Source: Halanaerobium saccharolyticum
Lineage (GTDB): Bacteria > Bacillota > Halanaerobiia > Halanaerobiales > Halanaerobiaceae
Assembly (NCBI RefSeq): GCF_003053565.1
Contig: NZ_QAXS01000004.1
Location: 1 to 64,000, forward strand
Length of the DNA stretch: 64,000 nucleotides
Direction of reading: 5' to 3'
Shown: positions 1 through 64,000 of the stretch, in pieces
Layout: each line of letters begins with the position of its first letter
How positions within the stretch are numbered: position 1 is the stretch's first letter
The notes under the pieces: generated by a model
What the model was told of the DNA's origin: nothing
Seen by the model: only the letters and a program-made list of their open reading frames with translations
Databases searched by the model: none
Translations under genes and position numbers: made by a program

Positions 1-133
1 TTCTTTAGATATCACCGGACAGATGTCCTAATACCAGTATTTAATTTTTAAGATTTTTATTTTTTGAATTATTTTAGACTTTTCGCAGTGCAATCATTTT
101 ATTTAATTAAGCTTAATTATTAAGAGGTGAATT
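1..133 (+). other. upstream intergenic or gene-end segment, AT-rich with a 16-bp palindrome
   Basis: No gene can be recognised here. One frame is open from the window edge to a TAA at 49-51, but its 16 residues match no family I know, so I cannot say whether it is the tail of a preceding gene. At 104-119 lies a perfect AT-rich palindrome, TAATTAAGCTTAATTA, just before the ispG ribosome site. It has no T-run behind it and no clear role. Confidence 0.3.
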
Positions 134-1186
134 ATGTATAATAGAAGAAAGACCAGGCTTGTTAATTTTGCTGAGCAGCCGGTTGGTGGAGAATCACCGG
201 TTTCTGTACAGTCTATGTGTAACACTAAAACTGAAAATGTTGAGGCGACTGTAGACCAGATTAAAAAGCTGGAGGCAGTTGGCTGTGAGATTATTCGAGT
301 CGCTGTACCGGATCAAAAAGCTGCTCAGGCACTTGAGAAAATAAAAGCAGAAATAAATATACCACTCGTTGCTGACATACATTTTGACTACCGGCTGGCT
401 TTAATGGCGGTTGAAAATGGAGTGGATGCACTGCGGATTAACCCGGGTAATATAGGAAGTGATCAGCGGGTTAAGGAAGTTGCACTTGCCTGTAAAGAAA
501 AGCAGATTCCAATCAGAGTTGGCAGTAACTCCGGCTCAATTGAAAAAGAACTGCTGCAAAAATACGGTGGGCCAACTGCTGAGGCGATGGTTGAAAGTGC
601 TTTAAGAAATGTAAAAATTCTGGAAGAAAATAATTTTAAGGATATAGTAATTTCACTAAAATCAAGCCATATTCCGACAACAATTGAGGCTTATAGATTG
701 ATGGCTGAGAAAGTTGACTATCCCTTCCATATTGGGATTACAGAATCGGGAACACCCTGGCGGGGAACGATTAAATCAGCTGCAGGAATTGCAGCGCTGC
801 TAACTCAGGGTTATGGTGATACACTGAGGGTTTCATTGACCGGTGATCCTGTTGAGGAAGTAAGAGTCGGCTGGCAGATTTTAAAATCACTTGAGCTCAG
901 AAAAAAGGGAGTAGAAATTATTTCCTGTCCTACCTGCGGCCGAACCAATATTGACTTGATTGCTCTCGCAGAAAAAGTTGAAAAAGAGCTGATGAAAATC
1001 GATAAGGAAATTACCGTTGCAGTAATGGGCTGTGCGGTTAATGGTCCGGGTGAGGCAAAAGAAGCCGATATTGGGGTTGCTGGTGGAATAGAAGAAGGTT
1101 TGATCTTTAAAGAAGGAAAGATTATCAAAAAAGTAAAAGAAGATCAATTATTAGAAGAATTGATGAAAGAAATTAATAAACTTTAA
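134..1186 (+). CDS. ispG: 4-hydroxy-3-methylbut-2-enyl diphosphate synthase (flavodoxin/ferredoxin type) IspG
   Basis: Penultimate enzyme of the MEP isoprenoid pathway. It reductively opens methylerythritol cyclodiphosphate to HMBPP using a [4Fe-4S] cluster. The 350-residue protein has the usual bacterial length, with a TIM-barrel N-terminal part (ADIHFDYRLA, RINPGNIG) and a C-terminal cluster domain. Cluster ligands are visible as C265 and C268 in CPTC, C300 in MGCAVNGPGE, and E307. The ATG start follows an AAGAGGTG ribosome site by a few bases. It precedes proS and polC, the order common in Firmicutes; the expected upstream rseP end is not recognisable in the first 130 bases. Confidence 0.96.
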   Translation: MYNRRKTRLVNFAEQPVGGESPVSVQSMCNTKTENVEATVDQIKKLEAVGCEIIRVAVPDQKAAQALEKIKAEINIPLVADIHFDYRLALMAVENGVDALRINPGNIGSDQRVKEVALACKEKQIPIRVGSNSGSIEKELLQKYGGPTAEAMVESALRNVKILEENNFKDIVISLKSSHIPTTIEAYRLMAEKVDYPFHIGITESGTPWRGTIKSAAGIAALLTQGYGDTLRVSLTGDPVEEVRVGWQILKSLELRKKGVEIISCPTCGRTNIDLIALAEKVEKELMKIDKEITVAVMGCAVNGPGEAKEADIGVAGGIEEGLIFKEGKIIKKVKEDQLLEELMKEINKL

Positions 1187-1253
1187 GTTATTTTAATTAG
1201 ACAGCTGCTAAAAAATAAATAATATCTATAGATTAGAAATAGGAGTGATTAGG

Positions 1254-2960
1254 ATGCGCATGTCAAAATTATATTTACCAACTTTAAAGGAAGATCCTGC
1301 AGAAGCTGAGGTTATCAGTCATAAATTAATGTTAAGAGCAGGAATGATGAGAAAACATTCTTCAGGAATTTATTCCTATCTACCTTTAGGTTATCGGGTG
1401 ATCAAAAAAATAGAAAAAATCACCAGAAAGCATATGGATATGAGTGAAGCCCAGGAAGTTCTGCTGCCTATCATGCAGACTTCTGAAATCTGGAAGGATT
1501 CTAAACGCTGGGATAAATTTGGACCTTTGATGATCAAGTTTAATGATCGTAAGGCCCGGGAATACTGTCTGGGACCAACTCACGAGGAAGTTGTTACAGA
1601 CCTGGTCCGAGATGAAGTTAGATCATATAAAGACCTGCCTTTAAACTTATATCAGATTCAGACTAAAGTTAGAGATGAAATCAGACCCCGTTTTGGTGTG
1701 ATGAGGGGTCGAGAATTTATAATGAAAGATGCCTACAGTCTTGATATTGACTATCAGGGTCTGGACAAAAGTTATCAGGCAATGTTTGATGCTTATGAGC
1801 GAATTTTTGCAGAATGCGGCCTGGAAGCTGTAGCAGTTGAAGCAGATACCGGTGCAATGGGAGGAAAAGATTCTCACGAATTTATGGTGCTGGCTGATTC
1901 CGGTGAAGATGAGATAGCTTTCTGCAGCCACTGTGACTATGCAGCCAATGTAGAAAGGGCTACTTCTAAAAAAACTGATATAGACTTTGAGGTTGAAGCA
2001 GAAGTAGAAAAAATACATACTCCTGAGATAAAAACTATTAGTGAACTGGAGGAATATCTTGAAGTTCCTGCTGCTAAAATGATTAAGGCAGTTGCTATGG
2101 TGGCTGATGGGGAGGCTGTTTTAGCTCTTGTTTCTGGAGAAGATGAATTAAATGAAATTAAATTAACAAATTATCTGCAGGCAAATGAACTGCGGGCAGC
2201 TGAAGAGGAAGAATTTGCAGAACTCTTTAACAGTACTGCCGGATTTATTGGTCCTGTAGATCTGAATAAAGTAAGAATTGTTGCCGATCAGCGTCTTAAA
2301 AATATGTCGGGAGCAATAGTTGGAGCAAATGAAAAAGATTACCACCTAAAAAATGTTAAAGCCGGTAGAGATTTTGAAGTAGAGGCATTTACAGATCTTC
2401 GTTCAGTAAGAGGTGGAGAGAGATGCCCAAAATGTGACCAGGGTAAGTTAAATATCAAAGATGGAATTGAAGTTGGCCATATTTTTAAACTGGGAACTAA
2501 ATACAGTGAAAATATGGGTGCCAATTATCTTGATGAAAATGGAAAAGCACAGCCAATAGTAATGGGAAGTTACGGAATTGGTATTACCCGACTGGTTGCG
2601 GCGGCAATTGAGCAGAACAATGATCAGTATGGAATTAAGTGGCCGAAGGCAATTGCTCCCTATCAGATAATTATACTTCCTCTCGGTAATGACGACCTGG
2701 TTCAGGAAAAATCGGAAGAAATATATCAGAATTTAAAAGCTCAGGGATGGGAAGTTTTAATTGATGATCGTGATGAGAGAGCTGGAGTTAAATTCAATGA
2801 TTCTGAATTGATTGGAATTCCGCTACGGCTAACAATTGGTTCTCGTTCTTTAGAAAATGGTGTGGTAGAAGCAATGATCAGAGAGAATAATAGTAAATTA
2901 GAAATTGAACTTGATAATCTGGAAGCAGAGGTCGAAAAGCTGTTTGCAGAGATCTCTTAA
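1254..2960 (+). CDS. proS: prolyl-tRNA synthetase (bacterial type with INS editing domain)
   Basis: Class II synthetase charging tRNA-Pro, in the cytoplasm. The 568 residues match the long bacterial form. Motif 1 lies around GIYSYLPLGYRV, motif 2 around FRDEIRPRFGVMRGREFIMKDAYS, an insertion (YbaK-like) editing domain spans roughly residues 220-400, motif 3 is MGSYGIGITRLVAA, and an anticodon-binding domain ends the protein. A GTG nine bases earlier is in frame but overlaps the AGGAG ribosome site at 1241-1245. The ATG at 1254 sits eight bases after that site and is the better start; a second ATG at 1260 is also possible. The ispG-proS-polC order is conserved. Confidence 0.96.
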   Translation: MRMSKLYLPTLKEDPAEAEVISHKLMLRAGMMRKHSSGIYSYLPLGYRVIKKIEKITRKHMDMSEAQEVLLPIMQTSEIWKDSKRWDKFGPLMIKFNDRKAREYCLGPTHEEVVTDLVRDEVRSYKDLPLNLYQIQTKVRDEIRPRFGVMRGREFIMKDAYSLDIDYQGLDKSYQAMFDAYERIFAECGLEAVAVEADTGAMGGKDSHEFMVLADSGEDEIAFCSHCDYAANVERATSKKTDIDFEVEAEVEKIHTPEIKTISELEEYLEVPAAKMIKAVAMVADGEAVLALVSGEDELNEIKLTNYLQANELRAAEEEEFAELFNSTAGFIGPVDLNKVRIVADQRLKNMSGAIVGANEKDYHLKNVKAGRDFEVEAFTDLRSVRGGERCPKCDQGKLNIKDGIEVGHIFKLGTKYSENMGANYLDENGKAQPIVMGSYGIGITRLVAAAIEQNNDQYGIKWPKAIAPYQIIILPLGNDDLVQEKSEEIYQNLKAQGWEVLIDDRDERAGVKFNDSELIGIPLRLTIGSRSLENGVVEAMIRENNSKLEIELDNLEAEVEKLFAEIS

Positions 2961-2991
2961 GTTTTGATTTTTCATCTGGAAGGAGTATTTA

Positions 2992-5900
2992 ATGACAAAG
3001 GCAGTAATCTTAAGAGAAAATTCAAATCTATATAGATATTTAGTATATAACCAGGAAGAAAAGACTATCTATTGTATTGCAGATAATGAGCATTCTGCTG
3101 CGGCAGAATCTGAAATAAAAAAGAAAATAGCTTTCAACAAAAATGATTTTCAGTTAAAAATGGTAACTGATTTATCATTAGAAGAAGAGCTGTTTTTGAT
3201 CTGGCCTCAAATAATTAAAAATTTTGAGGTCTACTTTTCTTTTTCTAATAACTGGTTAAAAAGAGCTCAGCTTTTTTTAGAAGAGCAGGAATTAAAAATT
3301 AAAGTAGAAACAAAAATGGCCCAGAAAAAGCTGGCTCAGCCAAAGGTTATTAGTTTTCTGGAAAATAATATTAGCAAATATATTGGGGAAATAAAAAAAG
3401 TCAGTATCCATAATGGAGATTTCTTACCTGAAATAGAAGAAAAGGCTGATCCGACTAAGTTTAAGCAGCGTTCAGAAAGAACTGCTCCTCCATCTCAAAA
3501 CTACTCAAAGGGAGGTTCAGGATCTTCTAAACGCAAAAGCAGAAAAAATAAAGACCGCTATGGACGGGTAATCAGAGGACAAAAAACTCATGATCTAGTC
3601 GATTTAGATACTGAAATCCCTTCTGTTATTGTAGAGGCAGATTTATTTGATATAGATGTCCGCCAAACACGAAAGGGAAGCTATCTTTATATTTTAAAGA
3701 TTACAGACTATGACAGCTCTATTTCTGCTAAAACTTTTACTGACGAAAAAGATGATTTTTTAGATGGTTTAGCTAAAGGACAGCACTTAAAAATCAGAGG
3801 TAAAGTGACTTTTGACCCCTACAGTAAAGAATGGGGGATTATGTTTAATGATCTGGTACCTGTAGAAAAAGAAAAACGACAGGATCAGGCTGAAGAAAAA
3901 AGAGTTGAACTTCACCTGCACACTCAGATGAGCGCCATGGATTCTGTTATTAATGTTAAAGATGTAGTAAAAAGGGCTGGAGACTGGGGCCATCAGGCAA
4001 TTGCGATCACAGATCATGGAGTTGTTCAGGCTTTTCCTGATGCTTATTCGGCCGGGGAAAAACATGGCGTAAAAATCATCTATGGTGTTGAAGCCTATCT
4101 GGTTGATGATGGTGAGCCAATCATTAACAATCCCTATCCTTCAGCTATAGATCAGACAGAATTTATTGTTTTTGATTTAGAGACCACCGGTTTAAATCCT
4201 TCCCAGCACGAAATAATTGAAATTGGTGCTGTGAAGATAAAAAATGGAGAAAAAATTGATGAATTTAAATCATTTATCAATCCGGGAGTAAAAATTCCTG
4301 CTAAGATTACTGAAATTACAGGAATAAATGATAGAATGGTTGCTGATGCTCCTGATCTAAAAACTGTAATTAATGATTTTGTTGATTTTGCTGGAGATGG
4401 TGTACTGGTAGCTCATAATGCAGATTTTGATTATGGTTTCATTCGCACAGCACTCGAAAAATTAGAAATCAAAAAAGATGACTATACAGTACTTGATACT
4501 CTGGGGCTGGCAAGAGCTTTGGTTAAAGACAGCAAAAATCATAAGCTGAACACACTTGCCAAATATTTTGGTGTTGATTTAGAAAACCACCACCGAGCTC
4601 TGGATGATGCAGCTGCAACAGCAGAAGTGCTATCTAAGCTTCTGGAAATTATTAAGGCTGATGGTTCTGACAATTTAAATCAGATTAACAGTTATATTTC
4701 TAAAATAGACTGGAAGGATTTGCGTCCTTTTCATGCTGTGATTTTGGCTGAGAATAAAAAGGGACTTAAAAATCTATATAAGTTGATTTCAATTTCTCAT
4801 TTAAATAATTTTTATAAAAAACCAAGAATTTTAAAGAGTGTACTTCTTCAGCACAGAGAGGGACTGATTATCGGTTCGGCCTGTGAGGCAGGTCAGATAT
4901 ATAAAGCATTTGTAAACAACAGGCCGCGAAATGAAATCAAAAAAATAGCAAAACTCTATGATTATCTTGAACTGCAGCCTCTGGGCAATAATCAATTTTT
5001 AATTCCAGATAAGGTAAATTCCAGAGATGATCTCAAAGAAATTAACCGTAAAATTTATCAGCTCGGTCAGGAATTAAATAAACCTGTTGTAGCAACCACA
5101 GATGCTCATTTTTTGGATCCTAAAGACAGTATTTTTAGAGAAATCTTACAGACAGGTCAGGGTTTTAATGATGCTGATCAGCAGCCGCCAATTTATTATC
5201 GAACTACTGAAGAAATGCTCAATGAATTTGCCTATTTTGGCGAGGAAACAGCAAGAGAAATTGTAGTTGAAAACCCCAATAAAATCGCTGCTAAGATCGA
5301 TAAGATCAAACCAATACCTGACGGTCTATTTACTCCAGAAATTGAAGGAGCAGAGGCTGAAATTCGCCAGATGTCCTATGAGCGGGCCCACGAATTTTAC
5401 GGAGAAGAGCTGCCTCAATTAGTGATTGACAGGCTGGAAAAGGAGCTTTCTTCAATTATTGAAAATGGTTTTGCGGTTATTTATTTAATCGCCCATAAAT
5501 TGGTTAAAAAATCACTTGAAGATGGATATCTGGTAGGGTCGCGAGGCTCTGTTGGTTCTTCTTTTGTGGCAACTATGACCGAAATTACAGAGGTTAACCC
5601 GCTGCCGCCACACTACCGCTGTCCTCAGTGCTCCAAACATGAATTTATTACTGACGGCTCAATTGGAACCGGAGTTGATTTACCCGATAAAGTCTGTCCC
5701 CACTGTGGAACTGAATATATAAAAGATGGTTTTGATATACCATTTGAAGTCTTTATGGGCTTTAAAGGAGACAAGGTACCTGATATCGATTTAAACTTTT
5801 CTGGTGAATACCAGGGTAAGATTCATAAGTATACAGAAGAATTCTTTGGTAGAGACTATGTATATAAAGCAGGTACAATTTCTACAATTGCAGACCGTAC

Positions 5901-7203
5901 TGCTTTTGGTTTTGTCAAAAATTATCTTGATGATAAAGGTATGGAGGTCAAAAGAGCAGAAATTGATCGACTGGTAGCCGGCTGTACTGGAGTTCGCAGG
6001 ACTACCGGACAGCATCCAGGGGGGCTGATGATTGTTCCCAAGGCCAACGAAATATTTGATTTCAGCCCGATTCAGCATCCGGCTAATGATCAGGATACTG
6101 ATATTAGAACTACTCACTTTGACTACCATTCGATCAGTGGCCGGATTTTAAAGCTCGATTTACTCGGGCACGATGATCCGACTTCACTAAGACTGCTGCA
6201 GGATATGACAGGGATTGAACCTCAGGATATTCCCCTCGATGATCCGGATACAATGAGCATTTTTTCTGATACAGAAATTTTAGGTGTTGACCCAGAACTG
6301 CTAGGAACTGATATTGGTACTTTAGGAATACCTGAGTTTGGTACTTCTTTTGTTCAGCAGATGCTCAGAGATACCAGACCGACCACTTTTGCAGAACTGG
6401 TTCGGATAAGTGGACTTTCTCACGGTACTGATGTCTGGTTAAATAATGCTCAGGATTTAATTAGAGATGGCAAAGCAGAACTGGCAGAAGTTATCTCAGT
6501 TCGAGATGATATTATGAACTATTTACTTCAGCGTGGGGTTGAGCCTTCAACAGCTTTCTGGATTATGGAGCATGTTCGTAAAGGTAAAGGGCTGACTGAA
6601 GAAGAAGAGCAGGCAATGCGGGAAAATAATGTGCCTGACTGGTATATTGATTCCTGTAAAAAGATTAAATACATGTTCCCCAAGGCACATGCTGCCGCCT
6701 ATGTAACAATGGCTTACAGAATTGCTTATTTTAAAGTTCACCATCCTGCTGCCTTTTATACTGCTTATTTCTCAATTAAAGCTGATGATTTTGATGCCCA
6801 GCTTGCCTGTAATGGCAGAGAAAGGGTAGTTAATAAGATTGAAGAGCTGGAAGCTCTAGGTAATGATATGACAGCGAAAGAAAGTGGAACCCTTACTGTT
6901 TTAAGAATTGTACTGGAAGCTATGATGAGAGGAATTGAGTTTTTGCCGGTTGATATCTATGAATCTGAAACTGACCGCTTTATTAAAAAAGAGGAGAATA
7001 AACTTTTAGCACCACTAATCAGCCTCCAGGGGCTGGGTGGAAGTGCTGCCGAAAGTGTTGTTCTTGAAAGGCAAAAATCAGATTTTACTTCGATCGAAGA
7101 GTTATCAAACCGAACTTCTCTAACTTCTACGGTAATTGAAGTTTTAAGAGAGCACGGCTCACTGGAGGGAATGCCGGAACGAAATCAGCTGTCTCTGTTT
7201 TAA
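2992..7203 (+). CDS. polC: DNA polymerase III alpha subunit, PolC type
   Basis: Replicative DNA polymerase of low-GC Gram-positive lineages. The 1403 residues hold, in order, an N-terminal domain, an OB fold (about 210-290), the first half of a PHP domain (HLHTQMSAMDS near 307, ITDHGV), an inserted DEDDh 3'-5' proofreading exonuclease (FDLETTGLNP near 394, VAHNADFDYG), the rest of PHP, and the polymerase core. The core carries a zinc-binding pair CPQC and CPHC and the catalytic PDIDLNFSG (D931, D933). The C-terminus ends RNQLSLF, a putative clamp-binding tail. The ATG follows GAAGGAG with good spacing. This is the strongest marker for Firmicutes in the window. Confidence 0.98.
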   Translation: MTKAVILRENSNLYRYLVYNQEEKTIYCIADNEHSAAAESEIKKKIAFNKNDFQLKMVTDLSLEEELFLIWPQIIKNFEVYFSFSNNWLKRAQLFLEEQELKIKVETKMAQKKLAQPKVISFLENNISKYIGEIKKVSIHNGDFLPEIEEKADPTKFKQRSERTAPPSQNYSKGGSGSSKRKSRKNKDRYGRVIRGQKTHDLVDLDTEIPSVIVEADLFDIDVRQTRKGSYLYILKITDYDSSISAKTFTDEKDDFLDGLAKGQHLKIRGKVTFDPYSKEWGIMFNDLVPVEKEKRQDQAEEKRVELHLHTQMSAMDSVINVKDVVKRAGDWGHQAIAITDHGVVQAFPDAYSAGEKHGVKIIYGVEAYLVDDGEPIINNPYPSAIDQTEFIVFDLETTGLNPSQHEIIEIGAVKIKNGEKIDEFKSFINPGVKIPAKITEITGINDRMVADAPDLKTVINDFVDFAGDGVLVAHNADFDYGFIRTALEKLEIKKDDYTVLDTLGLARALVKDSKNHKLNTLAKYFGVDLENHHRALDDAAATAEVLSKLLEIIKADGSDNLNQINSYISKIDWKDLRPFHAVILAENKKGLKNLYKLISISHLNNFYKKPRILKSVLLQHREGLIIGSACEAGQIYKAFVNNRPRNEIKKIAKLYDYLELQPLGNNQFLIPDKVNSRDDLKEINRKIYQLGQELNKPVVATTDAHFLDPKDSIFREILQTGQGFNDADQQPPIYYRTTEEMLNEFAYFGEETAREIVVENPNKIAAKIDKIKPIPDGLFTPEIEGAEAEIRQMSYERAHEFYGEELPQLVIDRLEKELSSIIENGFAVIYLIAHKLVKKSLEDGYLVGSRGSVGSSFVATMTEITEVNPLPPHYRCPQCSKHEFITDGSIGTGVDLPDKVCPHCGTEYIKDGFDIPFEVFMGFKGDKVPDIDLNFSGEYQGKIHKYTEEFFGRDYVYKAGTISTIADRTAFGFVKNYLDDKGMEVKRAEIDRLVAGCTGVRRTTGQHPGGLMIVPKANEIFDFSPIQHPANDQDTDIRTTHFDYHSISGRILKLDLLGHDDPTSLRLLQDMTGIEPQDIPLDDPDTMSIFSDTEILGVDPELLGTDIGTLGIPEFGTSFVQQMLRDTRPTTFAELVRISGLSHGTDVWLNNAQDLIRDGKAELAEVISVRDDIMNYLLQRGVEPSTAFWIMEHVRKGKGLTEEEEQAMRENNVPDWYIDSCKKIKYMFPKAHAAAYVTMAYRIAYFKVHHPAAFYTAYFSIKADDFDAQLACNGRERVVNKIEELEALGNDMTAKESGTLTVLRIVLEAMMRGIEFLPVDIYESETDRFIKKEENKLLAPLISLQGLGGSAAESVVLERQKSDFTSIEELSNRTSLTSTVIEVLREHGSLEGMPERNQLSLF

Positions 7204-7209
7204 AACCTT

Positions 7210-7326
7210 TGGTACCAGGTCCAAAACGGCCGTTTTGGACCTGGTACTGTTCGGTTGATCTTCGGATGCTGATTGTTTAAATGATAGTTTCAATATTTTC
7301 CAAGAGTTTCCAAGTACCCGGTACCA
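7210..7326. repeat. MITE/REP-like palindromic element downstream of polC
   Basis: A perfect 36-bp palindrome occupies 7212-7247 (18 bases each side, centre GG/CC at 7229/7230, arms starting GTACCAGGTCC). The copy of TGGTACCAGGTCC at 7210-7222 reappears inverted at 7314-7326 with 11 of 13 positions matching, so the 117-bp stretch has imperfect terminal inverted repeats. TTTCCAAG is directly repeated twice near 7297-7313. No T-run follows the palindrome, so it is a poor intrinsic terminator. The element stops just before the rimP promoter. That it is a mobile or repetitive element is inferred from this structure alone. Confidence 0.5.
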
Positions 7327-7334
7327 TTTAAAAC

Positions 7335-7363
7335 TTGCAAGTCTAAATAAGCTGTGATAGAAT
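7335..7363 (+). promoter_or_regulatory. putative sigma-A promoter of the rimP-nusA-infB operon
   Basis: TTGCAA at 7335-7340, a 17-base spacer, then TAGAAT at 7358-7363. It is followed by about 125 bases of leader with an attenuator-like hairpin before rimP. It is the only good promoter between polC and rimP. Confidence 0.6.
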
Positions 7364-7403
7364 TATAGAGGAAAGAGTTCTGATAAATACTAATGTTGAT
7401 TTT

Positions 7404-7434
7404 AGGAGTGGGGATGTCTTCCCACTCTTTTATT
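7404..7434 (+). terminator. leader hairpin with T-rich tail upstream of rimP: candidate transcription attenuator
   Basis: GAGTGGG at 7406-7412 pairs with CCCACTC at 7421-7427; two outer pairs (one G-U) extend it to nine, with an eight-base loop, followed by TTTTATTAT. The hairpin lies between the promoter and rimP, so it would act on the transcript of the whole operon. In Bacillus subtilis the rimP(ylxS)-nusA operon is controlled by NusA-dependent attenuation in its leader; the same role here is inferred from position and structure. Confidence 0.6.
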
Positions 7435-7495
7435 ATAGTTTAGGTAATTTTTGAGAAAAATAAAATTAAATATTTAAGGAAGAGGGGTGTTTTAT

Positions 7496-7957
7496 TTGGG
7501 AAAAGTTGCTGAAACAGTAACCGATTTTGTGCTTCCTATTGCCCATAGTGAAGATTTAAATCTGATTGATGTTGAGTTTTTAAAAGAAGGTAGTGATTGG
7601 GTTTTACGTATTTTTCTAGAAAATAAAGATGGTGATTTAACTATAGAAGAATGTGAAAAGGTCAGCAGATCCTTGAGTATAATTCTGGATGAAGAAGATC
7701 CAATCGATAAAAGTTATATATTAGAGGTTTCATCACCCGGGCTGGAAAGACCTCTTAAAACGGAAGAGGATTTTGAACGTTTTAGGGGAGAATTAATCGC
7801 AGTTAAAACTTTCAAAAAAATTAATGGTGAAAAAGAATTCATAGGAACTTTAAAGGAATTTGCAGATGATCAAATCACATTAATTTTAGATGATGATCAG
7901 GAAATATCGATTGACTACAGTCTGGTAGCAAGAGCTAATTTAACTTTTGAAATTTAA
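7496..7957 (+). CDS. rimP: ribosome maturation factor RimP
   Basis: Small-subunit assembly factor binding pre-30S particles. The 153 residues match the family, with an N-terminal alpha/beta domain (LNLIDVEFLKEG, SRSLSIILDEEDPI) and the signature LEVSSPGLERPLKTEEDF before a C-terminal SH3-like barrel. I prefer the TTG at 7496, eight bases after GAGGGG at 7482-7487. An in-frame GTG at 7487 overlaps that ribosome site. It is the first gene of the rimP-nusA-ylxR-infB-rbfA block, 18 bases ahead of nusA. Confidence 0.93.
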   Translation: MGKVAETVTDFVLPIAHSEDLNLIDVEFLKEGSDWVLRIFLENKDGDLTIEECEKVSRSLSIILDEEDPIDKSYILEVSSPGLERPLKTEEDFERFRGELIAVKTFKKINGEKEFIGTLKEFADDQITLILDDDQEISIDYSLVARANLTFEI

Positions 7958-7975
7958 AATTGAGGGGGGAAAAAT

Positions 7976-9211
7976 ATGAATGTAGAATTCATTCAGGCCC
8001 TGGATGATATAGAAAAAGATAAAGGTATATCTAAAGATGTATTATTGGAGGCCATTGAAACAGCTTTAGTTTCTGCTTATAAAAAGGATTTTGGTTCTAA
8101 AGATAATGTTAGAATTGAAATTTCTGCAGAAGCTGGAGAAGTTAAAGTCTATTCTCGCAAAGAAGTTGTGGAAGAAGTTGAAAATAAAAATAGTGAGATA
8201 TCTTTAACTGAAGCTGAAAATATAGACAGTAAGTATGATATTGGAGACATTGTTGAGATTGAGGTTACACCTGCAAACTTTGGTAGAATTGCAGCCCAGA
8301 CAGCAAAACAGGTTGTAATGCAGAGGATCAGAGAAGCAGAAAGAGATGTAATTTTTGATCAATATAAGGAAAAAGAAGATGACCTGATAACAGGTACAAT
8401 TCAGCGTTTTCATAATGATAATATCCTGATTGATATGGGTAAGACAGAAGCTTTACTGCCGCCTTCTGAGCAGATTGCTGGTGAAAGATATGAAATCGGT
8501 GAAAGAATTAAGCTTTATGTAGTTGAAGTAAGTACTACAAATAAAGGTCCAAGAATTCTGGTTTCCAGAACTCATCCTGGTCTTTTAAAAAGGCTTTTTG
8601 AGATTGAAGTTCCAGAAATTTTCCAGGGACTTGTAGAAATAAAAGCTGTGGCCAGAGAAGCCGGTCAGCGTTCAAAAATGGCAGTAAGCAGTTCTGACAG
8701 TCAGGTTGATCCTGTTGGAGCCTGTGTTGGCCCAAAAGGTATGAGGGTTCAGGCAGTTGTGGATCAGTTAAATAACGAAAAAATTGATATTGTAAAGTGG
8801 GATGATAATCCTGAGGTATTTGTTGCTAATGCTTTAAATCCGGCTGAGGTAGTAAGTGTCAATATTAATAAGTCTGATAAAATTGCTGAAGTGGTAGTTC
8901 CAGACTTTCAACTTTCGCTGGCAATTGGAAAAGAAGGACAGAATGCTCGTCTGGCTGCAAAATTAACCGGCTGGAAAGTTGATATTAAAAAAGAGTCTGA
9001 AATTGAAGCAGAACCTGAAAACATTGAAGAAATAGAACAGAGTGCTGCTGAGCTTGCAGAAAGTTTAGATGAATTTGAAGAAACAGAAAAAGATACTGAA
9101 TTGGATAAAACTGAAACAGTGACTGAAAAAACAGCTGAAGAGGCTGAATCTGATAATCAAGTTGACATTCAAGCTGAAGAAGATGCTGAAGAGCTTGAAA
9201 AACTGGATTAA
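7976..9211 (+). CDS. nusA: transcription termination/antitermination protein NusA
   Basis: RNA polymerase-binding elongation, pausing and termination factor. It has an N-terminal domain (1-130), an S1 domain (about 135-200, DLITGTIQRFHNDNILID) and two KH domains (DPVGACVGPKGMRVQAVV and LSLAIGKEGQNARLAAKLTGW). The remaining 60 or so residues are an acidic Glu/Asp-rich tail that is low-complexity and is not the alpha-CTD-binding repeats of E. coli NusA. The ATG follows GAGGGGGG by five bases. It is a plausible regulator of its own operon through the leader hairpin upstream of rimP. Confidence 0.97.
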   Translation: MNVEFIQALDDIEKDKGISKDVLLEAIETALVSAYKKDFGSKDNVRIEISAEAGEVKVYSRKEVVEEVENKNSEISLTEAENIDSKYDIGDIVEIEVTPANFGRIAAQTAKQVVMQRIREAERDVIFDQYKEKEDDLITGTIQRFHNDNILIDMGKTEALLPPSEQIAGERYEIGERIKLYVVEVSTTNKGPRILVSRTHPGLLKRLFEIEVPEIFQGLVEIKAVAREAGQRSKMAVSSSDSQVDPVGACVGPKGMRVQAVVDQLNNEKIDIVKWDDNPEVFVANALNPAEVVSVNINKSDKIAEVVVPDFQLSLAIGKEGQNARLAAKLTGWKVDIKKESEIEAEPENIEEIEQSAAELAESLDEFEETEKDTELDKTETVTEKTAEEAESDNQVDIQAEEDAEELEKLD

Positions 9212-9250
9212 ATTTATCAAATAAACCAAAAATCTTAAGGAGGATTGAGA

Positions 9251-9511
9251 TTGCAGAGTAGAAGTCCTATTCGTCAATGTGTAGGTTGTGGTGCCAGAAG
9301 AGACAAGATTGAACTTTTAAGAGTGGTAAATAATAAAGGAGATATTTTAGTTGATCCAGGTGGGAGAACCCCTGGTCGAGGTGCTTACCTCTGTCCTAAT
9401 ATGGATTGTTTAGATAAAGCAGTAGAAAAAGGTGTTTTGAAAAAGGCACTTAGGAAAGATATTTCTGATGAAATTTATGAAAAAATTTCGGAGGAGATTA
9501 AACATGATTAA
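9251..9511 (+). CDS. ylxR: YlxR-family RNA-binding protein (RNase P modulator RnpM)
   Basis: Small basic nucleic-acid-binding protein of the nusA-infB operon. The 86 residues carry RQCVGCGARRDKIELLRVV, then GRTPGRGAYLCPNMDCLDKA, the hallmark YlxR motifs. The B. subtilis protein has been linked to RNase P, so an RNA role is likely. AGGAGG at 9238-9243 fixes the start at the TTG at 9251 (seven bases); the in-frame TTG at 9245 is too close to that site. In many Firmicutes an L7Ae-like ylxQ gene follows; here only 30 bases separate ylxR from infB and ylxQ is absent. Confidence 0.92.
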   Translation: MQSRSPIRQCVGCGARRDKIELLRVVNNKGDILVDPGGRTPGRGAYLCPNMDCLDKAVEKGVLKKALRKDISDEIYEKISEEIKHD

Positions 9512-9541
9512 CTAACAGCAGAATATTTTGGAGGTGCAAGT

Positions 9542-11617
9542 ATGGCAAAAATTAGAGTATATAATCTGGCTCATGAGCTGGATATGGATAGTAAGGAAGT
9601 AATTGAATTATTAAATGATCTTGATATTGATGTATCAAGTCATATGAGTACGATAACTGACGAAACAGCAGAACTTGTAAAGGGTATGTATGCAGGTGAT
9701 AATACTGCTGAAGAAAACAAAGAAGCACATAAGGAAGCTGTTAAAGCTGAAGCTGAAAAAAGCAAAGAAGAGGCAGAAAAAGCTGCAGAAGCAGCTGAAC
9801 AGGCTGAATCTGAAGTAGAAGCAGAAGCTGAGGAAAATGAAGCAGAGGAAATTGAGGAAGATGCAGTAGAAATCGAAACCCCGATTACAGTTAAAGAATT
9901 TGCTGAAGAGATTGGTCAGGCTCCTAATAATTTAATTGTCGAATTAATGAACATGGGAGTAATGGCCAGTGTAAATCAGAGTTTAGATGAAGATACTCTG
10001 GAGTTACTGGCTGAAGAAATTGGTGTTAAAATTAAGTTCAAGTCTGAGGAAGAAGAAAAAGCTTCTTTAAGAGTTGGACCAGAAATTGAAGATAGAGAGG
10101 AAGACTTAGAAGTTAGACCTCCTATTGTCACAGTAATGGGTCATGTTGACCACGGGAAAACTACTCTCTTAGATGTAATTAGAGAAAGTAGAGTGGCCGG
10201 AAGTGAAGCTGGTGGAATCACCCAGCATATAGGTGCCTATCAGGCTGAGGTAGATAACAAGAAAATTACCTTTATTGATACACCAGGTCACGAAGCTTTT
10301 ACAGCTATGAGAGCAAGAGGAGCCCAGATTACTGATATTGCAATTTTAGTTGTAGCAGCTGATGATGGAATTATGCCCCAGACTGAAGAGGCAATCAACC
10401 ACGCTAAGGCAGCTGGAATTCCGATCATTGTAGCAATTAATAAAATTGATAAGGCGAATGCTCAGCCGGAACGGGTTAAGCAGGAGCTAACAGAATATGG
10501 CCTTGTTCCTGAAGACTGGGGTGGAAATACAATTTGTGTTAATGTTTCTGCACTGCAGAAACAGAATATAGGTGAACTTTTAGAAATGATCATCCTGGTT
10601 TCAGAGATGGAAGAATTAAAGGCCAATCCTAACCGTCTGGCTGAAGGTATAGTTATTGAAGCTGAGCTTGATAAAGGCAGGGGGCCTGTAGCAACTGTGC
10701 TGGTTAAGAATGGAACTCTAAAGGTTGGAGATCCACTACTTGCTGGTTTAACCTCCGGTCGTGTTAGAGCAATGTTCAATGAATATGGTGATTCCCTGGA
10801 TGAAGCCGGACCATCATCAGCGGTTGAGGTACTTGGATTTAATGAGGTGCCTGATGCTGGAGATTTTGTTCAGGTTTTAGAAGACGAAAGACAGGCTAGA
10901 GATGTTGCTTCTGACCGTCAGGATGAAAAAAGACAGGCTGAGCTAAAATCTGATGCTAAGGTTTCCTTAGATGATCTGTACAAGCAGATCCAGGAAGGTG
11001 AAGTTAAAGAACTTAATATTATTATTAAGGCAGATGTACAGGGATCAATTGAGGCACTTAAAGCTTCACTGTTGAGACTTGGTACAGATGAAGTTACTGT
11101 TAATGTAATTCATACTGGTGTTGGTGGAGTTAATGAAACTGATGTTAACCTGGCCAGTGCTTCTAATGCTATCATTATTGGATTTAATGTAAGACCTGAT
11201 AATAATGCTTTAAAAGCTGCTGAAAAAGAAAAGGTTGATATTAGAACTTATAGAGTAATTTATAAAGCTCTAGAAGATATCAAAGATGCGATGGCCGGAC
11301 TGCTCGATCCTGAGTTAAGAGAAGAAGTCACCGGTAGAGCAGAAGTTAGAGATACCTTTAAGGTGCCTGATGTCGGCATAATTGCTGGTGCATATATTAC
11401 AGATGGTCATGTGAACCGCAACTACGATGCTCGTTTAATTAGAGATGGAGTAGTTATTCACGAAGGAACAATTTCTTCTCTCAAGAGATTCGAAAATGAT
11501 GTAAGAGAAGTTAAATCTGGTTATGAATGTGGAATTGGAATCGAAAATTATAATGATATCAAAGTTGGAGATATCATTGAATTCTATACTTATAAGGAGA
11601 TTAAAAGATCCTTATAG
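9542..11617 (+). CDS. infB: translation initiation factor IF-2
   Basis: GTPase that places initiator tRNA on the 30S subunit. An N-terminal IF2N domain ([20 protein letters not shown]) is followed by a Glu/Ala-rich linker (about 60-115), a second IF2N-like segment, and the G domain with G1 GHVDHGKT near residue 200, G3 DTPGHEAF and G4 NKID. Domains II, III and IV complete the 691 residues. The linker is strongly acidic, where many IF2 proteins have a basic or mixed linker. The ATG follows GGAGGTG. It lies between ylxR and rbfA, the conserved order. Confidence 0.98.
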
Positions 11618-11629
11618 AGGTGAGGTAAA

Positions 11630-12013
11630 GTGACAAATAAAAGAGCAATAAGAGTTGGAGAATTGTTGAAAGAAGAAATCAGTCAAATTGTCTTAAGAGA
11701 AATGAAAGACCCAAGAATTGGTTTTGTCTCTGTGACTGATGTTGAGGTGAGTGGTGATTTAAGACATGCTAAAGTCTTTATCAGTGTTTATGGAACTGAT
11801 AAAGAAAAGGAAGAAACCCTGGAAGGTCTGCAGCAGGCTCAGGGTTTTGTACGCAAACTTGTCGGTGAAAGAATTAAAATTCATCATACACCTGAGATTA
11901 TTTTCCGTTATGATGATTCTATTGAAAATGGAGTTCATATTTCTGAAATAATTAAAGATCTTAAAGAATCAGGAGAGATAAAGGAGTCTGACTCTGATGC
12001 AGAAAGAAATTAA
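11630..12013 (+). CDS. rbfA: 30S ribosome-binding factor RbfA
   Basis: Single KH-like domain protein acting in late 16S rRNA maturation and cold adaptation. The 127 residues show the family pattern: RVGELLKEEISQIVLREMKDPRIGFVSVTDVEVSGDLRHAKVFISV, then the helix-kink-helix and HHTPEIIFRYDDSI. The GTG start lies just after AGAGGTGAGG. It follows infB by 12 bases, and its last 17 bases overlap the next gene, so translation of the two is probably coupled. Confidence 0.95.
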   Translation: MTNKRAIRVGELLKEEISQIVLREMKDPRIGFVSVTDVEVSGDLRHAKVFISVYGTDKEKEETLEGLQQAQGFVRKLVGERIKIHHTPEIIFRYDDSIENGVHISEIIKDLKESGEIKESDSDAERN

Positions 12014-12974
12014 AGAAATCATTAAAATTATAAATGAAAATGATAATTTTCTAGTCGTCGGCCATGTTGGAGCTGATGGTGACAGTATCGGATCAGTGAC
12101 TGCTTTAACCCGATTACTAAAAAGGGAAATGAAAACAGCCAGAGCCTATCTGAATCGAGATACTCTGGCTCCTTTTTCTTTTCTGGGAGTTAAAGAGGAT
12201 TTCTTTTATACTGATTCAGAGAAATTAAAAGAAGAGATGAAAGCAGAAGAATTTATATTAATCACCCTGGATTCAGGTACTTTAGAAAGAGTGGATTTGG
12301 ACCAGGAATTAATAGATTCAGCTCAGTATATTATAAATATTGATCACCATGAAGACAACAGTCTTTTTGGTAAAATTAATCTTGTAGAAGCTGATCGGGC
12401 TGCTGTTGGTGAGATTGTTTATAATTTTGCTGCTGAAATCATAGGGGAAGATCTACCTTTAAATATTGCCGAACCCCTCGCTACGGCAATAATAACTGAC
12501 ACCGGAGCTCTTCGCTATGAAAATACAAGTTCCAGAGTTTTAAGAATTCTGGCTGAACTGATGGATGCTGGTGTGGATATTTATAAAATTAACAAGAAAG
12601 TATTTGGCAGTTTAAGCTACAGGGCTCTAATTTTAAAGGGGCTGGCACTGGCTACCCTTAACCGAAGCGAAGACGGGAAAATTGCCTGGCTTTATGTCAG
12701 CCGCCAGATGATGCATGAAGCTGAGACTGACTATACTGAAGGTCTGGTCAGTCTGGCCAGAGATATAGAAGAAGTTGAAATTGGAATTTTATTTACTGAG
12801 GAAGAAGAAAAAGAAATCAAAGTAAGTCTTCGTTCCAACTTTTATGCAGAAGTCAATAAACTGGCGGCCGAATTTGACGGCGGTGGTCATCCAAGGGCTG
12901 CCGGAGCAACAGTCGAAAAGACTTTAGAAGAGACAATCGATTCTGTGGTTGAGGCAGCGAAAAAATATGTTTAA
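11997..12974 (+). CDS. nrnA: DHH/DHHA1 phosphoesterase NrnA (oligoribonuclease / pAp phosphatase)
   Basis: Degrades short oligoribonucleotides and, in B. subtilis, dephosphorylates pAp. The 325 residues contain the N-terminal DHH domain with metal motifs GHVGADGDSIGS, LDSGT and NIDHHEDN, then the DHHA1 domain ending in the substrate-binding EFDGGGHPRAAGAT. The ATG lies inside the end of rbfA (17-base overlap), and the TAA overlaps the truB start by eight bases (ATGTTTAA). The rbfA-nrnA-truB order is standard for Firmicutes. Confidence 0.94.
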   Translation: MQKEIKEIIKIINENDNFLVVGHVGADGDSIGSVTALTRLLKREMKTARAYLNRDTLAPFSFLGVKEDFFYTDSEKLKEEMKAEEFILITLDSGTLERVDLDQELIDSAQYIINIDHHEDNSLFGKINLVEADRAAVGEIVYNFAAEIIGEDLPLNIAEPLATAIITDTGALRYENTSSRVLRILAELMDAGVDIYKINKKVFGSLSYRALILKGLALATLNRSEDGKIAWLYVSRQMMHEAETDYTEGLVSLARDIEEVEIGILFTEEEEKEIKVSLRSNFYAEVNKLAAEFDGGGHPRAAGATVEKTLEETIDSVVEAAKKYV

Positions 12975-13860
12975 CGGTACTGCTAATATTTTGAAACCGC
13001 CCGGGATTTCTTCATTTGCCTTAATTAAAAGTCTGCGCTGGCTGCTGGATGAAAAAAAGGCCGGCCATACGGGAACTTTAGATCCTGCAGCCGCCGGAGT
13101 TTTAGGAGTCTGTTTCGGTAAGGCTACAAAAACAATTCCCTTTCTTGATGACAGCCGCAAAGAATATATTTGTGAGCTGAAGCTGGGTTCCAGAACTGAT
13201 TCCCTTGATTTAGAAGGTGAAGTTATCAGAGAAGATGTAAACTGGAATCATCTTTCAGAGGACGAAGTGAAGGCAGCTGTTATGAGCTTTAAAGGCAAAC
13301 AGCAGCAGGTTCCACCGATGTATTCGGCTCTTCATTATCAGGGCAAAAGACTCTATCAGCTTGCCCGGAGAGGAATTGTGGTAGAAAGAGAAAGCAGAGA
13401 GATAGAAATATTTGACCTGGAGCTCCTTGAAATTAATCTGCCCTTAATTCGTTTTCGCGCTGAAGTTTCCAGGGGAACTTATATTCGCTCACTTGTGAGG
13501 GATATTGGGGACAAATTAAATACCAATGCTGTGATGACTTTTCTGCTCCGAACAAAGTCCGGGCCTTTTAAGCTTGAAGATTCTGTCAGCTACGAAGAGA
13601 TTGAAAATCAGGGTCAGGAAATCCTGCTTAAGTCTTATGAACCGCTTAATTTACCCCGCTATACTATTAAAGATGAAGAATATCAGCGGGCTGAAAATGG
13701 AAATTATCTAATCAAAGAAAATTTTGTGGAATCTGATATTGAGCTTGCTGTGGGCGAATATTTTCTTCTTTTTTCGGAATCTGGTGAATTTCTAGCAATT
13801 AGCCAGCATCAGCTTGAAGATGATTATCATATCTATCAACCACATAAAGTTTTTATCTAG
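12967..13860 (+). CDS. truB: tRNA pseudouridine(55) synthase TruB
   Basis: Converts U55 in the T loop of tRNAs to pseudouridine. The family motif HTGTLDPAAAGVLGVCFGKATK holds the catalytic Asp, and KEYICELKLGSRTDSLDLEGE and SRGTYIRSLVRDIG follow, with a C-terminal PUA-like segment. I take the ATG at 12967 as start (297 residues, MFNGTANILKPPG). An in-frame TTG 18 bases upstream adds six residues with no ribosome site of its own. The gene overlaps nrnA by eight bases and is followed by ribF after 16 bases. Confidence 0.95.
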   Translation: MFNGTANILKPPGISSFALIKSLRWLLDEKKAGHTGTLDPAAAGVLGVCFGKATKTIPFLDDSRKEYICELKLGSRTDSLDLEGEVIREDVNWNHLSEDEVKAAVMSFKGKQQQVPPMYSALHYQGKRLYQLARRGIVVERESREIEIFDLELLEINLPLIRFRAEVSRGTYIRSLVRDIGDKLNTNAVMTFLLRTKSGPFKLEDSVSYEEIENQGQEILLKSYEPLNLPRYTIKDEEYQRAENGNYLIKENFVESDIELAVGEYFLLFSESGEFLAISQHQLEDDYHIYQPHKVFI

Positions 13861-13876
13861 TTTTGGAGGAAATAAT

Positions 13877-14800
13877 ATGCAGGTTATAACAAGTGATAAA
13901 TATAATAAATTTAAAGACCGAAATACCTGTCTTGCCATTGGAGCGTTTGATGGTTTACATAAAGGCCACCAGCTGATTATTAATCAGGCGATTAAAGAAG
14001 CAAAAAATAATAATTACCCGGCTGCAGTTTTATCTTTTCATCCTCATCCCCTGGAGATTATTCCTGGTAAAACCCCACCACCATCTATAGTCTCACGCCA
14101 GCAGAAAATTTCTGTTCTGGAGGAAATGGGTGTTGATTATTATTTTGAACAGAAATTTACCCAGCAGTTTGCAAAAATGCGGGCGGAAGAGTTTATTAAT
14201 AATATTCTGCTCAATAAAATTAAAGTAAATACGGTGGTTGTTGGCGATGATTTTCGCTTTGCTTATAAAAATGAAGGTAATGTTGAAATTCTAAAAAAGA
14301 TGGGAGAACTGCACGGTTATCAGGCAAAGATTATTTCTCAGCTCCACGCCAGTGATGATCGGATTTCAAGTACAAGAATCAGGAATCTGCTTAAAAAGGG
14401 TAGAATTAAAAAAGCCAAAAAATTGCTCGGACGCCCATATCAAATCTGTGGTCAGGTGGTGCACGGAAAAAAAAGAGGTAGAAAATTGGGTTTTCCAACA
14501 GCAAATTTAAGTCTGGAAACTAATTACGCTCTCCCCCCCGAAGGAGTATATGCTGTTAAAGTTCACCATCAGGATCAGGTATATATTGGTGCAGCTAATC
14601 TGGGTTATAATCCTACTTTTAATAATCAAAAGATTTCTTTTGAAGTCTATATCTTAGATTTTGAGGATAATCTTTATGGTGAGAGATTGTGTGTAGATAT
14701 TATTGATTTTATTAGAAGTGAAATAGATTTTAAAAATACAGAAGAATTAATTGAGCAGATGGAGCAAGATATTCTTTACACACGCGAGCTTTTATGTTAA
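13877..14800 (+). CDS. ribF: bifunctional riboflavin kinase / FAD synthetase
   Basis: Makes FMN and then FAD from riboflavin. The N-terminal nucleotidyltransferase domain shows IGAFDGLHKGHQ, SFHPHP and STRIRNLLKKG. The C-terminal flavokinase domain shows GKKRGRKLGFPTANLSL and ANLGYNPTF. The ATG at 13877 lies seven bases after GGAGG at 13865-13869 and gives 307 residues; an upstream in-frame ATG inside truB is not supported. It is the last gene of this operon before the separate rpsO promoter, which lies inside its 3' end. Confidence 0.95.
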   Translation: MQVITSDKYNKFKDRNTCLAIGAFDGLHKGHQLIINQAIKEAKNNNYPAAVLSFHPHPLEIIPGKTPPPSIVSRQQKISVLEEMGVDYYFEQKFTQQFAKMRAEEFINNILLNKIKVNTVVVGDDFRFAYKNEGNVEILKKMGELHGYQAKIISQLHASDDRISSTRIRNLLKKGRIKKAKKLLGRPYQICGQVVHGKKRGRKLGFPTANLSLETNYALPPEGVYAVKVHHQDQVYIGAANLGYNPTFNNQKISFEVYILDFEDNLYGERLCVDIIDFIRSEIDFKNTEELIEQMEQDILYTRELLC

Positions 14801-14803
14801 AAT
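14775..14803 (+). promoter_or_regulatory. putative rpsO promoter inside the end of ribF
   Basis: TTTACA at 14775-14780, a 17-base spacer, and TAAAAT at 14798-14803. The -35 and most of the spacer lie in ribF coding sequence, and the -10 straddles its stop. It gives a leader of about 90 bases before rpsO. Confidence 0.6.
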
Positions 14804-14825
14804 TATAAAGAAAGTTTTAAATTAC

Positions 14826-14871
14826 CGCTGGCTAGGATTTCGACTCTCCGACGTCTTCTTGGCCTGTGGCG
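14826..14871 (+). promoter_or_regulatory. structured rpsO leader, candidate S15 autoregulatory site
   Basis: The 5' strand 14826-14836 (CGCTGGCTAGG) can pair along its full length with 14858-14871: seven pairs to CTTGGCC, a three-base bulge (TGT), then four pairs to GGCG. This forms an 11-bp stem with several G-U pairs capping a 21-base apical part that can fold further. S15 represses its own mRNA in several bacteria through leader structures carrying G-U/G-C motifs. The folding is read by eye and the function is inferred. Confidence 0.45.
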
Positions 14872-14899
14872 AATTAATTTCACAGGAGGTGAATTTTTT

Positions 14900-15166
14900 A
14901 TGTTAAGTAAAGAAGAAAAGCAAGATATTATTAAGGAATATCAGTTAGAAGAAGGTGATACTGGTTCTACTGAAGTCCAGGTTGCTCTTTTAACTGCAAG
15001 AATTGCTGAGTTAACTGAACACTTAAAAGACCACAAGAATGATCATCATTCACGAAGAGGTCTTTTAAAGATGGTTGGTAAAAGAAGAAAGTTATTAAGA
15101 TACTTACAAAATAATGATGTTCTGCGTTATCGTGAACTTATTTCCAAATTAGGAATTCGCGGTTAA
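14900..15166 (+). CDS. rpsO: 30S ribosomal protein S15
   Basis: Primary 16S rRNA-binding protein of the small-subunit platform. The 88 residues fit the family exactly: [35 protein letters not shown], then [29 protein letters not shown]. The ATG follows a near-perfect AGGAGGTG. The gene has its own promoter and leader and is closed by a strong terminator, so it can be made separately from pnp, although read-through is possible. Confidence 0.98.
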
Positions 15167-15178
15167 TAATGCATACTA

Positions 15179-15210
15179 AAAGAGCGGGGCAATCCCCGCT
15201 CTTTATTTGA
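15179..15210 (+). terminator. intrinsic terminator after rpsO
   Basis: An 11-bp perfect stem (AAAGAGCGGGG at 15179-15189 with its complement at 15194-15204) closes a four-base CAAT loop and is followed by a short T-rich tail (TTTATTTGA). It lies between rpsO and pnp. Confidence 0.85.
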
Positions 15211-15226
15211 ATAAGGAGGAAAAAAT

Positions 15227-17317
15227 ATGAAAGAATGGACAATTGATTATGCCGGTGACGAATTTAATTTACAGACCGGTAAGGTGGCCAAACAGGCCAA
15301 CGGATCAGTAGTAGTCCGCTGTGGTGACTCACAGGTTTTAGTTACAGCAACTATGGATGATCCAAGACCAGGAATGAACTATTTTCCCTTAATGGTTAAC
15401 TATGAGGAAAGAGTTTATGCAATCGGTCAGATTCCTGGAAGTGTTATGAGAAGAGAAGGAAGACCTAGAGATGAAGCTACTTTAGCTGCTAGAGTAATTG
15501 ACCGCTCTATCAGACCATTATTTCCAGATGGTTACAGACGCGATGTACAGATAGTTGCTACTATTTTATCTGTAGATGATGATCATGATCCAGAAGTACT
15601 TGCTTTAAACGGAGCTTCTGTTGCTCTAACTTTATCTGATATTCCTTTCGCTGGGCCAATCGGAGGAGTAAAAGTTGGTTTAGTTGATGGAGAAATTGTT
15701 ATCAATCCAAATGAAGAGGAAAGAGAAAATAGTGACCTTGATCTGGTAGTAGCAGGAAGCAAAGATGCTATTATGATGGTAGAAGCCAGTGCTAATGAGG
15801 TAAGTGAAGAAAAGATCTTAGAAGCAATGGATGCTGCCCATGAAGAGATTAAAAAGTTTATCGCTCTGCAGGAAGATATCAGAGAAGAAGCAGGTAAAGA
15901 AAAGATGCCTTTTGAATCTCCAACTGTAGACGATGAGATTCAGGAACAGGTTGACCAAATTCTTGGAGAAAAAATGAAAGAAGCAATTCAGATTCAGGAT
16001 AAGAAGCCGAGAAATAAGAGGCTGGATGAGTTGAAGGAAGAGCTTAAAACTGCAATTAATCCTGATGAAGATGAAGAGATTAATGATCAGCTTGAATTAG
16101 CTTTTGAAAAAATGATTAAAAAGTCTGTTAAGAGCTTAATCATTGATGATGGAGTTCGTCCTGATGGCAGAGATTATGATGAAATCAGACCTATCTGGGC
16201 AGAAGTTGATTTTGTACCAAGAGCTCACGGTTCTGGAATTTTCACCAGAGGTGAAACACAGGCTTTAAGTGTTTTAACTTTAGGATCAGCCAGAGATGAG
16301 CAAACTATATTTGGACTCGGTGAAAATGAGACCAAACGCTATATGCACCACTACAACTTCCCATCTTTCTGTGTTGGTGAAACATCTCCAATGCGCTCAC
16401 CAGGAAGAAGAGAAATTGGACACGGTACTTTAGGTGAAAAAGCTTTACTGCCTGTTATTCCATCTGAAGAAGATTTCCCTTATACAATCAGAATTGTATC
16501 TGAGGTTCTTGAGTCTAATGGATCTTCATCTCAGGCAAGTATCTGTGGTAGTAGTTTAGCCTTAATGGCTGCTGGTGTTCCAATCAAAGCACCTGTTGCA
16601 GGTATTGCTATGGGACTAATGAAAAAAGATGATGAGATTGTTGTTTTATCTGATATTCAGGGTTTTGAAGACTTCCATGGTGATATGGACTTTAAAGTTG
16701 CTGGAACTAAAGATGGAATTACAGCCTTACAGATGGATATGAAATTAAAAGGTCTATCTTCTGAAGTCTTAAAAGAAGCATTAGAAAAAGCTAAAAAAGG
16801 TAGAATGCATATTATGGGTAAAATGCTGGATGTAATACCAGAACCTCGTCCAGAATTATCCGAAAATGCTCCTGCAATCATTACCATGAACATTGATCCA
16901 GAAAAGATCAGATTTGTTATCGGTCCTGGTGGTAAGATGATCAATAAGATTATTGATGAAACTGGAGCCGATATTGATATTGAAGATGACGGTCTGGTTA
17001 AAATTATGACAGAGGATCAGGAAGGTGGACAGAAAGCAAAAGAAATGATTGAGCGCCTGACTGAAGAAGTAGAGGTAGGAAAAATCTATCAGGGTAAGGT
17101 TAAGCGAATCATGAACTTTGGTGCCTTTGTAGAAATTCTGCCTAACAAAGAAGGTTTAGTGCACATTTCCAAATTAGCTGATCACCATGTAAAAGAAGTT
17201 GGAGATATGCTTTCTGTAGGAGATGAAATTCCTGTAAAAGTTATTGAAATAGATAATCAGGATAGAATTAATTTATCTCTAAAAGATGCTAAAAAAGAAC
17301 TGGAAGATAAAGAGTAA
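15227..17317 (+). CDS. pnp: polyribonucleotide nucleotidyltransferase (PNPase)
   Basis: Phosphorolytic 3'-5' exoribonuclease of RNA decay. The 696 residues show two RNase PH domains separated by a helical domain. The second PH core carries RAHGSGIFTRGETQAL, the RSPGRREIGHG phosphate/substrate motif and the catalytic IQGFEDFHGDMDFKVAGT. KH (RFVIGPGGKMINKIIDETGADIDIEDDG) and S1 (GKVKRIMNFGAFVEILPNKEGLVHISK) domains end the protein. AAGGAGGAAAAAATATG gives a clear start. The rpsO-pnp order is conserved in most bacteria. Confidence 0.98.
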   Translation: MKEWTIDYAGDEFNLQTGKVAKQANGSVVVRCGDSQVLVTATMDDPRPGMNYFPLMVNYEERVYAIGQIPGSVMRREGRPRDEATLAARVIDRSIRPLFPDGYRRDVQIVATILSVDDDHDPEVLALNGASVALTLSDIPFAGPIGGVKVGLVDGEIVINPNEEERENSDLDLVVAGSKDAIMMVEASANEVSEEKILEAMDAAHEEIKKFIALQEDIREEAGKEKMPFESPTVDDEIQEQVDQILGEKMKEAIQIQDKKPRNKRLDELKEELKTAINPDEDEEINDQLELAFEKMIKKSVKSLIIDDGVRPDGRDYDEIRPIWAEVDFVPRAHGSGIFTRGETQALSVLTLGSARDEQTIFGLGENETKRYMHHYNFPSFCVGETSPMRSPGRREIGHGTLGEKALLPVIPSEEDFPYTIRIVSEVLESNGSSSQASICGSSLALMAAGVPIKAPVAGIAMGLMKKDDEIVVLSDIQGFEDFHGDMDFKVAGTKDGITALQMDMKLKGLSSEVLKEALEKAKKGRMHIMGKMLDVIPEPRPELSENAPAIITMNIDPEKIRFVIGPGGKMINKIIDETGADIDIEDDGLVKIMTEDQEGGQKAKEMIERLTEEVEVGKIYQGKVKRIMNFGAFVEILPNKEGLVHISKLADHHVKEVGDMLSVGDEIPVKVIEIDNQDRINLSLKDAKKELEDKE

Positions 17318-17361
17318 GCTGAAATAAAGCTGAATTATAAATAAATGGAGATGACTTTTAA

Positions 17362-18201
17362 ATGATTTTAGGTAAACATGTTTCTATAGCTGGCGGCCTT
17401 GATAAAGCTTTTAAAAGAGCTGCTGATATTGGCTGTAATTCAATGCAGATTTTTGTTAAGAATCCTCGCGGCTGGAAAATGCGCGAAGTTGATGCAGCAG
17501 AAGCAGAAGAATTCAGGGCGGAAAGAAAAAAATATAAGATTAATCCAGTTGTAGTTCATGCTGCTTACCTGATCAATCCGGCATCTCCAAAAGATGAATT
17601 ATGGGAAAAATCAATTTCAGCTCTTAAGTCTGAATATCAGCGCTGTGACAGACTCGGAGCTGAATACCTGATTTTTCATCCAGGCAGCCATACAGGATCC
17701 GGAATGAAAAAAGGAATTGCGAGAATTGCAGAGGCTTTAAATGAAATTTTAGCTGAAGTAAAATCAGAGACTATGATTCTTTTAGAAAATACTGCCGGTG
17801 CCGGTACAGGTATTGGTGCAGACTTTAATCAGCTAAAAGAAATTATTGACCGGGTCGATTATCCTGAAAGATTGGGAATTTGTATTGACAGCTGTCATGC
17901 TTTTACAGCCAGATATAATCTAAAAGAAAAATCTGGTTTAGAAGAACTAATTAGTGATTTTAATGAGCTGATTGGACTTAATAAGTTGAAAGTAATTCAC
18001 CTCAATGATTCCAAATATGACTGCTGTACAAATAAAGATGAGCATGCTCATATTGGAGAAGGCAAAATTGGTAGTGAAGCTTTTAAAAGATTAATTAACC
18101 ATCCTCAATTAAAGGATAAGGTATTTATTCTGGAAACACCTCAGTTTGATAAAGATAGAGATGATGATCTTATTTTATTAAAAGAATTAAGGGAGGACTA
18201 A
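17362..18201 (+). CDS. nfo: endonuclease IV (AP endonuclease)
   Basis: Zinc-dependent class II AP endonuclease of base-excision repair. The 279 residues form the TIM-barrel with family motifs GKHVSIAGGL, FHPGSHTG, LENTAGAGTGIG, GICIDSCHAFTA and HLNDSKYDCCTNKDEHAHIGEGKIG, which hold the metal-binding His, Glu and Asp residues. A GGAG sits 11 bases ahead of the ATG. The next gene, a DinG-type helicase, starts three bases after this one ends, so the two probably form a repair operon. Confidence 0.95.
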   Translation: MILGKHVSIAGGLDKAFKRAADIGCNSMQIFVKNPRGWKMREVDAAEAEEFRAERKKYKINPVVVHAAYLINPASPKDELWEKSISALKSEYQRCDRLGAEYLIFHPGSHTGSGMKKGIARIAEALNEILAEVKSETMILLENTAGAGTGIGADFNQLKEIIDRVDYPERLGICIDSCHAFTARYNLKEKSGLEELISDFNELIGLNKLKVIHLNDSKYDCCTNKDEHAHIGEGKIGSEAFKRLINHPQLKDKVFILETPQFDKDRDDDLILLKELRED

Positions 18202-18203
18202 AG

Positions 18204-20654
18204 TTGTCTGCTAGTGCTGAAATGTTATTAGAAGTTGGCAAAGAAATAAAAAAAGAAATAGAGACAGCAGCTGGGAATGAAATTTTTATTAGAGCTCAAT
18301 TAAATAATAAAAATATCATTGAAGAGTTTGAAGTGCTGGCCAGAGGCAACAGTTATTCGGCACCTGCAGTTATTAATAATTTAATGGCTGGAGAAATGGT
18401 TATTCACAATCATCCTTCTGGAGACCTGACACCTTCTGCAGCTGATATTAGACTGGCAGCAAAAATGGCAGCCAGAGAAATTGGTTTTGCGATTATAAAT
18501 AATCAGGCTGATCAAATTTATGTTGTAGTTGAAGCAGGAACAAAAAAAGAAAAGAAAAAATTAGATAAAGAGGAAGTTTTAAGTTATTTTAAAAAAGAGG
18601 GGAAATTAGCCGGTGAATTAAAAGGTTTTTCGGAAAGAAAAGAACAGCTGCTTACAGCTGAAAAAATTATCGATTCATTTAATCAGCACCAATTTGATTT
18701 CATTGAGGCTGGTACCGGGACTGGAAAATCTTTTGCCTATTTAATACCTGCTCTTTTTTATAATGATTTAAATCAGGCTAGAATAGTGGTTTCGACAAAT
18801 ACAATTAATCTTCAGGAACAGCTGATTAATAAAGATTTAGTTACCTTACAGCGGGTGCTTGATTTTGATTTTAATGCAGTTTTAGTTAAAGGGAGAAATA
18901 ATTATCTCTGCCTGAGGAAATTCAAAAATTTTAAAAAGAATTTTGATAACAACGAGCTTGAAATAGACGAGAAAATTTTTAGCGAGCTAAATGAGTGGAA
19001 AAAGCAGACTGAAAGTGGAGAAAAAAGCGAAATTAATTTTCAGCTGAAAAATAAGGTCTGGAATCAGATTGCTGCCGAAAGTGATCTCTGTTTAAAGACA
19101 TCCTGCCCCTTTTATGCTAACTGCTTTTTTATGCAGGCCAGAAAGAAAATATATAAGGCTGATATTTTAATTGTCAATCACCATCTTTTATTGTCTGATG
19201 CAAGAGTAAAAGAGGATACAGGTTCTGTTGACCGAGGTATTTTACCCAATTTTAATCATCTAATTATTGATGAGGCTCACAATATTGGCGAAATTGCAAC
19301 TGATCATCTGGGCTACCCGCTTTATCAGCCCCTGCTGGATAACTGGCTTAAAAGACTGAGTGGAGACAAAAAATCATTACTGTCAGAAATTAGAGAAGAT
19401 ATTGCCTTTACTGTTGATTCTGATCAAAAAAGGCTGCGGGAAATTTTAGATAAAAGAATAATTCCTACAACCCAAAAAATAAGAGATTTAATTCCTCAGT
19501 ATTTTAATGAACTCAAGGATTTGATTTCTGATTATAAGGATAAAAAGATTACAGTTGATGATAAATTAAAAAGCAATCCTAAATGGCAGGAATTCTATCA
19601 GACTGCCCAGGATCTGGCTGCTTATTTAAAAAACGATTTTTCTTTTCTGCAGATCATTTACGAAAATTTATATCTTGGTCTGGAAGCAGAGACAGATGAG
19701 AGTGAAATGAAAATCAAATCCAGTTTAAATCGCTGTCAGGATTTAATAAAACGTATAGAATTCAATTTAAAGGCTGAAGATGATGATTATGTTTTCTGGC
19801 TGGAGTCGAGCTACTATAGAGGCTCTGAACAGACTGTGCAGAAATCAGCTCCGATTGATGCTGGAAAATTTCTGCCGGATATGATTTGGTCAAAATTAAC
19901 GAATATCATCTTTACTTCTGCTACAATTACAGCTGCCGGCTCTTTTGATTATTTTTACCGCGAAACCGGGATATCTAAAGCGGAAGAGCTTAAGGTGGAA
20001 TCACCTTTTGATTATTCAAAACAGGCAGAACTTTTGATTCCAGTGGATTTTCCAGATCCAGGCAGTAAAAGTTTTCTTAAGGAACTTGTGGTCAGCCTCA
20101 AAGAAATTATTTCTAAAACTCAGGGCTCAACGATGGTTTTATTTACCTCCTATCGTATGCTCAGCTACTGTTATAACAACTTAAAAGCAGAGCTGGAAGA
20201 GATGGGGATTAGAATATTGTCACAGTCAAAATTATCCCGAAATTATATTATGCAGGAATTTCACAGTGAATATAAAACAATAATTTTTGGGACTTCAAGC
20301 TTCTGGGAAGGAGTAGATTTACCTGGGGATCTGCTGAAATATCTGGTGATGGTTAAACTTCCATTTCCTGTTCCTGGTGAGCCGCTGTATCAGGCAAAAG
20401 AAGATCTCTTAAAAGCAAAAGGTCTTAACCCTTTCTATAATCTTGCTCTACCTCAGGCGGTAATTAAGTTCAGGCAGGGTTTTGGAAGATTAATCCGCTC
20501 CAAAAAAGATTCTGGTTATATTATTCTATTTGACCGGAGAGTTAAAAGTAGATCTTATGGACAGAAGTTTTTAGATTCAATTCCGACAGGATGTCCGGTC
20601 TTCGAAATCAATCAAAAAGAAATTATAAAAAAATTAGAGAATAATGGAGTTTAA
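18204..20654 (+). CDS. dinG: DinG/XPD-type helicase with N-terminal RadC-like JAMM domain
   Basis: Superfamily 2 iron-sulfur DNA helicase. Residues 1-120 do not belong to the helicase: they contain H68-N-H70, seven residues, S78, two residues, D81, the exact HxHx7Sx2D signature of JAMM/MPN+ metallo-domains such as RadC. The helicase follows with Walker A EAGTGTGKS (about 168-176), four cysteines for a 4Fe-4S cluster (LCLRK, DLCLKTSCPFYANC), the DEAH box IIDEAHNIGE, then GTSSFWEGVDLPG and QGFGRLIRS. The TTG start is seven bases after GGGAGG, three bases behind nfo. The role of the JAMM part is unknown; metal binding looks intact. Confidence 0.88.
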   Translation: MSASAEMLLEVGKEIKKEIETAAGNEIFIRAQLNNKNIIEEFEVLARGNSYSAPAVINNLMAGEMVIHNHPSGDLTPSAADIRLAAKMAAREIGFAIINNQADQIYVVVEAGTKKEKKKLDKEEVLSYFKKEGKLAGELKGFSERKEQLLTAEKIIDSFNQHQFDFIEAGTGTGKSFAYLIPALFYNDLNQARIVVSTNTINLQEQLINKDLVTLQRVLDFDFNAVLVKGRNNYLCLRKFKNFKKNFDNNELEIDEKIFSELNEWKKQTESGEKSEINFQLKNKVWNQIAAESDLCLKTSCPFYANCFFMQARKKIYKADILIVNHHLLLSDARVKEDTGSVDRGILPNFNHLIIDEAHNIGEIATDHLGYPLYQPLLDNWLKRLSGDKKSLLSEIREDIAFTVDSDQKRLREILDKRIIPTTQKIRDLIPQYFNELKDLISDYKDKKITVDDKLKSNPKWQEFYQTAQDLAAYLKNDFSFLQIIYENLYLGLEAETDESEMKIKSSLNRCQDLIKRIEFNLKAEDDDYVFWLESSYYRGSEQTVQKSAPIDAGKFLPDMIWSKLTNIIFTSATITAAGSFDYFYRETGISKAEELKVESPFDYSKQAELLIPVDFPDPGSKSFLKELVVSLKEIISKTQGSTMVLFTSYRMLSYCYNNLKAELEEMGIRILSQSKLSRNYIMQEFHSEYKTIIFGTSSFWEGVDLPGDLLKYLVMVKLPFPVPGEPLYQAKEDLLKAKGLNPFYNLALPQAVIKFRQGFGRLIRSKKDSGYIILFDRRVKSRSYGQKFLDSIPTGCPVFEINQKEIIKKLENNGV

Positions 20655-20657
20655 AAT

Positions 20658-21584
20658 ATGACTAATACAAAAATATTTACAAAATACTTTTTAATTTTAG
20701 CCGCTATCCTTATATTTTCTACTGCTGTTAATGCTGCTCCCAGTCTAAGTTTAATCTATGTCATTCAGCAGGGTGATACACTTTCTGAGATTGCTGCTGA
20801 TTATGATGTTGAGATAGAGCAGTTAAAAGCTGAAAATAACATTTCTAATCTGGCAGATATTAAAATGGGTGATGAACTGGTTATCCCTAAGAAGCTAGTT
20901 AAGAAGGATCAAAAAGAAACAGAGACACTATTTAGTGATTTCAAAACTCGCAAAGAAGAACTTTCTTTTTCGATTAATACTCACTATGCTGCCAGAATTA
21001 ACCCCGGTCATCAGGCCCCTGATATTGACAAGATACCAGAGGATAAAATTATAGATTATTATGTTGGACCCGGTGACACTCTTTATGATCTGGCGAGAGA
21101 TTTTAGTACTACCATTGGGACAATTTTAGCCCTTAACGATAAAGATAATAGTTATTTGCGCAGTGGAGAAAAAATTAGACTTCCGATTCATAATTTAACT
21201 TCTCATCAGATATTGAACCACAGGGTCAGCAAACAGGAGCTTGATCTTTTAGCTCGAGCTATCTATGGTGAATCCAGGGGAGAACCCTATGTTGGTCAGG
21301 TTGCTGTGGCTGCTGTAATCATTAATCGAGTCTTAAGCCGTCAATTCCCAAATACCTTTGCCCAGGTTATATATCAGGGAGGGCAGTTTTCGGCAGTTAG
21401 CGATGGTCAGATTAATCTGACACCAAATCAGACTGCTTATAGAGCAGCAAGAGAGGCACTAAACGGCAGTGATCCAACAAATGGAGCTCTTTATTTTTAC
21501 AACCCTCGAACAGCTACTCGAGTTAGTTTTTTTGAAGGTAGAAGAGTAATAACTAAAATTGGCGATCATGTTTTTGTAGAATAG
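20658..21584 (+). CDS. secreted LysM cell-wall hydrolase, SleB/CwlJ family
   Basis: A signal peptide (MTNTKIFTKYFLILAAILIF, cleavage probably after VNA) is followed by two LysM peptidoglycan-binding repeats (YVIQQGDTLSEIAADYDVEIEQL and YYVGPGDTLYDLARDFSTTIGTI). A C-terminal Hydrolase_2 domain follows, beginning LDLLARAIYGESRGEPYVGQVAVAAVIINRVLS. Its first Glu is the predicted catalytic acid of SleB-type lytic transglycosylases. In spore formers such proteins open the cortex, but the family also occurs in vegetative walls. The start has a GGAG eight bases upstream. It is followed at once by a polysaccharide deacetylase, forming a wall-remodelling pair. Confidence 0.88.
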   Translation: MTNTKIFTKYFLILAAILIFSTAVNAAPSLSLIYVIQQGDTLSEIAADYDVEIEQLKAENNISNLADIKMGDELVIPKKLVKKDQKETETLFSDFKTRKEELSFSINTHYAARINPGHQAPDIDKIPEDKIIDYYVGPGDTLYDLARDFSTTIGTILALNDKDNSYLRSGEKIRLPIHNLTSHQILNHRVSKQELDLLARAIYGESRGEPYVGQVAVAAVIINRVLSRQFPNTFAQVIYQGGQFSAVSDGQINLTPNQTAYRAAREALNGSDPTNGALYFYNPRTATRVSFFEGRRVITKIGDHVFVE

Positions 21585-21595
21585 GGGTGAAGATT

Positions 21596-22396
21596 TTGCT
21601 ATCTTGTTCAGCCGAAACTTTCCAGCTTTTTAAAAAGAAGCTGGCTTATTTTTTTATAATAATAATAATAATATTTTCCAGTAGTTCTGTTCTGGCTCAA
21701 AATAACTTTAGGAGCAATTACAGCTCCCGAAGACTGGTTCCAATTTATCAGGTAGATAGAAATGATCATAAAATTACTCTCACAGTTGATGGAGCCTGGG
21801 GCAGCAATCAGACTGAAGCTCTGCTGGAACTGTTTAAAAAAGAAGATATTAGTGTTTCATTTTTCTTTGCCGGCATCTGGCTGCAGAATAATCCAGATCT
21901 AGTTCAGAAAATTTTAGCTGCTGGACATCAGATTTATAATCATTCCTACAGCCATTCTCATTTTAATAATTTAACTAAAAATGAAATAATAGAAGAGCTT
22001 CAGAAAACTGAGGCAATAATTAAGCAGTATCAAAACTCTGAAACTGGACTTAAACTTTTTAGACCACCCTATGGTGAGTATAATGACTTAGTAATCAAAA
22101 CAGCAAGAGAACTTGGCTATCAGGTGGTTCAGTGGAGCCTTGATTCTCATGACTGGATGGATCCCGGCCGAGAATATATAGTTGAGCGGGTTATAAAGAA
22201 TATTAACTCAGGAGATATCCTACTTTTTCATAATAATTCAGAGAATATTGTAGAGATACTAAGTGAAATCATTCCAACTCTAAAGCAGGATTATCAATTT
22301 GTCAAAATAGAAGATCTAATTTATAATGATAACTATCAGATAAGTTCTCAAACTGGTTTACAATACAAAATAAAGGATGATGCTAATGGAAATTAA
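21596..22396 (+). CDS. exported polysaccharide deacetylase, PdaB/YlxY-like
   Basis: A NodB-type carbohydrate esterase 4 domain follows an N-terminal hydrophobic export segment (KKLAYFFIIIIIIFSSSSVLA). Motif 1 is TVDGAWG rather than the usual TFDDG, as in the PdaB/YlxY subgroup. Motif 2, HSYSHSH, supplies the metal histidines, and RPPYGEYN, DSHDWMDPG and DILLFHNN follow. It probably deacetylates peptidoglycan or another wall glycan. I choose the TTG at 21596 (266 residues) because AGGGGTGA at 21583-21590 makes a good ribosome site for it; the in-frame GTG at 21587 lies inside that site. YlxY also sits near pnp in B. subtilis. The end overlaps dut by 11 bases. Confidence 0.85.
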   Translation: MLSCSAETFQLFKKKLAYFFIIIIIIFSSSSVLAQNNFRSNYSSRRLVPIYQVDRNDHKITLTVDGAWGSNQTEALLELFKKEDISVSFFFAGIWLQNNPDLVQKILAAGHQIYNHSYSHSHFNNLTKNEIIEELQKTEAIIKQYQNSETGLKLFRPPYGEYNDLVIKTARELGYQVVQWSLDSHDWMDPGREYIVERVIKNINSGDILLFHNNSENIVEILSEIIPTLKQDYQFVKIEDLIYNDNYQISSQTGLQYKIKDDANGN

Positions 22397-22826
22397 AGTA
22401 GAAAAGGTCAATAAGGATATTGAATTACCAAAATACCAGCATTTTGGCGAAGATGCCGGTCTGGATCTGCATGCAGCAGAAGAACTAACAATCAAAAGTG
22501 GAGAATACAAATTAATAAAAACAGGTCTTAAAATTGCTGTTCCCAGAGGTTATGCAGCTTTTGTATATCCGCGCAGTGGTCTAGCTTTAAAAAAAGGTGT
22601 TACAGTTTTAAATGCTGATGGAGTAATTGATTCCGGTTATCGCGGAGAAGTTGGAGTTATTTTAATTAACCATGGGACTGAAGACTTTAATGTCAATTTT
22701 AATGATAGAATAGCCCAGCTGATAATTCAGCAGGTTAATACAATAGAGTGGAATGAAGTAGAGAGTTTAAGTGAAAGTCAGCGAGGAGAAGGCGGCTTTG
22801 GCCATACCGGGATCAAAAAGAATTAG
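22386..22826 (+). CDS. dut: dUTP diphosphatase
   Basis: Hydrolyses dUTP to dUMP and pyrophosphate, keeping uracil out of DNA. The 146-residue protein has the five trimeric dUTPase motifs: DAGLDLHA, PRSGLALKKGV, NADGVIDSGYRGEV (with the catalytic Asp), DRIAQLII, and the P-loop-like RGEGGFGHTG. Of several close ATGs, the one at 22386 has AAGGA at the best distance; those at 22377 and 22380 overlap the ribosome site. It overlaps the deacetylase gene by 11 bases and precedes thrB. Confidence 0.95.
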   Translation: MEIKVEKVNKDIELPKYQHFGEDAGLDLHAAEELTIKSGEYKLIKTGLKIAVPRGYAAFVYPRSGLALKKGVTVLNADGVIDSGYRGEVGVILINHGTEDFNVNFNDRIAQLIIQQVNTIEWNEVESLSESQRGEGGFGHTGIKKN

Positions 22827-22841
22827 GAAAGGATAATTAAT

Positions 22842-23771
22842 ATGCCTAAAATAAAAGTGCCGGCAACTACAGCAAACTTAGGCCCCGGTTATGATACTCT
22901 GGGGCTTGCTTTAAGTTTATATAATGATTTTGAGATTGAAAAAAGAGAAGACGAGCAGTTAAAAATTAAAATTATCGATCAAAATAAAAATAAAGAAATA
23001 AAAATTGCCGCTGAAGATAATCTGATAGCCCTGGCCTATAAAAAATATTTTAACTTTATTGCTGAGGATTTAAGAGGTGCTGAAATAGTTGAGAAAATGC
23101 ATACTCCCCTGGCCAGAGGTCTCGGCAGCAGTTCTTCGGCTATTATTGGAGGCCTGGCTGCAGCAGCAGTAGTATCAGGTAAATTAATCAGTGAAAATGA
23201 TTTTATCCAGCTTGCTGTTGAGTTAGAAAAACATCCAGATAATGTTGTTCCGGCTCTGGTTGGTGGGCTAACAGTAAATTTTTATTGCAATAATAACTAT
23301 GATTATTATAAAATAGATGTGGAGCAGGAACTTGATTTTATTCTGGTAGTACCGGACTTTGAGCTGAAAACTGAAAATTTGAGGCAGGTTTTACCAGCAG
23401 AAATAGATTATCCGAGTGCAATTAATAACCTCAGCCGAGTTGGTCTGCTGACAGCAGCCTTTATTAATAGAGATTATAAGCTTTTAAAAACTGCGATGGA
23501 GGATCAACTGCATCAGCCGTACAGAAAAAAACTAATTAAAGGCTTTGACCAGGTACTTGAAGCAGCCTACAGCAGTGGTGCTTATGGAGCAGCGCTGAGT
23601 GGTGCTGGACCAACAATTTTAGCCTGTGCCCGGCAGAATTCTGCTCAGATTGCCGAAAACATGAAAAAGGTATTTGAGTCCAATTCTATCAGAACAGATT
23701 CTTTTATAGTAAAAGCCTGTAATCAGAGTTTATATCAGTATTTAAAAGAGGAGATATCTCAGAATGCTTAA
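22842..23771 (+). CDS. thrB: homoserine kinase
   Basis: GHMP-superfamily kinase making O-phosphohomoserine for threonine. The 309 residues begin IKVPATTANLGPGYDTLGLAL, the classic homoserine kinase N-terminus, followed by the ATP-binding ARGLGSSSSAIIGGLAAA and the C-terminal GAYGAALSGAGPTILA. The ATG follows AAAGGATAA. Its TAA overlaps the start of hom by eight bases (ATGCTTAA), so thrB-hom-lysC are likely one unit. No threonine synthase gene is in the window. Confidence 0.94.
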   Translation: MPKIKVPATTANLGPGYDTLGLALSLYNDFEIEKREDEQLKIKIIDQNKNKEIKIAAEDNLIALAYKKYFNFIAEDLRGAEIVEKMHTPLARGLGSSSSAIIGGLAAAAVVSGKLISENDFIQLAVELEKHPDNVVPALVGGLTVNFYCNNNYDYYKIDVEQELDFILVVPDFELKTENLRQVLPAEIDYPSAINNLSRVGLLTAAFINRDYKLLKTAMEDQLHQPYRKKLIKGFDQVLEAAYSSGAYGAALSGAGPTILACARQNSAQIAENMKKVFESNSIRTDSFIVKACNQSLYQYLKEEISQNA

Positions 23772-25059
23772 ACTGGCCCTGATCGCCAATCAAACAGACT
23801 CTTTAGAGGGTTTTTTTGATTTTTTCATAGAAAATAAAAATAAAATAGAAAAAAAGGCTGCTCAGAAGTTTGAAATTACATATATTTTTAATGATTCTCC
23901 AGAAAATGAAGTCAAAGCTTTTTTGGCAGCCCGGGATGTCGATTTAAAAGTTACTGATAATTATCAGCAGCTGGTAAAAAACAAAGAAGTTGATATAATC
24001 ATAGAATTAAGCCGTAAATTTGAAACTGCGGATTATCTGCTTCAGGCCTTAAAAAATAAAAAACAGGTAATTACAAGTAACCATAAGGTTCTGGCAGAAA
24101 ATTATCTGTTGATCAAAGAGGCTGAGAAGAAGTTTAGAACCAGGGTGTTTTTTTCTGCCGTATTTTCGCCCCTACCTTTAAAAACTCTGCTCAATAATTT
24201 CTATTCTCTGGATGAAGTTAAAGAAATCAATGGGGTTTTAAATGCAACTACCAATTTCATTTTATCTGAGATGGAAAAAAATACTGTAAGCATGAAAGAA
24301 ACAGTTGAACAGGCAAAGGAATTGAGCTATACTGAAGAAAATCCTGAATTTGATTTAAGCGGTCGGGATAGTTTAAATAAAAGTATTTTGCTGGCAGATT
24401 TGATTTACAACACAGCTCTTGATCCTTCTCAGGTTCAAGCCAAAGGGATAAAAGGTATTACAAGTTATGACCTGATCTATGCAGCAGAGCTCGGTTATAA
24501 AATAAAATTAATTTCTACTATTAAGAAGCAGGATGAGAAAATATATTTTGGAGTTAGACCAAATTTAGTTCCTGAGAACTCTTTTTTCTCTTCGTTAAAT
24601 GATAACAGTAATGGAATAGAGTTGTTTTCTAATTATAATTCTAGAACCTTTATTAAAGCCGAAAATAATGAGTCAGCTGCTTCCAATCTATTCAGCCAGG
24701 ATTTAATAAGTGCTGCCGAAATCATCAGCTCTCAAAATGATATTAATTTTGATTTAGAAGCCTTAAGAGCAAATAAAATTAATCTAGATGACCTTTATCA
24801 GCAGCAGGCAAACAACTTTTATGTCAGACTGCAGCTTGAAAAAGATAAACAGATAATTGAAAAAATCAAAGATATTTTTTCAGAAAAAAATCTGGCAGAT
24901 TTAATTTTACATGATAATTTAACTGAAACTCCACTGCTGCCCGTCATAATCATTACTAAAAAAATCAAAGAAAAAGATTTAGAAGAACTACTAAAAGAAG
25001 TCGAGAATCTAGAAGGAGTTCTAACTGTTAATAATGTAATAGCAGTTAAAACAGAATAA
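23764..25059 (+). CDS. hom: homoserine dehydrogenase, divergent
   Basis: Reduces aspartate semialdehyde to homoserine. The catalytic domain is recognisable: VITSNHKVLAE (substrate Lys region), GVLNATTNFILSEM, AKELSYTEENPEFDLSGRDSLNKSILLADL with the conserved Asp and Lys. The N-terminus reads LKLALIANQTDSLEGFFDFF and lacks the GxGxxG loop normally found in the NAD(P)-binding fold. The last 90 residues look like a regulatory ACT-type region. The 431 residues match the usual length, and its place between thrB and lysC supports the call. The weak Rossmann motif leaves some doubt about cofactor preference or activity. Confidence 0.82.
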   Translation: MLKLALIANQTDSLEGFFDFFIENKNKIEKKAAQKFEITYIFNDSPENEVKAFLAARDVDLKVTDNYQQLVKNKEVDIIIELSRKFETADYLLQALKNKKQVITSNHKVLAENYLLIKEAEKKFRTRVFFSAVFSPLPLKTLLNNFYSLDEVKEINGVLNATTNFILSEMEKNTVSMKETVEQAKELSYTEENPEFDLSGRDSLNKSILLADLIYNTALDPSQVQAKGIKGITSYDLIYAAELGYKIKLISTIKKQDEKIYFGVRPNLVPENSFFSSLNDNSNGIELFSNYNSRTFIKAENNESAASNLFSQDLISAAEIISSQNDINFDLEALRANKINLDDLYQQQANNFYVRLQLEKDKQIIEKIKDIFSEKNLADLILHDNLTETPLLPVIIITKKIKEKDLEELLKEVENLEGVLTVNNVIAVKTE

Positions 25060-25093
25060 TAATTTTATCATTAACAATAGGAAGGTGAAACAG

Positions 25094-26317
25094 TTGTCAT
25101 TAATTGTACAAAAATATGGAGGAAGTTCAGTAGCAAATCCTGAATTAATTAAAAATGTTGCCAGAAGAGTAATCGAGGGGTATGAGGAAGGCAATCAAAT
25201 GGTAGTAGTGGTTTCAGCAATGGGAGATACTACAGACCATTTAATAGATCTAATGGGAGACATCACTGATGACCCTGACCCAAGAGAAGTAGATATGCTT
25301 TTAACTACAGGGGAGCAGGTTTCAATTGCCCTATTAACCATGGCAATTCATTCTCTTGGTTACCCGGCAATCTCTTTAACCGGCAGTCAGATGAAAATTA
25401 AAACTAATGAAAAACATAATCAGGCGATGATTACAGATGTAGATACCACTCGTTTGAGAAAAGAACTAGCAGAAAATAAAATTGTAATTGTTGCTGGTTT
25501 TCAGGGGGTAAATGATAATCAGGATTTTACAACCTTAGGTCGAGGAGGTTCCGATACTACAACTGTAGCTGTGGCAGCAGCTATGAATGCTGACCGCTGT
25601 GAAATTTATTCTGATGTTGATGGAGTTTATACTGCTGACCCCAGAATAGTAGAAAATGCCAGTAAGCTCGACTCGATTTCATATGAAGAAATGCTGGAAC
25701 TTGCAAATTTGGGTGCTAATGTCCTTCATCCAAGAGCAGTTGAGCTGGCAAATAATTATAATTTAGACTTATATATTGCCTCAAGTTTTAATAAAACCAT
25801 GGGGACAATTGTTAGAGGAGATGAGAGTATGGAAGGTAAAAAAAATGTAGTTGGAGCAGCGAGTGATTTAGGAGAAATAAAAATTACAGTTGAGAGAGTA
25901 CCGGATGAGCCGGGGATAGCAGGTAAAATGTTTAAGGCTTTAGCTGATGCAGGAGTCAATGTTGATATGATTATTCAGAACCTGCAGCGGGATGAACTAA
26001 ATGATATTACCTTTACTATTAATCAGGAGCAGGAAAAATTGGCAGTTAAGGTCCTGGAAAAAATAAAGGAAAAACTTAAATTTGATAACTATACAATCGA
26101 TAGAGATGTTGCAAAAATTTCTATTGTTGGAGCAGGAATGCAGTCAACTCCAGGGATAGCAGCCAGAATGTTCAGCTCATTTGGGGAAAATAATATTAAT
26201 ATTGAGATGATTACAACCTCTGAGATTAAAATTTCCTGTTTAATAAAAAAAGAAGAAGCAGATAGGGCTTTAAATGTTTTACATAAGGAATTTAAGCTGG
26301 ATCAGATAAATAATTAA
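25094..26317 (+). CDS. lysC: aspartate kinase
   Basis: First step of the aspartate-family pathway. The 407 residues hold the amino-acid kinase domain (IVQKYGGSSVANPELIKNVA, TTGEQVSIALL, GRGGSDTTTVAVAAA, YSDVDGVYTADPRIV) and two C-terminal ACT domains (ITVERVPDEPGIAGKMFKALADAGVNVDMI and ISIVGAGMQSTPGIAARMFSSFGENNINIEMI) for feedback control. I choose the TTG at 25094, which gives MSLIVQKYGG, the family's usual first residues, with AGGAAGGTG ahead of it; the in-frame GTG at 25085 lies in that site. It is 34 bases after hom. asd is about 18 kb away. Confidence 0.96.
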   Translation: MSLIVQKYGGSSVANPELIKNVARRVIEGYEEGNQMVVVVSAMGDTTDHLIDLMGDITDDPDPREVDMLLTTGEQVSIALLTMAIHSLGYPAISLTGSQMKIKTNEKHNQAMITDVDTTRLRKELAENKIVIVAGFQGVNDNQDFTTLGRGGSDTTTVAVAAAMNADRCEIYSDVDGVYTADPRIVENASKLDSISYEEMLELANLGANVLHPRAVELANNYNLDLYIASSFNKTMGTIVRGDESMEGKKNVVGAASDLGEIKITVERVPDEPGIAGKMFKALADAGVNVDMIIQNLQRDELNDITFTINQEQEKLAVKVLEKIKEKLKFDNYTIDRDVAKISIVGAGMQSTPGIAARMFSSFGENNINIEMITTSEIKISCLIKKEEADRALNVLHKEFKLDQINN

Positions 26318-26320
26318 ATA

Positions 26321-26349
26321 TTGCAAAAACTTAAATTTTCGCGTATAAT
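26321..26349 (+). promoter_or_regulatory. strong promoter of the desulforedoxin gene
   Basis: TTGCAA at 26321-26326, a 17-base spacer and a consensus TATAAT at 26344-26349, immediately after the lysC stop. It starts a leader of about 75 bases containing the short inverted pair GCAGT/ACTGC. Confidence 0.75.
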
Positions 26350-26429
26350 TAAAACAGGCAGTTTTTAAGATAGAATTTACTTACTGCTCAAATTTTATTA
26401 TTCTAATTATACTGTGAGGAGGCTAAAAG

Positions 26430-26552
26430 ATGAATGTAAAGAAAAAAGGCGAAGTTTATCGCTGTGAAATTTGTGGTAATGTGGTTGAGGTTAAAGAAGC
26501 TGGTGGAGGCGAACTAGTATGCTGTGGTGAGCCAATGAAATTAGAAGAATAA
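26430..26552 (+). CDS. desulforedoxin (40 residues)
   Basis: A short gene behind a perfect GAGGAGG. The product has 40 residues with cysteines C12, C15, C31 and C32 (CEICGN near the start, LVCCGEPM near the end), the exact ligand spacing of desulforedoxin and of the N-terminal domain of desulfoferrodoxin. Such proteins bind one Fe(SCys)4 centre per chain and usually form homodimers. It stands alone, with its own promoter and terminator, between lysC and asnS, so it is not the truncated front of a superoxide reductase gene. An electron-transfer or oxidative-stress role is inferred. Confidence 0.88.
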
Positions 26553-26566
26553 TTAAAAAATAATTA

Positions 26567-26595
26567 GGGCCCGGGGTTTATACTCCGGGCTTTTA
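26567..26595 (+). terminator. intrinsic terminator after the desulforedoxin gene
   Basis: GCCCGGGG at 26569-26576 pairs with CTCCGGGC at 26583-26590 (eight pairs, one G-U) around a six-base loop, followed by TTTT. Confidence 0.8.
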
Positions 26596-26748
26596 AGTGC
26601 TTTTAGTTTGAAATTAAAATAATTTTTAATTATTTCTTAAAGGATTTCGCTCTGCTTGCGAGAAGTTATAATAATAGAAATTAATCAAAAAAGATGTGGA
26701 TTTTAAATCAAATAGTTTTAATAGAATATTGGGGAGGAAATTTTTAAA

Positions 26749-28140
26749 ATGAATTATTTTGAAAGAAAAAAAATAAAAGATATACTTGAAGATAAGATCG
26801 ACAGCTACCAGGATGTTATTGTCATGGGCTGGGTGAGAACTAAAAGAGTTTCAAAAAATATTGCCTTTATAGAGATTAATGATGGAAGTGCACTTAAGAA
26901 TCTGCAGTTAGTTATTTTAGATCCTGATGCTCATCCGCTGGCTGAGATAAATACTGGTGCCAGCATTAAAGTAAAAGGTTATATAGATAAAGTTGAAGGT
27001 AGAGAACAGGATGTAGAGATGAAGGCCGAAGAAATTGAAGTTATTGGTGAAGCACCGGAAGATTTTATTCTACAGAAAAAAAGACACAGCTTTGAATTTT
27101 TAAGAGAAATTGCTCATCTGCGGGCAAGAACTAATACTTTTGGTGTGGTTAACCGCTTCCGCAGCAAAATGTCTTATGCAGTTCATAACTATTTTTATAA
27201 TAAAGACTTTAAATACATCCATACTCCAATTATCACCTCCGGAGATGCAGAAGGGGCAGGAGAAGTTTTTAAGGTATCCACACTTGATTTTGAAAATCTT
27301 CCCCGCACCGAAAAAGGTGAAATTGATTATTCTCAGGATTTCTTTACTCAGGAGACCGGTCTTACGGTTAGTGGGCAGCTGGAGGCAGAACTTCTGGCTA
27401 CAGCTCTGGGAGATGTTTATACTTTTGGACCAACTTTTAGAGCAGAAAATTCTAATACATCCCGCCACGCTTCCGAATTCTGGATGATTGAGCCGGAGAT
27501 GGCTTTCTGTAATTTAGATGAGATGATGACTTTAATGGAAGATTTTATTAAAAATTTATTTAAATTTGCCCTGGAAGAAGCCGAGGAAGAAATGGACTTC
27601 TTTAACCAGTGGATTGATGAGGGCCGCCGCGAAATGATCGAAAATATTATTGAGGCTGATTTTGGCCGGATCACTTATACTGAGGCAATTGAAATTTTAG
27701 AAAACAGTGATCAGGATTTTGAATATCCGGTCAGCTGGGGTGTCGATCTGCAGTCTGAGCACGAAAGATACCTGACAGAAGAACATTTTAAAAAGCCAAT
27801 AATGGTTAAAGATTATCCAAAAGAAATTAAAGCTTTTTATATGCGTCAGAATGATGATGGTAAAACAGTTGCTGCAGTGGACTGTCTGGTGCCAGGAGTC
27901 GGCGAGATTGTTGGGGGCAGTCAGCGGGAAGAAAGATACGATAAGTTAAAAAGTAGAATGGAAGAGATGAACATGGACCTGGAAAAATATGATTGGTTTT
28001 TAGATATCAGAAAATATGGTTCAGTTCCCCATTCTGGTTTTGGCCTTGGTTTTGAAAGACTGCTGATGTATTTATCTGGAATGCAGAATATTAGAGATGT
28101 TATTTCATTCCCTCGTACACCAGGTAATGCTAAATTCTAA
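26749..28140 (+). CDS. asnS: asparaginyl-tRNA synthetase
   Basis: Class IIb synthetase for tRNA-Asn. An OB-fold anticodon domain (VIVMGWVRTKRVSKNIAFIEINDGS) is followed by the catalytic core with motif 2 (YTFGPTFRAENSNTSRHASEFWMIEPEMAF) and motif 3 (GFGLGFERLLMYLSGMQNIRDVISFPRTPG). The RHASEFWMIEPE sequence and the NAKF end point to AsnRS rather than AspRS. The 463 residues fit the family. The ATG follows GGGGAGG. The 196 bases upstream hold the preceding terminator and a TATAAT near 26667 without a good -35; no T-box is apparent. Confidence 0.95.
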   Translation: MNYFERKKIKDILEDKIDSYQDVIVMGWVRTKRVSKNIAFIEINDGSALKNLQLVILDPDAHPLAEINTGASIKVKGYIDKVEGREQDVEMKAEEIEVIGEAPEDFILQKKRHSFEFLREIAHLRARTNTFGVVNRFRSKMSYAVHNYFYNKDFKYIHTPIITSGDAEGAGEVFKVSTLDFENLPRTEKGEIDYSQDFFTQETGLTVSGQLEAELLATALGDVYTFGPTFRAENSNTSRHASEFWMIEPEMAFCNLDEMMTLMEDFIKNLFKFALEEAEEEMDFFNQWIDEGRREMIENIIEADFGRITYTEAIEILENSDQDFEYPVSWGVDLQSEHERYLTEEHFKKPIMVKDYPKEIKAFYMRQNDDGKTVAAVDCLVPGVGEIVGGSQREERYDKLKSRMEEMNMDLEKYDWFLDIRKYGSVPHSGFGLGFERLLMYLSGMQNIRDVISFPRTPGNAKF

Positions 28141-28171
28141 TTAATTGAGCAATCAATAGAGGAGAAAAGAG

Positions 28172-30022
28172 ATGCTGAAAAAGCGAAAAATATTTTTGAA
28201 TATATTTATTATCCTAATACTGGCGGTAACTTTTCTGCCTGTGAACTCTGCCGCAGAAGAAATCAACAGTGAAATTTTGATTTATTCAGCTGAACCAGAA
28301 GGAGTAATTGCAGCTGTTGCTGCTGCAGAAGAAGGTAAAAAAGTCACTCTGGTAATGACCAGAGAAAAACCAGGCGGCCTGATGACTTATGCCGCCTTAA
28401 ATTTCCTTGATTTAAATTATGATCAGAAATCTAATAATATAAATCAGGGTTTATTTAACCGCTGGCATCAAAAAGTTGGTTCAGCTATCTCTTTTTCTCC
28501 TCAAAAAGCAGAAACAGCATTTTCGGAAATGCTGGCTGCAGAAGAAAATATACAGGTTATAAATTCTGTCGAGCTGCAGCAGGTTAAAACCAAAAATAAA
28601 AATATTGAATCTATAAAAGTAAAAAAAGATAATCAACTATATAACTTAACTGCTGATTATTATATTGACGCCTCTCAGGATGGTGACCTGGCAGCTGCAG
28701 CTGGTGAGGAATTTTTTCTGGGTACAGCTGATATGAATTTAAAAAATAGCTGGATGGCTTCTACTCAGATTTTAAGATTTTCAGATGTTAAACCGGCTCT
28801 ATTAAAGCAGGCTGTTAGAAATAATAAATATCAGGCAAGTCATTTTCGAGATGATCATGCCTGGGGCTTTTCTAACTTTGGCAAAAGCTATCGGCCTCAG
28901 GCTGATAATTTAAGACTGCGGGGCTTAAATATAGTTTTTATCGAGAATAATGGTGGCTATGACGCCTATATCAATGCTCTGCTGCTTTTTAATGTTGATC
29001 CCCTTTCGGAGTCTTCTCTCCAGCAGGCAAAGAAGAAGGCTGCAGAAGAAGCGGAATTGATTTTGTCCTATCTTCAGCGAAATCTAGAGGGGTTTTCGGG
29101 AGCCAGTTTAGATAAACTACCACCAGAACTCTATCGAAGAGAAAGCAGACATTTTTTAACAGAATATCAGTTAAAAGCAGGAGACTTATTCCGGCAGAAA
29201 ATTTTTCCTGATACCATTACTTTAGCTTCTTATCCACTTGATTATCAGGCAGCTGCTCATGATTATCCTGGCTTTGTACTTTTTAACCCTGAGTATTACG
29301 GGATACCTCTCAGGTCATTAATTGCCCGTAAAAACAAAAATTTAATGATAGTTGGGCGGAGCAGTGGTTATAGTTCACTGGCAGCAGCCAGCAGTAGAGT
29401 TTTACCAGTAGGGATGAACACTGCTGAAGCAGCTGCAGTTACTGCTGCAGAAGCTTTAAATAAAGATAAATCTCTGCTTGAACTTGCTGAAGATCAAGCA
29501 AGTCTGGATAAGATTCGGTCTCGGTTGAATATTGAACTTAGTAATTATCCTGCAGAAGCTCCAATTATCAAAGATAAAAAGCTCCTTCAGAGTCTGGAAA
29601 AACTTCTTTCCTGGGGAATTACCATTGGTGGTTATAATAATAATTTCAAACTGAATATCCCACCAACCGAAAAAGAATTTACAGCTATTGTTTTAAAAAT
29701 TATGCAAAAAAAAGAGGCAGAAATTCTTTATGAATGGGTGCCCGGCAGTTTAGAAACCTTAAGTAAAAAGCAGAAGCTAAGTACAACCGCTGCTTTAAAA
29801 CTGCTGCTGGCAGCTGAAAGTCAGCGGGTTCTAGAAATGGACCAGGAAAATTATTTAAAGAGAGCTGAAGAATTGGAATTAATACCCGCTGCTTTAAAAG
29901 AAATTTTTGTTGAAGATAGAATAATGAGTCGGAAAGAGATGATTATTCTGGCAGCAGATTATCTAGAGCGCTTTAAGACTCCATCTGATTTGAAATATAT
30001 AAGGGGTGAATATTTTGACTAA
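28172..30022 (+). CDS. exported FAD-dependent oxidoreductase with C-terminal SLH-like modules
   Basis: A Sec signal peptide (MLKKRKIFLNIFIILILAVTF, probable cut after NSA) precedes a flavoprotein domain of the PF12831 type. The dinucleotide loop reads ILIYSAEPEGVIAAVAAAEEGKKVTLV, with EPEG where GGPAG is usual, then KPGGLMTYAAL and YIDASQDGDLAAAAGE. The last 140 residues resemble S-layer homology repeats: LLSWGITIGGYNNNFKLNIPPTEKEFTAIVLKIM and a shorter LIPAALKEIFVEDRIMSRKEMIILAADYL. It is probably held at the cell wall or S-layer; its substrate is unknown. It overlaps ogt by eight bases (TTGACTAA) and follows asnS by 31 bases. Confidence 0.78.
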   Translation: MLKKRKIFLNIFIILILAVTFLPVNSAAEEINSEILIYSAEPEGVIAAVAAAEEGKKVTLVMTREKPGGLMTYAALNFLDLNYDQKSNNINQGLFNRWHQKVGSAISFSPQKAETAFSEMLAAEENIQVINSVELQQVKTKNKNIESIKVKKDNQLYNLTADYYIDASQDGDLAAAAGEEFFLGTADMNLKNSWMASTQILRFSDVKPALLKQAVRNNKYQASHFRDDHAWGFSNFGKSYRPQADNLRLRGLNIVFIENNGGYDAYINALLLFNVDPLSESSLQQAKKKAAEEAELILSYLQRNLEGFSGASLDKLPPELYRRESRHFLTEYQLKAGDLFRQKIFPDTITLASYPLDYQAAAHDYPGFVLFNPEYYGIPLRSLIARKNKNLMIVGRSSGYSSLAAASSRVLPVGMNTAEAAAVTAAEALNKDKSLLELAEDQASLDKIRSRLNIELSNYPAEAPIIKDKKLLQSLEKLLSWGITIGGYNNNFKLNIPPTEKEFTAIVLKIMQKKEAEILYEWVPGSLETLSKKQKLSTTAALKLLLAAESQRVLEMDQENYLKRAEELELIPAALKEIFVEDRIMSRKEMIILAADYLERFKTPSDLKYIRGEYFD

Positions 30023-30545
30023 AGACAGCTACCATACATATTATCCCTCGCCAATAGGTATTTTAAAAATAGAATTTAATAATCAGGCTTTATTAAAAAT
30101 TGAGTTTGATGACCACCTGAGAGAAGTAAAAAACAACTGTCAGAAGAATTTTTATGAAGATCCGGAAATTTTAAAGATTTACAATCTGATTTTTGACCAG
30201 TTAAATCAATATTTTATGGGTCAGAGGAATGTATTTGATATTCCTATTCAGCTCAACGGAAGTCATTTTGAACTGAAGGTCTGGAAGTTTATTCAAAAAA
30301 TTCCCTACGGCAAAACTTTTTCTTATCAAGAACTGGCTGCAGCAATCGGAAATCCTGGAGCAGCAAAAGCAGTTAGACATGCCAGTTCGCGAAACCCGAT
30401 TGCAGTAATTATCCCCTGCCATCGAGTAGTTGCTTTAAACGGAGGCACTAAAGGTTATCGCGGTGGAGTCTGGCGCAAAGAATGGCTTTTGAAACACGAA
30501 AATAATAAAAGTAAACATTTAGAAAGGAAGATTTCTTTTGTCTAA
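30015..30545 (+). CDS. ogt: methylated-DNA--[protein]-cysteine S-methyltransferase
   Basis: Suicide DNA-repair protein removing alkyl groups from O6-guanine. The 176 residues hold the helix-turn-helix part (IPYGKTFSYQELAAAIGNPGAAKAVRHASSRNP) and the active-site IIPCHRVV with acceptor Cys near residue 135, then GGTKGYRGGVWRKEWLL. I choose the TTG at 30015, preceded by AAGGGGTGA; the in-frame GTG at 30006 is part of that site. It overlaps both neighbours by eight bases. Confidence 0.93.
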   Translation: MTKDSYHTYYPSPIGILKIEFNNQALLKIEFDDHLREVKNNCQKNFYEDPEILKIYNLIFDQLNQYFMGQRNVFDIPIQLNGSHFELKVWKFIQKIPYGKTFSYQELAAAIGNPGAAKAVRHASSRNPIAVIIPCHRVVALNGGTKGYRGGVWRKEWLLKHENNKSKHLERKISFV

Positions 30546-32334
30546 AGAATTAAAGCAAAGAGAAGAAATTGATGATAAATACAAATGGAATTTAAATGAT
30601 ATTTATGCTGACGATCAGAGTTTTGAAAACGAACTGGAAAAAGTGCTTGCAGAAGTTAAAAATATTGAAAAATTAAAAGCAGATTTTACAGATAGTGCAG
30701 ATAAGTTACTTGCTGCCTTAAATAAAATTATCAAAATTGAAGAAAAAACTGCCCGGTTATATGCTTATGCACATATGAAATATGATCAAAACACCCAGCA
30801 GGAAAAATATCAAAATTATAAAAATAAGGCAATGATGTGCTATAACAAATTATCGAATTCAACTTCATTTATGGTGCCTGCAATTATTCAGCTGGGAGAA
30901 GAAAAACTTGCACAGTATAAAAAAGAAAATCAGGAGCTTGAATTTTTTAATCACTTTTTTGATAATATTTTAAGACAGAAAGAACATTATCTTTCTGCCA
31001 AAGAGGAAAAGATTCTGGCTTTAGCCGGTGAGGTTACTCAGAGTTCAGAAAATATATTCAGCATGCTGAATAATGCAGATCTTCAATTCCCACTGATTAA
31101 AGATGAAAACGGGGAAGAGCTGCGTCTGACTCACGGCAGATATATAGATCTATTAAAAAATGAAGATCGAAGAGTTAGAGAAGACGCCTTTGAAGGAATG
31201 CACGGGGAATATCAAAAACTGGAAAACACTTTTGCAGCAGTGCTTGACAGCTCGGTTAAGGGAGATATTTTTTATGCCCGGGCCAGAAAATATGACAGTG
31301 CCTTAGAATCTGCTCTTGATAGTGATAATATAAGTACAGATGTCTATAATAATTTAATCGATACTGTTTCTAATAATCTGAAGCCGCTGCATCAGTACAT
31401 GGAGCTGAAAAAAGATCTGCTGGAGCTGGATGAGCTCCATATTTATGACACTTATACTCCTTTAATCAAAGAAATTGATCTCAAATTTAAATATGAAGAA
31501 ACAAAAGACATTATTAAAAAAGCGGTAAAGCCACTTGGTGAGAATTATATTAAAACAGTCGAAGAGGGCTTTAACTCAGGCTGGATTGATGTCTATGAAA
31601 ATAAGGGTAAGCGCTCAGGAGCCTATTCCAGCGGCTGTTATGGAGTTCACCCCTATATTCTGATGAACTATACTCAGGATATCAGCAATCTCTTTACTTT
31701 AATTCATGAGATGGGACATGCCATGCACAGCTACTACTCTAATAAAAACCAGCCCTATTTATATGCTGATTATAAGATTTTTGTAGCTGAAGTAGCTTCA
31801 ACTTTAAATGAGAATCTGCTTTTAGATTATATGCTGGAAAACGCAGAAAGCAGCGAGGAAAAACTCTATCTATTAAACTACTTTTTAGAAGGCTTTAGAG
31901 GTACAGTCTACAGACAGACCATGTTTGCTGAGTTTGAAAAGAAGATTCACGAAAGGGTAGAGGCAGGAGAAAGTTTAACCTCCCAGACAATGAAGGGAAT
32001 GTACAGGAATTTAAACCAGAAATATTTTGGTGAAGCGCTGGTTATTGACGAAAAGCTGGATTATGAGTGGGCCAGAATCCCTCATTTCTACTATAATTTC
32101 TATGTCTATAAATATGCTACCGGTTATTCCGCAGCAGCAGCTCTGGCCGAAAAGATTCAGACTGAAGGGCCAGAGGCAGCGGCTAATTATTTAGAGTTTT
32201 TAAAGGCAGGAGGCAGTGACTATCCTCTCAACATCCTGAAAAAAGCTGGAGTTGATATGGAAAAATCAACTGCTATAGAAAATGCAGCTGCTAAGTTTAA
32301 AAAGTACTTAAAACAGCTGCAGGAATTAGTTTAA
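30538..32334 (+). CDS. pepF: oligoendopeptidase F (M3B metallopeptidase)
   Basis: Cytoplasmic zinc peptidase cutting short peptides. The 598 residues match PepF, with the zinc motif HEMGH at about 390-394 in TLIHEMGHAMHSYYSN and the downstream Glu in FVAEVASTLNENLLLDY. YSSGCYGVHPYILMNY and the C-terminal FYYNFYVYKYATGYSAAAALA are family signatures. The TTG start lies seven bases after AAGGAAG and inside the end of ogt. It heads a run of peptide-using genes with pepV and the M18 aminopeptidase. No clear terminator separates it from the convergent esterase gene 62 bases away. Confidence 0.95.
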   Translation: MSKELKQREEIDDKYKWNLNDIYADDQSFENELEKVLAEVKNIEKLKADFTDSADKLLAALNKIIKIEEKTARLYAYAHMKYDQNTQQEKYQNYKNKAMMCYNKLSNSTSFMVPAIIQLGEEKLAQYKKENQELEFFNHFFDNILRQKEHYLSAKEEKILALAGEVTQSSENIFSMLNNADLQFPLIKDENGEELRLTHGRYIDLLKNEDRRVREDAFEGMHGEYQKLENTFAAVLDSSVKGDIFYARARKYDSALESALDSDNISTDVYNNLIDTVSNNLKPLHQYMELKKDLLELDELHIYDTYTPLIKEIDLKFKYEETKDIIKKAVKPLGENYIKTVEEGFNSGWIDVYENKGKRSGAYSSGCYGVHPYILMNYTQDISNLFTLIHEMGHAMHSYYSNKNQPYLYADYKIFVAEVASTLNENLLLDYMLENAESSEEKLYLLNYFLEGFRGTVYRQTMFAEFEKKIHERVEAGESLTSQTMKGMYRNLNQKYFGEALVIDEKLDYEWARIPHFYYNFYVYKYATGYSAAAALAEKIQTEGPEAAANYLEFLKAGGSDYPLNILKKAGVDMEKSTAIENAAAKFKKYLKQLQELV

Positions 32335-32396
32335 TGCTCAGTCAATTTTAACAGAATTATTCATTTATGATTATCAACTTCAAGTAAAAGAAATTT

Positions 32397-33191
32397 TTAT
32401 TTGCTGAAGAAATTTATAATATCACTGGCACATCTTTCTTTTTCAAGATCGTTGGTTATTACATGGGGTGATTTTTGATAGATCTTTTGGTCTACTAAAA
32501 ATTGTCCCATTTTTTTATTTAAAAAATCCTTGATCTGATCAGTGGCTACCTGTTCATCATTACTGGAAAGGATCAGCTGGGTTGGAGATTTAATTTTAGG
32601 AACAGCCTTTCTTCCCTTTTTCATTAACTTATATAATTCAGCCAGAGCCTCAGGATAGTAATTAAAGCTGTAATTGTTGTGGTAGTCAATTTCTTCTGCT
32701 GATAAATCAGCCTGATTAATTTGAAAATCATTATCCAGTTTTTTAACAAAATATTTAAGGTATGGAGCAAAGGCAATATTTTTATTGGCTGTATAAAAGG
32801 CTGGAGCTACCAGTGATAATTTTTCCACTTCAAAATTTGAAGCTACAAGTGCTGCCAGCAGTCCACCCATGGAAAGACCAGCCAGGTAGATATTTTGATA
32901 ATCACTTTTTAGATAAAAATAGCTGTCTACAGACTTACGGAGCCACTGCTCGGCACTGCTGTTTAAAAAATCTGATCTATTGGTTGCGTGTCCGGGTAGT
33001 CTCGGAACATAGACTGGTAAGTCAAGTTCCTGATAAATTTTTTTGGCGATATAATTCCAGTTGCTGCTTTTACCCCCAAAACCGTGGAGCAAAAGTACGG
33101 CTGTACTTTCTTCTTGATTATTAAAACCATATTTAATTTCTCTTCCCAGAGGATTAATTGTGGTTGATTTTTTGATTTTATCTAATTTCAA
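32397..33191 (-). CDS. alpha/beta hydrolase, carboxylesterase / monoacylglycerol-lipase type
   Basis: Serine hydrolase with the oxyanion motif LLLHGFGGKSSNW, nucleophile elbow GLSMGG, acid LSSNDEQV and a C-terminal His in KSPHVITND, as in Est30-like carboxylesterases. No signal peptide is seen. The start is uncertain. The frame is open to an ATG at 33251, but no ribosome site precedes it or the ATGs at 33227, 33224 and 33206. A GGGGG eight bases before the TTG at 33191 makes that my choice (264 residues). It is the only - strand gene between pepF and pepV, so it is not part of their operon. Confidence 0.8.
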   Translation of the reverse strand: MKLDKIKKSTTINPLGREIKYGFNNQEESTAVLLLHGFGGKSSNWNYIAKKIYQELDLPVYVPRLPGHATNRSDFLNSSAEQWLRKSVDSYFYLKSDYQNIYLAGLSMGGLLAALVASNFEVEKLSLVAPAFYTANKNIAFAPYLKYFVKKLDNDFQINQADLSAEEIDYHNNYSFNYYPEALAELYKLMKKGRKAVPKIKSPTQLILSSNDEQVATDQIKDFLNKKMGQFLVDQKIYQKSPHVITNDLEKERCASDIINFFSK

Positions 33192-33261
33192 TTTTACGAC
33201 CCCCATTATTGTCTTTTCTTTCATCATATTACACCAGACATTGAATTTCAAAGAATATTAT

Positions 33262-33290
33262 TTTAAATTCATAAATAAAAGTGATAGAAT
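33262..33290 (+). promoter_or_regulatory. putative pepV promoter
   Basis: TAGAAT at 33285-33290 preceded by TG (extended -10), with TTTAAA at 33262-33267 seventeen bases upstream. The predicted leader is about 62 bases and contains the ribosome site and the hairpin before pepV. Confidence 0.5.
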
Positions 33291-33317
33291 ATTATTTAGA
33301 AAATAAATTTAAACTGC

Positions 33318-33358
33318 AGGAGGTGAAAGTTTAATAGTTAAGACTATTAAACTCAAAT
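33318..33358 (+). promoter_or_regulatory. pepV ribosome site separated from its ATG by a perfect hairpin
   Basis: A strong AGGAGGTG sits at 33318-33325, but the pepV ATG is at 33359, 33 bases later. Between them AGTTTAATAGT (33328-33338) and its exact complement (33343-33353) form an 11-bp stem with a TAAG loop. Two bases before and five after the stem leave an effective spacing of seven if the hairpin folds. No start codon in the pepV frame lies between the site and the ATG; a TAG stop is at 33335-33337. Folding would therefore control or permit translation. Confidence 0.7.
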
Positions 33359-34768
33359 ATGAAAGATAAAATTAGAGAAAGAGCAGAATTTTTAAGAGAT
33401 AATATGATATTAAGTACTCAGGAGCTGGTTAGAATACCGAGTGTTGAGGCAGAAGCCGAAGGAGACTTCCCTTATGGTAAGAATGTCTATCAGGCTCTGG
33501 CTAAAGCAGTAGAGATTTCTGAGAACTTAGGTTTTAAGACAAAAAACATCGACAATCAGGCAGCTCATGTAGAGATGGGTGAGGGAGAGGAAATTCTTGG
33601 CCTGCTCTGCCACTTAGATGTGGTACCAGAGGGTAGTGACTGGACCTACCCACCTTATGCTGCCGAAATTCACGATGGTAAAATTTATGGAAGAGGAACT
33701 ATTGATGACAAGGGACCGGCAGTAGCTGCGCTTTATGGAATGAAAATTGTGCAGGAGCTGGGAGTTAAATTAAATAAAAAAGTAAGATTAATTCTCGGTA
33801 CAAATGAGGAATCCGGTATGGCTTCTCTTGATTACTATTTTAAGAAGGAAAAAATGCCAGATCTGGCCTTCAGTCCCGATGCCACTTTTCCGGCCATTCA
33901 TGCTGAAAAAGGAATTTTGGATCTTAAATTTTCAGCAGAAATCGAGGAAAAAGCGGCTAAAGAAGGAATAAAGTTAATAGAAATTAAGGGCGGCAATGCA
34001 ACCAATATGGTTCCCGATTATGCAGAAGCAGTTATTAGCGGTATCGAAAAGGAAGAACTTAAGGAGCTGCTGAAGGAGCTTGAATATGATCAGGATGAAT
34101 TGGAAATTAAAGCAGAAAATAATAATATAATACTGGGCTATCACGGTATTTCTGCTCACGGCAGTATGCCAGAAGATGGCAAAAATGCGATTTCTTATTT
34201 AATTGATATCTTAGCTGAACTTCCCTTTGTGGCTGCTGGTGTTAGAGACTTTTTCAGTTTCTATAAAAATAAAATAGGTCTGGAATATGATGGTGCTTCA
34301 ATTGGCTGTAAAGATCAGGATGATGTCCCGACAGCTTTAACTTTTAATACCGGAATTATTAAAGGTGATCAGAGTAAAATCCAATTTATAGTCAATATCC
34401 GCTACCCGGTTAAATCAAGTGCTGAGAAAGTAGTCAGTGATATCAAAACTGAGCTCACTGATTTAATTGCTGTTGAATTACTGCGAGATGCTAAACCTCT
34501 GTTTGTAGCCAAAGATGATCCTTTTATTAAAAAGCTAATGGCAGCCTATCAGGAATTTACCGGTGATGACAGTGAGCCAATAGCAATTGGTGGTGGAACC
34601 TATGCCCGTAAAGTTAAAAAAGGAGTAGCTTTTGGTCCGCTATTTCCGGGACAGCCTGAGCTGGCACATCAAAAAGATGAACATATTGGTATTGATGATC
34701 TGGTTAAAAGTGCTGCTATTTATGCTAAGGCAATTATTGATATTGCCGGGGTGAAAAGAGATGAATAA
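33359..34768 (+). CDS. pepV: dipeptidase PepV (M20 family)
   Basis: Dinuclear zinc dipeptidase with broad specificity. The 469 residues show the M20 pattern: LLCHLDVVPEGSDWTYPPYAA (metal His and catalytic Asp), YGRGTIDDKGP, GTNEESGM, FSPDATFPAIHAEKG, and the C-terminal GGGTYARKVKKGVAFGPLFPGQPELAHQKDEH, typical of PepV. The ATG at 33359 is forced because no other in-frame start lies after the upstream TAG. The Shine-Dalgarno is unusually distant and bridged by a hairpin. The end overlaps the M18 peptidase gene by eight bases (ATGAATAA). Confidence 0.94.
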   Translation: MKDKIRERAEFLRDNMILSTQELVRIPSVEAEAEGDFPYGKNVYQALAKAVEISENLGFKTKNIDNQAAHVEMGEGEEILGLLCHLDVVPEGSDWTYPPYAAEIHDGKIYGRGTIDDKGPAVAALYGMKIVQELGVKLNKKVRLILGTNEESGMASLDYYFKKEKMPDLAFSPDATFPAIHAEKGILDLKFSAEIEEKAAKEGIKLIEIKGGNATNMVPDYAEAVISGIEKEELKELLKELEYDQDELEIKAENNNIILGYHGISAHGSMPEDGKNAISYLIDILAELPFVAAGVRDFFSFYKNKIGLEYDGASIGCKDQDDVPTALTFNTGIIKGDQSKIQFIVNIRYPVKSSAEKVVSDIKTELTDLIAVELLRDAKPLFVAKDDPFIKKLMAAYQEFTGDDSEPIAIGGGTYARKVKKGVAFGPLFPGQPELAHQKDEHIGIDDLVKSAAIYAKAIIDIAGVKRDE

Positions 34769-36074
34769 AGATGCAGTAGAACTGATAGAATTTATTAATA
34801 ATTCACCGACTGCTTTTCATGCAGCAGCTGAAGTGGAGAAAAGACTAAAAGGGGCAGGCTTTAAGCAGCTTGATCCGGCTCAGAAATGGAAATTAAAAGA
34901 GGGAGAAAAATATTTTGTCAGCCGTAATGACTCTGCTCTAATAGCATTTATAACCGGAAAAGACTTCCTGAATCAGGGTTTCAGAATTATTTCTTCTCAC
35001 ACTGACAGTCCGACTTTAAAAGTTAAACCAGACCCGATAATTAACAGTGAGGGGCAGTATGTTTTAAATACTGAAATTTATGGAGGCCCCATTTTAAATA
35101 CCTGGTATGATAGAGAACTGTCTCTGGCTGGAAAAATTGTGCTCAAATCCAAAGATTCTTTTGAACTGAAAGAAGAATTAATTGACCTGGAAAAAAATCT
35201 GGCTGTGGTTCCCAATCTGCCAATTCACCTTAATAAAGATGTTAATCAAAAAGGGAAAATTGATAAAAAGAAAGGTCTGCGGGCACTAATTACTCAAAAT
35301 TTAGACTCTAAGGAGAGTGGAGGAGATTCTGATTCAGAAGCTGAATTAAAGCTGAAGGATTTAATAGCCCAATTATCCGATTACAGGGCAGAAGAAATCC
35401 TGGAAGCTGAGCTCTATCTTTATCCAACCCAAAAAGCGCAGTTTTTAGGTCCTAAAGATGAATTTATTGCTGCCGGCCGCCAGGACAATCTGGCAATGGT
35501 TCATGCTTCCTTAGAGGCCCTCTTAAGCTCTAAAACAGAGGACTGGACACAGATGGCTGTTTTTTATGATAATGAGGAAATAGGCAGTCATACACCCCAG
35601 GGAGCTGATTCTCCCTTTGCCGGCAATTTGATTGAGCGGGTAATCTATAATCTGGGAGCTAAAAGAGAAGATTATTACAGGATTATCGAAAAGTCCTTTT
35701 TAATCTCTGCTGATATGGCCCATGCAGTTCATCCTAACTTCAGTGAAGAATATGATCAAAATAACAGAACTTTACTTAATCAGGGGCCGGTAATTAAATA
35801 TAATGCTAATTTGAAATATACAACTAATGCCAGTACAGCTGGAGTTTTAATTGATCTGATGGAGAAAAATGAGATTCCCTATCAGCTTTATACCAACCGC
35901 AGTGATAAGCGCGGAGGCTCAACAATTGGACCTATAGCAGCAACTCAGCTGGGAATAAAGAGTATAGATTTAGGAAATCCCCTGCTGGCAATGCACTCCA
36001 GTCGCGAGCTGGGCGGCAGTAATGATCAGAAAGAGATGATAAAAGTAATGACTTTATTTTATCAGGAAAATTAG
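34761..36074 (+). CDS. M18 family aminopeptidase
   Basis: Cytoplasmic zinc aminopeptidase of the ApeB/DAP2 type. The metal-binding regions are visible in order: ISSHTDSPTLKVKP, IAAGRQDNLAMVHASLEAL, VFYDNEEIGSHTPQGADSPF, SADMAHAVHPNF, and the terminal LAMHSSRELGGSNDQKEM. The 437 residues fit the family. GGGGTGAAAAG ahead of the ATG is the ribosome site. Translation is likely coupled to pepV through the eight-base overlap, which suggests the products of dipeptide and peptide cleavage are used together. Confidence 0.94.
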   Translation: MNKDAVELIEFINNSPTAFHAAAEVEKRLKGAGFKQLDPAQKWKLKEGEKYFVSRNDSALIAFITGKDFLNQGFRIISSHTDSPTLKVKPDPIINSEGQYVLNTEIYGGPILNTWYDRELSLAGKIVLKSKDSFELKEELIDLEKNLAVVPNLPIHLNKDVNQKGKIDKKKGLRALITQNLDSKESGGDSDSEAELKLKDLIAQLSDYRAEEILEAELYLYPTQKAQFLGPKDEFIAAGRQDNLAMVHASLEALLSSKTEDWTQMAVFYDNEEIGSHTPQGADSPFAGNLIERVIYNLGAKREDYYRIIEKSFLISADMAHAVHPNFSEEYDQNNRTLLNQGPVIKYNANLKYTTNASTAGVLIDLMEKNEIPYQLYTNRSDKRGGSTIGPIAATQLGIKSIDLGNPLLAMHSSRELGGSNDQKEMIKVMTLFYQEN

Positions 36075-36089
36075 ACAGGAGGAGTTACT

Positions 36090-37304
36090 TTGCAAAACTT
36101 TAACTTTTCAAAATTAGAAAATAGAGAAAATACTATGGCTGCCAAATGGGATAAGCGAGCAGAAATTTTTGGCAGCGAAGATGTTTTACCACTCTGGGTG
36201 GCAGATTCTGACTGGCAGACAGCTCCGGCAGTTAAGCAGAAATTAATTGAGCGAGCTGAAGCGGGAATTTTCGGCTACAGTTTTGCTGATCAGAGCATCT
36301 ACCAGGCAGTAGAAGACTGGCTGCAAAAAAGATTTGAGCTCAAAATCGACAGAGAGTGGCTGCTCTTTGATACAGGAGTAGTACCTGCAATTAACTTTAC
36401 TTTAAAGGCTATTACAGAAGAAAACGATGCTGTAATTATTCAGCCGCCTGTATACAGGCCCTTTTTTGGAGCCGTAAAGGCCAATAACTGCCGACCTATT
36501 AAAAATGAATTAATAAAAGAAGATAATCATTATCAGATGGACTTAGCTAACTTAAAACTTGAAATTAAAAAAGCAAAAGAAAAGGGAGAGCGGGTAAGAG
36601 CAATGATCTTCTGCAGCCCTCACAATCCAGTTGGTCGGGTCTGGCAGGAAGATGAGCTGCTTAAACTGCTGCGTCTGCTTAAAAAAGAAGATATTTATCT
36701 TTTAAGTGATGAAATTCATTCTGACCTTATTTATCCAGGCTATAAGCATCAGCCGGTACTTAAACTGCTGCTGGCCCGGGAAGAGTTTAAAGACTACCGA
36801 CAGAAGGTTGTTTCTTTTATGGCTGCCAGCAAAACTTTTAATATTGCAGGTCTGCATACATCTTATACGATCATTGAATCTAAAAAGCTGCGTCAGGCCT
36901 ATAATAAGGCAAAAGAAGGTTTTGGAACCGGCAACAGCCCCTTTGGTCTACTTGCTTTAAAAACTGCCTATAATCAGGGGGAAGAGTGGCTGGAAGCACA
37001 GCTTAAGTATTTAGAGTCAAATTATAATTTCTTAAAGGAATATCTTCAGGAAAGGCTGCCTCAAATTAAAGCTGTTGAGGCGGAAGGTACTTATTTAGTC
37101 TGGCTGGACTGTTCAGAACTTGGTTTTGAAAATGATGAGCAGCTAATTGAATTTATGAATAAAAAGGCAAAGGTGGGGCTTAATCCAGGCCGCTGGTTTG
37201 GAGATGCAGGCTCAATGCATATGCGCTTAAATCTTGCCTGTCCCCGCGAGAGATTAAAAGAAGGACTGGATAGAATCAAAGAAGCGGTTAAAAATAATCT
37301 TTAA
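36090..37304 (+). CDS. patB: PatB/MalY-type C-S lyase (cystathionine beta-lyase), PLP-dependent
   Basis: Fold type I aminotransferase-like enzyme. LPLWVADSDWQTAPAV near the start and YSFADQSIYQAVEDWLQKRF are typical of MalY/PatB. FCSPHNPVGRVW and LLSDEIHSDLIYPG precede the PLP lysine in MAASKTFNIAGLHTSY. Such enzymes release pyruvate, ammonia and a thiol from cystathionine or cysteine. The 404 residues match. The TTG start follows AGGAGGAG by five bases. It follows the M18 gene by 15 bases and so may use amino acids released by the peptidases; substrate choice cannot be read from sequence. Confidence 0.9.
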   Translation: MQNFNFSKLENRENTMAAKWDKRAEIFGSEDVLPLWVADSDWQTAPAVKQKLIERAEAGIFGYSFADQSIYQAVEDWLQKRFELKIDREWLLFDTGVVPAINFTLKAITEENDAVIIQPPVYRPFFGAVKANNCRPIKNELIKEDNHYQMDLANLKLEIKKAKEKGERVRAMIFCSPHNPVGRVWQEDELLKLLRLLKKEDIYLLSDEIHSDLIYPGYKHQPVLKLLLAREEFKDYRQKVVSFMAASKTFNIAGLHTSYTIIESKKLRQAYNKAKEGFGTGNSPFGLLALKTAYNQGEEWLEAQLKYLESNYNFLKEYLQERLPQIKAVEAEGTYLVWLDCSELGFENDEQLIEFMNKKAKVGLNPGRWFGDAGSMHMRLNLACPRERLKEGLDRIKEAVKNNL

Positions 37305-37325
37305 GAAGGGAAAGGAAGTTTTGTT

Positions 37326-38546
37326 TTGACAGATCTTATTGTAATTGGAGGTGGCCCGGCAGGAATGATGGCTGCACTGCAGGCTGCCAGAAAAGGAAAT
37401 AAAGTTAGCTTAATTGAAAAAAATAAAAATTTGGGTAAAAAACTTTTGATTACCGGTAAAGGCCGTTGTAACCTGACAAATTATTCGGATTTAAATCAGC
37501 ATATTAAGAATATAATTGATAATCCGGAATTTATGTACAGCTCTCTGGCTGAATTTGATGCCTACAGACTCTATTATTTTTTTGAAGGTCTGGGACTGCC
37601 TTTAAAGATAGAAAGAGGAGATAGAGTTTTTCCAGAGTCGAACCGCTCACAGGATGTTTTAAAAGTTCTGCAGAAAGAGTTATTTAAAGCTGAGGTTGAA
37701 ATAATTCAGGATGAAGTACAGGCGATCTTAACAAAAGACAAAAGAGTTCAGGGAGTAAAGTTAAAATATCAGGGCCAGCTTAAAGCTGACAGAGTGATTT
37801 TAGCAGCAGGCGGCAGTTCCTATCCTCAGACTGGCTCTGACGGCAGCGGATTTAAACTGGCTCAAGCTTTAGGCCACCAGATTATTAAACCGGAGCCCGG
37901 ACTCTGTGGTTTAAAAACAAAGGAAGACTGGATTTATCAGGCTAAAGGTCTAAAATTAAAGTATGTAGAGCTCAAACTACTAAAAGCAGGCAAAGAAATC
38001 TTCAGCCAGTTTGGAGATTTAGAAATCAGAAGCAGCTACTTAGATGGGCCAATTGTTATTTCAGCCTCAATGCTTATAGATGATGATCCTGAAAAATACC
38101 AGCTGGCAATTGATTTAAAACCAGCACTTGATTATCAGACACTGGATCAGAGAATTCTTAGAGACTTTGACAAATATGCCAATAAATATTTCGGCAACAG
38201 TCTGGGAGATCTGCTGCCCCAAAAAATGATTCCTTTAATTATTGAGCGGTCTTCAATAGATTATAAGAAAACAGTAAACCAGATTACTGCAGCTGAACGG
38301 GAAGAACTGATACAATTATTGAAGAATTTAAAATTAAATATTAAAGCAAAAAAGGGATTTGAACGGGCAATAGTTACAAGAGGTGGAATTAGCACCGAAG
38401 AGATTGATCCGAAAACAATGGAATCCAGGTTGATTGATGGTTTATATTTTGCAGGAGAGGTTATAGATCTGGCAGCAATGACCGGAGGGTATAACCTGCA
38501 GATTGCATTTTCAACAGCTTATAAGGCAGGAAATAGTATAAATTAA
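37326..38546 (+). CDS. HI0933/YhiN-family NAD(P)/FAD-dependent oxidoreductase
   Basis: Flavoprotein of unknown biochemical role but a well-defined family. The N-terminal Rossmann motif is VIGGGPAGMMAALQAARKGNKVSLIEKN, then GKKLLITGKGRCNLTN, ILAAGGSSYPQTGSDGSGF, the long inserted domain, VTRGGISTEEIDPKTMESRLIDGLYFAGEVIDL, and GGYNLQIAFSTAYKAG at the end. The 406 residues fit. The TTG start follows AAAGGAAG. It ends the pepV-to-yhiN run and is closed by a bidirectional terminator. Confidence 0.92.
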   Translation: MTDLIVIGGGPAGMMAALQAARKGNKVSLIEKNKNLGKKLLITGKGRCNLTNYSDLNQHIKNIIDNPEFMYSSLAEFDAYRLYYFFEGLGLPLKIERGDRVFPESNRSQDVLKVLQKELFKAEVEIIQDEVQAILTKDKRVQGVKLKYQGQLKADRVILAAGGSSYPQTGSDGSGFKLAQALGHQIIKPEPGLCGLKTKEDWIYQAKGLKLKYVELKLLKAGKEIFSQFGDLEIRSSYLDGPIVISASMLIDDDPEKYQLAIDLKPALDYQTLDQRILRDFDKYANKYFGNSLGDLLPQKMIPLIIERSSIDYKKTVNQITAAEREELIQLLKNLKLNIKAKKGFERAIVTRGGISTEEIDPKTMESRLIDGLYFAGEVIDLAAMTGGYNLQIAFSTAYKAGNSIN

Positions 38547-38549
38547 ACA

Positions 38550-38582
38550 GAAAAAAACCGCAGCCAGCTGACTGCGGTTCTA
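38550..38582. terminator. bidirectional intrinsic terminator between yhiN and ylbF
   Basis: AACCGCAG (38556-38563) pairs with CTGCGGTT (38572-38579) around an eight-base loop. On the - strand it is followed by seven Ts, making a strong terminator for the ylbF transcript. On the + strand the tail is TTCTAATTT, which is weaker. Confidence 0.8.
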
Positions 38583-38620
38583 ATTTGCAAATTAAATTGC
38601 ACTTTTTCTAAAATGTTTTT

Positions 38621-38968
38621 TTACTCAGCGTCTTCTTCATTACCCTGAAGTTTTTGAGTGATTACCTGATTAACAGAGTTCATCAGCTGATTAAAGTGAT
38701 TTTGAGCTTCATAGAATTCAGAGATTTTATCATTCTGCTTCATTTTTTGTTCCATCATCTGTAATTCCTGCTTCTGCTCATCGCTAACTTCCTGACCATT
38801 CTGCTGCATCATCTGCACCTGCTGGTACTTAGCGTTTAAATTATCGAGCATTGACTTTGCATCTTCATCTTCAACCATAACTTCTTCTTTCTCTTTTAAA
38901 TCCTGAAATTCCTGTGAGCCTACAATTGCCTCTGCAAGTTCTTCTGCATGTTCCATTACTGTTGCCAT
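38621..38968 (-). CDS. YlbF/YmcA (Com_YlbF) family protein
   Basis: A 115-residue, almost entirely helical protein (EHAEELAEAIVGSQEFQDLKEKEEVM, ISEFYEAQNHFNQLMNSVNQVITQKL). The spacing of EFQDLKE and FYEAQNHFNQLMNSVN matches the YlbF/YmcA family. In B. subtilis YlbF and YmcA form an Fe-S complex with YaaT that adjusts RNase Y activity, competence and biofilm genes. The cysteine-bearing C-terminal tail of some members is absent here: I see no Cys. The ATG follows GAGGTGA. Divergent from the Grx-TrxR gene, it has its own promoter and terminator. Confidence 0.85.
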   Translation of the reverse strand: MATVMEHAEELAEAIVGSQEFQDLKEKEEVMVEDEDAKSMLDNLNAKYQQVQMMQQNGQEVSDEQKQELQMMEQKMKQNDKISEFYEAQNHFNQLMNSVNQVITQKLQGNEEDAE

Positions 38969-39023
38969 TAATATTCACCTCAAATTAAATATTTAATTTC
39001 TTTTTCGTTTAACAACCATATTT

Positions 39024-39052
39024 ATGTTAACATCCACTACAACTTATGTCAA
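39024..39052 (-). promoter_or_regulatory. promoter of the ylbF-family gene
   Basis: On the - strand, TTGACA (39052-39047), a 17-base spacer and TAACAT (39029-39024). It lies in the 112-base divergent region; I find no equally good promoter for the + strand gene. Confidence 0.65.
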
Positions 39053-39080
39053 ATAAGAATAGCATTAGGGGGAATTTATT

Positions 39081-40268
39081 ATGTCAAATGAGTTAAAAAT
39101 TGAAGTTTATTCTAAAGATTGGTGTCCATACTGCAAAAAGGCCAAAGCTTTTTTAAAAAGTAAGGGCTTAAGTTTTACTGAGATTGATATTAATGAAGGG
39201 AACAACTATGAGGTGATGCAGGAGAGAACTGGAAATAAAACTGTACCTCAAATTATAATCAATGATCAGAGCCTGGGGGGCTATGATGATATAATTGCTC
39301 TGGAAAATAAGGGTGAATTTAATGCCTTGATCGGAAAAGATACTAAAGATCTTTCTCAAAAAGAATGGGAACTGATTATTCTGGGAGCAGGCCCGGCAGC
39401 TTTAAATGCAGCATTATACGCAGCCCGCAAAGGTATAGATCTACTTTTATTAACCAAGGATATAGGTGGTCAGGTAATTACTACTAATGAAATTGATAAT
39501 TATCTTGGTAAAGCAGATACAACTGGAGCTGAGCTGATTTATGATTTTTGGGACCATATAGCAAAATACGAGGTAGAGACAGTTATTGGTGAAGAAGCAG
39601 TTGAGGTAGCAGACGGTCAGCCTGGTAAAATTGTTAAAACAGATAACGGCAAAGAATATGCAACTAAATCTGTGATTGTTGCTACTGGAGCTCAGAAGAG
39701 ACATTTAGGTATGAAGCAGGAATATGTACTAACAGGTAAGGGAGTCCACTACTGTGCCAGCTGTGATGCTTTTCTTTACAAAGGTCAGCCAGTGGCAGTT
39801 GTTGGTGGAGGAAATTCCGGCCTGGAAGCTGCTTTAGATCTTGCCAAAATTGGCTGTGAGGTTGATTTGATTGAGCTTCAGGATAAATTGATGGGGGATG
39901 AATACCTGCAGGATAGAGTAAATGCCAGTGAGAAGATTACTGTCCACACTTCAACTACCGTCGATCAGATCATTGGCGAGGATAAACTGGAATCTATTGT
40001 AATTAAAAATATAAGTAATGAGTCAACCAAAGAGCTGGATGTTAATGGTCTGTTTATAGAAATAGGACTGGTAGCCAACAGTGATTTTGTCAGCAGTCGA
40101 GTAGAAACCAATAAACAGAAAGAAATTATAATCAATGAGAGAAATGAAACAGGTGTTGAAGGTATCTGGGCTGCAGGTGATGTAACAAATATTATAGATA
40201 AGCAGATTATTATTTCAGCAGCTGAGGGTTCTAAAGCAGCCTTGAGGGTCAATCAGTATTTAGGTTAA
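39081..40268 (+). CDS. glutaredoxin-thioredoxin reductase fusion
   Basis: Residues 1-82 are a complete glutaredoxin with CPYC (C15, C18), the cis-Pro motif TVPQI and GGYDDI. After a short linker, residues 95-395 are a thioredoxin reductase-type flavoprotein: ILGAGPAALNAALYAARKG (FAD), the redox pair CASC (C225, C228; CATC is commoner), VVGGGNSGLEAALDLA (NADPH) and IWAAGDVTN. The fusion suggests that electrons pass from NAD(P)H through FAD and CASC to the attached CPYC. AGGGGGAATTTATTATG gives the start. It may serve glutathione-free thiol or peroxide chemistry; the final acceptor is unknown. Confidence 0.9.
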   Translation: MSNELKIEVYSKDWCPYCKKAKAFLKSKGLSFTEIDINEGNNYEVMQERTGNKTVPQIIINDQSLGGYDDIIALENKGEFNALIGKDTKDLSQKEWELIILGAGPAALNAALYAARKGIDLLLLTKDIGGQVITTNEIDNYLGKADTTGAELIYDFWDHIAKYEVETVIGEEAVEVADGQPGKIVKTDNGKEYATKSVIVATGAQKRHLGMKQEYVLTGKGVHYCASCDAFLYKGQPVAVVGGGNSGLEAALDLAKIGCEVDLIELQDKLMGDEYLQDRVNASEKITVHTSTTVDQIIGEDKLESIVIKNISNESTKELDVNGLFIEIGLVANSDFVSSRVETNKQKEIIINERNETGVEGIWAAGDVTNIIDKQIIISAAEGSKAALRVNQYLG

Positions 40269-40330
40269 GAAATAGCTGATATTATTAATTTAACTATGAG
40301 TTAATTTAATAATATATATCAAATAAGAGG

Positions 40331-40368
40331 CGGGTCATTTCTTTATAAGAGAGGTGGCCCGTTTTTTT
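40331..40368 (+). terminator. intrinsic terminator after the Grx-TrxR gene
   Basis: CGGGTCATTTCT at 40331-40342 pairs with 40350-40361 (12 pairs, three G-U) and is followed by seven Ts at 40362-40368. Confidence 0.8.
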
Positions 40369-40381
40369 AAGAAAAAGAAAT

Positions 40382-40410
40382 TTGCCAGATATTATAATAC
40401 TATGTATAAT
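40382..40410 (+). promoter_or_regulatory. promoter of the acylphosphatase gene
   Basis: TTGCCA at 40382-40387, a 17-base spacer, consensus TATAAT at 40405-40410. The start codon is 24 bases further on. Confidence 0.75.
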
Positions 40411-40434
40411 ATAAACAAATGGAGGTGGATTAAG

Positions 40435-40716
40435 ATGGCTGCAGAAAAAATTCAAAAACATGTATTTATTTCAGGTAGAGTTCAGGGAGTTGGTTTTAGA
40501 GCTTTTACCCGCAGTCAGGCAGCTGCTTTGAATATAAAAGGCTGGGTTAAAAACCTGGCAGATGGTAGAGTAGAAGCTAAAGTCCAGGGAAAAGAGAGTA
40601 ATGTTGATCAAATGCTCGCTAAATTAAAAAAAGGTCCTTCATTTGCTCGGGTTGATAATTTTGAAGCTGAAACAGAAAAAGCTGATGATTTTAGTGATTT
40701 TGAAATACGTTTCTAA
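40435..40716 (+). CDS. acyP: acylphosphatase
   Basis: Small enzyme hydrolysing acyl phosphates. The 93 residues show the signature KHVFISGRVQGVGFRAFTRSQAAALNIKGWVKNLADGRVEAKVQG; the Arg in GVGFR and the Asn in WVKNLADG are the catalytic pair. GGAGGTGG six bases before the ATG at 40435, and the promoter just upstream, exclude the longer open frame that starts inside the terminator. The gene probably forms its own transcript, perhaps continuing into pncA 77 bases downstream. Confidence 0.94.
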   Translation: MAAEKIQKHVFISGRVQGVGFRAFTRSQAAALNIKGWVKNLADGRVEAKVQGKESNVDQMLAKLKKGPSFARVDNFEAETEKADDFSDFEIRF

Positions 40717-40793
40717 TTAATTTATTTAAAGATGAATTTAAGCTAAGCAAAATTTTAAGCTTAAGCTGGAAAATCTGTAAAGAGGTGATTAAA

Positions 40794-41390
40794 ATGGCTA
40801 AAGCATTACTGGCTGTTGATTTGCAGAATGACTTTTATGAAGATGGTGCTCTGGCTGTGCCTAATGCTTCTGAGATTAATCCCAAAGTCAATGAACTTTT
40901 AGAGTCAGATAAATATCAGCTAATTGTTGGCTCACAGGACTGGCACCCCACTTCACACCTCAGCTTTGCTTCCAATCATGGAAAGGATCCATTTACTCCT
41001 TATAGTGATGAGCAGGGACTGGGTCCTGTCTTATGGCCGGATCACTGTGTACAGCAGACTGAGGGAGCAGAATTTAATTCTGAAATTAAAACAGTCAACT
41101 TTGACTATATACTGCGCAAGGGTACAGATAAAGAGGTTGATAGTTATTCAGCCTTTCAGGATAATGATGGTACAGACCTGGGACTGGCCGGACTATTAAA
41201 ATCACTTGAGATAGATGAAGTTGATATAGTAGGCTTAGCCTTTGATTACTGTGTTAAATATACTGCTCAGGATAGTGTTAAAAATGGTTTTAAAACCAAT
41301 ATTATTCTGGCTGGTACTAGAGCAGTAAATCCAGAAGAGCTGCAGAAGCTAAAAAAAGAATTAAAAAAGGCAGGAGTAAATTTAAAGTAA
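40794..41390 (+). CDS. pncA: nicotinamidase (isochorismatase superfamily)
   Basis: Converts nicotinamide to nicotinate for NAD salvage. The triad is visible as the Asp in LLAVDLQNDFYEDGAL, the Lys in ILRKGTDKEVDSYSAF and the Cys in VGLAFDYCVKYTA. The metal site is in SQDWHPTSHLSFASNHG. The WPDHCVQQTEGAEF segment is typical of PncA. The ATG at 40794 is six bases after AGAGGTGAT and gives 198 residues; an in-frame GTG at 40785 lies in the ribosome site. The last coding bases and the stop are part of a 16-base direct repeat. Confidence 0.93.
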   Translation: MAKALLAVDLQNDFYEDGALAVPNASEINPKVNELLESDKYQLIVGSQDWHPTSHLSFASNHGKDPFTPYSDEQGLGPVLWPDHCVQQTEGAEFNSEIKTVNFDYILRKGTDKEVDSYSAFQDNDGTDLGLAGLLKSLEIDEVDIVGLAFDYCVKYTAQDSVKNGFKTNIILAGTRAVNPEELQKLKKELKKAGVNLK

Positions 41391-41423
41391 ATAAGATTTT
41401 TTAAAACAATTTAAAGTAAATAA
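41379..41423 (+). repeat. 16-bp direct repeat at the pncA end
   Basis: AATTTAAAGTAAATAA occurs at 41379-41394, spanning the pncA stop, and again at 41408-41423, with a period of 29 bases. A shorter, looser copy (GAAGTAAATAG) follows near 41435. It is AT-rich and may be a simple slip duplication; no function is evident. Confidence 0.5.
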
Positions 41424-41469
41424 AGAGGTTAATAGAAGTAAATAGTGGTTAAAAAAGGAGAGAATTTTT

Positions 41470-42609
41470 TTGGATAAAATAGAACTTATGGCGACCAGTA
41501 CTTTTGGAATGGAAGCCCTGGTAAAAAAAGAAATAAATGATTTAGGTTATGAGATTACAGAAGTTAAAAATGGAAGAATCACTTTTGAGGCCGATCTGCA
41601 GGCAATTCCCAGAGCCAATTTATGGCTGCGAACTGCGGAAAGAGTTCTTTTGAAAGTAGGAGATTTTAAAGCCCGTGACTTTGATGAACTTTATGATGGT
41701 GTCAGAAGTTTGGACTGGCCCGGGTGGCTGCCTGAAAATGCAGAATTCCCTGTCAGTGCCAAGTCCATTGATTCACAGTTGAGCAGTGTTCCTACCTGTC
41801 AGTCAGTTACAAAAAAAGCTGTAGTAGACAGGCTGAAAGCGGAATACCAAAGAGAATGGTTTGATGAAGATGGTCCGCTTTATCCGATTGAGCTGGCTTT
41901 ATATAAAGATCGAGCAATTTTAACAATTGATACTTCAGGTACCGGACTGCACAAAAGAGGTTATCGTGAGCTTTCAGTTAAAGCTCCGATTCAGGAGACT
42001 ATTGCTGCCGGGATGGTTTATTTAAGCCGCTGGGATAAAGATAGAATTTTAATTGATCCCTTCTGTGGTTCAGGAACAATTTTAATCGAAGCAGCTATGA
42101 TGGCCAAAAATCAGGCTCCAGGCTTAAAAAGGAAATTTAATTCCGAAAAGTGGCCTGTTTTTGAGGACTTTGAATGGCCCCGGGCTCGTGTTGAAGCTAA
42201 AAAAGCTAAAAAGATCAATGTAGAGCCACGGTTGATTATGGGTTATGATCAGGACCCGGAAGCAATCAGTATTGCCCGCTATCATGCCAAACAGGCAGGG
42301 GTAGAAGATATAATTCACTTCCAGGAACAAAAGTTTGCGGACTTTTCTACCAACCGTAAATATGGTTATGTAATTACTAACCCTCCCTATGGAGAAAGAA
42401 TGGGAGAAAAAGAAGAAGTCGAAGAGCTTTATCGAGAAATGGGAGAAAAGTTTAGAGCTTTAGAGACCTGGTCCTATTATATAATCACCTCTCATTCTAA
42501 ATTTGAAGAATTATTTGGTAAAGAGGCCAGCAAAAGAAGAAAATTATATAATGGTGGGGTAGAGACTCAGTATTATCAGTACTATGGTCCCTGGCCGCCG
42601 AAGAACTGA
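41470..42609 (+). CDS. THUMP-domain RNA methyltransferase, RlmL-like (class I, 23S rRNA m2G type)
   Basis: SAM-dependent RNA methyltransferase. The N-terminal ferredoxin-like and THUMP regions (about 1-155) bind RNA. The catalytic domain has DPFCGSGTILIEAAMMA and the adenine-N6/guanine-N2 motif TNPPYGERMGE near residue 303, with AINAxxR-like features replaced by GYDQDPEAISIARYHAKQAG. Its 379 residues match the single-domain YpsC/RlmL-N type rather than the long E. coli RlmKL fusion. The TTG start follows AAGGAGAG. It is one of only two genes here that end in TGA. Confidence 0.9.
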   Translation: MDKIELMATSTFGMEALVKKEINDLGYEITEVKNGRITFEADLQAIPRANLWLRTAERVLLKVGDFKARDFDELYDGVRSLDWPGWLPENAEFPVSAKSIDSQLSSVPTCQSVTKKAVVDRLKAEYQREWFDEDGPLYPIELALYKDRAILTIDTSGTGLHKRGYRELSVKAPIQETIAAGMVYLSRWDKDRILIDPFCGSGTILIEAAMMAKNQAPGLKRKFNSEKWPVFEDFEWPRARVEAKKAKKINVEPRLIMGYDQDPEAISIARYHAKQAGVEDIIHFQEQKFADFSTNRKYGYVITNPPYGERMGEKEEVEELYREMGEKFRALETWSYYIITSHSKFEELFGKEASKRRKLYNGGVETQYYQYYGPWPPKN

Positions 42610-42618
42610 GGCAATTAA

Positions 42619-43554
42619 ATGATCAAATTGAGAAAATATTTTCCTCATCTTGCCGGTCTGGTCTTTAGTTCAATATTTGGCTTCTCATTTTTGTTTACCA
42701 AGGAGGGACTGGAGCTGATGTCTCCATTCCACTTACTTGGTTTTCGTTTTGCAATTGCCTTTATTACCTTGAGTATTTTGAGAATTGCTGGTATAATAAA
42801 TATCAATTTGAGGGGTAAAAACTTAAAGAAATTATTTTTACTGGCCTTATTTCAGCCCGGAATTTATTTTATCTGTGAAACCACAGGTATGCTTTATACA
42901 ACTTCATCTGAAGCTGGAATGATGATTGCCTTAATTCCAGTAGCTGTTACAATTCTGGCGGCAGTATTTCTCAATGAAAGGCCTACCCTGATTCAGAGCT
43001 TATTTGTAGCCCTCTCAGTTGGGGGAGTCTTTTTTATTATCTTTAATCGAGGTACAGCACCAATTGACGGTAATTATTTAGGTTTAGTTCTTCTGGGTGG
43101 AGCAGTTATAGCTGCTGGTTTTTATAATATTATTTCCAGACAGCTTTCGCTGGAGTTTAAGCCGGTAGAAATTACATATGTAATGATGGGTTTTGGCGCT
43201 CTGTTTTTTAACTTAATTGCAATTTTTAGAAAAGACTTTGCCCTGGGCAGTTATTTAAATCTGCTGACAAATACTGATGTTTTAATTGCAGTTGTTTATT
43301 TAGGTGTATTTTCTTCGGTAGTTGCGTTTTTTATGATGAATTACACTCTTTCTAAAATCACGGCAGCAGAATCAGCTGTATTTGCCAATCTGACCACAGT
43401 TGTTTCTATTATTGCCGGAGTTGTATTTAGAAATGAGCCGTTTTTTAAATTTCAAGTAGTGGGAGCAGTTTTAATCATAATTGGTGTCTGGGGTACAAAT
43501 TACTTTGGGCGCCCCGTAGTAGAGAAAGGAGAAGAAATTTATGAGAAAGTATAA
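42619..43554 (+). CDS. EamA/DMT-family membrane transporter
   Basis: Ten predicted membrane segments in two EamA halves, starting KYFPHLAGLVFSSIFGFSFLFTKEGLELMSPFHLLGFRF. The internal GLVLLGGAVIAAGFYNIISRQL opens the second half, with the typical AESAVFANLTTVVSIIAGVVF near the end. Members export amino acids, metabolites or drugs; the substrate here cannot be told. The start ATG is nine bases after rlmL. The gene overlaps asd by 14 bases, so co-expression with aspartate-semialdehyde dehydrogenase is likely and hints at an amino-acid-related cargo. Confidence 0.88.
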   Translation: MIKLRKYFPHLAGLVFSSIFGFSFLFTKEGLELMSPFHLLGFRFAIAFITLSILRIAGIININLRGKNLKKLFLLALFQPGIYFICETTGMLYTTSSEAGMMIALIPVAVTILAAVFLNERPTLIQSLFVALSVGGVFFIIFNRGTAPIDGNYLGLVLLGGAVIAAGFYNIISRQLSLEFKPVEITYVMMGFGALFFNLIAIFRKDFALGSYLNLLTNTDVLIAVVYLGVFSSVVAFFMMNYTLSKITAAESAVFANLTTVVSIIAGVVFRNEPFFKFQVVGAVLIIIGVWGTNYFGRPVVEKGEEIYEKV

Positions 43555-44554
43555 TGTAGCAGTAGTAGGAGCAACAGGTTTAGTAGGTAGAGAAATGCTT
43601 AAGACTTTAAGTCAGCGAAATTTTCCAATTGATCAGCTAAAGGTGATTGCATCTGAGCGTTCAGAGGGTAAAAAAATCCAATTTGAAGATAGAGAATTAA
43701 CTGTAGAATCTGTAAAAGAAGGTACTTTTGAGGGAATAGATATTGCCCTATTTTCTGCCGGGAGTGGGGTTTCTAAAGAGGTAGCTCCTCAGGTAAAAAA
43801 GGCAGGAGGGATTGTGGTCGATAACAGTAATGCCTTTAGAATGGACCCAGACTCTCCTCTAGTTGTACCGGAAGTTAACGGAGAGGATTTAAAGGACCAT
43901 CAGCAGATTATTGCCAATCCAAACTGTTCTACAATTCAGATGGTAATGCTCTTAAAGCCGCTTGCTGAAAAATATGGCTTAAAAAGGCTGGTTATTAATA
44001 CCTATCAGGCGGTGTCTGGAGCCGGAAAAAAAGCAGTTGATGAGCTGATAGAACAGACCAAGGCTTATTTAAATCAGGAAGAAATAAAAAATGAAAAGTT
44101 TAACCATCAGATTGCCTTTAATGCGATTCCCCAGATTGATGTCTTTTTAGATAATGACTATACCAAAGAAGAGATGAAGATGGTAAATGAGACCCATAAA
44201 ATTTTACATGACCCTGATTTACCGGTAACAGCGACCTGTGTTCGCATACCTGTAATTTTTGGTCACGGAGAGTCTTTAAATATTGAACTGCAGAATGATT
44301 TCAAAATAGAAGCTGTTAAAGAATTATTTAGTCAGACAAAAAATGTAGACGTAATTGATAATCCTGCAAAAGAAGAGTATCCACTGCAGATTGATACTGA
44401 AAATAATGATAATGTATTAGTCGGCAGAATTAGAAGAGATAATTCTGTAGAGAATGGGATCAACCTCTGGCTGACAGCAAATAATCTGCGCAAAGGTGCT
44501 GCTTTAAATGCTGTCCAGATTGCTGAATATTTAGTGGAAAATGATCTGGTTTAG
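43541..44554 (+). CDS. asd: aspartate-semialdehyde dehydrogenase
   Basis: Second enzyme of the lysine/threonine/methionine pathway. It has the NADP motif VAVVGATGLVGREMLKTL, SAGSGVSKEVAPQVKKAG, the catalytic Cys at about residue 129 in IANPNCSTIQMV, TYQAVSGAGKKAVDEL and the active-site His in RIPVIFGHGESLNIEL. The 337 residues fit. GGAGAAG precedes the ATG, which lies within the end of the transporter gene. It is separated from lysC, hom and thrB by 17 kb, so the pathway is split over at least two units. Confidence 0.96.
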   Translation: MRKYNVAVVGATGLVGREMLKTLSQRNFPIDQLKVIASERSEGKKIQFEDRELTVESVKEGTFEGIDIALFSAGSGVSKEVAPQVKKAGGIVVDNSNAFRMDPDSPLVVPEVNGEDLKDHQQIIANPNCSTIQMVMLLKPLAEKYGLKRLVINTYQAVSGAGKKAVDELIEQTKAYLNQEEIKNEKFNHQIAFNAIPQIDVFLDNDYTKEEMKMVNETHKILHDPDLPVTATCVRIPVIFGHGESLNIELQNDFKIEAVKELFSQTKNVDVIDNPAKEEYPLQIDTENNDNVLVGRIRRDNSVENGINLWLTANNLRKGAALNAVQIAEYLVENDLV

Positions 44555-44821
44555 AATATAAAGAGATTTTCTTAAAATTATAAAAGCTTAATTCTGCTTG
44601 TTTTTTATTAAAATTCTATGTATAATAGTATTAACGCTTTGGACGGGTTTCTATTATATTTTAAGTTACAGGCAGAATTAAGTATTTTTTTTGTGTAAAT
44701 TTAGTTGAGTATGATTAATAAAAAAATAAATATGTAAGTTAAGAAGTCAAATGTTTAGAGTTGTTGTAGAATTTAGTTTTTGATTTGTTTTAAAATACTA
44801 TGGAGGTGTTTTGTTTTTTAA
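44555..44821 (+). other. 267-bp gap with the rnj promoter and a long leader
   Basis: After asd, CTTAATTCTGC (44587-44597) and its exact complement (44672-44682, followed by a TATTTTTTTT run) flank the promoter. The second arm plus T-run could act as a weak terminator arm only for transcripts coming from asd. The rest of the leader is AT-rich and holds no open frame I would call a gene. Confidence 0.45.
44598..44626 (+). promoter_or_regulatory. promoter of the RNase J gene
   Basis: TTGTTT at 44598-44603, a 17-base spacer and TATAAT at 44621-44626. It implies a 5' leader of nearly 190 bases, one of the longest in the window. Confidence 0.65.
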
Positions 44822-46498
44822 ATGAGTGATAACAATAAAATAAATAATGTTTCAATGACCAACTTAGGTGGAGTCGGAGAAATTGGAAAGAATATGTGGG
44901 TTCTGGAAATTGACGATGAAATGTTGATAATTGATTCGGGTGTTAAATTTCCAGAAAATGACTTACTTGGAATAGACCTGGTGATTCCTGATTATGACTA
45001 TGTGATTAAGAATAAAGATAAGATTAATGGAATTGTTTTAACACATGGACATTTAGATCATATAGGTGGACTGCCGTATTTATTAAAGGAGATTAATGTT
45101 CCTATTTATGGTACAAAGTTAACTCTTGGTCTTTTAGAAGGTAATTTAAAGGAGCACAGACTTTTAAAAGATACAAGACTAAAGGTTGTTCATCCAGGTA
45201 AACAGTATCAGGTTGGTAATTTTGGTGTGGAATTTGTAAGAGTAAATCACAGTATCGCTGATACCTGTGCACTTGCTATCGAAACTCCGCTGGGATCAAT
45301 TGTTTATGCCAGTGATTTCAAATTTGATCAGACTCCTATTGATGGAGAAGTTGCAGATTTTCACAGACTGGCGGAACTTGGTGACAGTAAAGAAGGAGTA
45401 TTAGCTCTATTTTCTGATAGTACTAATGTTGAGCGTGAAGGCTATACTCTTTCCGAAAAAGTTGTTGGAGAAACAATTGATGAAATATTTAGAGGTTCGC
45501 GCGAAAGAATAATTATTGCTACCTTCGCTTCCAATATTCACCGGGTTCAGCAGGTGGTTGACGCAGCTTTTAAATATAATCGAAAAATTGCTTTTTCCGG
45601 CCGCAGTATGCTGAATAATGTTGATATAGCCCGCAGACTTGGTTATTTACAGATACCTGAGGATATGATAGTTGATATTAGAGATATTGGAGATCTTCCT
45701 GACAATAAAGTAACTTTATTAACAACAGGAAGTCAGGGTGAGCCTTATGCAGCTCTAACCAGAATGTCTCGTGGTGACCATTACCACATCAACATCAAAG
45801 AAGGAGATACAGTTATGATTTCTGCTTCTGCAATTCCCGGTAATGAAAAATTTGTTGGTCAAACTATCAACAAACTTTACCGCCGTGGAGCTAATGTAAT
45901 TTATGAAGATGTTTCTGGTGTTCATGTTTCCGGTCATGCCAGTCAGGAAGAGTTGAAGTTAATGCTTAATCTGGTTAAACCGAAATATTTTGTGCCGGTA
46001 CACGGTGAATACAGACATCTATACAAACATGCAGATCTGGCAGAAAAAGTTGGCATACCACGTGATAATATCTATATTTCCGATATTGGGGATAAGATTA
46101 AATTCACTGAAGATAAGGTCGAAAAAGACTACAATGTTCAGTCAGGTGATGTATTAATTGATGGCCTGGGTATTGGAGATGTCGGTAATATTGTCTTAAG
46201 AGATAGAAAGTTATTGTCTGAAGATGGGATAATAATTGTAGTTGTAACTATTGATAAACACGGCAATATCCTGGTAGGTCCAGATATTATTACCAGAGGC
46301 TTTGTTTATATCAGAGAATCAGAAGAATTGATTGAAGCTGCAACTAAGAGAGTTGAGGATGCACTAAAAGACTGTGAAGAAAATAATGTAACAGAATGGT
46401 CAGTGCTCAAAAATACAATCCGCAATTCATTAAACAATTATATCTATCAGAAAATAAAAAGAAATCCAATGATTTTACCTGTAATTATGGAAGTATAG
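44822..46498 (+). CDS. rnj: ribonuclease J
   Basis: Metallo-beta-lactamase/beta-CASP ribonuclease with 5'-exonuclease and endonuclease activity, central to Firmicute mRNA decay. LTHGHLDHIGG (H75, H77, D79, H80) binds the metals. VNHSIADTCALAIETPLG, YASDFKFD, FSDSTNVEREG and the beta-CASP segment to GVHVSGHASQEELKLM follow, with the C-terminal domain ending the 558 residues. The ATG lies 13 bases after GGAGGTG, somewhat far, but an in-frame TAA just before the ATG rules out earlier starts. It is followed by a terminator. Confidence 0.96.
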   Translation: MSDNNKINNVSMTNLGGVGEIGKNMWVLEIDDEMLIIDSGVKFPENDLLGIDLVIPDYDYVIKNKDKINGIVLTHGHLDHIGGLPYLLKEINVPIYGTKLTLGLLEGNLKEHRLLKDTRLKVVHPGKQYQVGNFGVEFVRVNHSIADTCALAIETPLGSIVYASDFKFDQTPIDGEVADFHRLAELGDSKEGVLALFSDSTNVEREGYTLSEKVVGETIDEIFRGSRERIIIATFASNIHRVQQVVDAAFKYNRKIAFSGRSMLNNVDIARRLGYLQIPEDMIVDIRDIGDLPDNKVTLLTTGSQGEPYAALTRMSRGDHYHINIKEGDTVMISASAIPGNEKFVGQTINKLYRRGANVIYEDVSGVHVSGHASQEELKLMLNLVKPKYFVPVHGEYRHLYKHADLAEKVGIPRDNIYISDIGDKIKFTEDKVEKDYNVQSGDVLIDGLGIGDVGNIVLRDRKLLSEDGIIIVVVTIDKHGNILVGPDIITRGFVYIRESEELIEAATKRVEDALKDCEENNVTEWSVLKNTIRNSLNNYIYQKIKRNPMILPVIMEV

Positions 46499-46514
46499 AA
46501 ACTAAGATTAAATT

Positions 46515-46545
46515 AACCAGCTGTGTAAAAACAGCTGGTTTTAAA
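46515..46545 (+). terminator. intrinsic terminator after rnj
   Basis: AACCAGCTGT (46515-46524) and its exact complement (46531-46540) form a 10-bp stem with a six-base loop, followed by TTTAAATTT. Confidence 0.8.
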
Positions 46546-46546
46546 T

Positions 46547-46576
46547 TTGAACATATGTTTCTAAATGTGCTATAAT
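46547..46576 (+). promoter_or_regulatory. promoter of uppP
   Basis: TTGAAC at 46547-46552, an 18-base spacer, TATAAT at 46571-46576 with an extended TG motif just before it. Confidence 0.7.
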
Positions 46577-46603
46577 ATAGAAATAGAAGAGGAGGAATAA
46601 AAA

Positions 46604-47383
46604 TTGAATAGTTTTCAGGCAGTTTTCCTGGGTCTAATCCAGGGTTTAACAGAATTCATTCCGGTCAGCAGTTCCGGACATTTAGTAATTGCGCAGCATT
46701 TTTTTGAGATTCAGGAAGAACAAATTTTATTTAATGTAATTTTACATATCGGGACCCTGATCCCAATTTTTATTATTTTCTGGCAGGATATTAAAGATAT
46801 GCTGTTATTAAAAAAAGAAAAGCGAAAAGAAACTTTTTACATACTTCTGGCAATTATACCGACTGGTATCATCGGAGTTTTATTTGAAGATTTTTTTGAA
46901 AGACTCTTTTCAAATGCTTATTTAACGGCTTTGATGTTAATTGTGACCGGTCTTATTTTATATGTCACTGAAAAAATTGATGGAGGAGAAAAAGAAGTGG
47001 AAGAGCTGAAGTTCTGGCAGCCCTTATTAGTTGGCCTGGCACAGGGCGGTGCAATTATCCCCGGTATTTCTCGCTCCGGGACAACAATTGCAGCTTCTTT
47101 ATTTCAGGGTTTAAATCGAGAAGCAGCAGCCAGATTTTCATTTTTGATGTCGATTCCCGTCATAGGTGGTGCCGGCTTTTTACAGTTTTTAAATGTAGTA
47201 GAAAGCGGTAGTTTTAAGCTTGAGCTAAAGATAGTTTTACTTGGGTTTTTCTCCGCAGTGATTTCAGGTTATCTGGCAATCAAAATTTTACTGAAGGTGC
47301 TGGCAGAAAAAAAGCTGGATTATTTTAGTTATTATTGCTGGCTGGCAGCTGCAGCAGTTATTATTATCAATTTTATTTCTTAG
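46604..47383 (+). CDS. uppP: undecaprenyl-diphosphatase (UppP/BacA)
   Basis: Polytopic membrane phosphatase that recycles the lipid carrier of peptidoglycan synthesis and can give bacitracin tolerance. The two active-site loops are FIPVSSSGHLVIAQHFF and AIIPGISRSGTTIAASLF. About eight hydrophobic segments are seen in 259 residues. The TTG start follows GAGGAGG by eight bases. It sits 18 bases ahead of ftsK, linking carrier recycling with division or chromosome transfer in one transcript. Confidence 0.95.
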   Translation: MNSFQAVFLGLIQGLTEFIPVSSSGHLVIAQHFFEIQEEQILFNVILHIGTLIPIFIIFWQDIKDMLLLKKEKRKETFYILLAIIPTGIIGVLFEDFFERLFSNAYLTALMLIVTGLILYVTEKIDGGEKEVEELKFWQPLLVGLAQGGAIIPGISRSGTTIAASLFQGLNREAAARFSFLMSIPVIGGAGFLQFLNVVESGSFKLELKIVLLGFFSAVISGYLAIKILLKVLAEKKLDYFSYYCWLAAAAVIIINFIS

Positions 47384-47401
47384 ACTTAAGGAGGGGCAGA
47401 G

Positions 47402-49744
47402 ATGAGTAAGCAAAAAAATGATTCTAGAATTGAAAAAAGAAAAAATGAAATTCTGGGTCTCTTTTTAATTACCTTTGCTGCGATCAGCTATTTTGCTATT
47501 TTCAGCAGATCAGCGGGTTTGCTCGGCAATTATATCAGCAGCGCCTATTATTTTATGGTGGGAAGCGGCAGTTATATTCTGCCTCTTTTATTTGTTTACT
47601 GGGGGATTCAGCTGATTAGATCAAAAAAGATTAAATTTTCCGGTAGATTTTTAGGCCTTCTTATTTCATTTATTGCAATTATTTCTATTATTAACTTAAG
47701 TGAAGGCGGAGGATTTTTTCTTAATACACCTCAGAATGCAGCTGGCGGTATCATCGGCAGTGCTATCAGTTATCTTTTAACTGAATTATTTGCTGTCCGG
47801 GGCAGCTATATCATTTTATCCGTTTTATTGTTAATTGGAATTCTTTTGTTATTTGATTTATTTTTACATAATATTTTTCAAAAAACAAAAGCTCAGATTT
47901 TTGCTTTTAAAGAAGCAGTTTTAAATTTAAATGAAAAAATTAAAAGTTTTTTTAGTAATCTTTCTTTTGGCAGATTGAATCTTTTTGCCAGAATCAAAGA
48001 AGCCAGAGCTAAAAAAGCTGAAAGAAAAAACAAGAAAAGAAAAGAGAAAAAACGCTCAGCTGCTGCAGCAGAAACTCTTGCAGAAGAAAATGAAGATAAA
48101 GAATTAGCAGAATCGGCCTCTCTTAGTCCCAGTATGACTCAAAGTAATACTAAAGCTGAAAAGAAGCAAAATCCTAAAGCTAAAAAATCCAAAAATAAAC
48201 AAAAAGAAAAAACAGCAGCCTCAGCAGAAGAAAAGGAAATTACTGAGGATTTTGATATTACCAAAGATCAATCTAAAGATGTTAAAGATCAGGGAGAAAA
48301 ACACGGTGATTATACACTGCCTGGAATCTCTTTATTAAATGATTCGGGAAAGAAGAAGGTTAAACTGGCAAATAAAAGTGAGTTATTAGAAGAAACTTTA
48401 AGCAGTTTTGGAGTTGAAGCTAAAGTAATTAATGTTAATCACGGACCAACAATTACCCGCTATGAGATCCAGCCAGCTACCGGGGTAAAGGTCAGCAAAA
48501 TTGTTAATTTATCTGATGATATTGCACTCGCTTTAGCAGCCCGAGACGTCAGGATTGAAGCACCTATTCCTGGTAAAGCAGCAGTGGGGATTGAGGTCCC
48601 TCACGGCAATGATATTACTGTGTCTTTTCGGGATGTAATTGTCTCCGAAGAATTTCAAAAAGCTGAAGATAAGCTGACCCTTGCTTTAGGTAAGGGAATT
48701 GATGGCGATACAGCTGTCTTTAACCTGGCCAAGATGCCTCATTTATTAGTTGCTGGAGCTACTGGTTCCGGTAAAAGTGTCTGTATCAATACCCTGATCA
48801 GCAGTATTCTCTATCGGGCAACCCCGGAAGAGGTTAAACTGCTGCTTGTTGATCCCAAAAAAGTTGAATTAAATATCTATCAGGGACTGCCTCATTTAAT
48901 TACTCCAGTTGTTACTGATCCAAAAAAAGCAGCCAATGTATTAAAACTGGTAGTTGAAGAAATGGAAAATCGCTATGATCTTTTTTCTGAAACTGGCAGC
49001 CGGGGAATTGAGTCCTATAATAAGCAGGTTGATGATCCGGATGATAAGATGCCCTATATTGTAGTAATTATTGATGAGCTTTCCGATTTAATGATGGTGG
49101 CGGCTAATGAGGTAGAGGATAACATCTGCCGTTTAGCTCAAATGTCAAGAGCAGCCGGGATTCATTTGATAATTGCGACTCAGAGGCCTTCGGTTGATGT
49201 AATTACCGGCTTAATTAAAGCTAATATTCCAAGCCGAATCTCATTTGCAGTTTCTTCAGCCACAGATTCCCGGACGATTTTGGATATGGGAGGGGCAGAA
49301 AAACTGCTCGGTAAAGGAGATATGTTATTTGCACCTGTGGGAATGCAGAAGCCGCAGAGGATTCAGGGTGCTTTCTTGACGGATCAGGAGATTTCGGAAA
49401 TCACTTCTTTTGTAAAAAATCAGGCAACTGCAGAATATAAAATTGAAAAAGATGATATCAAAGAAGTTGAATTGTCAATTGATGATGAGCAGGATGAATT
49501 GTACGAAGAAGCGGTTAAACTGGTGGTTAAATACAGAGCTTCAATCTCTATGCTGCAGAGAAGGCTGCACATCGGCCATTCAAGGGCTGCTCGCCTAATT
49601 GACTCTATGGAAGAAGATGGAATTGTTGGTCCTTATGCAGGCAGCAAGCCGCGTGAGGTCCTGGTAGAAGAGGATGATCTGGAAGCAATCTTAAATGGTG
49701 AATACGAAGATCAAGAAACTGAAAGCGAAGATCAAAAAAGTTAA
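47402..49744 (+). CDS. ftsK: DNA translocase FtsK/SpoIIIE
   Basis: Septal ATP-driven DNA pump. Four N-terminal membrane segments ([17 protein letters not shown] onward to about residue 155) are followed by a charged Lys/Glu-rich linker (about 190-310). The motor domain carries Walker A GATGSGKS at 452-459, Walker [16 protein letters not shown] and [28 protein letters not shown]. The C-terminal winged-helix gamma domain ([33 protein letters not shown]) reads KOPS-like sites. The 780 residues fit SpoIIIE. AAGGAGGGG precedes the ATG. Confidence 0.97.
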
Positions 49745-49748
49745 AATC

Positions 49749-49777
49749 TTGACAAAAAAATTGAATTGTGATACTAT
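49749..49777 (+). promoter_or_regulatory. promoter of the gntR gene
   Basis: Consensus TTGACA at 49749-49754, a 17-base spacer, TACTAT at 49772-49777, beginning just after the ftsK stop. Confidence 0.75.
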
Positions 49778-49785
49778 TTAGTTAG

Positions 49786-49809
49786 TTGTCAGACAGGTAA
49801 GACGTCTGA
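49786..49809 (+). promoter_or_regulatory. candidate operator (double dyad) at the gntR transcription start
   Basis: TTGTCAGACAG (49786-49796) is a near-perfect dyad, and TCAGAC at 49789-49794 is repeated inverted as GTCTGA at 49804-49809 with a nine-base spacer. It overlaps the expected start point of the gntR promoter, a good place for autoregulation. Assignment to the adjacent GntR protein is inferred. Confidence 0.45.
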
Positions 49810-49833
49810 AGAAAGGAGGGGTGGACTGGGAAT

Positions 49834-50565
49834 TTGGATATACTAAAACATGATAAGAGACCGCTTTATTTAAAAATTAAAGAACACATTGAAAACTTAA
49901 TTGATCAGGAAATTTATGAGGCAGGTGATAAACTTCCTTCAGAAACGGCTTTTGCAAAAGAGCTGGATGTCAGCAGGGCAAGTTTAAGAGAAGCGCTGAG
50001 AGTTCTGGAAAAGGAAGGAAAAATCATCAAAAGTCAGGGTGTAGGAACCTTTGTTTCTAAACCGATTCCCCGTTTTAAAAGAGGTATTGAGGAATTATTT
50101 AGTGTAACTGATACAATTAAAAATGAGGGATTCACCCCGGGAACAAGAGCTCTAGAGATCTCAAAGGAAAAGATTGAGAAACATCTTGCTCTTAAAATGA
50201 ACATTAAAGAAAACGAAGAAATTTTAAAACTGCAGCGGGTCAGAACTGCAGATCAGAAGCCGGTTGTTTTTTGTATTGATTATTTAAATACCAATCTTTT
50301 TCCAATTAATATTGATGATGATTTTAGTCATTCTTTATTTGATCTGCTGGAAAATAAATATGACTTACAAATCAAATACGCTGTAGCAGAAATCATTCCG
50401 GTTACTGCCAAAGATAAATTAATGGAAAAATTAAATGTAAAAAAACACAGTCCGATTCTGCTTTTAGAACAGATGCATTATGATAATCAGGAAAGATTGT
50501 TTCTTTATTCTAAAAATTATTTTAGAAGTGATCAGTTCCAGTTTAAAGTCTTAAGAAGCAGATAA
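49834..50565 (+). CDS. GntR-family transcriptional regulator, HutC/UTRA subfamily
   Basis: The N-terminal winged helix reads PLYLKIKEHIENLIDQEIYEAGDKLPSETAFAKELDVSRASLREALRVLEKEGKIIKSQGVGTFV, the GntR signature. A UTRA ligand domain follows (ISKEKIEKHLALKMNIKENEEILKLQRVRTADQKPVVFCIDYLN), giving 243 residues. The B. subtilis homologue by position is YmfC, downstream of spoIIIE. It likely controls the BMP-type transporter genes that follow. The TTG start is 14 bases from AAAGGAGG with a GGGA closer by, so it may be weakly translated. A dyad at its promoter suggests autoregulation. Confidence 0.88.
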   Translation: MDILKHDKRPLYLKIKEHIENLIDQEIYEAGDKLPSETAFAKELDVSRASLREALRVLEKEGKIIKSQGVGTFVSKPIPRFKRGIEELFSVTDTIKNEGFTPGTRALEISKEKIEKHLALKMNIKENEEILKLQRVRTADQKPVVFCIDYLNTNLFPINIDDDFSHSLFDLLENKYDLQIKYAVAEIIPVTAKDKLMEKLNVKKHSPILLLEQMHYDNQERLFLYSKNYFRSDQFQFKVLRSR

Positions 50566-50626
50566 ATATTTAATTTTTTAATATAGTTAATTTTGGAACA
50601 ATTGACTAAAATTGAAGTGTTTTATG

Positions 50627-50655
50627 TTGCAAATATAAGATAAAAATGTTATATT
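50627..50655 (+). promoter_or_regulatory. putative promoter of the BMP-type transporter operon
   Basis: TTGCAA at 50627-50632, a 17-base spacer, TATATT at 50650-50655, 59 bases before the binding-protein start. Confidence 0.5.
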
Positions 50656-50713
50656 ATAATTGCAATTCACAAATTTTGGTACCATTAAAAAAATATATGA
50701 GGGGGTCATTATT

Positions 50714-51796
50714 TTGAAAAAAGTTTTAAGTTTAGCTATTGTTTTTGCCTTTGTTATGATGGTGGTCTTTGCAGCGGTTCCCGCAGCTGCCCAGGACACT
50801 AGAGTAGGTATTGTTTTATCTACCGGTGGACTTGGAGATCTATCTTTCAACGATGCAGCCTACCGCGGTCTGCAGAGAGCAGAAGAAGAATTAGGAATTT
50901 CTTTTGATTACATTGAGCCAGCAGATCCTTCTGAAGATCAGACAGCTCTGCGCCGTTTTGCTTCCAGAGGTTATGATCTGGTTATTGGTGTAGGATTCCA
51001 GATGGCAGATAGTTTAACAACTGTTGCTGGTGAGTATCCTGACACAAAATTTGCTCATGTTGATCAGTTCTTTGAAGACATTCCTGAAAATATTGTAAGC
51101 CTTAACTTTGCTGAGTGGGAAGGTTCATTCCTAGCTGGTGCTCTAGCAGCACTGACCAGTGAAAGTGGTAATGTTGGTTTTGTTGGTGGAGTTGACTTTG
51201 CTCTAATCCATCGTTTTGAAGGCGGATTTTATCAGGGAGCAAGATATATTAATCCTGATATCGAAATTCAGAGCAGATATGCTGATGACTTTGGTGATCC
51301 AGCAAGAGGTAGAGAAATTGCACTTGGTATGATTGATGATGGTGCAGATGTAATCTATCACGCTGCTGGTGGTACAGGTTCTGGTGTCTTCCAGGCAGCT
51401 GAAGAGGAAGATATTTATGCAATTGGTGTAGACTCCAATCAGAACTATGTTGCTCCAGGTTATGTAATAGCAAGTATGCTTAAAAAAGTAGATAATGCTG
51501 TATTTGATACAGTAAAGTCTGTTGTAGAAGGTAACTATCAGGGTGGCAACAATTTATACTTCACCTTAGCTGATGGTGGTGTTGATCTGACCAGTTTAAC
51601 AGAGGTTGGTCAGCCAGTATTAGATGCTCATGAGAATGGAACTATTACTGATGAAGGATTAGAAACTATCAGAGAAATGAAAGAAAATGTAACTTCTCCT
51701 TATGCTGATCGCATTGCTGAAATTAAAGAAATGATCATCAATGGCGAAATTGAAGTAGAAAACTGGGGAGAAACTGGCAGACCTGATAACCTTTAA
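50714..51796 (+). CDS. BMP/PnrA-type nucleoside-binding protein, periplasmic form
   Basis: Substrate-binding protein of a nucleoside-type ABC importer. A signal peptide (MKKVLSLAIVFAFVMMVVFA, then AVPAAAQD) ends in an AxA cut site and has no lipobox Cys. The mature part shows RVGIVLSTGGLGDLSFNDAAYRGL, the Trp in LNFAEWEGSFLAGALAAL, GFVGGVDFALIHRFEGGFYQGA and VIYHAAGGTGSGVFQAAEE, all BMP-family marks. In Listeria and other Firmicutes the equivalent is a lipoprotein. The TTG start at 50714 follows GAGGGGGT; an earlier in-frame codon lies in the promoter. The ligand is probably a purine nucleoside. Confidence 0.9.
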   Translation: MKKVLSLAIVFAFVMMVVFAAVPAAAQDTRVGIVLSTGGLGDLSFNDAAYRGLQRAEEELGISFDYIEPADPSEDQTALRRFASRGYDLVIGVGFQMADSLTTVAGEYPDTKFAHVDQFFEDIPENIVSLNFAEWEGSFLAGALAALTSESGNVGFVGGVDFALIHRFEGGFYQGARYINPDIEIQSRYADDFGDPARGREIALGMIDDGADVIYHAAGGTGSGVFQAAEEEDIYAIGVDSNQNYVAPGYVIASMLKKVDNAVFDTVKSVVEGNYQGGNNLYFTLADGGVDLTSLTEVGQPVLDAHENGTITDEGLETIREMKENVTSPYADRIAEIKEMIINGEIEVENWGETGRPDNL

Positions 51797-51825
51797 TAAT
51801 TAGTACAAATTATATTTAACTTAAA

Positions 51826-51849
51826 GGGCTCTGCTTTCTAGCAGAGCCC
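51826..51849 (+). terminator. intercistronic hairpin between binding protein and ATPase genes
   Basis: GGGCTCTGC (51826-51834) and its exact complement (51841-51849) form a nine-base stem with a TTTCTA loop. The following sequence, AATTAATTTTT, has a delayed T-run, so this is a partial terminator or mRNA-end stabiliser rather than a full stop. Confidence 0.6.
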
Positions 51850-51884
51850 AATTAATTTTTAGTATATTTTAGGGAGGAATAATC

Positions 51885-53429
51885 ATGGCCAGGGAAGATA
51901 ATTATATTTTAGATATGCAGAATATAACTAAAATATTTCCAGGTGTCAAAGCAAATGATAATGTAAATTTATCAATTAAAAAGGGAGAAATCCATGCCCT
52001 TGTTGGAGAAAATGGTGCAGGTAAAACAACTTTGATGAATGTTTTGTATGGACTTTATGACCCAGATGGTGGTCAGGTTTATTATGAAGGTAATAAAATT
52101 AATTTAGACGGGCCTCAGGATGCAATTGAATTAGGAATTGGAATGGTCCATCAGCATTTTATGCTGGTAGATCCCCTGACGGTAACAGAAAATATTGTCC
52201 TCGGTAATGAACCCCGCAGCGGCTTAATGTTGGATCAAAAAACCGCCAAAAAAGAAGTTCAGGATATTTCAAATAAATACGGTCTTTTTGTTGACCCTGA
52301 TGCTAAAATTCAGGATATTTCTGTTGGGATGCAGCAGCGTGTCGAGATTATTAAAACCTTATATCGGGGAGCAGAGCTTTTAATTTTTGATGAGCCAACT
52401 GCTGTTTTAACTCCTCAGGAAATTGATGAATTATTTGAAATTTTTAGATCTTTAAAAGAGCAGGGTAAGACAATAATTTTTATTACCCACAAATTAAAAG
52501 AGGTTAAAACCATTTCTGATCGGATTACTGTTTTAAGAAGTGGAAAAAGTATTGATACTGTAAATACAGCTGATGTCACAAAGGAAGATGTGGCTGAACT
52601 CATGGTTGGACGTCAGGTTTTATTAGAAGTTGAAAAAACTGAAGCAAAACCTGGTGATGAAATTTTTAATGTTGAGAATTTAAATGTAAAAGACAATAGA
52701 GATATCCCTGTTGTTAAGGATATATCACTTTCAGTTCGCAAGGGTGAAATTTTAGGTATTGCTGGTGTTGAGGGTAACGGCCAGTCAGAATTAGTAGAAG
52801 CTATAACCGGGCTTAGAAAAATTGAAAGTGGTAAAGTTGAACTGCGCGGTAAGGATATTACAAAATATAATGCCCGTGAGATTAAAAGGGAAAAAGTGGC
52901 TCATATTCCGGAAGATAGACAGAAACGCGGCCTAATCATGGATTTTGATTTAAAAGAAAATATTATTTTAGGCTATCATGATTTAGAACCATTTTCTAAA
53001 AACGGAATTATGAATTATGATAATGTGGCTCAATATACACAGGATTTAATTGAAAAGTATGATGTTCGCGGTGGTGGGATGGAAGCCCAGGCTAAAAATC
53101 TATCTGGTGGTAATCAGCAGAAATTGATTGTAGCTCGAGAATTTTCACATGACCCTGAGTTTTTAATTGCTTCTCAGCCTACTCGCGGAGTAGATGTTGG
53201 TTCAATTGAATTTATCCACAAACAAATTATAGACAGGCGTGATAATGGAGCCGGAGTTTTATTAGTTTCAGCAGAATTAAGTGAGGTATTATCATTAAGT
53301 GATCGAATTGCAGTAATTTTTGAAGGAGAAATTGTTGATGTTTTAAAAGCTTCAGAGACAAATGAAAGAGAACTCGGTAAATTAATGACCGGTTCTAAAG
53401 CTGAAGCGGGAGGTGAGAGTAATGAATAA
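51885..53429 (+). CDS. ABC transporter ATP-binding protein, duplicated domains (YufO/NupO type)
   Basis: Energises the nucleoside-type importer. Two ABC domains are joined in 514 residues. The first has Walker A GENGAGKTT, signature ISVGMQQRVEI and Walker B LLIFDEPTAVLTP. The second has the degenerate Walker A GVEGNGQSEL, signature LSGGNQQKLIVARE and a Walker B-like EFLIASQPTRGVDV. One incomplete site is normal for this sugar/nucleoside class. GGGAGG precedes the ATG. It overlaps the next permease gene by eight bases. Confidence 0.94.
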   Translation: MAREDNYILDMQNITKIFPGVKANDNVNLSIKKGEIHALVGENGAGKTTLMNVLYGLYDPDGGQVYYEGNKINLDGPQDAIELGIGMVHQHFMLVDPLTVTENIVLGNEPRSGLMLDQKTAKKEVQDISNKYGLFVDPDAKIQDISVGMQQRVEIIKTLYRGAELLIFDEPTAVLTPQEIDELFEIFRSLKEQGKTIIFITHKLKEVKTISDRITVLRSGKSIDTVNTADVTKEDVAELMVGRQVLLEVEKTEAKPGDEIFNVENLNVKDNRDIPVVKDISLSVRKGEILGIAGVEGNGQSELVEAITGLRKIESGKVELRGKDITKYNAREIKREKVAHIPEDRQKRGLIMDFDLKENIILGYHDLEPFSKNGIMNYDNVAQYTQDLIEKYDVRGGGMEAQAKNLSGGNQQKLIVAREFSHDPEFLIASQPTRGVDVGSIEFIHKQIIDRRDNGAGVLLVSAELSEVLSLSDRIAVIFEGEIVDVLKASETNERELGKLMTGSKAEAGGESNE

Positions 53430-54534
53430 CTATTCAGAAAAAATAAAATCTGTTTTAACTGATTTAGGTTTATCTTTATTATCAATAGTAATTGCATTAA
53501 TTGTAGGTACTTTATTTATTTTCTTAACTGATAAATCTCCTCTGGACGCCTATTCAGCTCTTTACATAGGGGCTTTTGGTAATTTTAGTGCAATAGCGAA
53601 TACATTATGGCGCTCAACTCCACTGATTTTAACTGGACTTGCTGTAGCTCTTCCTTTTAGAGCTGGACTCTTTAATATTGGAGCTGAGGGACAGCTGTTA
53701 ATGGGGGGATTTACTGCTGGAGTTGTCGGTTTTTATTTTACTTCTTTACCGGCTTTTATTCATTTACCGTTTGCTATTATTGCCGGGATGCTTGTTGGAG
53801 GTCTCTGGGGAGGTCTGCCGGGCTTTTTAAAGGCTAAAATGGATGTTCACGAGGTTATTGCAACGATTATGTTAAATCACATTGCAATTGCTCTAACTAT
53901 TAATTATGGTATTAATATTTTTAGAGATACAGGTCGACCAGCTACTCCGAGAATAATGGAATCGGCTTCGATGTTTAACTTTAAAAATATTATGGATTAT
54001 CCACTGTTATCTAATTTGCCATTTGCAGAATTATTTGCTCAGCCTGCAATCAGGCTTCATATTAACTTTTTTCTGGCATTGATAGCAGCCGTTATTTTAT
54101 GGTATTTATTATTTAAAACAACTCTCGGTTATGAGATGAGAGCAGTTGGTTTTAACCCAGATGGAGCAGAATATGGTGGGATTAATGCCAGTAAAGGTAT
54201 TATTACTGCTATGTTCATCAGTGGTGCTGTTGCAGGTCTGGCTGGTGTCGGAGAAGTTTTAGGAACTCATTTAAGTTTTATGCAGGGTATGGACGCTGGT
54301 TATGGTTTCACAGGAATCGCTGTTGCCCTAATCGGTCAGACTCACCCAATTGGAGTCATCTTAGGTGGTATTTTATTTGGAGCACTGGCACAGGGTGGTC
54401 TGGAAATGCAGTTTTCAGGTATTCCATCTGAAATTGTAATGCTGATACAGGCACTGGTAATTTTCTTTGTTGCAGCCCTCCAGGTATTTAAAGTTTATCT
54501 TGCAAAAAGAAAAGCAAAAGGAGGGGTTGAATAA
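53422..54534 (+). CDS. ABC transporter permease (YufP/NupP type)
   Basis: Integral membrane subunit of the BMP-linked importer, of the BPD_transp_2 family. About eight to ten hydrophobic segments are seen, with the family patch LFNIGAEGQLLMGGFTAG and GITAMFISGAVAGLAGVGEVLGTH. The ATG at 53422 follows GGGAGGTGA and lies in the end of the ATPase gene (ATGAATAA). The in-frame GTG at 53413 is in the ribosome site. Its stop overlaps the next ATG by one base. Confidence 0.92.
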   Translation: MNNYSEKIKSVLTDLGLSLLSIVIALIVGTLFIFLTDKSPLDAYSALYIGAFGNFSAIANTLWRSTPLILTGLAVALPFRAGLFNIGAEGQLLMGGFTAGVVGFYFTSLPAFIHLPFAIIAGMLVGGLWGGLPGFLKAKMDVHEVIATIMLNHIAIALTINYGINIFRDTGRPATPRIMESASMFNFKNIMDYPLLSNLPFAELFAQPAIRLHINFFLALIAAVILWYLLFKTTLGYEMRAVGFNPDGAEYGGINASKGIITAMFISGAVAGLAGVGEVLGTHLSFMQGMDAGYGFTGIAVALIGQTHPIGVILGGILFGALAQGGLEMQFSGIPSEIVMLIQALVIFFVAALQVFKVYLAKRKAKGGVE

Positions 54535-55433
54535 TGGATACATTAAAACAGATATTTTCTCTATCATTATTTTTAGCCAGTTTTCGCTTTGCTACTCCTT
54601 TGATTCTGGCTGCTTTGGGAGGTATTTTCTCTGAAAGATCCGGAGTTGTTAACATTGCTTTAGAAGGTATGATATTAATTGGAGCTTTTGCTGCTGTTTA
54701 TGGTAGTGCCAGCACTGGCAGCCCCTGGATTGGTGTGCTTTATTCGATGATAGCTGGTCTAGCTTTTGCAGCGATTCTGGCACTTGTCTGTGTAACTTTT
54801 AAGGCCAATCAGATTGTTGTTGGTACCGGTATTAATATTTTTGCTTCCGGGATTACAATTTTCTTATTACAGGTCTTATTTGGTGTTAAAGGTACTTCAC
54901 CAATGGTTGGCAGATTACCGGCCTATAGACTTTTTGGAGTTCGCTTTAATCCAATAACTTATATTGCTTTAATTTTAGTACCAGTAGTCTGGTTTATCTT
55001 CTTTAAGACCCACTGGGGCTTAAGGATTCGCTCAATTGGAGAACATCCAGCAGCGGCAGATACTTTAGGGATCAGTGTCAATAAATGGAGATTCATTAGT
55101 GTTTTAATTAGTGGTGTTTTAGCCGGTTTAGCTGGAGCCCACCTCTCAATAGGTGATGGTAGTGCCTTTGTCAGAGAGATGTCAGCTGGCCGTGGTTTTA
55201 TTGCTCTGGCAGCAATGATCTTTGGTAAATGGCATCCCTTTGGAGCCTTTGGGGCAGCTATGCTCTTTGGTTTTGCTGAAGCGATTGCGGTTAGAGTTGA
55301 TTTTGCCTTCATCCCATCTGAATTAATTAGTGCGATACCATATGTGCTTACTCTAGTTGTACTGGCTGGATTTTTCGGTAAATCTATTCCACCTGCAGCT
55401 TCTGGTGAGCCATATTATAAAGGTGAAAAATAA
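54534..55433 (+). CDS. ABC transporter permease (YufQ/NupQ type)
   Basis: Second membrane subunit, paralogous to the preceding one: ATPLILAALGGIFSERSGVVNIALEGMILIGAFAAVYGS, then RSIGEHPAAADTLGISVNKWRFISVLISGVLAGLAGAHLSIG. The 299 residues contain about eight hydrophobic segments. It starts at a TAATG junction. The four-gene set binding protein, ATPase, permease, permease matches the Listeria/Geobacillus cluster downstream of spoIIIE and gntR. Confidence 0.92.
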   Translation: MDTLKQIFSLSLFLASFRFATPLILAALGGIFSERSGVVNIALEGMILIGAFAAVYGSASTGSPWIGVLYSMIAGLAFAAILALVCVTFKANQIVVGTGINIFASGITIFLLQVLFGVKGTSPMVGRLPAYRLFGVRFNPITYIALILVPVVWFIFFKTHWGLRIRSIGEHPAAADTLGISVNKWRFISVLISGVLAGLAGAHLSIGDGSAFVREMSAGRGFIALAAMIFGKWHPFGAFGAAMLFGFAEAIAVRVDFAFIPSELISAIPYVLTLVVLAGFFGKSIPPAASGEPYYKGEK

Positions 55434-55457
55434 TAAAATAAAAAATGTGATCTTTCA

Positions 55458-55493
55458 ACAGGGACAGTATTCTAATGCTGTCTCTGTTTTTTT
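55458..55493 (+). terminator. intrinsic terminator after the transporter operon
   Basis: ACAGGGACAG (55458-55467) pairs with CTGTCTCTGT (55478-55487; one G-U) around a ten-base loop, followed by a run of seven Ts ending at 55493. Confidence 0.85.
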
Positions 55494-55548
55494 ACGCTAT
55501 AAAATAAAAAATACACTAAAAAAGATTAAATTAATTACTAAAGTATGT

Positions 55549-55554
55549 TATAAT
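55549..55554 (+). promoter_or_regulatory. extended -10 promoter of rodZ
   Basis: TATAAT at 55549-55554 preceded by the extended element TGT. The -35 region (TTAAAT at 55526-55531, 17 bases away) is weak. Confidence 0.5.
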
Positions 55555-55650
55555 AATAAATAGTGTTTATCTACTTTGAATTTTAAGTAAATTAACCAAT
55601 AAATATTAAAAGCTGCAGCAGTGCAATTAGTGCATAAGGAGGACAATAAA

Positions 55651-56844
55651 TTGGAAGAAATGGAACTCGAACTGGGTACATTGTTAAAGAAAGCCAGACA
55701 GGAAAAGGGCTTAAGCTTAGATGATATTCAGGAAGAAACCAAAATCAGAAAAAAATATCTGGAAGCAATTGAAGAAAATAATTTTGATATACTTCCTGGA
55801 AATGTTTATTTAAAAGTTTTTATAAAAGGTTATGCTAGAGAAGTGGATATTAATTACCAGGCTTTGCTTGAAAATTATCCAATTTTAAATATTAAAGAAG
55901 AAAAGGAAAGCAATCTACAAAAAGATTATTTAAACGGAACTAAAGTTTCCAGTAATAATCAGAAGAAAAACAAAAAAAATCCATTAAAAATTATTTTTAT
56001 TATTCTTTTAATATTATTTTTAGGTGCTGCGGCAGTTTATACTTATCAGTATGTTAATAACTCCGAAATAAGATTACTTAACCAGCAGAACAGAACTCAG
56101 GAGAATATAGAAGAAGAATCAGAACTTTTAGAAGTGGAAAATAATAATGGTTCAGCCTCAGCAGCTGAAGAAGAGGATTTAGAGGAGTCAGCAGCTAATT
56201 CTGAAAACGAATCAGCTTCTGAATTAGAAATCTTTAATGATGATTCATTTGAAAATGAACTGACTGATAATTTGTTTGATTCATTTGACTCAGAAGTACT
56301 TACCGAAGAAAACACGGAAATAATTGACCAGAATAATTTTCAGGAAATGAATGGCTTAAACTCTCAGGAACAGAATCAGATCAATGAAATAATCATTTCG
56401 GAAGAATCAGATATTGAAGAGAGTGAACCGAAAGTGGAAACTCCAGCAGATAATGAGGATGCTGACACTGGTATGGAAGCTGAATCTTCAGCAGAAAGTT
56501 CTCAAACAGAAGCAGAAATAGCTGAAGCTGAAAACGCAGTCAATTCTGTTGAGGAAGCTGCTGATGCTGATTTTGACAACACTCTGGCCTTTTCAGCAAC
56601 TGACACAGTTTGGGTTACTGTAGATCTTGATGGAGAAAACGTGTTTAGCGGAATTTTAGAGGATGGAGATCAGCGCGAATTTGAAGTAGATGAGAGACTT
56701 TATATAAAAATAGGAAACGGAAATGCCATTACCGCTGAAATAAATGGAGAAATTTATGGTCCCTGGGCTGGAAATGGAGAAATAGCAGAAGTAGAGTTTA
56801 TTAATCAAGATCAGGAAATTAGAATTAATAATCTTAGAGATTAA
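55651..56844 (+). CDS. rodZ: RodZ-like cell-shape protein (HTH, single TM, DUF4115)
   Basis: The N-terminal helix-turn-helix (LGTLLKKARQEKGLSLDDIQEETKIRKKYLEAIEENNFDILPG) is typical of RodZ, which links MreB to the membrane. A basic stretch and one membrane span (PLKIIFIILLILFLGAAAVYTYQYV) lead to a very acidic outer linker of about 180 residues rich in Glu, Ser and Asn. A DUF4115 C-terminal domain follows (DTVWVTVDLDGENVFSGILEDGDQREFEV and AEINGEIYGPW). AAGGAGG eight bases before the TTG at 55651 sets the start. YmfM holds this place in B. subtilis. Confidence 0.88.
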   Translation: MEEMELELGTLLKKARQEKGLSLDDIQEETKIRKKYLEAIEENNFDILPGNVYLKVFIKGYAREVDINYQALLENYPILNIKEEKESNLQKDYLNGTKVSSNNQKKNKKNPLKIIFIILLILFLGAAAVYTYQYVNNSEIRLLNQQNRTQENIEEESELLEVENNNGSASAAEEEDLEESAANSENESASELEIFNDDSFENELTDNLFDSFDSEVLTEENTEIIDQNNFQEMNGLNSQEQNQINEIIISEESDIEESEPKVETPADNEDADTGMEAESSAESSQTEAEIAEAENAVNSVEEAADADFDNTLAFSATDTVWVTVDLDGENVFSGILEDGDQREFEVDERLYIKIGNGNAITAEINGEIYGPWAGNGEIAEVEFINQDQEIRINNLRD

Positions 56845-56883
56845 GTATTTCTCTTTATTTTGTAAAATTAAATAGCAAATAAA

Positions 56884-56910
56884 AAAACACCCGTTTTTAC
56901 GGGTGTTTTA
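56884..56910. terminator. bidirectional terminator between rodZ and the - strand tRNAs
   Basis: A perfect 10-bp stem from 56884-56893 to 56900-56909, plus a T-A pair at the TTTT loop. On the + strand the tail is short (TTTTAAAT); on the - strand a T-run continues to 56881, so it serves the tRNA transcript well. Confidence 0.8.
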
Positions 56911-56924
56911 AATATTCAAAGTAA

Positions 56925-57009
56925 TGGTGGAGGGGAAAGGATTTGAACCTTTGTAGGCATCGCCGGCAGATTTACAGTCTGCTCCCTTTAACCACTCGGG
57001 CACCCCTCC
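56925..57009 (-). tRNA. tRNA-Tyr (GTA), CCA encoded
   Basis: 85 bases with acceptor GGAGGGG/CCCCTCC, anticodon loop containing GTA within ACTGTAAATC, a long class II variable arm and the T-arm GGTTCAAATCC. The encoded 3' CCA lies at 56925-56927. Transcribed with tRNA-Glu from the - strand. Confidence 0.95.
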
Positions 57010-57019
57010 ATATTAGAAA

Positions 57020-57088
57020 TAAGAGTTAGGAAGTCGGAGATAGGAAAACAATATAATTCTATCTTACTTCTGACATCTTACTTCTTAG
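57020..57088. repeat. inverted pair of heptamer-repeat arrays between two tRNA genes
   Basis: On the + strand 57023-57043 reads GAGTTAG, GAAGTCG, GAGATAG. The - strand of 57059-57088 reads GAAGTAA, GATGTCA, GAAGTAA, GATAG. Both are imperfect tandem copies with a seven-base period and consensus near GAAGTMR, arranged head to head around an AT-rich centre, so the transcript could fold into a hairpin. ATCTTACTTCT is exactly repeated at 57061-57071 and 57075-57085. Confidence 0.55.
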
Positions 57089-57096
57089 TTATTAAA

Positions 57097-57172
57097 TGGT
57101 ACCCTCAAGGGGATTCGAACCCCTGCCGCCAGGATGAAAACCTGGTGTCCTGGACCCCTAGACGATGAGGGC
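57097..57172 (-). tRNA. tRNA-Glu (TTC), CCA encoded
   Basis: 76 bases with anticodon TTC in the loop of CCAGGTTTTCATCCTGG, D-arm TCGTCTAGGGG and T-arm GGGGTTCGAATCCCC. The first acceptor pair is a G-U wobble; the other six are Watson-Crick. The encoded CCA lies at 57097-57099. Confidence 0.95.
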
Positions 57173-57200
57173 AGATAGCTTTTTCACAAGCACAATTAAT

Positions 57201-57229
57201 AGTATATAGTAACTTCAGCAGATGGTCAA
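57201..57229 (-). promoter_or_regulatory. promoter of the tRNA-Glu/tRNA-Tyr unit
   Basis: On the - strand, TTGACC (57229-57224), a 17-base spacer, TATACT (57206-57201), about 30 bases before tRNA-Glu. Confidence 0.7.
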
Positions 57230-57254
57230 TTTAATTTGATGCTGATTATTGACT

Positions 57255-57283
57255 TTGATAGTAAATTAAGTAGTGAATACTAT
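57255..57283 (+). promoter_or_regulatory. promoter of the mnmM-like gene
   Basis: TTGATA at 57255-57260, a 17-base spacer, TACTAT at 57278-57283. A small hairpin, AAGTC/GACTT, follows at 57291-57306 in the leader. Confidence 0.6.
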
Positions 57284-57347
57284 TTTTTTTAAGTCTTTTC
57301 GGACTTATAAAGCTTTAAATAAAATTTTATGAGAGAGAGTGATTTTT

Positions 57348-57917
57348 ATGTCAAACAATTTATTTAATGCAGTTGATTTTTCACATTTTTTATTAAGGGA
57401 AGCACTTAAATCTGGGGATAAAGCTCTTGATGCTACAGCTGGCAATGGTCATGATACAAAGTTTTTAGCTGAGCTGGTTGGGGCAGAGGGGAGAGTTTTT
57501 TCTTTTGATATTCAAAAAGAAGCCATTGCTAATACAAAAAAACTGCTGCAGGAAGCTGAATTGGAAGAGAATGTTGAATTAATTAAAGACAGTCACGCTG
57601 AGCTTGATCAATATTTAAATGAGGAAATTTCAGCTGCTATTTTTAACCTTGGATATCTGCCGGGAGGAAATAAAGAGATCATTACAAAGTCTAAAAGTAC
57701 AATTAGAGCTTTAAAAAAAGCAGTTGTGCTGCTTAAAAAGGACGGAGTTGTTGTTCTTGTTATTTACAGCGGTCATGATGGAGGAGATGAGGAAAGAGAG
57801 GCAGTTCTGGATTATGTAACTGATCTGGATTATAAAAAATATAATGTTTTAAATTATAAATTTCTTAATCAGCCGGGGCCACCACCGGAAGTAGTTGCTA
57901 TTAAAAAGAGGAATTAA
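57348..57917 (+). CDS. YtqB/MnmM-type SAM-dependent RNA methyltransferase
   Basis: Class I methyltransferase of the rRNA_methylase/YtqB family. DATAGNGHDTKFLAELVG is the SAM motif I, FSFDIQKEAIANTKKLL motif II, FNLGYLPGGNKEIITKSKSTIRAL the NLGYLPGGDK-like family signature, and IYSGHDGGDEEREAVLDYV follows. The B. subtilis homologue has been reported as MnmM, which methylates nm5(s2)U34 in tRNAs. The ATG at 57348 (189 residues) follows GAGAGAGTGAT; an in-frame GTG at 57339 lies in that site. Its position beside tRNA genes is suggestive but may be chance. Confidence 0.88.
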   Translation: MSNNLFNAVDFSHFLLREALKSGDKALDATAGNGHDTKFLAELVGAEGRVFSFDIQKEAIANTKKLLQEAELEENVELIKDSHAELDQYLNEEISAAIFNLGYLPGGNKEIITKSKSTIRALKKAVVLLKKDGVVVLVIYSGHDGGDEEREAVLDYVTDLDYKKYNVLNYKFLNQPGPPPEVVAIKKRN

Positions 57918-57943
57918 AAAAAGCAGGCAGATGCCTGCTTTTT
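57916..57943. terminator. bidirectional terminator between convergent genes
   Basis: GCAGGC (57923-57928) pairs with GCCTGC (57933-57938) around an AGAT loop, flanked by a run of seven As and five Ts that extend the stem. It serves mnmM on + and the flavoprotein gene on -. Confidence 0.85.
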
Positions 57944-57946
57944 ATT

Positions 57947-59350
57947 CTAGATAAGTTTTTTTGCGAGTTTAGGAATTATTCCAGAGTCAGTTTTATTCAT
58001 CATCCATTTTTCTGCAACCCGCTTATTCATTAGAGAAATAGTGGGGAAGGAGTGCTGAGTCATCATAATATCAAACATTGAAATATCATGCTGAATTGCT
58101 AAGATCCATTCATGGATCAGCTCACTGGCTGCTTCACCAACAATTGTAGCTCCAAATATTTTTCCTTTGCTGTTGGTAATTACTTTTACAAAACCTTCAG
58201 GTTTACCATCTGCAATTGCACGGCCATAATCTTCATATCTTTCTTTTACAATCTGATAATTTAGGCCTTTTTCGTTTGCCTCTTTTTCTGTGATTCCTGC
58301 CTGAGCAATTTCTGGTTTAGTAAATACAGACCAGGGAACCAGATAATCATCATAATTAAATTGTTTAATTGGAGTTGGATTGATAGCATTCATTAAAGCC
58401 AGCATTCCCTGGTGCATAGCAGCATGAGAGAGTAGAGCCTTACCATTACAGTCACCGACAGCATATACTCCCTTAACATTAGTTTCCAGCTTTCTATTAA
58501 CCTTGATGCCGGACTTACCATATTCAATCCCTGCATTATCCAGTTTTAAAGGATCTAAAACAGCTTTTCTACCAGTAGCTACTAAAATTTTGTCAGATTC
58601 AAATGCTCCTACATCTGTATGGGTAATGATTTTACCGTCTTTTTCTTCAACTTTGTTGATTCCAGTGCTGTTGTGAACACCAATACCTTCTTTTTTAAAC
58701 TTTTCTTCCAGTACTCTTCCAGCTTCTTCATCACCAGTTGGCACCAGATGATCATCAATCTGGAACATATTTACCTTAGATCCCAATCTGGAAAAAGCCT
58801 GAGCCATTTCTGATCCGATTGCACCTCCACCAATAATTGTTAGAGTTTCGGGTATATCTTCCTGCTCAAAAATATTCAAATTAGTTAAACGGGGAACATC
58901 TTTCAATCCAGGAATTGGTGGAATCATTGGCTCAGTACCTGTTGCAATAAAGATCTTATCAGCAGTATATTTTTTCCCAGCTACTTCAACTACTTTTTTG
59001 TCAACAAATTTAGCTTCCCCCTGGTCGACAATTAACTTTGCTCTTTCAAAAGCCTTCATTGTTTTGTTGCCGCTGATTTCTCCAACTTTTTTTCTAACAA
59101 TTTCTAAAGGATTTTCGATTTCAGTTTTACCAGCTAATTTTATACCATACTGTCTTAAATTTTCAGCAACTTCATTTACCTCTCCCGCTTTTAATAAAGC
59201 TTTGCTGGGAACACAGCCGTAGTTTAGACATTCCCCACCAACTTTATGTTTTTCAATTGAGAGAACATCCAGTCCCATATTTGCAGCCATTGCTGTAACT
59301 GCCATTCCAGCAGGACCCATTCCGATTACTATTAAATCATGTTTTTCCAT
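57947..59350 (-). CDS. pyridine nucleotide-disulfide oxidoreductase, MerA/dihydrolipoyl dehydrogenase-like
   Basis: FAD motif IVIGMGPAGMAVTAMAANMGLDVLSIEK, redox-active CLNYGC (C41, C46), NAD motif TIIGGGAIGSEMAQAFSRLGSKV and the second FAD motif GVYAVGDCNG. The usual catalytic HPTxxE near the C-terminus is replaced by QHSFPTISL (about 432-440): Phe stands for the base His and Leu for the Glu, as in MerA-like side branches. It is therefore unlikely to be a standard lipoamide dehydrogenase, and no 2-oxoacid dehydrogenase genes are nearby. The ATG at 59350 follows GAGGTGG (467 residues); a GTG at 59359 lies in the ribosome site. Confidence 0.85.
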   Translation of the reverse strand: MEKHDLIVIGMGPAGMAVTAMAANMGLDVLSIEKHKVGGECLNYGCVPSKALLKAGEVNEVAENLRQYGIKLAGKTEIENPLEIVRKKVGEISGNKTMKAFERAKLIVDQGEAKFVDKKVVEVAGKKYTADKIFIATGTEPMIPPIPGLKDVPRLTNLNIFEQEDIPETLTIIGGGAIGSEMAQAFSRLGSKVNMFQIDDHLVPTGDEEAGRVLEEKFKKEGIGVHNSTGINKVEEKDGKIITHTDVGAFESDKILVATGRKAVLDPLKLDNAGIEYGKSGIKVNRKLETNVKGVYAVGDCNGKALLSHAAMHQGMLALMNAINPTPIKQFNYDDYLVPWSVFTKPEIAQAGITEKEANEKGLNYQIVKERYEDYGRAIADGKPEGFVKVITNSKGKIFGATIVGEAASELIHEWILAIQHDISMFDIMMTQHSFPTISLMNKRVAEKWMMNKTDSGIIPKLAKKLI

Positions 59351-59394
59351 TATAACCACCTCATATTACAAAATATTTAACTTTTACGATATAT

Positions 59395-59423
59395 ATGATA
59401 ATATATTCTCAAACTAATTTCAA
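59395..59423 (-). promoter_or_regulatory. promoter of the MerA-like flavoprotein gene
   Basis: On the - strand, TTGAAA (59423-59418), a 17-base spacer, TATCAT (59400-59395), 45 bases before the start codon. Confidence 0.6.
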
Positions 59424-59616
59424 GTTATTTATAACATTTTAGAAAAAATATATCAGATGTATTACAGCTTACAATTTAACAGGAGAAAAGTGGAATATTT
59501 AGAATTTTTTTAATAAATATCCAGCTAAAAATTAATGAAAATCAGGGTATAATCAAGTATTTTCAAGAAAAAAGCTATTAAATTGGTCTGAAGTATCATA
59601 ATTCCAATAATAACAC

Positions 59617-59645
59617 TTGACCTATACCTTTAACTCTATTATAAT
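59617..59645 (+). promoter_or_regulatory. promoter of the Trp-Thr tRNA cluster
   Basis: TTGACC at 59617-59622, a 17-base spacer, TATAAT at 59640-59645, 32 bases before the first tRNA. Confidence 0.8.
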
Positions 59646-59677
59646 AGTTATTGCTTGATTGAAAAACGCCTCGTCTT

Positions 59678-59753
59678 AGGGGAGTAGCTCAACTGGCAGA
59701 GTAGTGGACTCCAAATCCATTGGTTGCAGGTTCAACTCCTGTCTCCCCTGCCA
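59678..59753 (+). tRNA. tRNA-Trp (CCA), copy 1
   Basis: 76 bases with acceptor AGGGGAG/CTCCCCT, anticodon CCA in GGACTCCAAATCC, T-arm CAGGTTCAACTCCTG and encoded 3' CCA. Identical to the copy at 59862. Confidence 0.96.
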
Positions 59754-59773
59754 TTTTTTTAATTTAATACTGT

Positions 59774-59849
59774 GCTGATGTAGCTCAATTGGTAGAGCAG
59801 CTCACTTGTAATGAGCAGGTTACCAGTTCAAGTCTGGTCATCAGCTCCA
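59774..59849 (+). tRNA. tRNA-Thr (TGT), copy 1
   Basis: 76 bases with acceptor GCTGATG/CATCAGC, anticodon TGT in CTCACTTGTAATGAG, T-arm CCAGTTCAAGTCTGG and encoded CCA. Identical to the copy at 59956. Confidence 0.96.
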
Positions 59850-59861
59850 TTTTTGATTTTT

Positions 59862-59937
59862 AGGGGAGTAGCTCAACTGGCAGAGTAGTGGACTCCAAAT
59901 CCATTGGTTGCAGGTTCAACTCCTGTCTCCCCTGCCA
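59862..59937 (+). tRNA. tRNA-Trp (CCA), copy 2
   Basis: Base-for-base copy of the Trp gene 184 bases upstream, including the encoded CCA. Part of a tandem Trp-Thr duplication. Confidence 0.96.
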
Positions 59938-59955
59938 TTTTTAATTTAATACTGT

Positions 59956-60031
59956 GCTGATGTAGCTCAATTGGTAGAGCAGCTCACTTGTAATGAGCAG
60001 GTTACCAGTTCAAGTCTGGTCATCAGCTCCA
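59956..60031 (+). tRNA. tRNA-Thr (TGT), copy 2
   Basis: Base-for-base copy of the Thr gene 182 bases upstream. It closes the duplicated unit and is followed by an intrinsic terminator. Confidence 0.96.
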
Positions 60032-60043
60032 TTAAACAATAGG

Positions 60044-60068
60044 GAAGTCGATTACGGCTTCTTTTTTT
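60044..60068 (+). terminator. intrinsic terminator after the Trp-Thr cluster
   Basis: GAAGTCG (60044-60050) pairs with CGGCTTC (60055-60061; one G-U) around an ATTA loop, followed by seven Ts. Confidence 0.8.
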
Positions 60069-60119
60069 CTTTTTACAGGTATTTTTCTTTTTTGTTGATC
60101 AGCCCCGAGTTTTAATAAT

Positions 60120-60148
60120 TTGCGGAGCTTATCTTTCGATGCTATAAT
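60120..60148 (+). promoter_or_regulatory. promoter of the DUF2103 gene
   Basis: TTGCGG at 60120-60125, a 17-base spacer, consensus TATAAT at 60143-60148, 20 bases before the start codon. Confidence 0.65.
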
Positions 60149-60168
60149 TAATAAAGGATGTGATTAAT

Positions 60169-60462
60169 TTGGCAAATAAGTACAGGCAGAATAAAATCAA
60201 ACAGGAACATACTATAATTGAAGATATATTACCCCTGCTGGAAGATATTGCTCTTTCAAAGCTTGTTAAGAGTATTATTCCGGGAAGGATTAATCGAAGA
60301 AAGGGTAGTGGAACCCCAGCTTATATTCAGCTTAAGTATAATACCAGAAGTGGGATTAAACTAATTGCGAAAAACAGCTCCTCCCTGCAGGAAGTTTTTG
60401 TGGTAACAGATTATCCTGATCAGACTATGGAGTATTTAAAAAAACTGGATTTTATAAAATAA
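60169..60462 (+). CDS. DUF2103-like small basic protein
   Basis: 97 residues, basic N-terminus (MANKYRQNKIKQEHTIIEDILPLLEDIALSKLVKSIIPGRINRRKGSGTP), then a beta-rich half (AYIQLKYNTRSGIKLIAKNSSSLQEVFVVTD). The EHTIIEDILPLLE and VKSIIPGRINRRKG segments resemble DUF2103, a family annotated as predicted metal-binding, but only one His and no Cys are present here, so metal binding is doubtful. The RRKG loop and basic charge suggest RNA or nucleic-acid contact (inference). The TTG at 60169 follows AAGGATGTGA; an in-frame GTG at 60160 lies in that site. It lies between two tRNA units with its own promoter. Confidence 0.7.
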   Translation: MANKYRQNKIKQEHTIIEDILPLLEDIALSKLVKSIIPGRINRRKGSGTPAYIQLKYNTRSGIKLIAKNSSSLQEVFVVTDYPDQTMEYLKKLDFIK

Positions 60463-60478
60463 ATATCCAAAATTTAAT

Positions 60479-60507
60479 TTGACAAAAAGACTTAATTTAT
60501 ATATAAT
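60479..60507 (+). promoter_or_regulatory. consensus promoter of tRNA-Pro
   Basis: TTGACA at 60479-60484, a 17-base spacer and TATAAT at 60502-60507: a full consensus, 15 bases before the tRNA. Confidence 0.9.
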
Positions 60508-60522
60508 ATTTCTTGTTGACAA

Positions 60523-60599
60523 CGGGCTATGGCGCAGCTTGGTAGCGCGCTACACTGGGGGTGTAGAGGTCTCCGGTTCAAATCCGGATAGCCCGACCA
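60523..60599 (+). tRNA. tRNA-Pro (GGG), CCA encoded
   Basis: 77 bases with acceptor CGGGCTA/TAGCCCG, anticodon GGG in CTACACTGGGGGTGTAG, T-arm CCGGTTCAAATCCGG and encoded CCA at 60597-60599. Confidence 0.95.
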
Positions 60600-60609
60600 T
60601 TTTAGAATC

Positions 60610-60631
60610 AAAGCCCTTTGAGGGCTTTTTT
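60610..60631 (+). terminator. intrinsic terminator after tRNA-Pro
   Basis: AAAGCCCT (60610-60617) and its exact complement (60621-60628) around a TTG loop, followed by further Ts to 60631. Confidence 0.85.
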
Positions 60632-60703
60632 GTAGTTATAGAGCTATTAAATCTGGAATAATATATATTTAAATTTAAATTTTGACACTATAAAGGAGTA
60701 AAA

Positions 60704-62041
60704 ATGATAAGATATTCTTTAATGACGTTAGGCTGTCCTAAAAATGAAGTTGACAGTCAGCATATGAATGGTTTTTTAAGAGGAGAAGATGATTTTTTAT
60801 ATACAGATAGTTTTGAAGAGGCAGAAGTTATAATTATTAATACCTGTGGTTTTATTCAGGATGCAAAAGAAGAGTCTATTGAAACAATTTTGGCTGCTCT
60901 TGAATATAAAAAACAGTACAACTGTAAATCGGTTGTTGTAACCGGCTGTCTGACTCAGCGCTACAGTGAAGAGCTGGAAGCTGATATTCCCGAAATAGAT
61001 GCTGTCTTAGGAACCTCAAATTTTGATAAAATAGCAGAGGTTATCAGAGAGAGTCTTGAGGGTAAAGATACAGGTGGAATTGAGGAAGCCGGTTTTGATT
61101 ACAGTTCTTCGCTGCCCAGAGAGTTAGACAATGATGTTTATGCATATTTAAAAATTGCAGAAGGCTGTAATAATAACTGCACATACTGCAGTATTCCCCA
61201 GATTAGAGGGGCAGTAAAGAGCAGATCTATTGCTGATATTGCAGCAGAAGCAGAAAAAATAGCTGAATCAGGAATTAAAGAATTAATTATAATTGCCCAG
61301 GATACAACTCAGTACGGAGTAGATATTTACGGTCGTTCTGCTCTGGCACCACTTTTAAAGCGCCTGGCTGAAGTGGAAGGAATTAAATGGATTAGAGTTT
61401 TATACAGTTATCCGGAGTTTATAACTGACGAAATAATTGAAGTTTTCGCTGAAGAAGAGAAAATCTGTAATTATTTTGACCTGCCGATCCAGCATTCTTC
61501 CCAAAAGATAAGAAAGTTAATGAATCGCAAAGGAAATGAAGAAGATATCGCTAATATAATAAATAAGATTAGAAATAAGATTCCTGATGCAAAAATTAGA
61601 ACATCTCTGATTGCTGGTTTTCCGGGCGAAAACGAGCAGGACTTTCAGAATTTGAAAAAATTTGTTGAAAAGTTTAAATTCGACAGGCTTGGTGTTTTTG
61701 AGTTTTCTCGCGAAGAGGGGACTGCAGCCTATAATTTAGACAATCGAGTTCCGGAAGAAATTAAAGCAGAAAGAAAAGAAGAAATTATGCAGCTGCAGCA
61801 GGAAATTTCTCTGGCCAAAAACAGGGAATTAATCGGGCGCAAGATTGAAGTGATCATTGAAGATCAGGATCAGGAAAATTACCTGGCCAGGTCTCGTTAT
61901 GATTCACCGGAAATAGATAATCAGATTTATATTTCTAAAAATGAGGCAGAGCTTGAAATTGGAGAAATCTATCAGGCTCTAATAAAAGAAGCCTTCCATT
62001 ATGATTTAATAGGAGAGATTGAGGATGAATCTACCAAATAA
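60704..62041 (+). CDS. rimO: ribosomal protein S12 methylthiotransferase RimO
   Basis: Radical-SAM enzyme adding a methylthio group to the conserved Asp of S12. The MTTase domain holds C11, C48 and C82 (TLGCPKNEVDS, INTCGF, TGCLTQRY). The radical-SAM cluster is CNNNCTYC (C155, C159, C162), and a C-terminal TRAM domain follows. TLGCPKNEVDSQHMNG and SIPQIRGAVKSR are RimO-specific, separating it from MiaB. AAAGGAG precedes the ATG. Its end overlaps pgsA by 17 bases. The rimO-pgsA-pgpA-cinA order is common in Clostridia. Confidence 0.95.
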   Translation: MIRYSLMTLGCPKNEVDSQHMNGFLRGEDDFLYTDSFEEAEVIIINTCGFIQDAKEESIETILAALEYKKQYNCKSVVVTGCLTQRYSEELEADIPEIDAVLGTSNFDKIAEVIRESLEGKDTGGIEEAGFDYSSSLPRELDNDVYAYLKIAEGCNNNCTYCSIPQIRGAVKSRSIADIAAEAEKIAESGIKELIIIAQDTTQYGVDIYGRSALAPLLKRLAEVEGIKWIRVLYSYPEFITDEIIEVFAEEEKICNYFDLPIQHSSQKIRKLMNRKGNEEDIANIINKIRNKIPDAKIRTSLIAGFPGENEQDFQNLKKFVEKFKFDRLGVFEFSREEGTAAYNLDNRVPEEIKAERKEEIMQLQQEISLAKNRELIGRKIEVIIEDQDQENYLARSRYDSPEIDNQIYISKNEAELEIGEIYQALIKEAFHYDLIGEIEDESTK

Positions 62042-62555
62042 ACTTTCTGTTCTAAGAATTCTGCTGGTTCCAGTAATTATTTATCTGCTTTTAGTAAATA
62101 CTTTAAGTACCAGTATTGCAGCTCTGGTTGTCTTTAGTCTGGCTGCTCTAACTGATAAGTTTGATGGTTATTATGCCCGCAAACATAATCTGATAACTAC
62201 CCTTGGTAAAATTTTAGATCCACTGGCAGACAAACTATTAATTATTGGAGTTTTTACAGCTTTTGTGCAGACCGGAGTGCTTTCTACCTGGCCGTTAGTA
62301 ATTATAGTGGCAAGGGAACTTGCAGTAACTGGCTTAAGAGTGGTTGCAGCAGATCAGGGCTCAGTAATTCCAGCAAATATTTGGGGTAAAACCAAAACTA
62401 CAATCCAGATGATTACTGCTATTGTGCTTATCATTAATCCACAAATTATTAATTTTCCATTTCTTTTAACTGAGTTATTAATCTGGTTAACGGTAATAAT
62501 TACAATTTATTCTGGCTATACTTATTTTGCTGCCGCAGAGGTTGATTATTCTTAA
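62025..62555 (+). CDS. pgsA: CDP-diacylglycerol--glycerol-3-phosphate 3-phosphatidyltransferase
   Basis: Integral membrane enzyme making phosphatidylglycerol phosphate. The CDP-alcohol phosphotransferase signature is DKFDGYYARKHNLITTLGKILDPLADKLL (D-G-x2-A-R, then G and two Asp). NLPNKLSVLRILLVPVIIYLL is the usual N-terminus. The ATG at 62025 is seven bases after AGGAGAG (176 residues); the in-frame TTG at 62019 is too close. Followed after 11 bases by pgpA, which carries out the next step. Confidence 0.95.
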   Translation: MNLPNKLSVLRILLVPVIIYLLLVNTLSTSIAALVVFSLAALTDKFDGYYARKHNLITTLGKILDPLADKLLIIGVFTAFVQTGVLSTWPLVIIVARELAVTGLRVVAADQGSVIPANIWGKTKTTIQMITAIVLIINPQIINFPFLLTELLIWLTVIITIYSGYTYFAAAEVDYS

Positions 62556-62566
62556 GGGAGGTAACT

Positions 62567-63007
62567 ATGCTTAAAAAAATAAATCATTTGCTGGCAAGTG
62601 GTTTTTACAGTGGTCATCTTCCAGCTGCACCCGGGACCTGGGGATCATTATTAATGGTCCTGCTTCTATTTTTCTTTCCAATTTTAAATAATATTTATTT
62701 GATATCAGCTCTTTCAATTGGGGGAATAGCAGTTGCAAATTTTGAAGAAAGACAGACAGGGATCAAAGATGACAGTAAAATTGTTATTGATGAGATGGCC
62801 GGACAGTTATTAACTTTTTACACTTTAAAGACAAGTATTCCTGTATTAGTAGGCGGTTTTATCCTCTTTCGAGTTTTTGATATAACTAAACCCTGGCTGA
62901 TCGATAAAGTTCAGGATTTACCTTCTGGCTGGGGAGTAATGCTCGATGATATTCTGGCTGGTTTGACTTCTCTTATTATTTTAAAAGTTATTATTACATT
63001 AATTTGA
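62567..63007 (+). CDS. pgpA: phosphatidylglycerophosphatase A
   Basis: Membrane phosphatase converting PGP to phosphatidylglycerol. The family marks are ASGFYSGHLPAAPGTWGSLLMVLL, VIDEMAGQLLTFYTL, LFRVFDITKPWLIDKVQDLPSGWGVMLDDILAG. The Asp and Glu of these segments form the metal site. The 146 residues include three to four membrane spans. GGGAGG precedes the ATG. It ends in TGA, rare in this window. Adjacent pgsA and pgpA make a complete two-step unit. Confidence 0.94.
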   Translation: MLKKINHLLASGFYSGHLPAAPGTWGSLLMVLLLFFFPILNNIYLISALSIGGIAVANFEERQTGIKDDSKIVIDEMAGQLLTFYTLKTSIPVLVGGFILFRVFDITKPWLIDKVQDLPSGWGVMLDDILAGLTSLIILKVIITLI

Positions 63008-63030
63008 TAAATTTAATCTGATTTTAATCC

Positions 63031-63063
63031 AATCGACCTTAAATGGGTCGATTTTCTTTTTTT
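63031..63063 (+). terminator. intrinsic terminator after pgpA
   Basis: AATCGACC (63031-63038) and its exact complement (63046-63053) around a seven-base loop, followed by TTCTTTTTTT. Confidence 0.85.
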
Positions 63064-63070
63064 AAAATGA

Positions 63071-63076
63071 TATAAT
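63071..63076 (+). promoter_or_regulatory. extended -10 promoter of cinA
   Basis: TATAAT at 63071-63076 preceded by TGA; no convincing -35. It lies between the pgpA terminator and cinA. Confidence 0.45.
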
Positions 63077-63094
63077 TAGAATGAGGTGTTTATA

Positions 63095-64000
63095 TTGAAG
63101 ACTGCAATCGTAGCAACTGGCTCGGAATTAATAACCGGGCTTGTCCAGGACAGCAATTCAAGTTTTTTAGCAGAAAATTTAAGTGAATTTGGTTTTGAAC
63201 CAGAAAACATTTTGATCTGTGGAGATCAGAAAGAGAGCATAAAAAAAACAATTGACTATGCTGCCCAATCAGCAGATTTAATTTTTATAACAGGAGGCTT
63301 AGGACCTACAGAAGATGATCTGACTAAAGAAGCATTTGCAGAAGTGTTAAATTTAAATTTAATTTATTCAAAAGCAATCGAGGACAACTTAAAAGATATA
63401 TTCTGTAATCATGGTTCAGGTATGAGTTCTAATAATTTATCGCAGGCATATATCCCCGAAGGAGCAGAAATTATTACCAATGAAAAGGGGACTGCTCCTG
63501 CTTTAAAAATTGAAAAAGAAAATAAGATATTTTATCTGCTGCCTGGTGTTCCATCAGAATTAAAATATTTATTTAAAAATAAGATATTAGATGATTTAAA
63601 AAAGAAAGATAAAAATCGACCTTTAATTCGAGAATTTAACTTTATTGGCATTGGCGAATCGACTCTGGCTTCTGAACTCAGCAAATTGGATCTTAACTCT
63701 AATCTAAAGATTAGCTATCAGGCAGGAAAAGCTGAAGTTAAAATGCGGCTGAAGCTTGATCAGAACTGCAGCCTGAACCGAGAAGAAAAAAATAAAGTTT
63801 TAGATCAGTCCAGTGCGGTTATCAGATCAGAGTTTGTTGATTATTTATATGGTGAGGATCGGCAGAGCATAGTTGATAAAGTTCATGAGTTATTAATTGA
63901 AAAGAATATTAAAATTGCCACTGCGGAATCTTTTACCGGTGGTTTAATTGCAGAGATACTGACTGAAAAAGCAGGCAGTTCAAAATATTTTTTAGGTTCA
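63095..64000 (+). CDS. cinA: competence/damage-inducible protein CinA (partial, runs past the window end)
   Basis: Starts at a TTG after GAGGTG and is open for 302 codons to the last base. The N-terminal MoaB/MogA-like domain (TAIVATGSELITGLVQDSNSSFLAENL, FITGGLGPTEDDLTKEAFAE, YLLPGVPSELKYLF) hydrolyses ADP-ribose-type nucleotides in characterised homologues. The C-terminal PncC-type nicotinamide-nucleotide amidase domain begins at KIATAESFTGGLIAEIL, where Phe replaces the usual Cys of AESCTGG. Together with pncA at 40.8 kb this suggests NAD by-product recycling. recA is the usual next gene but is outside the window. Confidence 0.93.
   Translation, partial: MKTAIVATGSELITGLVQDSNSSFLAENLSEFGFEPENILICGDQKESIKKTIDYAAQSADLIFITGGLGPTEDDLTKEAFAEVLNLNLIYSKAIEDNLKDIFCNHGSGMSSNNLSQAYIPEGAEIITNEKGTAPALKIEKENKIFYLLPGVPSELKYLFKNKILDDLKKKDKNRPLIREFNFIGIGESTLASELSKLDLNSNLKISYQAGKAEVKMRLKLDQNCSLNREEKNKVLDQSSAVIRSEFVDYLYGEDRQSIVDKVHELLIEKNIKIATAESFTGGLIAEILTEKAGSSKYFLGS

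Follow-up and report, generated by a model that had tools for sequence, protein, structure and literature searches.

The start of pepV in Halanaerobium saccharolyticum is probably a split ribosome binding site, in which a hairpin bridges the distance between the Shine–Dalgarno (SD) sequence and the start codon; its effect on translation is inferred. According to the proposed mechanism, a hairpin of 9–11 bp would form between the SD sequence and the AUG of the pepV mRNA, the 30S subunit would pair with AGGAGGUG and, with the hairpin folded out of the mRNA path, the AUG would be encountered ~9–11 nt after GGAGG, not 35. We observed the arrangement itself, its conservation throughout the genus, covariation of the corresponding stems at sibling genes, and a normal spacing at the genes that lack the hairpin. 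Two points are inferred, without initiation or expression data: initiation on the folded hairpin, and a need for the hairpin in translation.

The pepV start region and its conservation

The window is the whole 64,000-nt stretch of DNA that was analysed (contig NZ_QAXS01000004.1, positions 1 to 64,000), and its numbering is used in Table 1. The pepV ATG (33359-33361) is separated from AGGAGGTG by 33 nt, and the leader contains a perfect 11-bp hairpin (33328-33353, 26 nt in total). Because an in-frame TAG is located within the 5′ arm (33335-33337) and no ATG, GTG or TTG occurs from there to 33359, the latter is the first possible pepV start. The first-pass annotation had described this SD sequence, the gap, the perfect hairpin with its TAAG loop and the only possible ATG, and both the sequence and the folds confirm that description. 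It had also stated that removing the 26 nt leaves the optimum spacing of 7 nt. While 7 nt do remain after AGGAGGTG, they amount to 9 nt after GGAGG; over 854 kb of scanned genome, the GGAGG-to-start spacing commonly takes values of 6–9 nt, with a mode of 7–8 and 23 cases at 9. The pepV spacing without its hairpin is normal, but not exactly the optimum.

Table 1. Features of the pepV start region, numbered as in the window
Feature	Position	Strand	Evidence and remarks
Putative extended −10 element of the pepV promoter, TGATAGAAT	33282..33290	+	Conservation judged by eye, most of the genus; inferred
Shine–Dalgarno sequence, AGGAGGTG	33318..33325	+	Sequence
Hairpin 5′ arm, AGTTTAATAGT	33328..33338	+	Sequence, fold; core GTTTAATAG unchanged in 11 species
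Hairpin loop, TAAG	33339..33342	+	Fold, alignment; differs among species
Hairpin 3′ arm, ACTATTAAACT	33343..33353	+	Sequence, fold, alignment
Spacer from hairpin to pepV start codon, CAAAT	33354..33358	+	Sequence
pepV, dipeptidase PepV, 469 aa	33359..34768	+	NCBIfam NF005591, E 3.5e-160 (above cut-off); Pfam M20

Counting from the putative −10 position, the pepV 5′ UTR would be ~60 nt long, an inference made without transcript data. The surrounding peptidase neighbourhood (window positions 30538-37304) contains pepF, a divergent alpha/beta hydrolase gene, pepV, an M18 aminopeptidase gene and a PatB-family C-S lyase gene, and the order pepF-hydrolase-pepV is kept in all 10 genus genomes with enough flanking sequence.

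The hairpin is present in both the minimum-free-energy and the centroid folds, with the SD sequence outside the stem. In the window, its core has a predicted pairing probability of 0.99; across the 11 Halanaerobium species, the hairpin's pairing probability is 0.96–1.00 and its energy is −8.4 to −10 kcal/mol. The SD sequence has a predicted mean unpaired probability of 0.93 in the window species, whereas in the pepV leaders of two others (G010 and G011) part of it is predicted to pair with other segments, which counts against bridging. The folding parameters apply to 37 °C and standard salt, and the organism is a halophile. The fold of the 131-nt region is unremarkable (z-score −0.63); the evidence for the hairpin is its position and conservation, not the z-score. 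Rfam covariance models, run against the pepV and nusG leaders, returned nothing at or near a gathering score.

A pepV gene is present in 11 of the 12 genus genomes searched; a close pepV was not found in the twelfth, which is 75% complete. The SD–hairpin–ATG order is retained in all 11, with a GGAGG-to-ATG distance of 34–37 nt compared to the genome norm of 6–9 nt. In every species, the ATG lies 5–8 nt after the 9-bp core of the stem, and 9–11 nt after GGAGG once the hairpin is removed. The motif GGAGGTG is invariant across 13 of 13 aligned loci, and the core itself (GTTTAATAG/CTATTAAAC) does not differ among the 11 pepV species, even though their fourfold-degenerate sites are only 35–55% identical in 9 of 10 comparisons and their protein identity falls to 67%. 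In the stem, 18 of 18 positions are invariant, compared to 1 of 82 fourfold-degenerate pepV columns (Fisher test, 6e-19, ignoring the relatedness of the species). The loop is free to vary, and that of G009 has one additional base.

The 11 pepV stems contain no compensatory change except at the tenth, loop-side pair, which occurs as UA or UG, and as GC solely in the glyoxalase-family gene described below. As the core is constant within the genus, structure alone is not a sufficient explanation for its conservation; judged from the pepV alignment by itself, a constraint on structure and a constraint on sequence appear inseparable. In the family's remaining two genera (G012, G013), pepV has an ordinary SD spacing and no hairpin. 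The hairpin was therefore gained on the Halanaerobium lineage, or else lost in the sister genera, and has been kept since.

Hairpins between Shine–Dalgarno sequence and start codon at other genes

We scanned 854 kb of this genome (~27%) for strong SD sequences located 22–49 nt before a start codon, with no nearer SD sequence or in-frame start, and found 120 such long gaps. Four of them contain a stem of at least 8 bp with a loop of at most 12 nt, compared to 0.22 expected, and none of 2000 shuffles reached four. These loci are pepV, nusG, a zinc-ribbon gene and a sugar-binding-protein gene. Slightly wider settings yielded 5 observed and 0.42 expected, and a decoy-codon control gave 4 matches, 3 of them at the same loci as the real ones. 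In three other genomes (400 kb sampled from each), the excess under the strict criterion was weak or absent. Chance was taken to account for several candidates of the scan that have long loops or an in-frame start closer by (L16, FeoA, RNase J). A further candidate is a tyrosyl-tRNA-synthetase-like gene in G025 (L323:10829), where GGGGGG precedes a 10-bp hairpin (TACCTGGTAA/TTACCAGGTG) and the start codon is TTG.

At nusG (L178, G000:C7:18234), the SD–hairpin–ATG order is found in most Halanaerobiales families and in several other Bacillota (orthologues L177-L205, L242-L264). Its stems vary (AGGAUUC/GAAUCCU, AGGAACC/GGUUCCU and AGGAGCC/GGCUCCC), while 132 of 133 cells of the core are paired and 3 of 7 positions show double changes; the stems were registered by hand, and these counts are descriptive, related sequences being non-independent. 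The nusG of G029 has no hairpin and a normal spacing. The nusG hairpin may be an ancient part of the secE-nusG junction. Separately, in G016, G034 and G036 (L197, L199, L200), the nusG SD sequence itself is apparently part of a stem (AGGGCCTGAA..GGAGGCCCT) at ordinary spacing, and this hairpin looks like an occluding one, not a bridging one.

The zinc-ribbon gene (L166:3121, G000:C1:123121) encodes a zinc-ribbon-like protein of 210 aa that is conserved in the genus and matched no Pfam family. Most species share the stem CCUGGCC/GGCCGGG in its GC-rich hairpin, and two have CCUGACC/GGUCGGG; a likely counterpart in another family (L313, recognised by its N-terminus) carries an unrelated stem of 11 bp at the equivalent position. 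Immediately upstream of the SD sequence of L166 is another inverted repeat (AACCTAATT..AATTAGGTT). The stem of the sugar-binding-protein gene shows a UA to CG change plus a U-G. As read from these alignments, the orthologues of the sibling genes show structure-driven evolution of their stems.

The pepV stem also recurs at other genes. Searching a genome collection of 84,980 species for an SD sequence followed by a pepV-type hairpin returned 11 loci: seven Halanaerobium pepV genes, three loci without an ATG and one Halanaerobiales MAG. The three loci are outside Halanaerobiales, lack the ATG arrangement and were attributed to chance. In the MAG, the hairpin lies between the SD sequence and ATG of a glyoxalase-family gene; the stop codon of the preceding, co-oriented gene comes directly before it, and it is probably inside an operon. 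G024 keeps this arrangement (85% identical protein) with one G-C to G-U change; more distant orthologues (L078-L080) have no hairpin and a normal spacing. A covariance model applied to 38 genomes of the order identified further SD–hairpin–ATG arrangements at a 100-aa gene of unknown function (G020, G026), at an ArsR gene (G020) and, with a similar stem, at a sugar-isomerase-like gene (G005), together with hairpins of other build before pdxA (G025) and yhbY (G018, G021). Weak matches of the model (L126, L129-L136) had no bridging hairpin and were rejected as chance. A looser pattern search agreed with the model's result. When the stem was scrambled at constant composition, the search returned 4 scattered matches, none with GGAGGTG.

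Overall, four unrelated genes of the order carry the pepV stem sequence between SD sequence and ATG, and they have no obvious common function. The viral contigs searched contained no SD–hairpin arrangement. As a genome-wide repeat or simple regulon, the pepV palindrome gave a negative result: each genome has a single copy, and looser matches remained at control level. G010 additionally holds a 24-bp palindrome, ATTTAATAGTAGCTACTATTAAAT (L064:4447-4470; G010:C11:295446-295469), which has 22 nt in common with that species' pepV hairpin and is located upstream of a BglG/MtlR-like PRD regulator gene with no adjacent SD sequence.

These comparisons bear on the proposal of the first-pass annotation that the hairpin brings a distant SD sequence to the ATG, as in phage T4 gene 38. 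Conservation in 11 of 11 species and the compensatory changes at sibling genes support it. The suggested check, whether the stem of pepV has undergone compensatory changes, had an unexpected outcome: its core is invariant within the genus. The refuting case that had been named, a relative with the long gap and no pairing, was met in none of the relatives examined; those without a hairpin are canonical (pepV in G012 and G013, L078-L080, and nusG in G029).

Constraints on the pepV stem and rival explanations

A hairpin that serves as a bare spacer is free to change, as those of nusG and the zinc-ribbon gene do, whereas the pepV stem is frozen and recurrent, which we read as the sign of a second, sequence-specific constraint. 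This second layer is probably a trans-acting factor that recognises the pepV stem and adjusts translation, an inference for which no factor has been identified. More tentatively, we can envisage a Halanaerobiales translational regulon, in which a hairpin of the form GUUUAAUAG-loop-CUAUUAAAC is positioned between the SD sequence and AUG of unrelated genes and a dedicated factor sets the bridging, and beneath it a wider and ancient class of bridged starts that includes nusG across Bacillota.

The bridging hairpin could instead be mainly a switch, either a temperature or ion sensor or the target of a protein or sRNA, whose melting would remove the SD sequence from reach and turn pepV off. This is possible, though we doubt it. 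The AU-rich stem has a predicted energy of about −9 kcal/mol at 37 °C but only about −1 kcal/mol at 70 °C, and its frozen sequence and recurrence in four unrelated genes suggest recognition. However, a pure temperature or salt sensor needs no frozen stem sequence, no factor is identified and the genes have no obvious shared function. Moreover, a switch would be a layer added to the bridging explanation, and not an alternative to it.

The main rival reads the palindrome as an operator in the DNA, at which a dimeric transcription factor would act on the intergenic region between pepV and the divergent hydrolase gene, with the RNA hairpin as a by-product. An invariant stem is what protein-bound half-sites would produce, the hydrolase gene adjoins pepV in 10 of 10 genomes with enough flank, and the second G010 palindrome precedes a regulator gene without an SD sequence. 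We nevertheless consider an operator unlikely, since the same stem occurs exactly between the SD sequence and ATG of unrelated genes in the order, the glyoxalase-family hairpin directly follows an upstream stop codon and is probably intra-operon, the half-sites are spaced by either 6 or 7 nt (one extra base in G009), and covarying, unrelated stems occupy the same place at other genes. Recurrence at multiple promoters with a fixed spacing is not met; there is one perfect site per genome, with the G010 palindrome as the one promoter-region exception.

It is very improbable that the ribosome starts elsewhere, with the SD sequence dedicated to a small leader peptide or to some other start codon. 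An ATG (AATG TTT) does occur just past the SD sequence in G001, G004 and G008, but this ATG is absent from the other eight species, the in-frame TAG precludes an upstream start in the window species, and the N-terminus from 33359 aligns with the ATG of G013, where the spacing is ordinary. A recent, functionless palindromic insertion, which the first-pass annotation had offered as the alternative, would agree with the single copy and with its absence from the two sister genera, but is refuted by a hairpin that is unchanged in 11 species with diverged fourfold sites.

Relation to known systems and significance

The hairpin-bridged start of pepV has its closest documented parallel in phage T4. 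According to a review (PMC3014915, citing Nivinskas 1999; Malys & Nivinskas 2009), a hairpin cuts the SD–AUG spacing from 22 to 5 nt in gene 38 and from 27 to 11 nt in gene 25, and destabilising the structure lowered initiation experimentally. At pepV, an over-long spacing is likewise reduced, from 35 to ~9–11 nt, and in both systems close relatives keep the arrangement, whereas distant ones lack it as a whole. The T4-type features of a split site are met: the SD sequence is too far away, a hairpin restores the spacing, and the gap is absent where the hairpin is absent. Unlike the T4 genes, these are chromosomal genes of bacteria, several unrelated ones per genome, with compensatory changes across an order; also unlike them, the pepV stem is frozen and common to unrelated genes, and there is no mutational proof.

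The hairpin domain of Escherichia coli thrS is bound by ThrRS. In a review (PMC3936740), this domain is described as lying between the parts of an extended single-stranded ribosome-loading region, and the ribosome as accommodating the folded hairpin without melting it (citing Sacerdot et al.). The thrS site differs from pepV in that its hairpin is not between the SD sequence and AUG. RNA thermometers (ROSE, FourU) resemble pepV in having a small hairpin in the translation initiation region. They sequester the SD sequence in a stem, a criterion that pepV does not meet: its SD sequence is outside the stem, and the expected consequence of melting is a loss of translation, not its activation.

In a literature search of partial coverage, which does not exclude an earlier description, the documented bridging hairpins were those of phage T4 genes, and the only bacterial split site was the differently built thrS. 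This kind of ribosome binding site is known, while a covarying set of several bacterial genes that includes a subclass with a frozen stem sequence is, within the limits of the literature searched, new.

The hairpin-bridged layout looks like a real but little-known way to build a translation start. Comparative evidence places the same device in bacterial chromosomes, at several unrelated genes and with compensatory mutations. One of these genes, nusG, encodes a transcription factor that is close to universal, and has the device throughout much of an order and outside it. Such genes would be misjudged by gene finders and by models of translation rate that count a long SD spacing as a penalty. 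With its frozen stem, pepV offers a concrete, small RNA target for asking whether bridging is regulated.
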